Source: a virus
Virus record (IMG/VR): IMGVR_UViG_3300045051_000031
Coordinates: 1 to 29,669 of that record
Direction: 5' to 3' (one strand)
DNA: 29,669 nucleotides
The position numbers were made by a program, and so were the translations under genes. This document shows, piece by piece, positions 1-29,669 of the stretch. A model generated the notes under the pieces. That model was not told the DNA's origin. It saw only the letters and a program-made list of their open reading frames with translations, and made no database searches. Numbering within the stretch: the stretch's first letter is position 1; every line of letters begins with the position of its first letter.

Positions 1-146
1 GGGCATTGATGCCTGCGTTCAACAATCGGGTCACCTTCATCATCTAAAAAGTTTCTTGTTTCTTTTGTAACTGTTTTGTACGCAACATCTTCGTCACGCA
101 AACAATAAGGGCATATCATTGGGTTGAATCCTATAAAGTGTGTCAT
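1..146 (-). CDS. NrdR-like zinc-ribbon protein, truncated by the window edge
   Basis: The gene starts at 146 and runs off the left edge, so only about 48 N-terminal residues are visible. They contain a CPYC knuckle, then an acidic stretch and an ERRHQCP segment. This resembles the N-terminal zinc ribbon of the NrdR repressor of ribonucleotide reductase genes (CPxC, then RRRxC). In a phage it could be a small transcription regulator or any zinc-ribbon protein. The ATG overlaps the stop of the upstream gene as ATGA, which supports both the start and translational coupling. The second CxxC and any ATP-cone domain lie outside the window, so the family assignment is tentative. Confidence 0.55.
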   Translation of the reverse strand, partial: MTHFIGFNPMICPYCLRDEDVAYKTVTKETRNFLDDEGDPIVERRHQC

Positions 147-328
147 TTTGTTATTGGCTTGCAATGATAAGCTGTTTCACCAATTCTGAATAACCCTAAA
201 ATTTCACAATCTTTTTTTAGGGATTGGATAAATATTTGTTGTTGGGTAAACATACCAACTGTTGTACCAATCAAAAAGGCAATGCCCCATATTTTCCATT
301 GTGCTTTTGTTTCTGCGTTTACAGTCAT
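143..328 (-). CDS. small single-pass membrane protein
   Basis: This 61-residue protein has a hydrophobic segment at about residues 14-28 (IWGIAFLIGTTVGMF) preceded by a charged N-terminus, followed by a polar C-terminal tail with two cysteines. I do not recognise a family. Its start overlaps the stop of the 34-aa membrane peptide upstream (ATGA) and its stop overlaps the start of the zinc-ribbon gene (ATGA), so it sits inside a translationally coupled chain. A role at the inner membrane is inferred only from the hydrophobic segment. Confidence 0.6.
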   Translation of the reverse strand: MTVNAETKAQWKIWGIAFLIGTTVGMFTQQQIFIQSLKKDCEILGLFRIGETAYHCKPITK

Positions 329-429
329 TGTTTATTCTCCATGTACCAAAGTGCGAATATCAGGGCAATAACTAACAAACCAATTGCCCCAACGCCTATC
401 AAAAATACCATCAAGATTGTTATTAACAT
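325..429 (-). CDS. 34-aa membrane micropeptide
   Basis: This short ORF begins at the ATG at 429 and encodes 34 residues, nearly all of them one hydrophobic helix (MLITILMVFLIGVGAIG and onwards) ending in a short polar WYMENKQ tail. It overlaps the end of the wHTH-like gene by 7 nt and overlaps the next start as ATGA. That packing is what argues for it being real. No family is recognised. It resembles the tiny inner-membrane peptides common in phage early regions. Confidence 0.55.
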   Translation of the reverse strand: MLITILMVFLIGVGAIGLLVIALIFALWYMENKQ

Positions 430-872
430 TTTGGGTTAAACATCCATGCTGAATGAATATCGGGTTTAATTTCGTCAGGCACAACTTTAACTGTCTTGAC
501 ATTGCGTGATTTAATTACAACATCTTTGCCATATTTTTCTTGCTGTTTACGGGCATATCTTAATTTGTCAGCCCTTGCTTTTCTTGCCTTTCGTTCAGAT
601 TCAGTTGACTTTACATAGTCATCAATCTGTACGCTTTCTTTATCGCCTGTCAAATAGTACCTGACCAAACTTTTGTTATTGATTCTAAAGTCGCAAATGT
701 AAACCATACGCCTAACCAACAAATGCCTTAAAAATGCCCTAGCACAATCAAGTGATAAGTTTAGGTGGTCAGCTAATTGGAATACATTAGTTGGGTTGCC
801 ATCACACAATCTAAGTATTTCTGTGATGCGTTGTCTGCTTAGTGATGATTCAAAATTGTAGTTGTAAGTCAT
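423..872 (-). CDS. putative winged-helix DNA-binding protein
   Basis: This is a 149-residue protein. Residues about 12-60 (SRQRITEILRLC, then VFQLADHLNLSLDCARAFLRHL) read like a helix-turn-helix or winged-helix segment. It is followed by a β-like region (VYICDFRI, SLVRYYLTG) and a very basic, helical stretch at about 93-125 rich in K and R (ERKARKARADKLRYARKQQ). A phage transcription regulator is the simplest reading, but this is inferred from pattern only. The start at 872 has no strong ribosome binding site. A gap of about 54 nt with no gene separates it from the upstream micropeptide stop. Confidence 0.5.
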   Translation of the reverse strand: MTYNYNFESSLSRQRITEILRLCDGNPTNVFQLADHLNLSLDCARAFLRHLLVRRMVYICDFRINNKSLVRYYLTGDKESVQIDDYVKSTESERKARKARADKLRYARKQQEKYGKDVVIKSRNVKTVKVVPDEIKPDIHSAWMFNPKC

Positions 873-926
873 ATTGTGCTTTGTTAGGTGGGGTACTCAT
901 GTCGGTAGTCCACTTTCCCCCGTTAT

Positions 927-1079
927 TTAAAAACAAGTAGTCGTACAGTTGCCTGAATAACAGCAAGTTTGACAAATCATCATTCTGCCGTCAGGTAAAA
1001 ATACCGTATTACTTGTGCAGTTAGCGTAAACAAGTGTTGCGGTCATTGCTAGTAAAAGTCCTGCTAGTGTCTTTTTCAT
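927..1079 (-). CDS. secreted cysteine-rich micropeptide (50 aa)
   Basis: An AGGACATAAAC ribosome binding site precedes the ATG at 1079. The product has a textbook Sec signal peptide: MKK, a hydrophobic core and a VYA cleavage motif at residues 17-19. The predicted mature peptide is 31 residues with six cysteines (C21, C36, C39, C40, C45, C49), including a CxxCC cluster and a CTTTC end. There is no lipobox (residue before C21 is N), so a periplasmic or secreted soluble peptide with up to three disulfides is expected. Function is unknown. It lies directly downstream of the recombination cassette. Confidence 0.75.
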   Translation of the reverse strand: MKKTLAGLLLAMTATLVYANCTSNTVFLPDGRMMICQTCCYSGNCTTTCF

Positions 1080-1093
1080 GTTTATGTCCTATC

Positions 1094-1345
1094 TTAAAAA
1101 GGTATGTCATCGCTTGGTGATTGTGATGGGGCTTGTGCGTACTCTTGTGTTGGGGCTTGTTCTTTTGCCTTTGGTTCTGCCAATTGCAACCAACCGTCAA
1201 ACGGTACAGGTAGTTGTTCAATCTTTAGGGCTAAACCGCCATTCTTGGTGTCAACAACAACGCCAACCTTTACCCATTTGTTTTTCTCAACACCGTCTTT
1301 AGTGTAAGTACCGTTTTTTGCAATTGCATCGTATCTAATAGCCAT
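1094..1345 (-). CDS. short SSB-like protein with DDIPF acidic tail
   Basis: This 83-residue protein has a β-rich N-terminal part (residues 1-55) and a Q/P/A-rich linker ending in SDDIPF. The DDIPF terminus matches the acidic tip that bacterial SSB proteins use to recruit partner proteins. The body is too short for a full SSB OB fold and I cannot assign a family. Its position right after YqaJ exonuclease and a Sak3-like annealing protein suggests it serves phage recombination or replication, binding ssDNA or mimicking an SSB tail. The start follows AAGGGAAATTAAG, and that site overlaps the exonuclease stop. Confidence 0.6.
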   Translation of the reverse strand: MAIRYDAIAKNGTYTKDGVEKNKWVKVGVVVDTKNGGLALKIEQLPVPFDGWLQLAEPKAKEQAPTQEYAQAPSQSPSDDIPF

Positions 1346-1346
1346 C

Positions 1347-1964
1347 TTAATTTCCCTTTAGTTTGTTAGTAATTTCGTCAACTTCTTTTAAAAACTGTAT
1401 AACTTCTTCTTCCATTGCTTTAATGAATATGTCATCCCGTTCAATTCTGAATACCTTTAGTTGCAGTATGTCAGGCAGTCTTGGGTCAAACAATGTCAAG
1501 TCATTCCACAACCTGCCTGCACACGCCATTTGAAATTGGCATTGGGCAATGTACTGTGACGGGGGCGTATTGTTTAGGATTGCTTCCACATGATTGGCTG
1601 TTGTCATGCACTTGATTTCAACCATCCCTAAAGTACCCACCAAACCGTCAGGTGAACAACCTGCATTTTTAATGTTGTAGTGATTGATGAATGGCACTTG
1701 GTCAACTAATACATTGTTTTGTATTTCATAGGTACTTCGTGCAATTCCCTCGTTATCAATACCCCATTGCATTGCAGGTGATGTATAGGATTCAGTCTTT
1801 AAACCTGTTAGGCGTTCAACTACCAATTCCATTTTGTAGTTTCTACGGCTTGCAGATTCGCCTGACTTGACCTTTGCCAATACATCAGAAATGCGTGATG
1901 CGGTCACTTTGCCTAGTCTTAGCTGATGCCACTCTTGCGTTCCCTGTTCAATCTGTTGTGTCAT
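1347..1964 (-). CDS. YqaJ-family recombination exonuclease
   Basis: This 205-residue protein matches the YqaJ-like (lambda exonuclease superfamily) pattern. It has the N-terminal QGTQEWHQLRLGKVTAS motif at 7-23 and the PD-(D/E)XK core with D106 in SPDG and E116-x-K118 in VEIK. A QxQxQM helix follows (YIAQCQFQMA). The family digests duplex DNA 5' to 3' to expose ssDNA for an annealing protein, and the Sak3-like gene lies two genes upstream. The length is usual. Its ATG overlaps the stop of the upstream 59-aa ORF (ATGA). Confidence 0.9.
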   Translation of the reverse strand: MTQQIEQGTQEWHQLRLGKVTASRISDVLAKVKSGESASRRNYKMELVVERLTGLKTESYTSPAMQWGIDNEGIARSTYEIQNNVLVDQVPFINHYNIKNAGCSPDGLVGTLGMVEIKCMTTANHVEAILNNTPPSQYIAQCQFQMACAGRLWNDLTLFDPRLPDILQLKVFRIERDDIFIKAMEEEVIQFLKEVDEITNKLKGN

Positions 1965-2140
1965 TTTGTGTAATATCCCTCAAAAATTGTTTTTAATTCA
2001 GTTGCCAATTCAGCACAAACCTTGGCAGATTCGCTTGCTTTTTGCCAATCAGATTTCAATGAATGATTGTGCATTTCTTTAACTTCCCTGCTTAACAAAA
2101 TCCATTTGTCTGCAAAGTCGTTGTAATCAGTTTGTTTCAT
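1961..2140 (-). CDS. 59-aa helical protein between annealing protein and exonuclease
   Basis: This ORF starts at the ATG at 2140, 14 nt inside the end of the Sak3-like gene, and ends in an ATGA overlap with the YqaJ gene. It encodes 59 residues that read as an amphipathic helical protein (for example DWQKASESAKVCAELATELK). It has no recognised family. Exact filling of the gap and coupling on both sides support it. It may be an accessory subunit of the recombination cassette; that is inference from position only. Confidence 0.65.
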   Translation of the reverse strand: MKQTDYNDFADKWILLSREVKEMHNHSLKSDWQKASESAKVCAELATELKTIFEGYYTK

Positions 2141-2660
2141 TTAATTCTGCCTTTCTTTCGTCTTTTGCTTTGGTTAATAATTTGTTTGCTTCTTTATCTT
2201 TCTTGGTTGCCGTAAACGCTTGGGCATATACCCGTTGCAATTCGTCAAGGGTTACACACAATTTCATGGCATCTAACCAATCTTGTATGTCATCCGCATC
2301 AGGTGGCAGGTCATCGCCTGCGTAAAGCTGTACCAATCCAATTCCCGTACCTGCTGATATTGCTTTGGTCAAGCAACGCATCTGCCCACGATTAATATCA
2401 AAAGCATTTGGGTTTTTAACGGGTTGGTTGTTGTTTGTTAGTACAGGCAGTTGCATCTGTATTGATTTGCCAAATGCGTTCAATGTAACGCCAACCATTG
2501 CGGTTTCTGCATAGTAAATAACATCATGGAATACCCAAGTTGCCATTGGGTCATGTTGCAACAAAAGGTCAAGGCTGTTAGCCCATGAAACATAACTTAG
2601 CTTGCCTTTCTGTTCAATGTACGGTGATACATCAATACTGCGTAATTTCTTGTAATCCAT
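2127..2660 (-). CDS. single-strand annealing protein, Sak3-like (DUF1071)
   Basis: The N-terminal pattern (IDVSPYIEQKGKLSYVSWA, then W-x-x-L at 30-45 and a V-F-H-D strand) and the DINRGQMRCLTKAISAGTGIGL segment fit the DUF1071/Sak3 group of phage single-strand annealing proteins. These pair ssDNA exposed by an exonuclease, here the nearby YqaJ protein. I chose the ATG at 2660 (177 aa) because AGGACACAAG precedes it. An in-frame upstream ATG at 2681 would overlap the previous gene and lacks a ribosome binding site. The C-terminal part is charged and may bind partner proteins. Confidence 0.8.
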   Translation of the reverse strand: MDYKKLRSIDVSPYIEQKGKLSYVSWANSLDLLLQHDPMATWVFHDVIYYAETAMVGVTLNAFGKSIQMQLPVLTNNNQPVKNPNAFDINRGQMRCLTKAISAGTGIGLVQLYAGDDLPPDADDIQDWLDAMKLCVTLDELQRVYAQAFTATKKDKEANKLLTKAKDERKAELNETN

Positions 2661-2668
2661 CTTGTGTC

Positions 2669-2827
2669 CTAAAATAAACAATTGCCAACTAATTCAAACG
2701 CTGTTGGCTTGCGTTTTATTGGCATACGGCTAATTGACCAACCTGACTGTAAAAACGCAACAGATTCAGATTTGGTGGCAAATAACCGTATTGCCAAACC
2801 ATCTTCATCAATTACCTTGTATTTCAT
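2669..2827 (-). CDS. 52-aa protein of unknown function
   Basis: This ORF starts at 2827 with an ATGA overlap on the upstream gene and ends 8 nt before the chosen Sak3-like start. Its 52 residues are basic, with an MKYKVIDEDG start, a FATKSESVAFLQSGWSISRM middle and a KRKP patch. I recognise no family. The tight coupling and the absence of any other gene here support it as real. Confidence 0.6.
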   Translation of the reverse strand: MKYKVIDEDGLAIRLFATKSESVAFLQSGWSISRMPIKRKPTAFELVGNCLF

Positions 2828-3099
2828 CCGTAAATCAGGTCGTGTAATGAATCCATTTCAGCAGTACATAAGTTACGCATGATGCGTAAAATGGTTTCGT
2901 TATCGTTGTTAATGAACGCTGTTAGCAATTCACCGCTATATTGATAAACCTTATCGCCAAGGTCATTTGATTCAAACGGTGTGATGCTGAATTGATTGCG
3001 TACACCGTATGTCATGCGTTCTTGTTTAACAATTGCATCTTCAAGAAATTGGCGTTCTTCTTCCCATGTCAACGGGTCATCATAATGGTCACGCATCAT
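2824..3099 (-). CDS. hypothetical acidic protein (91 aa)
   Basis: The product begins MMRDHYDDPLTWEEERQF and contains a mainly helical body with many acidic residues. No family is recognised. I place the start at 3099, not at the upstream in-frame ATG (3150). The 3099 ATG has an AGGGGG ribosome binding site and forms an ATGA overlap with the 29-aa membrane peptide, whose reading frame occupies the upstream extension. The second ATG at 3096 is also possible. Confidence 0.6.
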   Translation of the reverse strand: MMRDHYDDPLTWEEERQFLEDAIVKQERMTYGVRNQFSITPFESNDLGDKVYQYSGELLTAFINNDNETILRIMRNLCTAEMDSLHDLIYG

Positions 3100-3185
3100 A
3101 AACCCCCTGTACGGATAACCCAAACTGTTAATGGGATAACAAAGAAACAAATACCTAGAAATACGCCTTTAAGAATGTCAGTCAT
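3096..3185 (-). CDS. 29-aa membrane micropeptide
   Basis: This ORF starts at 3185 behind AAGGGGCTAATC and encodes 29 residues: MTDILKG, then one hydrophobic helix (VFLGICFFVIPLTVWVI), then RTGGL. Its stop overlaps the next start as ATGA. It looks like a single-pass inner-membrane peptide. Function is unknown. The ribosome binding site and coupling are the evidence that it is expressed. Confidence 0.55.
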   Translation of the reverse strand: MTDILKGVFLGICFFVIPLTVWVIRTGGL

Positions 3186-3187
3186 GA

Positions 3188-3391
3188 TTAGCCCCTTAAA
3201 TTGCCGTGTGCAACATCGTCATACATATCTAGTAATGCTTCATACTGACCGTATGCCATAACTTTTTGGAAATCTGCATTTTTAACTTGGTCGTAACCGT
3301 TATCAGATTTAAAACCCCATTGTTGTTCTAGTTGGGTCAATCTGTGATGAATGTGGTCAATCACATTATTTTTGTTAAATCGTTTTTGCAT
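3188..3391 (-). CDS. hypothetical protein (67 aa), first gene of the left operon
   Basis: This is a 67-residue protein with a basic N-terminus (MQKRFNKNN) and a helical, polar body. No family is recognised. It starts behind an AAGGAATTACAACA site and is preceded by the promoter at 3429-3456. It therefore appears to be the first gene of a long coupled transcript reaching the left edge. No terminator is visible after it. Confidence 0.6.
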   Translation of the reverse strand: MQKRFNKNNVIDHIHHRLTQLEQQWGFKSDNGYDQVKNADFQKVMAYGQYEALLDMYDDVAHGNLRG

Positions 3392-3428
3392 TGTTGTAAT
3401 TCCTTGTTAAAAATTGTTGGTAAATATA

Positions 3429-3456
3429 ACTATACTTTAATCACACAAAAATACAA
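3429..3456 (-). promoter_or_regulatory. phage promoter, copy A
   Basis: On the minus strand there is TTGTAT (-35 position), a 16-bp spacer carrying TTTTGTGTGATT, and TATAGT (-10). The same arrangement occurs at 3857-3884 and 4593-4620, with near identity in the -35, spacer and -10. It lies about 40 nt upstream of the gene starting at 3391. Conservation of the spacer sequence as well as the boxes suggests an extended recognition element or an overlapping operator. Confidence 0.75.
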
Positions 3457-3472
3457 CAGGGGCAATGCCCCC
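3445..3472 (-). terminator. possible hairpin terminator after the 109-aa gene
   Basis: On the minus strand, GGGGC-ATT-GCCCC forms a 5-bp stem just after the stop at 3478, followed by TGTTGTATTTTTGTG. The tail is T-rich but interrupted, so termination may be partial. The same tail contains the -35 box and the start of the spacer of promoter copy A. Confidence 0.5.
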
Positions 3473-3477
3473 ATTGT

Positions 3478-3807
3478 TTAATCTAATCTGCTACCTGCAT
3501 AAGCACGAAACCCATGCTGTTCTAAAAACTTAGCACAAGCCATTGCACCTACTTCTTTAGTGTCAATGTTTTGTACATTTAAACCGCTTGGATTCCACAA
3601 TTTATATGATTTTTCACCGTATTCTTTTTTGATGCCAAGGGCTGTCAATTCTTTGCCCACTTTAGAATTAGCACGAATACCGTAAATGTTTACCCATGCA
3701 AAACCACAGGCAAACTTATCTTCGCCATTTAATTTTTCGTTGAAAAATTTAGTTGCTTCTTGGTTTGCAACTGCTTTGGCTTGTTCAATGATTTCTTTAA
3801 TTTCCAT
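3478..3807 (-). CDS. hypothetical phage protein (109 aa)
   Basis: This is a 109-residue protein with a helical acidic N-terminus (MEIKEIIEQAKAVANQEA) and a central FACGFAWVNIYGIRANSKVG segment. It ends in a C-terminal half with YKLWNPSG and a helix AMACAKFLEQHGF before AYAGSRLD. I have an impression that similar short proteins occur in environmental phages but assign no function. It starts behind an AAGGGG ribosome binding site and has its own promoter (3857-3884). A hairpin follows it, making it a single-gene unit. Confidence 0.7.
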   Translation of the reverse strand: MEIKEIIEQAKAVANQEATKFFNEKLNGEDKFACGFAWVNIYGIRANSKVGKELTALGIKKEYGEKSYKLWNPSGLNVQNIDTKEVGAMACAKFLEQHGFRAYAGSRLD

Positions 3808-3856
3808 TTTGTTACCCCTTGTAATTACTTGTTAATAAATTTACTGCATGGATATA

Positions 3857-3884
3857 ACTATACAGCAATCACACAAAAGTACAA
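3857..3884 (-). promoter_or_regulatory. phage promoter, copy B
   Basis: On the minus strand, TTGTAC (-35), a 16-bp spacer beginning TTTTGTGTGATT, and TATAGT (-10). It lies about 50 nt upstream of the ATG at 3807. The transcribed leader carries ATGCAGTAAAT, shared with copy C, so a larger block was duplicated, not just the core promoter. Confidence 0.8.
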
Positions 3885-3915
3885 CAATTATTTATAGGTA
3901 CATTCCCTATGTTGC

Positions 3916-3944
3916 ATAAAAACAACAAACCCCCTTTCGGGGGC
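3916..3944 (-). terminator. Rho-independent terminator
   Basis: On the minus strand, AGCCCCC-GAAA-GGGGGTT forms a stem with a stable GAAA tetraloop, followed by TGTTGTTTTT. It begins just after the stop of the 56-aa gene (3949). The 3' flank GTTGTTTTTATGCAAC is repeated with one change behind the terminator at 4652-4679. Confidence 0.8.
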
Positions 3945-3948
3945 TGTC

Positions 3949-4119
3949 TTAGTTAATTGTTGGGTTGGTTTCTGATACATCATCAACATGGGCTGACCAT
4001 AATTCATTGGTCATGTGTTTGACTAACATTAGATTGCCTGATTCGCTAGTCATAACAACTTGAAATACTTTGTCATCATGCCCAATCAATTTTACTAAAT
4101 CGTCTTGTTTGATATTCAT
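3949..4119 (-). CDS. hypothetical small protein (56 aa)
   Basis: This is a 56-residue acidic protein (MNIKQDDLVKLIGHDDKVF onwards). The alternating pattern DDLVKLIGHDDKVFQVV, GNLMLVKH and LWSAHVDDV suggests a small β-barrel of the KOW/SH3 kind, but this is only a pattern reading. I start it at the ATG at 4119 behind AAGGAATCACAA. A longer frame to 4164 has no ribosome binding site and would run through the hairpin at 4141-4156. It is cotranscribed with the upstream 127-aa gene and followed by a terminator. Confidence 0.6.
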   Translation of the reverse strand: MNIKQDDLVKLIGHDDKVFQVVMTSESGNLMLVKHMTNELWSAHVDDVSETNPTIN

Positions 4120-4140
4120 TTGTGATTCCTTGTGGTTAAT

Positions 4141-4156
4141 GGGGGCTTTCGCCCCC
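4141..4156 (-). other. GAAA-tetraloop hairpin between two genes
   Basis: On the minus strand, GGGGGC-GAAA-GCCCCC forms a perfect 6-bp stem about 5 nt after the stop of the 127-aa gene. It is followed by ATTAACC, with no T-run. It therefore looks like an mRNA 3'-end stabiliser, processing element or decayed terminator, not an efficient terminator. Confidence 0.55.
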
Positions 4157-4160
4157 GTGG

Positions 4161-4544
4161 TCAAAAACTAAAATCGTAATATTCTTCACGGTATCCAATA
4201 GCAAGGTGACTGCTGTGGTTATTGAATACTAATCTGCCGTTTTGGTTTTTGTGGGCTTGACGATACTTACCGTTTTTGTCTAACTTCCAATATTCCAATG
4301 AACCGTTAGGGTTTGGTGTGTATTCGTATTCTTGGCTTTCTGACATACCGTTTTTGTCAATACGGGTTACTGTGTCAGCTTGGGTAACTAAATAACCTTT
4401 GCCAATTTCAACGATTGTTACAGCGTGACGGTCTGACCATAAACAAATTGTTGCACCCATGCCAACAACAATATCTTCAGGGTTTGAAGTACGGCTGTAA
4501 ATGTGATTTACTAAAGAACCTGTTTGTGTGCCTAATTTCATCAT
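4161..4544 (-). CDS. hypothetical phage protein (127 aa)
   Basis: The product starts MMKLGTQTGSLVNHIYSR and continues with β-rich segments: VVGMGATICLWSDRHAVTIVE, YLVTQADTVTRIDKNG, and a C-terminal part with repeated KNG/QNGR turns. No enzyme motif is recognised. I start it at 4544 behind AAGGAATTACAAAC. The in-frame ATG at 4601 would lie within the promoter spacer next to the -10 at 4593-4598. Promoter copy C drives it, so it is the first gene after the lysis-module terminator. Confidence 0.7.
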   Translation of the reverse strand: MMKLGTQTGSLVNHIYSRTSNPEDIVVGMGATICLWSDRHAVTIVEIGKGYLVTQADTVTRIDKNGMSESQEYEYTPNPNGSLEYWKLDKNGKYRQAHKNQNGRLVFNNHSSHLAIGYREEYYDFSF

Positions 4545-4592
4545 GTTTGTAATTCCTTGTGTTTGGTTAATAAAATTTACTGCATGAATAGA

Positions 4593-4620
4593 ACTATACA
4601 CGAATCACACAAAAGTACAA
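4593..4620 (-). promoter_or_regulatory. phage promoter, copy C
   Basis: On the minus strand, TTGTAC (-35), a 16-bp spacer starting TTTTGTGTGATT, and TATAGT (-10), with the ATG of the driven gene about 50 nt downstream. It sits just after the late-region terminator at 4652-4679 and restarts transcription for the left (early/middle type) genes. Confidence 0.8.
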
Positions 4621-4651
4621 CAAATAAATAAAAATATTTTAAGTGTTGCGT

Positions 4652-4679
4652 AAAAACAACAAAACCCCTTTCGGGGTTT
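4652..4679 (-). terminator. Rho-independent terminator at the end of the lysis module
   Basis: On the minus strand, AAACCCC-GAAA-GGGGTTTT forms a 7-bp stem with a GAAA loop and a TTTTGTTGTTTTT tail. The stem's first bases overlap the stop codon of the endolysin gene (4678-4680). It closes the long late transcript. Confidence 0.85.
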
Positions 4680-5139
4680 ATGCTGATTTGGCGTATTCGT
4701 CTGCGGTCAAGATTCCTGCCACATACTTGTTTTGCGGTCTGAAGATTGTAAGAAACTGATTCCGCATTTGTGGGGCAAATGAAATGTGTGTCCATCGCCC
4801 AAATTCATGTATGCACTGGTCTAATTGAATGTCTGATTCTTGAATGGCTTTGCATACCGCATAAGGGTCACCAAAACCTGCACAAGTAAAATCAATAGCC
4901 CAACCATCCATGTGACTTGATTGACGGCTTCCACCAACCGCCACATTGACTTCAGGCAGGCGTAACCATGAGTTAATCCTGATGGGCTTGCCAAGTATCT
5001 TTCTGACGGCTTCCATGCCTTGTGCAGAAATCTTCATGTTTTCTAACTGCTGTTCATTAGGCTGATTGTTGATACCTAAACGAATTGCAGTTTCAGAATA
5101 TGTTGCTTCAGCTAGTGTGAAATTAGGGCTTATTTGCAT
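4678..5139 (-). CDS. endolysin, M15-type peptidase
   Basis: This 153-residue protein matches the M15 (D-Ala-D-Ala carboxypeptidase-like) peptidases used as phage endolysins. It has SSHMDGWAID with zinc ligands H76 and D83, and a late WTHISF motif with H118; E112 is a plausible catalytic acid. The N-terminus (FTLAEATYSETA) is the usual start of this subfamily. It has no signal peptide, so it needs the holin encoded just upstream to reach the peptidoglycan, where it cuts peptide cross-links. Its start overlaps the holin's 3' end by 17 nt, and a terminator follows. Confidence 0.9.
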   Translation of the reverse strand: MQISPNFTLAEATYSETAIRLGINNQPNEQQLENMKISAQGMEAVRKILGKPIRINSWLRLPEVNVAVGGSRQSSHMDGWAIDFTCAGFGDPYAVCKAIQESDIQLDQCIHEFGRWTHISFAPQMRNQFLTIFRPQNKYVAGILTADEYAKSA

Positions 5140-5527
5140 TGCGTTTATCCATGATTTTTTCTAGCGTTCTACCGCCAAAATAGGCTGATACGATTAGCAT
5201 AATCATTTGACCTAACAATTCAACATACGCTTGCTTTACTTCAATGCCAAATGCTGATGCCGTGGCAAATATAAAATATGCAACCAACAACGCAACAAGT
5301 GTCATTGGGCGTACATTTTTACTTAGCCATGAATCTGACCCCATATCAGCATCCCAACGCTTACTTACTTCTTGGGCTTCAATGTTGTCAGCGTTTAATT
5401 CAGCCAATCTGCCCTCTTGTTGCATCTTTAACAACTCTGCTTGGGCTTTTGCCTTGGCTTCAGGGTCAGGAATGAACTTGTCTAACACCTTCATTCCTAC
5501 ATCAAGTAAAGCCGTAATGGGTAACAT
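5123..5527 (-). CDS. holin, GTA 3TM-holin-like
   Basis: This 134-residue protein has an N-terminal amphipathic region, a charged helical stretch (PDPEAKAKAQAELLKMQQEGR, then EAQEVSKRWDADMGSDSW) and two strong hydrophobic segments at about 73-95 and 103-120. It ends in basic residues (KIMDKRNANKP). This layout, with SWLSKNVRPMTLVAL before the first membrane segment, is typical of the holin family found in gene transfer agents and many Gram-negative phages. It would form the inner-membrane lesion that releases the downstream M15 endolysin. Confidence 0.85.
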   Translation of the reverse strand: MLPITALLDVGMKVLDKFIPDPEAKAKAQAELLKMQQEGRLAELNADNIEAQEVSKRWDADMGSDSWLSKNVRPMTLVALLVAYFIFATASAFGIEVKQAYVELLGQMIMLIVSAYFGGRTLEKIMDKRNANKP

Positions 5528-5760
5528 TATTTGTCAGCCTTTGTATCAATTTTGTCAAAGATTCGTTCAAGTATGCCCTCTAGCTTATCAAACCTAGCGT
5601 TCATGTCTTGATGCGTTGTATATTCTTTTGCAATTCTGACTTCAAGTTTATGTAAATCTTTTTTCATTACATTAACTGCATCCCACAATTCACGGGCAAA
5701 CCACCCAATCACCGCTAGTACGCTACCTGCACCAATATTAATAAGTGTTTGCCATTCCAT
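5527..5760 (-). CDS. membrane-anchored coiled-coil lysis-module protein
   Basis: This 77-residue protein has an N-terminal hydrophobic segment at about 6-22 (LINIGAGSVLAVIGWFA) and then a charged, heptad-like region (VMKKDLHKLEVRIAKEY, then ARFDKLEGILERIFDKID). The layout recalls spanin-like or XhlA-type accessory lysis proteins, but no lipobox partner or proline-rich region is seen. It is the first gene of the lysis module, and its stop abuts the holin start. A holin or lysis accessory role is inferred from position and topology. Confidence 0.6.
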   Translation of the reverse strand: MEWQTLINIGAGSVLAVIGWFARELWDAVNVMKKDLHKLEVRIAKEYTTHQDMNARFDKLEGILERIFDKIDTKADK

Positions 5761-5790
5761 GATTGCCTAATAAGTTAAATTGACGGAATC

Positions 5791-6240
5791 TTATTTTGTT
5801 GGAATTTTGTTTTGCAAATTGTAAAACACTTCTTCAGGTGATACAAATGCTTCAGCGTTATATTCCACAAAATCCCACCAAAGAAACTGATTCTTAGCTA
5901 AGTAACTGCGGTCTTTTAAAAGGTTGATATTTTCAGGGTGTCCGTAAATGTTAGGGTCTGATACTGACCATAAAACAATACCTTTTTTGCCCCTTGACCA
6001 TCCAAAGTGTTGCATAAAGCTGTCGCATGAAATCCATGTACGGCAGTCATCAATTAGCTTGCCCAACTCATTCAAACTTAGATTCTTGCGGAAATCATCA
6101 ACCAACTGTTCTTCACCGTCAATGCCTACCTGCACAATAGGTTCATCAATCAAACCAATCAATTCTTTCCAATAAGGGTAATTCTTTGGGTTGCGGTTAC
6201 CGTTGACTAATTTTTTAGAATACGGGCTAATTAGAATCAT
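5791..6240 (-). CDS. GT9 (heptosyltransferase)-like C-terminal domain protein
   Basis: This 149-residue protein carries the pattern of the C-terminal, nucleotide-sugar-binding half of GT9 heptosyltransferases. It has a predicted helix LNELGKLIDDCRTWISCDSF, then H78 in SFMQHFGW, then KGIVLWSVSDP and NIYGHPEN, matching the family's D-S-xxx-H and (F/W)G-x-(T/S)DP stretches. The N-terminal acceptor domain is absent but seems present as the tail of the upstream protein; the genes overlap as ATGA. The two chains may assemble into one transferase acting on phage structural protein or on host surface glycan. The family call is a motif-level inference. Confidence 0.55.
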   Translation of the reverse strand: MILISPYSKKLVNGNRNPKNYPYWKELIGLIDEPIVQVGIDGEEQLVDDFRKNLSLNELGKLIDDCRTWISCDSFMQHFGWSRGKKGIVLWSVSDPNIYGHPENINLLKDRSYLAKNQFLWWDFVEYNAEAFVSPEEVFYNLQNKIPTK

Positions 6241-7790
6241 AAGTACATCTTTCTAAATGCGTTTGCCAAACTGTCTTTCCAATCCCATTCAATCATCTTT
6301 TTATATATGTTGAACTGTTCAATATCGCCAAACAACGCTTGTGCTTCCGCAATAGGTCTGCATGGGATGATTTCAGGATAGCAACCAAACACTTCAGCGT
6401 TTTCTATTTCAGGCAATATCTTGCTAAACACAACATGGTCACCCATCCCACAATTCAACACAACAATCTTCTTGCTTTTAAAGTTAATAACATTTCTAAA
6501 TATCTGTTCATCTCGTTCATACAGTTGTGCATTGGTTTCACTTCTTATGCCACCCTGCGGATTTTTTAAATGCCATGTAATTGCATTAGGTACAACAAAC
6601 AACTTATAACCTTTTAAATGCAATCCGTATGAAAAAAGTGTTTCTTCACGATGGGCAACCCTTGATAAACCAAGGTTGTAATCATGTACCCCTGCACGGT
6701 ATAGGAATGAACAATACAAATGTTCTACCTGCTTTTTGTCTTTGATTAGCCCCCATTGAATATTAGGTTCAATCTCAATGTTTGTTATTAATCCTGATGA
6801 ATTTAGATATTGTGTGTTTAGCGGTGGCGTTATAACTGAACTACCAATTGCCCCAACATCATCAGCAGTATGACTTGCCAATATTTCTAATACATTTGGT
6901 TCAGGTATTGCATCATCGTCAACACGCCAAACCCAATCGTAACCTGATGTGTTTGCTAACTGATGTATGTGATGCTGACCTTTTTTACCTGCAAATACCC
7001 ATTCCCATCTAATACCTTTTACATCAAGAATATGGAATAAATGTTGATACAAAAAGTCTTTACGCAAATCTTCAGGTTCATCATTGTCATCAAATATAAC
7101 TAACTTATCAGGCAACCTTGTTTGATTCAGAATGGCTTGTACAACCATTGGCAATGTAGAATGGTATCTGCCCCGTGTTGCAACTGAACACAATATGGTT
7201 TCTTTTTTATCCCACTTGCAAATCATTAAGTTTGCAGGATTGCTTTCTGAAACGGGCATCATTGAATCTGTAATGTGACCGTGCATATTGATGTAATTAA
7301 AATCAAATGACGGGAAGTTTGATTCATTTAAACCATGCAGTTTATGATGTTCACCCCAAAAGCCTTTAGGTTCATTGTGCGGTACTGTGATTAATAAACG
7401 CTTGCAATGCTTCTTCAACTTTTCAACAATTTCCAAACCATTATCTAAATGTTCAATCACTTCAAACGCAATGATTGTGTCGTATTGTTCTAACGGAAAA
7501 GTGTTAATGTCTGCGTGAAAAAACTTGGCATCATCACGCCAATTTTGCAATTTAGCAATATCAATAATTTTGGAATCGTAATCAATCCCTGTGTAATCAA
7601 TATTTCTAGGTAAGAATTGAATACCGTAACCTGATGAACAGCCAATTTCTAATATCTTGTTGCCCAAAACATTTTGGTTTGCCCATTGATAACGGGTTGT
7701 TTCCCTAGCGTGTACATTGTCACCCTTTAGAAAAACAGCCCGTTCATAGTTGTTGGTTAATTCATATATATATTTTTCGTATTCTGTCAT
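6237..7790 (-). CDS. methyltransferase-GT2 glycosyltransferase fusion with GT9-like tail
   Basis: This 517-residue protein has three parts. Residues about 35-150 are a class I SAM methyltransferase (motif I LEIGCSSGYG at 47-56, D70 in GIDYD, then FEVIEHL). Residues about 197-410 are a GT-A fold, GT2-like glycosyltransferase (LCSVATRGR start; the metal-binding DDD at 291-293 in WRVDDDAIP; a HREE motif near 380). Residues about 440-517 (KIVVLNCGMGDHVVFSKILPEI) resemble the first Rossmann half of a GT9 enzyme. Placement after the fibre gene suggests it modifies the fibre or the host glycan. Substrates cannot be read from the sequence. Confidence 0.75.
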   Translation of the reverse strand: MTEYEKYIYELTNNYERAVFLKGDNVHARETTRYQWANQNVLGNKILEIGCSSGYGIQFLPRNIDYTGIDYDSKIIDIAKLQNWRDDAKFFHADINTFPLEQYDTIIAFEVIEHLDNGLEIVEKLKKHCKRLLITVPHNEPKGFWGEHHKLHGLNESNFPSFDFNYINMHGHITDSMMPVSESNPANLMICKWDKKETILCSVATRGRYHSTLPMVVQAILNQTRLPDKLVIFDDNDEPEDLRKDFLYQHLFHILDVKGIRWEWVFAGKKGQHHIHQLANTSGYDWVWRVDDDAIPEPNVLEILASHTADDVGAIGSSVITPPLNTQYLNSSGLITNIEIEPNIQWGLIKDKKQVEHLYCSFLYRAGVHDYNLGLSRVAHREETLFSYGLHLKGYKLFVVPNAITWHLKNPQGGIRSETNAQLYERDEQIFRNVINFKSKKIVVLNCGMGDHVVFSKILPEIENAEVFGCYPEIIPCRPIAEAQALFGDIEQFNIYKKMIEWDWKDSLANAFRKMYL

Positions 7791-7803
7791 GTTTTCTCTT
7801 ATG

Positions 7804-10077
7804 TTATGTTCTTGGATATACTAACTCCACTCTTGTACCACTTGCCAAACCTGTTGCAAATACAACTTGTGTACCGCTTGTTGTAGTTACATCACCGCCT
7901 GCACCTGAAACCATTTCAACACCGTTGCAGAATACCATTATTTTACCTGATACATAGCTAACACTTGTTGTAAATGTTGTCTGTGATGCAGTTGCAGTAA
8001 ATGAATCAAACACCATGCTTGTTGCATTACCGCTATAACCACTAAAGCCACTTGTGCCTGAAGCACCAACCGCACCGCTAAAACCTGAATAGCCTGAATA
8101 TCCGCTAATTCCTGAAGCACCGTTTGTACCATTAGTGCCTGAGAATCCGCTTATTCCGCTAAATCCTGAAATGCCACTAAATCCTGAGTAACCACTAATG
8201 CCACTAAATCCTGAATAGCCTGATATTCCTGAACCTGAGTAACCGCTAATACCGCTAAATCCTGATTGACCGCTAAATCCTGAAATGCCACTAAAACCTG
8301 AATATCCTGATGTGCCTGAATATCCTGATTGTGTGTACATTACTTGTGAAATGTTAGCAATAACTGATGGTGTTAAAGGTACGCCATCATAGGCAGGGAT
8401 TGTTTCCAATGAAACTTGTGTGCTGTCAGTAGTCCAATACAATTCAACATAATCATTTGGATTTACTGATACACCAATAAAATCAACTGTTGCAACAGCA
8501 TAACCATAATCACCTGCATCTTTACGGGCAGGAATAAAGAATCTTGTGTTGCTGTCAGGATAATTTGAACCGTTATATTTCAACCAAATATCTGCATAAT
8601 GAATTGCATTATCAGTATTAACAAGTTGAATTGAATAAGTTAGTTTGTATGTACCTGTGTTTGCAATAACAATTCTTGAACCGCTTGAAATGCTAATGCC
8701 TGTCGCTGATGATGTGCTGTTAATATTAACTGCTTGCGGTGTAACTGAACCTGTTTGGTCGGTTGTATCAAAGAATGAACCGTAATTACCAATTGCCCCA
8801 CCTGCACCTACCGCACCACTATATCCGCTAAATCCACTAATACCTGAAGCACCGCTAAATCCTGAAATTCCGCTATAACCGCTTGCACCACTAAAACCTG
8901 AAAAACCGCTTATGCCACTTCCTGAATAGCCTGAATAACCCGATGTACCTGATGCACCATTAACGCCTGAATATCCGCTAAAGCCTGATGTGCCACTAAA
9001 ACCTGATTGACCATTTTGACCTGAGATACCACTAAAACCTGAATAGCCTGAAATTCCACTAAATCCACTAGCCCCTGATGCACCGCTAAACCCTGAGATT
9101 CCTGAGTAACCTGAGAATCCGCTAACGCCTGAACCTGAATATCCTGAGAATCCACTTATGCCTGAATAACCTGAAAATCCGCTTGTGCCTGATTGACCAT
9201 CTAAACCACTAAAACCGCTTATACCTGAAGCACCTGATATTCCTGATGCACCGCTATAACCGCTAATGCCTGACCAACCACTAAAGCCTGAAATGCCTGA
9301 GTATCCGCTTATGCCTGAATAGCCTGAGAATCCGCTTAAACCGCTTGCCCCTGATGCACCAACAATTTGTCCTGCATCAAACCATGCTGAACCATTCCAA
9401 ACCCATAGGTTGCCATCTTCAGTAACAATATACGCATCATTAACCTGATTACCTGTTGGTGGCAAATCACCAACTGTTGCAACCTCACCTTTAATGGTGA
9501 TGCTTGTACCTTGTTGACCGCTATAACCACTAAAGCCTGAGTAACCGCTTATACCTGAACCTGAGTATCCGCTAAAGCCTGACTGACCGCTAAAGCCTGA
9601 AATACCACTAAAGCCTGAGATTCCTGAGTATCCTGAAATACCACTAAATCCTGATGTGCCACTAAATCCTGAAATACCTGAAAATCCGCTTGCACCGCTA
9701 AAACCTGATTCGCCAACTGCACCGCTATATCCTGAGATACCTGAATAACCTGAGAATCCGCTTGTGCCAATACCTGAGTATCCGCTATATCCGCTTGTGC
9801 CTGATACACCGCTAAAACCTGAAATGCCTGACCAACCACTAAAACCTGAAATCCCACTAAATCCTGAGTAACCTGATTGACCGCTATAACCTGATAAACC
9901 TGATGTGCCAACACCTGTCGCACCTGAGTAACCTGAATATCCGCTAAAGCCTGAATATCCTGATGTGCCACTAGCACCACCAACGCCACGGTTTACTTGA
10001 ATTGTTTGTCGTGCCTGTGGCACAACTTCAACATTAATATTATTTCCGTCTGTAACGGTAACATTTAGATTTGCCAT
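7804..10077 (-). CDS. collagen-like tail fibre with C1q/TNF-like domain
   Basis: This 757-residue protein is a probable trimeric fibre. Residues 1-33 are an N-terminal anchor. Gly-X-Ser triplets fill about 34-187, 241-427 and 584-683. An insert at 188-240 (GEVATVGDLPPTGNQVNDAY, then LWVWNGSAWFDAG) resembles small β modules of tail fibres. Residues 428-583 form a β-rich jelly-roll-like region of the C1q/TNF type (RIVIANTGTYKLTYSIQL, then ADIWLKYNG). Residues 686-757 form a β domain also present in the tip protein. The triplets lack proline and place F, Y, I, T or A at X, with G-x-G breaks such as YSGSGISG. It likely serves host adhesion. Confidence 0.8.
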   Translation of the reverse strand: MANLNVTVTDGNNINVEVVPQARQTIQVNRGVGGASGTSGYSGFSGYSGYSGATGVGTSGLSGYSGQSGYSGFSGISGFSGWSGISGFSGVSGTSGYSGYSGIGTSGFSGYSGISGYSGAVGESGFSGASGFSGISGFSGTSGFSGISGYSGISGFSGISGFSGQSGFSGYSGSGISGYSGFSGYSGQQGTSITIKGEVATVGDLPPTGNQVNDAYIVTEDGNLWVWNGSAWFDAGQIVGASGASGLSGFSGYSGISGYSGISGFSGWSGISGYSGASGISGASGISGFSGLDGQSGTSGFSGYSGISGFSGYSGSGVSGFSGYSGISGFSGASGASGFSGISGYSGFSGISGQNGQSGFSGTSGFSGYSGVNGASGTSGYSGYSGSGISGFSGFSGASGYSGISGFSGASGISGFSGYSGAVGAGGAIGNYGSFFDTTDQTGSVTPQAVNINSTSSATGISISSGSRIVIANTGTYKLTYSIQLVNTDNAIHYADIWLKYNGSNYPDSNTRFFIPARKDAGDYGYAVATVDFIGVSVNPNDYVELYWTTDSTQVSLETIPAYDGVPLTPSVIANISQVMYTQSGYSGTSGYSGFSGISGFSGQSGFSGISGYSGSGISGYSGFSGISGYSGFSGISGFSGISGFSGTNGTNGASGISGYSGYSGFSGAVGASGTSGFSGYSGNATSMVFDSFTATASQTTFTTSVSYVSGKIMVFCNGVEMVSGAGGDVTTTSGTQVVFATGLASGTRVELVYPRT
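8029..8328 (-). repeat. collagen-triplet repeat block 3
   Basis: A degenerate 9-bp periodic DNA block encodes Gly-X-Ser triplets (GFSGYSGISG style). Third-position changes keep most copies non-identical. It lies between the jelly-roll-like domain and the C-terminal domain of the fibre. Confidence 0.85.
8797..9357 (-). repeat. collagen-triplet repeat block 2
   Basis: This is the longest of the three Gly-X-Ser blocks, about 187 residues. It contains three of the odd interruptions: GYSGSGVSG, GYSGSGISG and NGQSG or DGQSG steps where serine at the third place is replaced. Confidence 0.85.
9517..9978 (-). repeat. collagen-triplet repeat block 1
   Basis: This is the first Gly-X-Ser block after the N-terminal anchor, about 154 residues. 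Interruptions TGVGTSG and SGIGTSG drop one residue from the triplet register. Confidence 0.85.
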
Positions 10078-10079
10078 GA

Positions 10080-10565
10080 TTAAACCTTAACAATACCGTC
10101 TGAACGCACTAAGAAAAGTAGGAAAATAATGTTATCTTCAGCAGGGGTTGAACCTGATGTTGGGAAGCTGATTTTAATACGCCCTGAAAAACCTGCACCA
10201 TTAACTGAGTTAATAGCCATTTGGTCATCACTTGTTACCAAACCCCAAGCATCAGAATCAATTAACAATGTAAATGCACCTGTGGCATTGTCACGGTTTG
10301 TGATTGTTAATGGGATTGCAGTAGGTGTTGGCGTGTAGTTACTAATGTCAAAAGATAAACCATAACGGGTATCTTGCACATTAGTTAATGTCCTACGGAT
10401 GATTTGGGCATCAATAGTTGCACCTGTCAAATTAACAGGTGTGCCATCTTCGGCAGTAATTTGCAGATTCCAATAGGTTTGTTGGTCATATACCAATTCA
10501 CCTGCGATGATTGGATTGTCAAATCCGCTAACCTGTGTCAGCGTGTTTTTACTAAATACTGCCAT
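10080..10565 (-). CDS. BppU-N-like tail/baseplate protein
   Basis: This 161-residue β-rich protein has YWNLQITAEDGTPVNLTGATIDAQI near residues 31-55. That is the pattern of the N-terminal domain of baseplate upper protein BppU-type proteins, which attach receptor-binding devices to tails. The C-terminal part (GFSGRIKISFPTSG and a hydrophobic IIFLLFLVRSDG strand) is also β-like. It starts behind AGGGGCTATC and ends two bases before the start of the fibre gene, so it may be the adaptor that seats the collagen-like fibre. The function is inferred. Confidence 0.55.
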   Translation of the reverse strand: MAVFSKNTLTQVSGFDNPIIAGELVYDQQTYWNLQITAEDGTPVNLTGATIDAQIIRRTLTNVQDTRYGLSFDISNYTPTPTAIPLTITNRDNATGAFTLLIDSDAWGLVTSDDQMAINSVNGAGFSGRIKISFPTSGSTPAEDNIIFLLFLVRSDGIVKV

Positions 10566-10588
10566 GATAGCCCCTGTTCTTGGTTAAT

Positions 10589-10610
10589 TACCCCATGCAC
10601 TCACGGGGTA
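10589..10610 (-). other. intergenic hairpin
   Basis: On the minus strand, TACCCC and GGGGTA form a 6-bp stem around a 10-nt loop, within the 78-nt gap between the tail assembly-like gene and the BppU-N-like gene. No T-run follows, so this is at most a weak terminator or a processing site. Confidence 0.35.
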
Positions 10611-10643
10611 CGCATCATGTATTGTTTTGTTTTAGATATTGTA

Positions 10644-11078
10644 TCAAGAACTCCATTGTTCTTGTGGTTTTGTTGGAAAAACAATTTCACCTGCTGTTGG
10701 ATAAACCGCAATTTGTCTTAATGCTGAACGATAAGCAAAAAAGTCTGCCTGATTCATTAAATAAGGATTTGATAAAGCAGGGTCAGCAACATCAGAAATT
10801 GTTGTCCAATCTGTTTCCAATAAAAGTTGTTTTGCTAATTCTTTATTATCTTCAGCCGTTGGAATATAAGGTGTCGGTGGCATATATTCTGCAATATTGC
10901 CATACTGACCTGCAACACAAGCATCAAAAATTTCTTTACTTGCAGGATTTGAAGTGTCCAAAGGATTTGCAGTAAATGGTACAAATTCTTCTGACAAATC
11001 ATCAAAATCAACATCACAATTAATTACTGTATGCTGTTCGTTAGCCCATACAGGATTTTTTACTTGACTATAATTCAT
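10644..11078 (-). CDS. tail fibre assembly / tail chaperone-like protein
   Basis: This is a 144-residue acidic protein. The C-terminal half (AKQLLLETDWTTISDVADPA, then FFAYRSALRQIAVYPTAGEI, then PTKPQEQW) has the L-x-x-TDW...R-x-x-LR...W layout seen in phage tail assembly chaperones encoded next to fibre genes. Such proteins help fold or trimerise fibres. The N-terminal half (MNYSQVKNPVWANEQHTVIN, VDFDDL, VPFTANPLD) is typical of versions carrying an extra domain that mimics or contacts the fibre. It lies between two fibre-type genes. Confidence 0.65.
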   Translation of the reverse strand: MNYSQVKNPVWANEQHTVINCDVDFDDLSEEFVPFTANPLDTSNPASKEIFDACVAGQYGNIAEYMPPTPYIPTAEDNKELAKQLLLETDWTTISDVADPALSNPYLMNQADFFAYRSALRQIAVYPTAGEIVFPTKPQEQWSS

Positions 11079-11090
11079 TTTATTTTCCTT

Positions 11091-11639
11091 TTAGCTTATG
11101 CGAACAAAAATACCTGCGTTATATTGTCCTGTAAATGGTTGTGTTGATGGAGAAACACATCTCCAAGTGCCCGTATTTACCAATGTTTGACCTGCACCTG
11201 ATGACCAATTTCCATCGGTAGCGTTCCAAATACCCCTTGATGGACAAGTACTATATAAAATACTTCCTGCCACCGTATCATTTACATTATATACAGTTGT
11301 ATTTTGCGGTCTGCCACATACATACATACCAATTGAATATATATTTGTATTAGTAATTGCACCTGTTTGACCGTTAAGTGAAGTTACACCACCACCTGAC
11401 GGTGCTTGAGATACCCAAGTTGTGCCATTTGAAACTAATAAATTACCTGATGTACTTGGTGCAACAGCTTGTACACCGCTTGTTCCATTACCTAAAAGAA
11501 CAGCATTAGCTGTTAATGATGATTGACCTGTACCACCATTGGCAACAGGTACAGCCCCCGTTAAACCGTCTGTCGCATCAAGTTGACCTGATGTATTTAA
11601 ATTGTTAGCTAATTGGCTTAAATTAAACGCTTGTGTCAT
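11091..11639 (-). CDS. short tail fibre-like protein
   Basis: This 182-residue protein begins with a low-complexity fibre stem typical of phage tail proteins (VPVANGGTGQSSL, then AVLLGNGTSGVQAV, SNGTTWVSQAPSGGG and LNGQTGAITNT). It ends with a compact cysteine-containing β domain (VCGRPQNTTVYNVNDTVAGS, YSTCPSRGIW, GTWRCVS) that may bind a receptor or sit at the tip. Its start overlaps the stop of the tip protein gene by one base (TAATG). It is short for a full fibre, so it may decorate the tip complex. Confidence 0.65.
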   Translation of the reverse strand: MTQAFNLSQLANNLNTSGQLDATDGLTGAVPVANGGTGQSSLTANAVLLGNGTSGVQAVAPSTSGNLLVSNGTTWVSQAPSGGGVTSLNGQTGAITNTNIYSIGMYVCGRPQNTTVYNVNDTVAGSILYSTCPSRGIWNATDGNWSSGAGQTLVNTGTWRCVSPSTQPFTGQYNAGIFVRIS

Positions 11640-14600
11640 TAGACTGCCCCTGTTCTAGCAAAAGTTTGTTGAACCATTACGGTTGATGTTGTATCAGGTG
11701 AAATTGCCAACTGATAAGTGCCTGTTGCCGTTGTATAGTCCGTTCCCTGTAATAATATCACACCATTACTATACAAATTAAACGCATTTACATCATAAGA
11801 ATAACTATAAACCGTTTGACCAACAACTGTAAACGCAACAATGTTGTTTGGGAATCCGTTAGGTTGCCCAAGATTGTCAGGTGACCATTGAATGATGGTC
11901 ATTTTACCCGTCATGTTACTTGGAAAATCTGAAATGGTTTGGTCAGTAATGTTGTAATCCAACTCATTAAGAACTGTACCATTGATAAAAATAAACTCAT
12001 AACCACTTGTTAGGGTAAACCCTGATGCAGTATATGATGTGGCATCAGTTAAATCAACAGTATTTCTTGTAAACGATGGATATACACCCGTGCTATCATT
12101 TTCTGATTTAAATGAAATTACAGTAATAATGTCACCACTTACCGCCCCTGTCCCCAAAGTTACAGTAGTCAATGAATCGGTATATTCTGATTCGTCAAGT
12201 AAACAGCCATTTTGAAATACCCAACATTGGTCAGTAATATATCCTGATGCCCGTGTAACGCTAAACGCTGTTTGACCTGATGTTGCTGTAAATGATTGCT
12301 TAGTAAAGTAAAACGCATCAGGTGGTTCAAATCCAACAACACGCCCATAAATATCAACAGTTAAATTGGCAACCGCACCTGTAAATGTAGGGCTTCCACC
12401 AAAATCTAAGTATGGTTTTAATTGGGCAACAATCTTTCCATCAGGGTTGTTTGTAATGGCTAATTCGCCTGAACCATCACCAACTGATGTTGTACCCGTT
12501 TCTGTTAGCTGACCTGTACGCTTATCAAGGTCAATTGTGTTTGTGCCTAATGGCAACGCTGACCATATTGAAGGGTCAAACAGTAACGCATTACTTGGTA
12601 CAAATGCACCGTTACCGCCTGCAACAACTGCTGTACCTAAACCAAAACTAAACTTACGGCTTGTGCGGTTAGCGTATGCTAAATAGAATGTTGTGCCAAA
12701 ATTAGGTTCAGCAGGATACCAAGTGTAATCTGATGGTGTCAGGCTAACACCTGTACCTGATTGATTTATTAAACCGTAAAATTCTTTGTTTGTAGGTTCT
12801 AAGCTAAAACCTGAACCTGTAATGTCATCAGCATAAGCAACAGCCAAATATCTTTCAGTAAATTGAAATGTGCTTGGTCGCCATGCTAAAACTGTGCTTG
12901 CAGGGCTAAATGATGAACTTGCCAAACTGTTAACCATACGGCTAAAGAAATACCAATTACCTGATGGTATGTTGGCAAGTGATACAGGTGGCATAGCCGT
13001 ATTAATGCTGTACGGATTACCGCTTGATTGTATTTCTGTTGTGCCTGCAAATATGCGTTGGTCAGCCGTTGGGTTGCTAAATGCTGAATACCAAATTTCA
13101 GCATATTGCGTGATTCCTGAACTTGATGTTGTTGCTTGCACTAAAAATAATGGGTTTGTATTTGTGGGATATTGTGCAGTTACAACAGGTGCAGGTACAG
13201 TACCAAAGAATGTTGGGTCACTAATACCTGTGTTTAGTGCAGTTTGGAATTGTGTGATTGCCACATCATCATAAACAGTTGCGTTAAATTCTGATAATGT
13301 TAATTTTGCAATTACAGCACCGTCATCGGCAAACTGTTCAACAATCTTATTTACCCTGAATGGCTTTGCTGTCCACCCATAGTTAGGGCTTGTTAATGTA
13401 ACAATGTCACCTGCTTCAAGTTGAATACCAACATAGTTAATACTTACTTGAACTTGCAAATCTTCACGGGCTGATTTCAGTAATCTTGTTGCAATATATT
13501 GGGCTTGTACATCATTATTGACCAATGGCAAACTAACTGACATTTTATTGACGGGTTCATTAGGGAATAACAAACTTGGTGCAATTTCAGCCAAATCAAA
13601 TGTTGCCGTATTAAATGTATCTTGTACTGAATTATCAGGGAATTTACATTCAATAATATTGTATGAACCTGCTAAATCAATTGGGCTAATGCTAATAGCA
13701 GAAACCATGTTGCTGTCATTCAAGTCCATTGCAACCGTATATGTTGGTTGTTGAACAATAACGCCCCATTTAGCAGTAATTTCATTGTACTTTAACAAAC
13801 AATCACAACAACTTGCCATATCCTGTAAGTTATCCATAATTGAACGCTTAGTATCAATTACGCCATTAAATTTAAATCTTGGTTGTACAAATGTACCGCC
13901 TTCATTACCTGTATAAGTAAAGTCTTGATTGCTGTAAGTTGTTAATGCAGTCAAACTTGTTATGTCAATTTGATTTACGGGTATAGCACCGCCATAAACT
14001 TCATTGGTCAAATAGTCATAAAAAACATCGCCTGTGTTTGAACGGCTGTTTGTTAATTGAAATCTTGTTTGTTCAATACCACGAATGTTAGCAGTTTGTG
14101 AATATGTCAAATGAATAATCACAAATGCCGTATTGGTCATTTCTTTTGTGCTATCCCATGTATAAATCAAACCGCTTGTTTGCATTACGGTAATAGCAGA
14201 TTGCGTTGAATTTGTAGGGCTAAATGAACCATTATTGTAAAAATAAAATTGAAGTTTTCCATCAACAGTTGTATCAACAACGCCTGAAGATTCATCAGTT
14301 AATGATGCAACGGTATATCCATCAGGTCTAAATGTTACTTTTTTGCCACCCCAATAAGCATCTCCAAATGTAATTGTGTCACCGCCATTGCCTGTAACTT
14401 CAGCAAGGGCTAATACATAATACAATTCTTGGTTATTTTCGCTAATGCTTAAATCAATAATCGTACCGCCAACCCACGCTTCACCATATACAACAGGCAG
14501 TTTGTTATCTGTTGCAGGTGGAATTTGTTGACGGTTACCAACATCAGGTGATGAACCTGCTAACCCGCCTGCAGATTGATTTGGGCTAAAAAATGCTTTT

Positions 14601-14761
14601 GAAATTACAGCAGAAATTACCATGTTGATTGCAAAAGCGGTAACTGCAATTGCTGTTGCTGAATAACCAACAAGTAATGAAGTCGCAATAATAGTGCCTG
14701 CTGAAAAGGCATATGTTGATACTGTGAACAGGCTTAAAAAAGCAACTATAAATTTAAACAT
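11639..14761 (-). CDS. tail tip attachment protein (J-like)
   Basis: This 1040-residue protein has an unusual hydrophobic N-terminus (residues 1-19 and about 25-60), then PPATDNKLPVVYGEAWVGG, the hallmark start of lambda gpJ-like tip proteins. A hub-like region and fibronectin-like stretches follow. The last about 224 residues hold three divergent copies of a β module (TSGQTAFSVTRASGYITD; TSGYEFIFINGTVLNELDY; NAFNLYSNGVILLQGTDYTT), also found at the end of the collagen-like fibre. It would cap the tail and contact the host. I use the ATG at 14761 (TAATG overlap) rather than the TTG at 14773. Confidence 0.85.
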   Translation of the reverse strand: MFKFIVAFLSLFTVSTYAFSAGTIIATSLLVGYSATAIAVTAFAINMVISAVISKAFFSPNQSAGGLAGSSPDVGNRQQIPPATDNKLPVVYGEAWVGGTIIDLSISENNQELYYVLALAEVTGNGGDTITFGDAYWGGKKVTFRPDGYTVASLTDESSGVVDTTVDGKLQFYFYNNGSFSPTNSTQSAITVMQTSGLIYTWDSTKEMTNTAFVIIHLTYSQTANIRGIEQTRFQLTNSRSNTGDVFYDYLTNEVYGGAIPVNQIDITSLTALTTYSNQDFTYTGNEGGTFVQPRFKFNGVIDTKRSIMDNLQDMASCCDCLLKYNEITAKWGVIVQQPTYTVAMDLNDSNMVSAISISPIDLAGSYNIIECKFPDNSVQDTFNTATFDLAEIAPSLLFPNEPVNKMSVSLPLVNNDVQAQYIATRLLKSAREDLQVQVSINYVGIQLEAGDIVTLTSPNYGWTAKPFRVNKIVEQFADDGAVIAKLTLSEFNATVYDDVAITQFQTALNTGISDPTFFGTVPAPVVTAQYPTNTNPLFLVQATTSSSGITQYAEIWYSAFSNPTADQRIFAGTTEIQSSGNPYSINTAMPPVSLANIPSGNWYFFSRMVNSLASSSFSPASTVLAWRPSTFQFTERYLAVAYADDITGSGFSLEPTNKEFYGLINQSGTGVSLTPSDYTWYPAEPNFGTTFYLAYANRTSRKFSFGLGTAVVAGGNGAFVPSNALLFDPSIWSALPLGTNTIDLDKRTGQLTETGTTSVGDGSGELAITNNPDGKIVAQLKPYLDFGGSPTFTGAVANLTVDIYGRVVGFEPPDAFYFTKQSFTATSGQTAFSVTRASGYITDQCWVFQNGCLLDESEYTDSLTTVTLGTGAVSGDIITVISFKSENDSTGVYPSFTRNTVDLTDATSYTASGFTLTSGYEFIFINGTVLNELDYNITDQTISDFPSNMTGKMTIIQWSPDNLGQPNGFPNNIVAFTVVGQTVYSYSYDVNAFNLYSNGVILLQGTDYTTATGTYQLAISPDTTSTVMVQQTFARTGAV

Positions 14762-15195
14762 TACTGTACCCAATTTTCATCTAATTTGGTAAATCCAAAC
14801 TTGCCGTATTTTATATCGGGGCTTGTCACCATTTTTGTTATTGTGAACATTTTTATTCTGTCTTGTGCTTTTAATTGCTTGCCATATTCAACATACGCTT
14901 TTAACAGCCTGTAACCTGTTGTTGTGTTTCTGTATTCAGGTTTCACATACCACGCCAATTCATGTAACGCCAATGTTTTGTTACACCAAATTGTAGGTAC
15001 TATTAAACCCATAATCAAACCCACATTATCTTCAATATAAATAATGCCTTGACCTGCCAAAATGTTGTCTAACAACTGATTCCAATATTCAACATTATCT
15101 AAGTCTTTGTATTGTTCTATATGGCTTTCAGCCCTGAACAACTGCATCATTTCTATTATTTGTGTTTTATCGTATTTTGTCGCTGTTCTAATCAT
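14761..15195 (-). CDS. GNAT-like N-acetyltransferase in the tail module
   Basis: This 144-residue protein has the order of a GNAT fold: MIRTATKYDKTQIIEMMQLF at the N-terminus, ILAGQGIIYIEDNVGLIMGLI (β2-β3), LALHELAWYVKPEYRNTTTGYRLLKAYVEYG (β4, acetyl-CoA loop, α3) and a C-terminal YGKFGFTKLDENW. The pyrophosphate loop RNTTTGYR is a poor match to Q/RxxGxG/A, so activity is uncertain. GNAT proteins do occur in phage tail operons, but their target is generally unknown. It is coupled to both neighbours by one-base overlaps. Confidence 0.75.
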   Translation of the reverse strand: MIRTATKYDKTQIIEMMQLFRAESHIEQYKDLDNVEYWNQLLDNILAGQGIIYIEDNVGLIMGLIVPTIWCNKTLALHELAWYVKPEYRNTTTGYRLLKAYVEYGKQLKAQDRIKMFTITKMVTSPDIKYGKFGFTKLDENWVQ

Positions 15196-15800
15196 TAGCT
15201 ATTAGGGCTTGCACCCTTACCAAAGTAATAGTTGATTGTTGATACAAACGCCACACGGTTCATGCTTGTATCGCCATTATTAAAAAATTGCCAAGAATTA
15301 TCGTTGGTGTATCTGCCTGCGGTACGGTTTTTAAGAATCAACTGAATTGATGATGCTGAAACCGTAATAACGCCAAAAAATTCTCTTGCTTCTTCCATCC
15401 ATTGTTCATTAATGGTAAATGAATTGATATAACCATTAAAGAATTGATACAAACCGCCTGTACCGCCTGATGTAATTAATTCGCCATTAGTATTAAAAAA
15501 ACCATGCCACGCTTCAATCTGTGAACCTTTAACTTCTTGACCCAACACAAAACCTAACATTGCTGTGTCAATACCAACCAATGTAAATGTGGTTTCGTTA
15601 GCCGTTGATTTAATATCTCGTTGGGCATCGCCAACCTTAATAAGCTGACCAACTGCGTTAAATGGCTGTGAATCAACAGCAGGAATTGTTAATGCACTTG
15701 GCGTTGTCGCAAATCGGTAAACTGCTGATGGCGTTGTAACACGCACAAAGTCAGCGTATCTGATGTTATTTGTATTATCAACAGGCGTAATAATGTTCAT
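15195..15800 (-). CDS. distal tail / hub-region minor tail protein
   Basis: This 201-residue β-rich protein begins FVRVTTPSAVYRFATTPSAL, continues with YQFFNGYINSFTINEQWMEE, and ends NRTAGRYTNDNSWQFFNNGDTSMNRVAFV. The C-terminal GRYTN...SMNRVAF pattern is common to minor tail proteins between tape measure and J-like protein (DUF1833/DUF2163-like group). It probably forms part of the distal tail or hub. The exact family is not certain. Confidence 0.6.
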   Translation of the reverse strand: MNIITPVDNTNNIRYADFVRVTTPSAVYRFATTPSALTIPAVDSQPFNAVGQLIKVGDAQRDIKSTANETTFTLVGIDTAMLGFVLGQEVKGSQIEAWHGFFNTNGELITSGGTGGLYQFFNGYINSFTINEQWMEEAREFFGVITVSASSIQLILKNRTAGRYTNDNSWQFFNNGDTSMNRVAFVSTINYYFGKGASPNS

Positions 15801-16477
15801 AACACGCTTTCAAATGCTTGAAACGAACCTGACCAATTAATAAATGAATCATTAGTAATTGGGGTTAGTGTATATGTTGGGTATTCACGCAATATAACAG
15901 GGAATGTAACGCCTGTGTATGTATCGCCACCTAATGAAACAGTTGTTCCAAACTCACCAATAACTGCACCAACAGGGCTTGTTAATGTTGTGATTAAGTT
16001 GCGGTGAACAGGAATGTTTACAGTTGAACCTGACCCACGCAAAACATCAGCAGTTGCAATATAAGCATAACGCCCTACTTGGCAAAAATCACCTGCACGA
16101 ACAATGTATTCACCTGAACCCATAGTTGGCAATGAACCTAATACCAATGTTTTATTTGCACTTGATGTTTGCCATTCACAAGCATCAATTTCTGCACCTG
16201 TCATGTCACCCTGATATTCAATGTAATTCTTCCAACCTGTTGCACCAAAGTTTAGGTACTGTTCAAGGGCTTTGTCAGGAATACGCAATGAATTTAACAA
16301 TGCACGGTTTCTGCTGTAATACAAGTATTGCATTGGCTTCATCTCAAATGCAAAAGGTACAACAGTCAATATTTCTGATGTACTAATTCTTTGGTTACGG
16401 CTAATCATTTGACCAACAAACCTTTGGTCATTGATGCCTACTGATTCGCTAATTGCTAGTATTTGATTTAATGACAT
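15797..16477 (-). CDS. minor tail protein next to the tape measure
   Basis: This is a 226-residue protein with an N-terminal ISESVGINDQRFVGQMISRN segment, a middle rich in aromatic residues (FAFEMKPMQYLYYSRNRALL) and a β-rich C-terminal half that includes GDFCQVGRYAYIATADV. By position, directly after the tape measure, it corresponds to the first distal tail protein (lambda gpM/gpL region), which would cap the tube at the tip. It overlaps the following gene by four bases. No conserved motif gives a firmer assignment. Confidence 0.6.
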   Translation of the reverse strand: MSLNQILAISESVGINDQRFVGQMISRNQRISTSEILTVVPFAFEMKPMQYLYYSRNRALLNSLRIPDKALEQYLNFGATGWKNYIEYQGDMTGAEIDACEWQTSSANKTLVLGSLPTMGSGEYIVRAGDFCQVGRYAYIATADVLRGSGSTVNIPVHRNLITTLTSPVGAVIGEFGTTVSLGGDTYTGVTFPVILREYPTYTLTPITNDSFINWSGSFQAFESVL

Positions 16478-16480
16478 ATA

Positions 16481-18415
16481 TTACCTACTTGCAGGCAAAC
16501 TACGGCTTGCGGATTGATTGGCTGACCAAATTGATTCTTTGTTTTTCATCAAGAATTGCATACCTGATTGGGTATCAATTGCTGATAAGTTTTCTACAAC
16601 AGGGGCATTGTAGTTAATAGTTGTACCATTACCCAATACATTAGATAACTGATGATTAGGAATAATTGTTCCTGCTTGTTTAGGAATAAATAATTCTGCA
16701 CCCCGTTCACCAACTAATGACGGTACGCCCACGGGTGGTTCACCACCATCGGCAAATGCAGGTCCGATATATGCCATTTCACCGCCCAATTGAACAGGTG
16801 AACCGCCCATACCACCACTAAATATACTTCCCAAACCGCTAAACATTTTCATGGCTTGTGACTTTAATTGGATAGCAATAAGGTCTTGAATAACTGATTT
16901 AGTGAAATCTTTAAATGATGCTTTGCCATTGCGTACAAAATTATCAATAGCAGAATTCATGTTTGATGTAATACTGCTAAACATATTGCCTGCCAATGTT
17001 GCACTATCTTGTGCATCTTCAGCAAACTGTCTGAACGCTTTATTCCATCCAAATTCAAATGTGTTTTGTGTTTCTTGAATTCTTCTTGTTTGTTCTTCGG
17101 TCAAAATAGCAAATGATTCACCGCTTAATTCAACTTCTTCCCTAACCTTACGCAACACTTCAACCATTTCGTTTTCACCTTGAATGGTTGCATCAATAAT
17201 TTTTAGGTCAATTTGTGCTAACTGATTTGAAGTTTCTTCCCTAACCTTTAAAACAGCTTCGGCAATTTGCTTTTCTTTTGTTGCTAAACCGTTTAATTCA
17301 GCCCTTAGTTTTGCCTGCTGTAAATTTGATTCTTGTTGTTTCTCAAACTCATTAGTAATTTGTTTGGCTTTTTCCAAACTCTCGGCAAGTTTCTTAGCTT
17401 TTTCAGCTTCAGGGTCTTTTGCTTCTTTAACATCACGCCCACCAAACGGGGTGTTTGTCATTTTTTTGGTTTCGTATATTTCACCGCTTAGTATTTTTCT
17501 TGCGAATTCTTCATCTTCCGCAACCATCTTTTGCATTTTTTCTTTGTGTTCTTTGTAGTCTTTTTCAATTTCTTTGAAATTACCACTAAACACATTAGAC
17601 ATTGTTCTGCCTAAAAACTTGAAATCTTCAATCAAGGCAACAACAACTGTTGATGTGTATTTAACTAAAATTGCAATGGTTTCTGTGGCAACCTTAATGC
17701 CACCCATAAACAATTTCATAACACCTTCATTTTTTGCTAACGCATCAAACATTTCATTTAATGCAGGCAACGCATTTTTTGTAAATTCCAATACAAATTT
17801 ATTCGTTGTCTTTTCTAATTTGTCAGTCAATTCTCCTGCTTGCCTAATTGCTTGTGCATACTGTTCAAATTCTTTTCTGCTTTCTTTTGAACCGTTTGCC
17901 ATCTCACGCCAATCAACGCCTTTTGATGCTTTACCAAACATTTCCATAGCTAAAGCATTACGCCTAATTGGGTCATCAATTTCAGCTAAAGCACTAATTG
18001 TTTTATCTAGCAAATCTTGTTGATTAAGTTTTGCAATATCGTTTAAAGATACGCCAATTTTGGCAAACGCTTGTTGGGCTTGCAATGAACCATTTGATGC
18101 TTCATCAACTTTGTTAGTAAAACTTGATAACAGTCTGCCTGCCATGTCAGCTTTACCACCGTTTTGTTGAAGTGCTGAACTTAATGCTAATACTGATTCA
18201 ACTGCTAAGTCATTGGCAACGGCTGTGTCTGCAACTGCATCAGCGTATTGCAATGCTTTGTATGTTGCACCTGCAAATGCCACGCCTGCAATGGTGGCAA
18301 ACTTTGGCATTTGTGCAGAGATTTGGTCAATTTTACGGTTAGCATCGGCAATGCCCTTTTGGAATTCAGCAGAATCCAAACCTAGTACAACGCCCAACCT
18401 TGCTAACATTGCCAT
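16481..18415 (-). CDS. tail tape measure protein
   Basis: This 644-residue protein has an N-terminal GVVLGLDSAEFQKGIADANR start typical of lambda-like tape measures. It then has an alanine-rich helical domain, a hydrophobic segment near residues 235-260, a long charged coiled-coil (residues about 340-460), and a C-terminal Tape_meas_lam_C-like domain (SFKDFTKSVIQDLIAIQLKS, followed by glycine-rich FSGLGSIFSGGMGG and PSLVGERGAELFIPKQ). At about 1.5 Å per residue it implies a tail near 95-100 nm. It follows the G/GT chaperone gene, the standard order in long-tailed phages. Confidence 0.9.
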   Translation of the reverse strand: MAMLARLGVVLGLDSAEFQKGIADANRKIDQISAQMPKFATIAGVAFAGATYKALQYADAVADTAVANDLAVESVLALSSALQQNGGKADMAGRLLSSFTNKVDEASNGSLQAQQAFAKIGVSLNDIAKLNQQDLLDKTISALAEIDDPIRRNALAMEMFGKASKGVDWREMANGSKESRKEFEQYAQAIRQAGELTDKLEKTTNKFVLEFTKNALPALNEMFDALAKNEGVMKLFMGGIKVATETIAILVKYTSTVVVALIEDFKFLGRTMSNVFSGNFKEIEKDYKEHKEKMQKMVAEDEEFARKILSGEIYETKKMTNTPFGGRDVKEAKDPEAEKAKKLAESLEKAKQITNEFEKQQESNLQQAKLRAELNGLATKEKQIAEAVLKVREETSNQLAQIDLKIIDATIQGENEMVEVLRKVREEVELSGESFAILTEEQTRRIQETQNTFEFGWNKAFRQFAEDAQDSATLAGNMFSSITSNMNSAIDNFVRNGKASFKDFTKSVIQDLIAIQLKSQAMKMFSGLGSIFSGGMGGSPVQLGGEMAYIGPAFADGGEPPVGVPSLVGERGAELFIPKQAGTIIPNHQLSNVLGNGTTINYNAPVVENLSAIDTQSGMQFLMKNKESIWSANQSASRSLPASR

Positions 18416-18417
18416 TT

Positions 18418-19241
18418 TTATTTCCCTTCAAATAGGTTTTGTGGGGCATTGGGGGCAATCTTCATAAATTGCTTCAATGATTCACTAACCTGTCTTGCCT
18501 TTTCTTCAGCAGATAACGGTGGATAAATGTAGTCGTATGCTTTCGGTATTATGTCTTGTAATTTGTACGCCATTTGATTACCTGACCTCATGTAATTGTA
18601 AACCGCCCCCGTCAAACAGCCAAGCACTTCTAGCAAACCTTTGTTACCAATTACCCCATCAGCATACATAATACATATATCGCTAAATGTTTCTTCATCA
18701 ACTGAATAAGGGTCAGTACCATTTGCGGTTAAATACGCCTTAACCTGCCTGCGTACTGACCCTGTTATTTTCCCTTTTGCACCTCGTACTGAATTGATAC
18801 AACACGGCTGATTTCTTCCATTATCTGCATTTGAATTGGGAATGGGAATAATTCTTCAATCATTTCGTATGTAATGGTGTTCATGTCAAACCCATCTTCT
18901 TCAGGCACTAGCAGTTTAAAAAACTCTGTAATGCGTTGTTCTGCAATGGCTTTATTCTTTGCGGTTTCTCTCATTGACCTGTTATCAACAAGAATATCAT
19001 CATCAGTAAATACAATACCTTCAATATTGTTATCTTTTTGTAATTCTTTTGTTATATCTTGGTAATACTTTTCAATCTTTTCTTCATCAACCGTTTTCAT
19101 GCGTTCTTGCATGATTTCAAATTCTACGGTCAACGGCACTTTAACTTTAAATGTGTGACCGCCCAATTCAAAAGAACGAACCCGTACAGATTCTTTCTTT
19201 TTAACAAAATCTTTACCTAGTGCATTAGCTAAACTGTTCAT
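18418..19241 (-). CDS. tail assembly chaperone GT, -1 frameshift product (about 274 aa)
   Basis: The second frame has no proper start for most of its length. A -1 slip on GGGAAAA (18768-18774), just before the G stop, joins the 158-residue G part to 33 residues read across the gap (ITGSVRRQVKAYLTANGTDP and on) and then to MYADGVIGNK onwards, ending at 18418. The total of about 274 residues is close to lambda gpGT. In long-tailed phages the T extension binds the tail tube protein while G coats the tape measure. An internal ATG at 18669 exists but has no convincing ribosome binding site. Confidence 0.85.
18709..18774 (-). promoter_or_regulatory. programmed -1 frameshift signal
   Basis: On the minus strand the slippery heptamer G GGA AAA (18768-18774) is in the zero frame and is directly followed by the UAA stop. 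Four bases later AGGGTCAGTAC (18753-18763) pairs perfectly with GTACTGACCCT (18709-18719), 11 bp. Inside the loop GGTTAA and TTAACC (18727-18732, 18740-18745) form a second 6-bp stem. Slippery site, spacer and downstream structure together form a classic frameshift element. Confidence 0.85.
18765..19241 (-). CDS. tail assembly chaperone G
   Basis: This 158-residue protein is encoded between the HK97 gp10-like gene and the tape measure, the place of gpG in lambda-type tails. It is acidic and helical with a β start (VRVRSFELGGHTFKVKVPL), central helices (EFEIMQERMKTVDEEKIEKY) and a FPIQMQIMEEISRVVSIQY end helix. Such proteins bind the tape measure during tail assembly and leave before the tail is complete. 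Most translation should stop here, with a minority frameshifting to GT. Confidence 0.85.
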   Translation of the reverse strand: MNSLANALGKDFVKKKESVRVRSFELGGHTFKVKVPLTVEFEIMQERMKTVDEEKIEKYYQDITKELQKDNNIEGIVFTDDDILVDNRSMRETAKNKAIAEQRITEFFKLLVPEEDGFDMNTITYEMIEELFPFPIQMQIMEEISRVVSIQYEVQKGK

Positions 19242-19244
19242 GTC

Positions 19245-19772
19245 TTATTTTCCTTTTGTGTTTCGTGCTTTGTATTTATTTAAAGCTGTTCTCAATGTTT
19301 CAGCCAAATCATCAATAACTGCTGTTGCCTGACTTTCTAGTGCAGGTCGTAAATAAGGTTTTGACGGTACATTTGCCGTTCCCAACTCCATAGCAATTGC
19401 ACGGGCATCACTTTGAATACCAACCTGCTTGATGTTACTTTTTGTGTTCTTTAAATTGTGAAACTTTGTCTTTGCCAATACTCTACTTGGTGCAGTTGTT
19501 ACTGTTGCAATAACCGCATCTTTTTCATTTACATACTTTGAGTTTTTATCACGCTTTGTTGGCTTTCTTGCTTCAATACGCAATGATGCCCTTAACGCAC
19601 CTGTATCGGTTGGTACTAAAGATTTGGCTGTACTTAAAACAGGTTTAAATGCTTCCCTAACGCCACGCTGTAAAATTTTCTTTTGGTCTTTTTCACCAAA
19701 ATCGTTAGATAATTCGGCAAGCACATCTTTTAATTCTTGTGCCCCTTCTAACTTCCATCTTACCGATGACAT
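19245..19772 (-). CDS. HK97 gp10-like tail completion protein
   Basis: This is a 175-residue basic protein with VRWKLEGAQELKDVLAELS at the start, SLVPTDTGALRASLRI in the middle and AIAMELGTANVPSKPYLRPALES near the end. The P-x-DTG-x-L-R-x-S and E-x-GT...P-x-(P/Y)-F/Y-L-RPA patterns define the HK97 gp10-like family, a head-tail joining or tail completion protein. It starts by overlapping the stop of the 74-aa gene by one base. Confidence 0.85.
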   Translation of the reverse strand: MSSVRWKLEGAQELKDVLAELSNDFGEKDQKKILQRGVREAFKPVLSTAKSLVPTDTGALRASLRIEARKPTKRDKNSKYVNEKDAVIATVTTAPSRVLAKTKFHNLKNTKSNIKQVGIQSDARAIAMELGTANVPSKPYLRPALESQATAVIDDLAETLRTALNKYKARNTKGK

Positions 19773-19996
19773 TACTCACCCTTAACAAGTTTGTTGTAAA
19801 TGGCGTTGTTTAGCTTGTAAGCATAGTCCGCCACTTCTTCAGGTGTCATTTTGTCTGCGTGTAGTTTGGCAATTTCATACGCTGTATGAATACCTGCAAT
19901 ACGCTGTTGTTGAAACCCAAACCAATTTTTAACGCCTGAATTGGCATGGGTAACAATGAAATTTAATAGGTCGTTTGAATTATTTATTTGTGTCAT
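19772..19996 (-). CDS. hypothetical protein in the tail module (74 aa)
   Basis: This is a 74-residue, mostly helical protein (LLNFIVTHANSGVKNWFGFQ, RIAGIHTAYEIAKLHADKM, TPEEVADYAYKLNNAIYNKL). It lies just after the terminator that follows the major tail protein and is coupled to the gp10-like gene. I recognise no family. A minor assembly role is possible by position only. Confidence 0.6.
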   Translation of the reverse strand: MTQINNSNDLLNFIVTHANSGVKNWFGFQQQRIAGIHTAYEIAKLHADKMTPEEVADYAYKLNNAIYNKLVKGE

Positions 19997-20002
19997 ATCG
20001 TG

Positions 20003-20024
20003 TAAAACCCCCTTTCGGGGGCTA
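20003..20024 (-). terminator. terminator after the major tail protein gene
   Basis: On the minus strand, AGCCCCC-GAAA-GGGGGTTTT forms a stem with a GAAA tetraloop about 5 nt after the stop codon. The T-run is only four long, so read-through into the rest of the tail genes is expected. It would boost tube protein relative to downstream genes. Confidence 0.7.
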
Positions 20025-20029
20025 TTTAA

Positions 20030-20554
20030 TTAAGAGTTTGTTGACCAACCGTATGAGTTACCGCCAACAGGGTGCAATGTGAACATAAATTTGCCCTCTG
20101 CTGATGGTGACATATCCCATTGCATACCGCCAACCATAGCGTTAAACGCATAAGCAACTGTGTCTGTACCGTCATAAACAGCAACAACATAGGTGCGTAC
20201 ATTTACGCCACCATAGCCGTCATCACGGATTTGCAACATTGCAGGGTCGGCAGGATTCCAAGCACAAGTAATGTTCATTGAAGTTACTTGATTTTGTGTA
20301 GTAATCTTTGCACCTGTTCTTGCACCTGCTACTGAATAGCTTGCAACAGCATCGTCAGCACCAAAGGCAGGGATAGCTTCAACGGGTACTGCCATGCCTG
20401 CTGTACCTGCACCGCCTGCGGTTGTACCAACAATGTTAGCAACCTGACCTGTCCATGTTGACAATTGTGCATCAGTTAAAGGTGTTGGGGTTACATCGTC
20501 TTGCATCCAAAGGGTTGCTGTATAACCTGCTAATACTTTATTAATAAGTGCCAT
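20030..20554 (-). CDS. major tail (tube) protein
   Basis: This is a 174-residue β-rich protein with a G/A/T-rich composition. It has a GYTATLWMQDD start, a long polar loop, the SVAGARTGAKITTQNQVTSM segment, DPAMLQIRDDGYGG, and a C-terminal FMFTLHPVGG. Size, composition and place between the tail terminator and chaperone genes fit a lambda gpV or HK97-type tube protein that forms stacked hexamers. A GNSYGWSTNS tail ends it. A terminator directly behind it suggests strong expression. No added Ig-like domain is seen. Confidence 0.85.
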   Translation of the reverse strand: MALINKVLAGYTATLWMQDDVTPTPLTDAQLSTWTGQVANIVGTTAGGAGTAGMAVPVEAIPAFGADDAVASYSVAGARTGAKITTQNQVTSMNITCAWNPADPAMLQIRDDGYGGVNVRTYVVAVYDGTDTVAYAFNAMVGGMQWDMSPSAEGKFMFTLHPVGGNSYGWSTNS

Positions 20555-20595
20555 TTTGAATATTCCTATAAAAAGATTTAAAAGATTCTGTCTTG

Positions 20596-21018
20596 TTAAG
20601 TTAGAACATCAAGCTGACAATCAAGTATTATTTGATGCAACTTAATTTCATTGTCATAAGTATTGTATAACCAATCTACATCCGCTTTGGCTAACCAAAA
20701 ACCGTTTGTGGCAGGGTTGCCAAACATTCCTGAATAACCATGTAATGATTGTAATATGGTATTGCTTAAATTAAAAGCCGTGTCCATATCTTTTGAAAAA
20801 ACATTGATTTGAAACACGGGTCTGTCAATACCCTTGTTATTTTTGTCTTGCCCCGTATAAACAGGCTGATGCACATTACGCAACTGCCATGTCAAAAACT
20901 GCGGTTGTGTTGCCCAATTCCTATTGAAATTAGCGTACACGGGTATCGGGTCAACAATTTCAGATAACTGATATTGAATACATTGTGCGTAAACTGACGG
21001 ATTCTGTTGTGTACTCAT
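20596..21018 (-). CDS. tail terminator / completion protein (DUF3168-like)
   Basis: This is a 140-residue protein with the DUF3168-like order: an N-terminal helix (VYAQCIQYQLSEI), a β segment with PVFQINVFSKDMDTAFNLSN, a helix leading to LQSLHGYSG, and a C-terminal strand pair ending HQIILDCQLDVLT. These proteins form a hexamer ending the tail tube and joining it to the head. It overlaps the upstream head-closure gene as ATGA. Confidence 0.75.
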   Translation of the reverse strand: MSTQQNPSVYAQCIQYQLSEIVDPIPVYANFNRNWATQPQFLTWQLRNVHQPVYTGQDKNNKGIDRPVFQINVFSKDMDTAFNLSNTILQSLHGYSGMFGNPATNGFWLAKADVDWLYNTYDNEIKLHQIILDCQLDVLT

Positions 21019-21359
21019 ACTGTCGTTTCAGGGTCATTTCTGTAACACAATAATGTGATTTTCATGCGGTCATTGCTTTCACGCACATCCGTCACACGCC
21101 AATTATTGCCACGCCAAGTAATGCTGTATTCGTTTTGATGGTCAACTATACGCTTAATGTTAGGCGTATAGTTAAAAGTCAAATTAACCAAGTCTTGATA
21201 AACACGGTATTTTTCAGAAATCCTTACCGCATTTGATACATCATGAACCAATGCCCTTGATGTAAACAAAGGCGTTTCAGTCGTTGTGTACTCGCCAAAA
21301 GTATCAACCCCGTTGGTTACTTCATTAATTGTTGTATTTTCGTATCTAACGATGCCCAT
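21015..21359 (-). CDS. head-tail joining protein (head closure type)
   Basis: This is a 114-residue β-barrel-like protein with FTSRALVHDVSNAVRISEKY, VYQDLVNLTFNYTPNIKRIV and ITWRGNNWRVTDVRESNDRM, ending in a short ITLLCYRND strand. The WRGNNWRVTDV...R...I-T-L-L pattern matches SPP1 gp16-like / phage head-tail joining proteins, which plug the connector after packaging. It is coupled to both neighbours. Confidence 0.8.
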   Translation of the reverse strand: MGIVRYENTTINEVTNGVDTFGEYTTTETPLFTSRALVHDVSNAVRISEKYRVYQDLVNLTFNYTPNIKRIVDHQNEYSITWRGNNWRVTDVRESNDRMKITLLCYRNDPETTV

Positions 21360-22024
21360 TACATCACCAATGGTTTATATGGTCTAAGCAATTGGGCAAC
21401 GCCAAACGGTATTTCGTGCATGATGCGTTCATTACTGTTTGAACGATTGTTATACAAATGTGTTAATAGCAACAAACCTGCCTGTTGAATTACAGGGTAG
21501 TTTGCCAACGGTGAACGGGCTGTTGTGTACTCAACTACCAACGGATTAGAAACCTGCGTACTAATCGTTGACGGCATTGAATTTAAGATAATCTTGTTGC
21601 CTGTTGAATCGTACTGATAACTTGATGATGCCAAAGTTTGCAATACTGACGGAATATCACCATTCCAAAACTTAACGGAATTGATAGTTACGCCAACTTG
21701 ACCTGTTTGATTCTGCGTTGTTTCAGGCAAATCCAAAGTTAATGCCGTGCCTGCAACAGCAGGGTTGCCATAAAACACACGGTATTGCGTTGGGAATATT
21801 GCCATTCCCAAATAATCTTCAATTGCCATGCGTGTCGCAATTTCTAACCCTTGCAGGTAGGCATCTTGGCTTTCATCTTCAAACAGGTTTAACTGATTGG
21901 TGATTTGGTCAAGTGTCAACCATGCCGTTACAAAATCCCTGCCAATTTGTTCAACCTTTTCATAGTTGAACGGATTGCGGTTTTGTGTAAGGTTTGGGGC
22001 AATACCTAAATAATCGCTTGCCAT
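21359..22024 (-). CDS. head-tail connector protein (gp6-like)
   Basis: This 221-residue protein has an N-terminal helical part with AWLTLDQITNQLNLFEDESQ and EIATRMAIEDYLGMAIFPTQ. It continues through a β-rich middle (LDLPETTQNQTGQVGVTINS, PLVVEYTTARS) to a final helix (IQQAGLLLLTHLYNNRS). This is the usual layout of HK97 gp6-like connectors (the phiE125 gp8 type), which form a ring under the portal. It lies where expected, between capsid and head-closure genes. Confidence 0.8.
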   Translation of the reverse strand: MASDYLGIAPNLTQNRNPFNYEKVEQIGRDFVTAWLTLDQITNQLNLFEDESQDAYLQGLEIATRMAIEDYLGMAIFPTQYRVFYGNPAVAGTALTLDLPETTQNQTGQVGVTINSVKFWNGDIPSVLQTLASSSYQYDSTGNKIILNSMPSTISTQVSNPLVVEYTTARSPLANYPVIQQAGLLLLTHLYNNRSNSNERIMHEIPFGVAQLLRPYKPLVM

Positions 22025-22038
22025 GATTTAACCTTTAA

Positions 22039-23082
22039 TTAAGCAACACCAACTAAACGCACACCTGCAAATACATCACGAATTGTTGAACATACACGCT
22101 TTTCAGCATAGAAAGTAATGAAACCAACTGATGTTTGTTCAGTCAATTTAATTGACATTTCTTCATTGTCAGCGATAGTAAAGAATCTGTCCCACTCACC
22201 AAGATAAACAGGATACTTACCGTTGCCTGCAACATCCATGTAAGGGTTTGGAATAACACGGTGACCAAAGATATAAATTACCGCACCGCCATCTTCGCTA
22301 CCAACTTCCAAGAAGTTATTGGCTGTTGTTGATGCCTTTAGTTTACGCAACGCCTGAATTGTGCTTGGGTGCATCATCCATGATGTTGTTTCTTTGTATA
22401 AATACTGTGATGGCAAAGCACCTTGCAAATTAGCCAAGTCATCATAAGTAACTGCTGTTGCTGATGCTTGCTGTACTTGCAATACTGTGTGCAAACCGTT
22501 AGTAATGGCTGAACCGCTTGTACCAAATGATGCTGATGATGTAGAACCTGCATAGCTATTTAAACCACGCAAACCACTTGTTGCACCATAGTTAACAGTT
22601 GTTGAACCTGATTGGTCATTGTTAAACATCATTGACAATGCTTCTTGTTGGGCAAATTCCAACATCAAATCTTCGGCAATTGTTTCTTCAAGATAGTTAA
22701 TATCTGACAACACGGCTGTTCTTACGGGTACGCTTGCATTGATACAGCGTACAGGTAATTGCCAAAATGATGTTGCAATATTTGGTGAACCTGTATTGTT
22801 ATTGATTGGATAGCCCCACGGGTTGTTTGAACCGTTTTCAATTAGTGTGGCGTTACCTGTTTTAACAACAAACGCTTCGTCTGAACCGCTTGTAATAATC
22901 TTTCGTGCAACATCTCGCAATGGGTTATGTTCACGCTTTGATGCAAACGCATCGTCATAAATAACACGCCCACCAACACCGCTACCTGAACCTGTTAGTG
23001 CTGATGCTTCATTTAAATTAACTTTTGCTTCGCCTTCAACTAAAGCAGTTTTAACGGCTTCAAGAATTGGATTGGTTTTCAT
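22039..23082 (-). CDS. second major capsid-like protein (HK97 fold), no delta domain
   Basis: This 347-residue paralog of the upstream capsid protein shares EASALTG-x-G-x-GxGGR, P-x-RTA-x-L-x-DI, EF-x-Q-x-EALSM-x-x-NNDQ, LRGLN-x-Y and the end VGFITF-x-x-EKR. It has only about 24 residues before the EASALTG motif, against about 103 in the other, so the coiled-coil scaffold part is missing. It may build pentamers, decorate or replace part of the shell, or be a duplicate with a new role. I use the ATG at 23082 (GGAAATAAAC site), not that at 23094. It follows a terminator. Confidence 0.8.
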   Translation of the reverse strand: MKTNPILEAVKTALVEGEAKVNLNEASALTGSGSGVGGRVIYDDAFASKREHNPLRDVARKIITSGSDEAFVVKTGNATLIENGSNNPWGYPINNNTGSPNIATSFWQLPVRCINASVPVRTAVLSDINYLEETIAEDLMLEFAQQEALSMMFNNDQSGSTTVNYGATSGLRGLNSYAGSTSSASFGTSGSAITNGLHTVLQVQQASATAVTYDDLANLQGALPSQYLYKETTSWMMHPSTIQALRKLKASTTANNFLEVGSEDGGAVIYIFGHRVIPNPYMDVAGNGKYPVYLGEWDRFFTIADNEEMSIKLTEQTSVGFITFYAEKRVCSTIRDVFAGVRLVGVA

Positions 23083-23102
23083 GTTTATTTCCATAATAAG
23101 TT

Positions 23103-23131
23103 GTAAAAAAGGTGGGGGCTGTTAACCCCCA
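23103..23131 (-). terminator. Rho-independent terminator between the two capsid genes
   Basis: On the minus strand, TGGGGG-TTAACAG-CCCCCA forms a 6-bp stem followed by CC and six T. It starts about 10 nt after the stop of the first capsid gene. No promoter matching the three left-end copies is seen between it and the second capsid gene, so the second gene would depend on read-through. Confidence 0.8.
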
Positions 23132-23138
23132 TCCTTAA

Positions 23139-24467
23139 TTAAGCACCTGTTGCAGTAGAACGATAACGAACTAATGCAAATGGGTCAACAACTGATGTTG
23201 CCAAACGCTTTTCACCAAAGAATGTGATGAAACCAACTTGTGTTTGGTCATATCTGCGAAGAACCATATTTAGACGGTCAACGATTGCGTGGCAACGATT
23301 CCAATCACCAAAGTACATTGGATATTGGCTGTTTGTGCCTGCCTGTGAACCTGCTGAAGTTGGGTTTTCCAAATACTTGTTAACCACAACATCAAAGCCT
23401 AGCAATGAACCAACAATACCGTCTGTGCGTGATAAACCGTCAACATAGATTGGTCTGCCTTGGTCATCAGTCAAACCACGGATTGCTTGAAGCATCAATG
23501 GGCTAACCATGAACTTTGCAGTTGGTGTCCAATATTCTTGTGGCAAGCTGTAAATAAAGTTAACCACATCTTCGTACTGAACATTGTTTGCTGAACCAAA
23601 ACCGTTTGTAGTGATTTGGTCATAAGTTGCAATGCTATGTAAACCTGATGAAGAACCTGTGCCTGAAGAACCAAATGCAGAAGCACTTACTGTACCGCCT
23701 GTGTATGTGCTGTTAGCACCGCCATACTGATTCAAACCACGCAAACCGTTTGTGCCACCGTATGTATTTGGTGAATCTGTTTGGTCGTTGTTTTGAATCA
23801 TTGATAGTGCTTCAGCTTGACTGAATTCAACCATCATGTCATCAACCACATTGGCTTCCAAACCATCAATGTCATCCAATGATGCTGTACGGATTGGGAA
23901 AGCACAGTTAAGGTCTTGCAATGTCAACTGCCAAATGTTCATGTTTTCAGTTGTTGCATTACCGTTGTTTTGGATTGCATAACCCCATGAAGCACCTGCG
24001 TTACCAACCTTAGCACGGAATTGATAAGTTGCACCATCAGTTGCAACAGAACGGCTTAAACCACGCATAGGGTTAGCCAAACGCAAAGCATGGAATACAG
24101 GGTCATAAGCTGTTCTACCACCGATACCTGCACCGCCACCTGTCAATGCTGATGCTTCAGTCATGTACGCTTGATATTGTGCTTCATCAGCAAATACTTT
24201 TAATTCTTTTTGAACTTTAGAATCTGACTTGATGTAATCACGCAATGATTCACGAACCATACGGTTCACATCGCCACGAACTGTTTTTTCAACCTTGATG
24301 ATTGATGGGGCTTGTACTTCTGATAGTTTAGCTTCAATTGCGTTTAGCTTTTCTGTCAAAGATACTTCAACAGCTTCAGCTTTTGCAAATGCTTCGGCTT
24401 TAACTTCTTCAATCTTAGCAACTTGTTGTGCTTCAATTGAATCTAGTTTTTCAATAACTTCTTTCAT
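23139..24467 (-). CDS. major capsid protein, HK97 fold with N-terminal delta domain
   Basis: This 442-residue protein has an N-terminal coiled-coil region (residues about 1-60, E/K/A-rich) of the delta-domain type used as an internal scaffold. A linker and then the HK97-like shell fold follow (EASALTGGGAGIGGR from 104, VEFSQAEALSMIQNNDQ, KFMVSPLMLQAIRGL, VGFITFFGEKR). The protease encoded just upstream probably removes the N-terminal part near residues 95-105. This would be the main shell subunit. A terminator immediately after it fits high expression. Confidence 0.9.
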   Translation of the reverse strand: MKEVIEKLDSIEAQQVAKIEEVKAEAFAKAEAVEVSLTEKLNAIEAKLSEVQAPSIIKVEKTVRGDVNRMVRESLRDYIKSDSKVQKELKVFADEAQYQAYMTEASALTGGGAGIGGRTAYDPVFHALRLANPMRGLSRSVATDGATYQFRAKVGNAGASWGYAIQNNGNATTENMNIWQLTLQDLNCAFPIRTASLDDIDGLEANVVDDMMVEFSQAEALSMIQNNDQTDSPNTYGGTNGLRGLNQYGGANSTYTGGTVSASAFGSSGTGSSSGLHSIATYDQITTNGFGSANNVQYEDVVNFIYSLPQEYWTPTAKFMVSPLMLQAIRGLTDDQGRPIYVDGLSRTDGIVGSLLGFDVVVNKYLENPTSAGSQAGTNSQYPMYFGDWNRCHAIVDRLNMVLRRYDQTQVGFITFFGEKRLATSVVDPFALVRYRSTATGA

Positions 24468-24477
24468 TTTAGATTCC

Positions 24478-25272
24478 TTATTTAATGCGTTTATTAAGTG
24501 CCTTAGTCAACTCACGCAATTCAATTGCCTTGAGTAATTCTTCAGCTTCGGTTACCACCGCAACAGGTTCACCCTGAATTGGTGTTTCTTCAAGTTTCTT
24601 AGGTGCATCACGCATTTCTAATACTTTCTTGAAAATACTTGATGCGGTGGTCGCATCTTTTTTAGTAACGCCTGCTTCACGCAATTGTTTTTCTAAAACT
24701 CTTGGATTTAATGAACCATCTTCTTCAAAACATGATTCAAGTTTTTGTATTTCTGCATTTGGGTTGTTAGGATACATAACAACTGAAATTTCACGGAATC
24801 CACCTTTAGTAATTTGGAAATAACCGTCATCTTCTTTACCTGCTGTCAATGGCATACCTTCTTTATCAACATAACAGTATTCATCAGCGTATGCACCAAC
24901 AGAAACACCGCCAAACATCATTGGTGATTCTTTTAAAATTTCGTAAAGGTCTGAACCGCCTGCCGTATTCATATACAGCTTGCCTTTTGCAGTCATGCCT
25001 TGTTCATCAAACATGACTTCATCCCATTGACCAACGGGCATACCCATATCATTGTGATTTAAGAACATTGGCATTGGTTTGCCTGAATTGCTGAATTCAT
25101 CAGCCCAATCCATGAAACCTTCAGGTGTGTAGAAAAACTTTCTGCCGTCTGCACCTTCTCTTGCACCCCATGTTGTTGCACGGGCTTCAATTATTCCTGT
25201 TGGGGTTGCAGATTCATCTGCTGTTCTTCCCAACTGTACTTGTGCTTCGCATACTAATGTTAGATTCTTCAT
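24478..25272 (-). CDS. prohead maturation protease (S78 family)
   Basis: This 264-residue protein carries the S78 protease pattern: GIIEARATTWG at the start, H73 in MFLNHND, and S124 in FGGVSVGA. It also has GFREISVVMYPNNPNA, the usual FxEISlVxxPANpxA block. The family cleaves capsid delta domains during prohead maturation. The C-terminal third (residues about 175-264) is charged and helical, resembling a self-processing or scaffold tail. It starts behind a GGGGTAATCA site inside the 3' end of the previous ORF. Confidence 0.9.
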   Translation of the reverse strand: MKNLTLVCEAQVQLGRTADESATPTGIIEARATTWGAREGADGRKFFYTPEGFMDWADEFSNSGKPMPMFLNHNDMGMPVGQWDEVMFDEQGMTAKGKLYMNTAGGSDLYEILKESPMMFGGVSVGAYADEYCYVDKEGMPLTAGKEDDGYFQITKGGFREISVVMYPNNPNAEIQKLESCFEEDGSLNPRVLEKQLREAGVTKKDATTASSIFKKVLEMRDAPKKLEETPIQGEPVAVVTEAEELLKAIELRELTKALNKRIK

Positions 25273-25405
25273 TGATTACCCCAATAGAAATGGCTTGATT
25301 ATCGTCTTTTATCTTGTGGGGTGTAAACCGCTTTTTTGGTAGTTTAACACTAGGGTTCTTAATTTGTGAACCCATAATGTCAAATATTTTATCTATAAAT
25401 GACAT
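25214..25405 (-). CDS. 63-aa ORF overlapping the protease start
   Basis: This is a 63-residue ORF with MSFIDKIFDIMGS and a basic middle (KLPKKRFTPHKIKDDNQ). Its start overlaps the HNH gene stop (TAATG), and its last 59 nt overlap the prohead protease gene in another frame. It fills the gap between HNH and protease, which favours it being translated. No family is recognised, and it may instead be a remnant linked to the HNH insertion. Confidence 0.45.
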   Translation of the reverse strand: MSFIDKIFDIMGSQIKNPSVKLPKKRFTPHKIKDDNQAISIGVINEESNISMRSTSTVGKNSR

Positions 25406-25968
25406 TATTTACCACCATCAACAAAAACGGCTTGCCAAATTTGATGCTTTTTTGGTCTTGCCCCACTCAACCAATTTCTGATTGTATCTCTGCCAACCTT
25501 AAAATGTTGTGATGCAGAATTAATACAATCAAAAGTTACATTGTTAATTTTCACCTGTTTTGATGAAGGATTGTTTTTACCAAAGTTAGAAAAAATGCCT
25601 TTACCGCTTAAATCTTGCATTATATTTTTATGCAATCTTTTAACTTGTTCATTTTTCATGGCATTTAATACACCGCTTCTACCCTTTTTTTTGTTGGTTT
25701 CTGCTGTAAATTTTTTACCTAAATTGGGTTTTATGTTGCCAATCCTTATGCCTTCACATTTGGCTTGATTCATTAACCTGTTAAACGCCCACGCATCAGA
25801 GTAATTTTTATCTAATTTATATCTTACATAGTGTGCAATTGCATGGTCTAAAGGTGATAACAACACTAAATTATCTTTAGAATCATCACCGCCTTTATGT
25901 TTTGGCAAAATATGATGCCAATGATAGCCTTTTAACAAATCGGGTTTTTTACCAATTCGTATTGCCAT
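25405..25968 (-). CDS. HNH homing-type endonuclease with NUMOD-like domain
   Basis: This is a 187-residue basic protein. The HNH core is at residues 15-46: YHWHHILPKHKGG (H16, H18, H19), N33 in DNLVLLSPLDH, H42 and H46. The middle is lysine-rich and NUMOD3-like (GKKFTAETNKKKGRSG). The C-terminus (VTFDCINSASQHFKVGRDTI, RNWLSG) is a NUMOD1-like helix-turn-helix that would read the target site. It lies between portal and protease genes, joined by one-base overlaps on both sides. It is likely a free-standing homing endonuclease, a mobile gene rather than a structural one. Confidence 0.85.
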   Translation of the reverse strand: MAIRIGKKPDLLKGYHWHHILPKHKGGDDSKDNLVLLSPLDHAIAHYVRYKLDKNYSDAWAFNRLMNQAKCEGIRIGNIKPNLGKKFTAETNKKKGRSGVLNAMKNEQVKRLHKNIMQDLSGKGIFSNFGKNNPSSKQVKINNVTFDCINSASQHFKVGRDTIRNWLSGARPKKHQIWQAVFVDGGK

Positions 25969-27374
25969 TATTTGCCAATATTCATTTTTCTAGTTTGATT
26001 ACCGCCACCGCCACCTGTATCGGTTGGGCTTTGACCCTTAATTGCATCACCTTGTGGATTAGATTGTGATTTTGATACTAATTCATCAGCCCCGTTTACT
26101 TGTGCCATACCTAGTAATTCACGGGCTTCGTTAGGCGTAAAGATACCTGCATTAACACCTGCAACAGCAAAATTCATTTGGTCTAACGGTGAACCCTCTA
26201 AGAATTCAGTTGTATCAAACTGAATGTGTAGGCTTGGGTAACCCTTAAACAAATGCTGTTTTAACTTTTGCTGAATGTTTCTAATCATCGGTGACATGGT
26301 TGATTTGTAGAATTCATCAAGCATTGTCTGTGTGTTGTTGTACTTTTGGTCAGAAATGCCAATCATTGCAGGTGGTACGCCAAACACACCGCAAATACGC
26401 TTCATGGTTTGTGTCTTTAACTCTGCTGTTTGGGCATCCTGTAAAGTCAACATATCAACAGGGGTGTATGTCATACCTTGGTCAAGCAACATACCCTGAC
26501 CTGCTTTAGATTGGTCAGTTGTACGCCCACCTGTCATGGCGTTCCATGTTTCTTTCAGGCGTTGGGCAACTTCTTTGTACTTAGCATCAGGAATAACTTG
26601 TGTTGTACTGAAAATACCGCTTGGCTTTGCACCATTCTGCATAACAAAGTTTGCGTACAGGTCAATGTCTTGGTCTAAGCCAACCAATTCTGTTGCCAAA
26701 ATACCTTTGTTAAAACCTGCTGAACCCTGCCATGCCATTTCTTTAATGTGCATAACTTGATAGTTTGCCAATGGTTCATCTTTGCTAAAACCGTATGATG
26801 GGGTTGTCAATCTGTATGACGGATAACGGCTTGGTGTCAATTGAACTGTAATCAATGTGGCATCTAGGTTATACATCTCAATTGGCGTAAGGTTTGCATC
26901 TTTTTGGTCTTTACGCCACCAAAGAGTAAATGTTTCGCCTGCCAAATCTTGCCACATACACCATTGATACCAAAATTCATATTGACTTTGGAAATTGTTT
27001 GGGTTTGTTAGCAGGTTTAATACTTGTTTGGCTTTTGCCTTATCTCTTGCACCAACCGTTGATGATTTAACGGCATCAACATAAGTGCCATCATCTAATT
27101 GATACATTACCTTAATTGGCAGTTGTGCTAATGCACGGGCTTTGGTACTTACACACGCCATTACTGTTGAATTGCGTGATAGCGTTGACATATCAACGGT
27201 ACGCCCTGCGGTGGTAACGCTTGATGTTGTTACATAAAGCAACTGTTGGCTTACTGTTTGTCTGCCACCGTCACCTTGATAAACGACATTGTTACCTAAT
27301 TGGGTCTGACCAAACAGGGTATTAGATTCGTTATTAACGCTTTGTTTCTTACTGAAAATATCTAAAATACCCAT
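25968..27374 (-). CDS. portal protein, HK97 type
   Basis: This 468-residue protein matches HK97-family portals. It has STLSRNSTVMACVSTKARAL (the S-x-V-x-ACV motif), ALAQLPIKVM, and QVLNLLTNPNN followed by a W-rich helix region. Further on are VMHIKEMAWQGSAG and the RICGVFGVPPAMIGISD block typical of the clip/stem region. It forms the dodecameric ring at the packaging vertex. I use the ATG at 27374, which has a GGGGGAAAAC site, instead of the TTG at 27386. The C-terminal tail is glycine- and lysine-rich. Confidence 0.92.
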   Translation of the reverse strand: MGILDIFSKKQSVNNESNTLFGQTQLGNNVVYQGDGGRQTVSQQLLYVTTSSVTTAGRTVDMSTLSRNSTVMACVSTKARALAQLPIKVMYQLDDGTYVDAVKSSTVGARDKAKAKQVLNLLTNPNNFQSQYEFWYQWCMWQDLAGETFTLWWRKDQKDANLTPIEMYNLDATLITVQLTPSRYPSYRLTTPSYGFSKDEPLANYQVMHIKEMAWQGSAGFNKGILATELVGLDQDIDLYANFVMQNGAKPSGIFSTTQVIPDAKYKEVAQRLKETWNAMTGGRTTDQSKAGQGMLLDQGMTYTPVDMLTLQDAQTAELKTQTMKRICGVFGVPPAMIGISDQKYNNTQTMLDEFYKSTMSPMIRNIQQKLKQHLFKGYPSLHIQFDTTEFLEGSPLDQMNFAVAGVNAGIFTPNEARELLGMAQVNGADELVSKSQSNPQGDAIKGQSPTDTGGGGGNQTRKMNIGK

Positions 27375-27403
27375 GTTTTCCCCCAAGTTTTTCTTATTCT
27401 ATA

Positions 27404-29068
27404 TCAAAAAGTCCTAAAACCAAAACTATTTGATACATACGGGTTATCTAATGCACAATGAAACGCTGTAATCATTGCAATAATGCCGTCAACTTTTGCT
27501 GATTTATCTGCTTCATTCTTACGGATTTTAATATTTCCGTTTACATCTGTGTACACTTCGCAATTGCTTAACTGCCAACCAACAAACGGGTTGCCGTCAT
27601 GTTTGATGCCTTTTTGCAAAATCATTTTTTCCACATATTTACTTGGGTTGCTTAACACCGCCATGCCCTGCCCAACTTTCTTGACGGGCAAACCTGCTTC
27701 ATACAGGCGTGATACCAAGTTGCCTGCGTTATATGCATCATAACCAACTTCTTTTAAATCGTACTGTTGATGTTGGCTAATAATGTAATCATAGATTTCT
27801 TTGTCATCCATGACATTACCCATAGTTAATTTCAATATGCCTGAATTTATTGCGTTGCGGAATATGTCCTGATAATGCTTTGGAATTAACTCCAAACTTT
27901 CTTCAGGCAAAAAGAATTTCCATTCCGCTTCATAATCATCTTCGGCATATCGCTTTAGCGTACATACTGCGTTTAAGTCACGGGTACTTGCCAAATCAAA
28001 CGCCAAGAACACGGCTTCAGGGTCACGGGTTTCTTTAATCACACATTCGGGTGCATCCCACAAATCACGGTCAACCCACGCTGTATTTGCAGAAACAAAG
28101 ATATTCAATGTTTTACATAGGAATTCGTTTAGCGTTGCAGGCTTGTGCTTTGCTTCTTCAGCCCGTTTCATAATCGCATCTTCAAATACTGTGATGCCGT
28201 GCATTGGATTTGCCTTTGCCCAATTACTAGGTTCACGCCAATCATCATGTGGGTCTAAGCTGTATAGCAAGCCAAACCAATTTGGTTGGTCAGTTGCTTC
28301 GCCTGATAGCATAGTTTCAAACATTTGCATATCTTCAAAAAATTTCGTGTCACGGGTAAAACTTGCAGTCGTTATGTAAATCCGCAATGGATTCTGACGG
28401 GCAACCATACCTGAATGTAAAACTTCAATACTGTTGCGGTCAATGATTTGGGCTGATTCGTCAATAATCACACATGATGGGTTTTTACCGTCACCTGTTT
28501 TTTTGGTGTCACGGCTTAACGCCTTAAACATGGTTTGGCTGTCACCTGCTTTTTTAATCTCGTATTTACTTAGGTCAAACCAATTTCTGATTTCATCCGT
28601 GGTTGTTTCTACAAATCCTTTAGCAGAATCAAACACAATGGTTGCCTGTTCACGGTTTGTTGCCAATGTGAATACTTCCGCACCTGCTTCACCAAACTGT
28701 AATTCGTATAAACCGATTGCGGATGTTAATGTTGACTTGCCTGCCTTGCGTGGAATGAATACAATTACATCCGTCACCATTCGTTTTGTGTGGTCTTTCT
28801 TTGCCCTAAATCCGTAAATCGCACATATCAAGAATATCTGCCACGGTTGCAAAACCACATTTTCGCCTGCTTCTTTACCCTTGGTGTGCTTTAACTGCCC
28901 AACAAAATCTAAGAAATGTTGTGGGTAATCAGGGTCAAAATACCAACCCCATTCTTTGTTTTCAATCTGATTTAAAAACCGTTGGCAGGTCAGGCGTACA
29001 TTTCTGCAAACCTGTATTTCACCCTTGGCAACCTGAACGGCATATAAAACGCCATCTTGCCAATCCAT
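27404..29068 (-). CDS. terminase large subunit
   Basis: This 554-residue protein has the Terminase_1 layout. The ATPase has the Walker A-like FIPRKAGKST (K111) and Walker B CVIIDESA (D203, E204), with LATNREQA and a YITTAS coupling motif between the ATPase parts. The nuclease domain begins at VFLAFDLASTRDL (D358), with later acidic residues in SGILKLTMGNVMDD and DKSAKVDGIIAMITA. It powers DNA packaging and cuts the concatemer. Its start overlaps the small-subunit stop by one base (TAATG). Confidence 0.95.
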   Translation of the reverse strand: MDWQDGVLYAVQVAKGEIQVCRNVRLTCQRFLNQIENKEWGWYFDPDYPQHFLDFVGQLKHTKGKEAGENVVLQPWQIFLICAIYGFRAKKDHTKRMVTDVIVFIPRKAGKSTLTSAIGLYELQFGEAGAEVFTLATNREQATIVFDSAKGFVETTTDEIRNWFDLSKYEIKKAGDSQTMFKALSRDTKKTGDGKNPSCVIIDESAQIIDRNSIEVLHSGMVARQNPLRIYITTASFTRDTKFFEDMQMFETMLSGEATDQPNWFGLLYSLDPHDDWREPSNWAKANPMHGITVFEDAIMKRAEEAKHKPATLNEFLCKTLNIFVSANTAWVDRDLWDAPECVIKETRDPEAVFLAFDLASTRDLNAVCTLKRYAEDDYEAEWKFFLPEESLELIPKHYQDIFRNAINSGILKLTMGNVMDDKEIYDYIISQHQQYDLKEVGYDAYNAGNLVSRLYEAGLPVKKVGQGMAVLSNPSKYVEKMILQKGIKHDGNPFVGWQLSNCEVYTDVNGNIKIRKNEADKSAKVDGIIAMITAFHCALDNPYVSNSFGFRTF

Positions 29069-29541
29069 TATCCTTTAGCCCCACGCAACAGTTTTGATGC
29101 AACCGATGTACTGCCACTATTGGAATTCTTACCCCGTGACAATCTGCCTTTAGGGGTTAACCCTAATTCATTCATTAACACGATAATCCGTTTCAAGCAC
29201 TCTGTACGAATCGCAAAATGTGGGTTTGCACCAAATGTTTTGCCACCGTTAAATTGAATAATCAACGGTTCAGTTTCTAATGCCTTGTTGCATTGCACAT
29301 ACATATCAATGTGGTCAGCCAACATTGCCAATGCGTGTCGGTCTTGGAAAGTATTGATGCCATAAACCTGATGCAAAAACTCTGAAGTTTCTTCAACAAA
29401 CTTTTTCTTATCCCACGCATCAGGGTTGTCCATCCATTCCGCTTGTGGAATTCGGTCTGCAATAGTTTCTGCCATTGCATCAATGCGTACAGCGTTTGTA
29501 CTTGGGCTAACGATTTTTAATTCAGGTGGCAACTTGTTCAT
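29068..29541 (-). CDS. terminase small subunit (P27-like)
   Basis: This is a 157-residue helical protein directly upstream of the large terminase. It has FVEETSEFLHQVYGINTFQD, RHALAMLADHIDMYVQCNKA and ANPHFAIRTECLKRIIVLMN, with the NPHF-x-x-x-x...ELGLTPKGRLS pattern of P27-family (Terminase_4) small subunits. It binds the packaging site on DNA and recruits the large subunit. It starts behind AGGACATAAGAAA, preceded by the repeat region at 29566-29605. Confidence 0.85.
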   Translation of the reverse strand: MNKLPPELKIVSPSTNAVRIDAMAETIADRIPQAEWMDNPDAWDKKKFVEETSEFLHQVYGINTFQDRHALAMLADHIDMYVQCNKALETEPLIIQFNGGKTFGANPHFAIRTECLKRIIVLMNELGLTPKGRLSRGKNSNSGSTSVASKLLRGAKG

Positions 29542-29565
29542 TTTCTTATGTCCTATGTTTTTTAA

Positions 29566-29605
29566 TGCGTTTAGGGAAATCCTCTTGCGTTTAGGGAATT
29601 CCCTT
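29566..29605. repeat. direct repeats and palindrome upstream of the small terminase
   Basis: TGCGTTTAGGGAA occurs twice, at 29566-29578 and 29586-29598, with a 20-bp period (about two helical turns). The second copy runs into the perfect palindrome AGGGAATTCCCT (29594-29605). The position just before the terminase genes suits a packaging (cos/pac) or regulatory site. Confidence 0.6.
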
Positions 29606-29669
29606 TTCCCCTAGTGTAACAAAAATACAACAGTACCCCCCTTTTAAAACCAATTTGTGTGAAATTGGG
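29606..29669. other. right-edge non-coding segment
   Basis: I see no gene here. On the minus strand CTGTTGTATTTTTG (29620-29633) repeats the upstream part of promoter copy A, but without a -10 at the right distance. CCAATTT and AAATTGG (29650-29656, 29662-29668) form a 7-bp inverted repeat around GTGTG. Confidence 0.45.

Follow-up and report, generated by a model that had tools for sequence, protein, structure and literature searches.

Two paralogous HK97-fold capsid proteins, here termed MCP1 and MCP2, are encoded in tandem by a 29,669-base virus record (the window of our analysis), and we consider the chances about even that they jointly form a two-protein shell in which MCP2 is the minor subunit, most likely residing in the vertex pentamers. 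The presence of MCP2 in the virion, its copy number, its cleavage and its position are what we infer here from the genes. A two-protein shell is favored by the paralogy of the proteins, the complete predicted fold of MCP2, the retention of the gene pair, purifying selection, the separation of the sequences into two clades and a conserved motif; a role of MCP2 as a minor or vertex subunit is favored by clade-wide loop differences, a hairpin in the intergenic junction and a usually weaker MCP2 ribosome-binding site. Nearly all HK97-fold capsids use one flexible protein for pentamers and hexamers alike, with T4 as the accepted viral exception and, according to a 2025 paper, the single virus known to assign different structural roles to two distinct HK97-fold proteins (PMC12407261). 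A penton protein in a small siphovirus would, if true, place a second viral case beside T4.

The minus strand of the window carries, in this order, genes for the terminase, the portal, an HNH protein, an S78 prohead protease, MCP1, MCP2, a head-tail adaptor and tail proteins. Both capsid genes are intact reading frames arranged head to tail between the protease and the adaptor genes (Table 1).

Table 1. Features of the capsid gene region (positions in the window).
Feature	Position	Strand	Basis or remark
MCP1, HK97-fold major capsid protein, 442 aa, delta-like N-terminus	23139..24467	-	ORF, PF05065, PHROG
MCP2, second HK97-fold capsid protein, 351-aa ORF	22039..23094	-	likely start 23082
MCP1 delta-like helical pre-sequence, residues 1-103	24159..24467	-	predicted helix; missing in MCP2
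MCP1 EASALTGGGAGIGGR motif, residues 104-118, candidate protease site and N-arm start	24114..24158	-	cleavage putative
MCP1 loop, residues 250-257	23697..23720	-	clade-wide absence in MCP2
MCP1 loop, residues 288-293	23589..23606	-	clade-wide absence in MCP2
MCP1 loop, residues 369-375	23343..23363	-	clade-wide absence in MCP2; axial position putative
MCP1/MCP2 junction, GC-rich hairpin then T tract	23113..23131	-	terminator-like or 3'-end-stabilising
MCP2 EASALTGSGSGVGGR motif, residues 29-43	22966..23010	-	best-conserved MCP2 block
MCP1 ribosome-binding site AAGGA	24475..24479	-
MCP2 ribosome-binding site GGAA	23089..23092	-
Prohead protease, Peptidase_S78 family	24478..25272	-	Pfam-type profile and PHROG matches
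Portal protein	25968..27386	-	profile and PHROG matches
Head-tail adaptor	21359..22024	-	PHROG

An earlier note on this DNA, made from its letters alone, had proposed a tandem pair of paralogous HK97-fold capsid genes, and profile searches bear this out. Both proteins match PF05065 (Phage_capsid) over the capsid core well above the curated cut-off of 24.2 bits (MCP1: E 4e-30, 105.6 bits; MCP2: E 2e-23, 83.5 bits), and both match PHROG major head protein families. Their mutual alignment spans 359 columns with 37% identity (E 6e-68), so that their paralogy is not a matter of chance similarity, a possibility that this alignment rules out; 69 positions are conserved to at least 85% in the MCP1 clade and in the MCP2 clade as well. 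Structure prediction, which the earlier note had suggested as a check, yielded a complete HK97 subunit for MCP2 (mean pLDDT 73, pTM 0.73, spine helix at residues 129-157), and in this model the full fold is kept, with none of the core elements trimmed. Its best solved structural match is the RcGTA capsid protein Rcc01687 (Z about 22.8); against HK97 the Z values are 16-18. The same RcGTA protein, which unlike the arrangement proposed here forms all capsomers by itself (PMC7296036), is also the best solved match by sequence for MCP1 and MCP2 alike. The MCP1 model was poor (mean pLDDT 53) and was set aside, so that the fold of this protein rests on its sequence.

The gene pair is a clade-wide trait of a lineage of small, mostly freshwater phages. 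IMG/VR, queried with each of the two proteins and with family alignments, yielded at least hundreds of relatives; among the matches listed, 237 of 248 loci have MCP1 and then MCP2. The 11 exceptions comprise 10 loci cut by contig ends and one in which MCP1 is split into two overlapping frames. These 248 loci are not a count of genomes, because some contigs yielded two of them, and the sample is biased toward close relatives, so that single-copy cousins may exist further out. Removal of identical pairs left 165 full-length MCP1/MCP2 pairs. In one locus, the MCP1/MCP2 junction is the exact place where a homing-endonuclease-like gene (L052:4333-4986; phrog_314) has inserted, and MCP2 ends early there. 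Our search for bacterial hosts or prophages matched two genome contigs only, both from assembled bins, and the search of plasmids gave a single weak partial match.

Of 50,697 phage records, a single one represents a cultured relative, Methylophilaceae phage P19250A (KX815270; host IMCC19250), described as a siphovirus that infects the freshwater LD28 group (PMC8163748). Its complete genome contains just two matches, genes 0005 and 0006, which stand in the same gene order as here and whose products share 62% and 53% identity with MCP1 and MCP2, respectively. Gene 0006 is annotated as a hypothetical protein only, and a search of the accessible papers found no mention of a second capsid protein in P19250A; our analysis corrects the annotation of a conserved 'hypothetical' gene such as P19250A_0006.

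In a phylogenetic tree, the MCP1 and MCP2 sequences fall into two separate clades of 165 members each, and the duplication hence predates the radiation of the lineage. With a single distant outgroup, the support values (0.67 for the MCP1 clade, 0.98 for the MCP2 clade) leave the rooting weak and the split clear. MCP2 has evolved about 1.6 times faster than MCP1 (total tree lengths 19.1 vs. 11.6), and dN/dS is about 0.17 for MCP1 and about 0.20 for MCP2 (Nei-Gojobori, 624 pairs). Both values are low and place both genes under purifying selection; MCP2 is therefore a maintained gene, and its frame is intact across the 165 distinct full-length pairs. Decay of the second gene, which the earlier note had named as an outcome that would contradict it, was thus not what we found: dN/dS and the intact frames rule it out, and the pair has been retained over the long term. 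A mirror-tree comparison gave no special co-evolution signal for MCP1 and MCP2 (r 0.41, below most of the other head-gene pairs, which range over 0.37-0.78). MCP2 distances track those of the portal and of the protease (r 0.68 each) above those of MCP1. In 98 relatives, the correlations of distance between MCP1 and its neighboring head genes are 0.37-0.54, while most other pairs reach higher values, up to 0.78; the low MCP1 values may point to recombination around this gene.

The two proteins differ most conspicuously at their N-termini. About 103 residues, with a long helix predicted at residues 2-50 in the low-confidence model, precede an EASALTG motif in MCP1, and about 24 residues (usually 22-26 across relatives) with a short predicted helix precede it in MCP2. 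Hence, the proposal that only the first protein possesses a delta-like N-terminus holds for the long version of this region, but MCP2 is not devoid of a pre-sequence. MCP2 probably starts at its fifth codon, an ATG at 23082, giving a protein of 347 aa; this start is preferred because a correctly spaced GGAA site precedes it. Where the pre-sequence gives way to the N-arm, both proteins have the sequence EASALTG(G/S)G..(V/I)GGR. Although predicted to be disordered in MCP2, the block is the best conserved part of that protein, with a mean entropy of 0.55 bits vs. 1.6 bits for the preceding 24 residues, as one would expect of a recognised peptide. The motif, which both clades conserve where it would be expected, is a candidate site for cleavage by the S78 protease.

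About a dozen relatives (L107 at about 2818-3115, L152, L053, L055, L056, L060, L063, L064, L081, L092, L098) carry a domain of roughly 100 residues ahead of MCP2, in frame and with no stop between (..GVARARDI..SYFARHEVDKKG..GYPSAGRIAWALWGGD..). It matches phrog_2859, a family of unknown function, which had 13 matches among the examined loci, all of them fused to MCP2. Such a domain would stand in for the delta region that MCP2 is missing.

Further differences between the clades lie in the loops. Three loops are shorter in MCP2 than in MCP1 throughout (medians of 18 vs. 26, 9 vs. 16 and 8 vs. 16 residues), and the MCP2 E-loop exceeds that of MCP1 (28 vs. 24 residues). The last of the shortened loops (MCP1 residues 369-375) we take to be the axial A-loop, an assignment made by comparison with HK97 rather than from a model of the complex. 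In T4, mutations in the A-domain allow gp23 to form pentamers and thereby to replace gp24 (PMC12407261), and the axial region is therefore where changes in a vertex specialist would be expected.

The junction between the two genes folds into a hairpin of eight pairs, five of them G-C, that is followed by CCTTTTTT. The folding energy of the junction, -18.6 kcal/mol (z -3.4), was equaled by none of 200 shuffled sequences. A strong hairpin, defined by at least six pairs of which four are G-C, is present at this place in 156 of 165 pairs, as compared to 8 of 162 cases directly behind MCP2 and 5 of 160 directly ahead of MCP1; among relatives the stem is kept, and loops and closing pairs vary. The ribosome-binding site of MCP1 is nearly always AAGGA across relatives, and that of MCP2 is more often GGAA or none is recognised. 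Judged from these sequence signals, the junction hairpin and the usually weaker MCP2 site would agree with an excess of MCP1 over MCP2. A promoter scan found fewer sites than in shuffled sequences.

The terminator that had been postulated between the genes is accordingly represented by a conserved hairpin with a T tract, but its supposed action on the ratio of the two proteins has to be widened. Since MCP2 and the head-tail genes are all located downstream of the hairpin, it would favor MCP1 over every one of them. Burkholderia phage Bcep176, with only one MCP gene, has a comparable hairpin behind that gene, although the whole junction there is not unusual when compared with shuffles (z -0.9); the element is thus not specific to the pair and marks a general break after the major capsid gene. 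Both facts weaken the notion that the hairpin is a device dedicated to the MCP1:MCP2 ratio. The head operon of Bcep176 otherwise resembles that of the window (portal, protease, MCP, hairpin, adaptor), with a 55-codon gene in the place of MCP2, and phage vB_PstS-pAN likewise has the same gene order, one MCP and a small gene in this position.

In the course of events that we propose, an ancient duplication of the capsid gene would have led to a two-protein shell in this phage lineage. MCP1, equipped with its own delta-like scaffold and placed ahead of a leaky terminator, would make up the bulk of the shell, namely the hexamers. MCP2, nearly free of a scaffold and made in lower amounts, would co-assemble into the MCP1 procapsid, would probably undergo trimming by the same S78 protease at the EASALTG motif that both proteins share, and would replace MCP1 at special positions. 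These are most likely the 11 vertices without a portal, whose pentamers it would form as gp24 does in T4. In a T=7 head, which the 38.7-kb genome of P19250A would suggest, such pentamers would amount to about 55 copies of MCP2 next to 360 of MCP1.

Other roles of MCP2 have to be weighed against a position at the vertices. It might be a virion protein located elsewhere, either mixed with MCP1 within capsomers in a fixed or variable ratio, or forming a ring near the portal; on balance we consider this unlikely. Mixing has a precedent in the two-component Family 2B encapsulin, whose paralogues form irregular mixed shells (PMC12407261), and the core positions conserved in common would permit it, but the clade-wide loop differences suggest distinct capsomer geometries. 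A portal-proximal ring would suit the adjacency of MCP2 to the head-tail adaptor gene and the closer tracking of portal and protease distances, yet that correlation may merely reflect recombination around MCP1. It is less probable still that MCP2 is no stable virion protein and instead serves assembly, as a nucleator or in size control, or builds an encapsulin-like shell of its own or a decoy in the course of infection. MCP2 does lack a long scaffold domain, and encapsulins are found among the structural matches of its model; against this stand the many capsid folds that outrank the encapsulins, the conserved motif resembling a prohead protease site, and the fact that the gene is part of the head operon in every relative that has room for it.

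The earlier note had left a minor shell form and a decoration protein side by side, and it is the former to which the complete predicted fold lends itself. MCP2 as a decoration or head-surface protein of capsid-gene origin would follow the MCP gene just where Bcep176 and vB_PstS-pAN have small accessory genes; because it keeps the whole shell-forming fold with untrimmed core elements, we regard this role as very improbable. A redundant or decaying copy, to which the longer total tree of MCP2 might have pointed, is refuted by the low dN/dS and the intact frames and retains next to no probability. Counted against the favored reading of a two-protein shell with MCP2 in the pentons are the MCP1/MCP2 correlation of 0.41, the hairpin of Bcep176, the HK97-based loop assignment and the poor MCP1 model.

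Like the lineage studied here, T4 keeps two paralogous HK97-fold capsid proteins, gp23 and gp24. Their genes are neighbors, as are those of MCP1 and MCP2. T4 is a large prolate myovirus and the cultured relative P19250A a siphovirus of about 39 kb; the identity between the paralogues is 37% here vs. 17% quoted for gp23/gp24; and in contrast to the T4 pair, MCP2 is without most of the scaffold-like N-terminus and has a putative virion role. Changes in the A-domain are implicated in the pentamer role of the T4 proteins (PMC12407261). Profile searches of solved structures with MCP1 and MCP2 matched RcGTA-type capsids and a cf-PICI capsid and no T4 protein, nor did we find a sequence link between MCP2 and gp24. 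The pair would work like gp23/gp24, and a distant kinship with that family may exist. The Family 2B encapsulin of Streptomyces lydicus (Enc1/Enc2) also combines two HK97-fold paralogues in one shell (PMC12407261), but is a bacterial compartment with irregular mixed pentamers, whereas a phage head is filled with DNA and matured by a protease.

Slightly short of an even chance, in our estimate, is the wider conclusion that a second, dedicated HK97-fold shell protein, probably a penton, arose separately in an unrelated lineage of small siphoviruses; this protein would have lost its scaffold, shortened its axial loops and come to use the scaffold of its sister. A search of the accessible papers found no duplicated HK97 capsid genes in other small phages. 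This lineage and its cultured member would permit direct tests of two questions: which sequence change makes a vertex specialist out of a general capsid subunit, and whether a paralogue is able to use its sister's scaffold.

Elsewhere on the minus strand of the window, the interval between the portal and protease genes (25214..25968) contains an HNH homing-endonuclease-like gene together with a small ORF that overlaps the start of the protease gene. A 757-aa collagen-like repeat protein in which SGFSGxSG units are numerous, and which is probably a tail fibre, is encoded at 7804..10077, and the adjoining gene (6237..7790) specifies a 517-aa protein with parts that appear by eye to be methyltransferase-like and glycosyltransferase-like.
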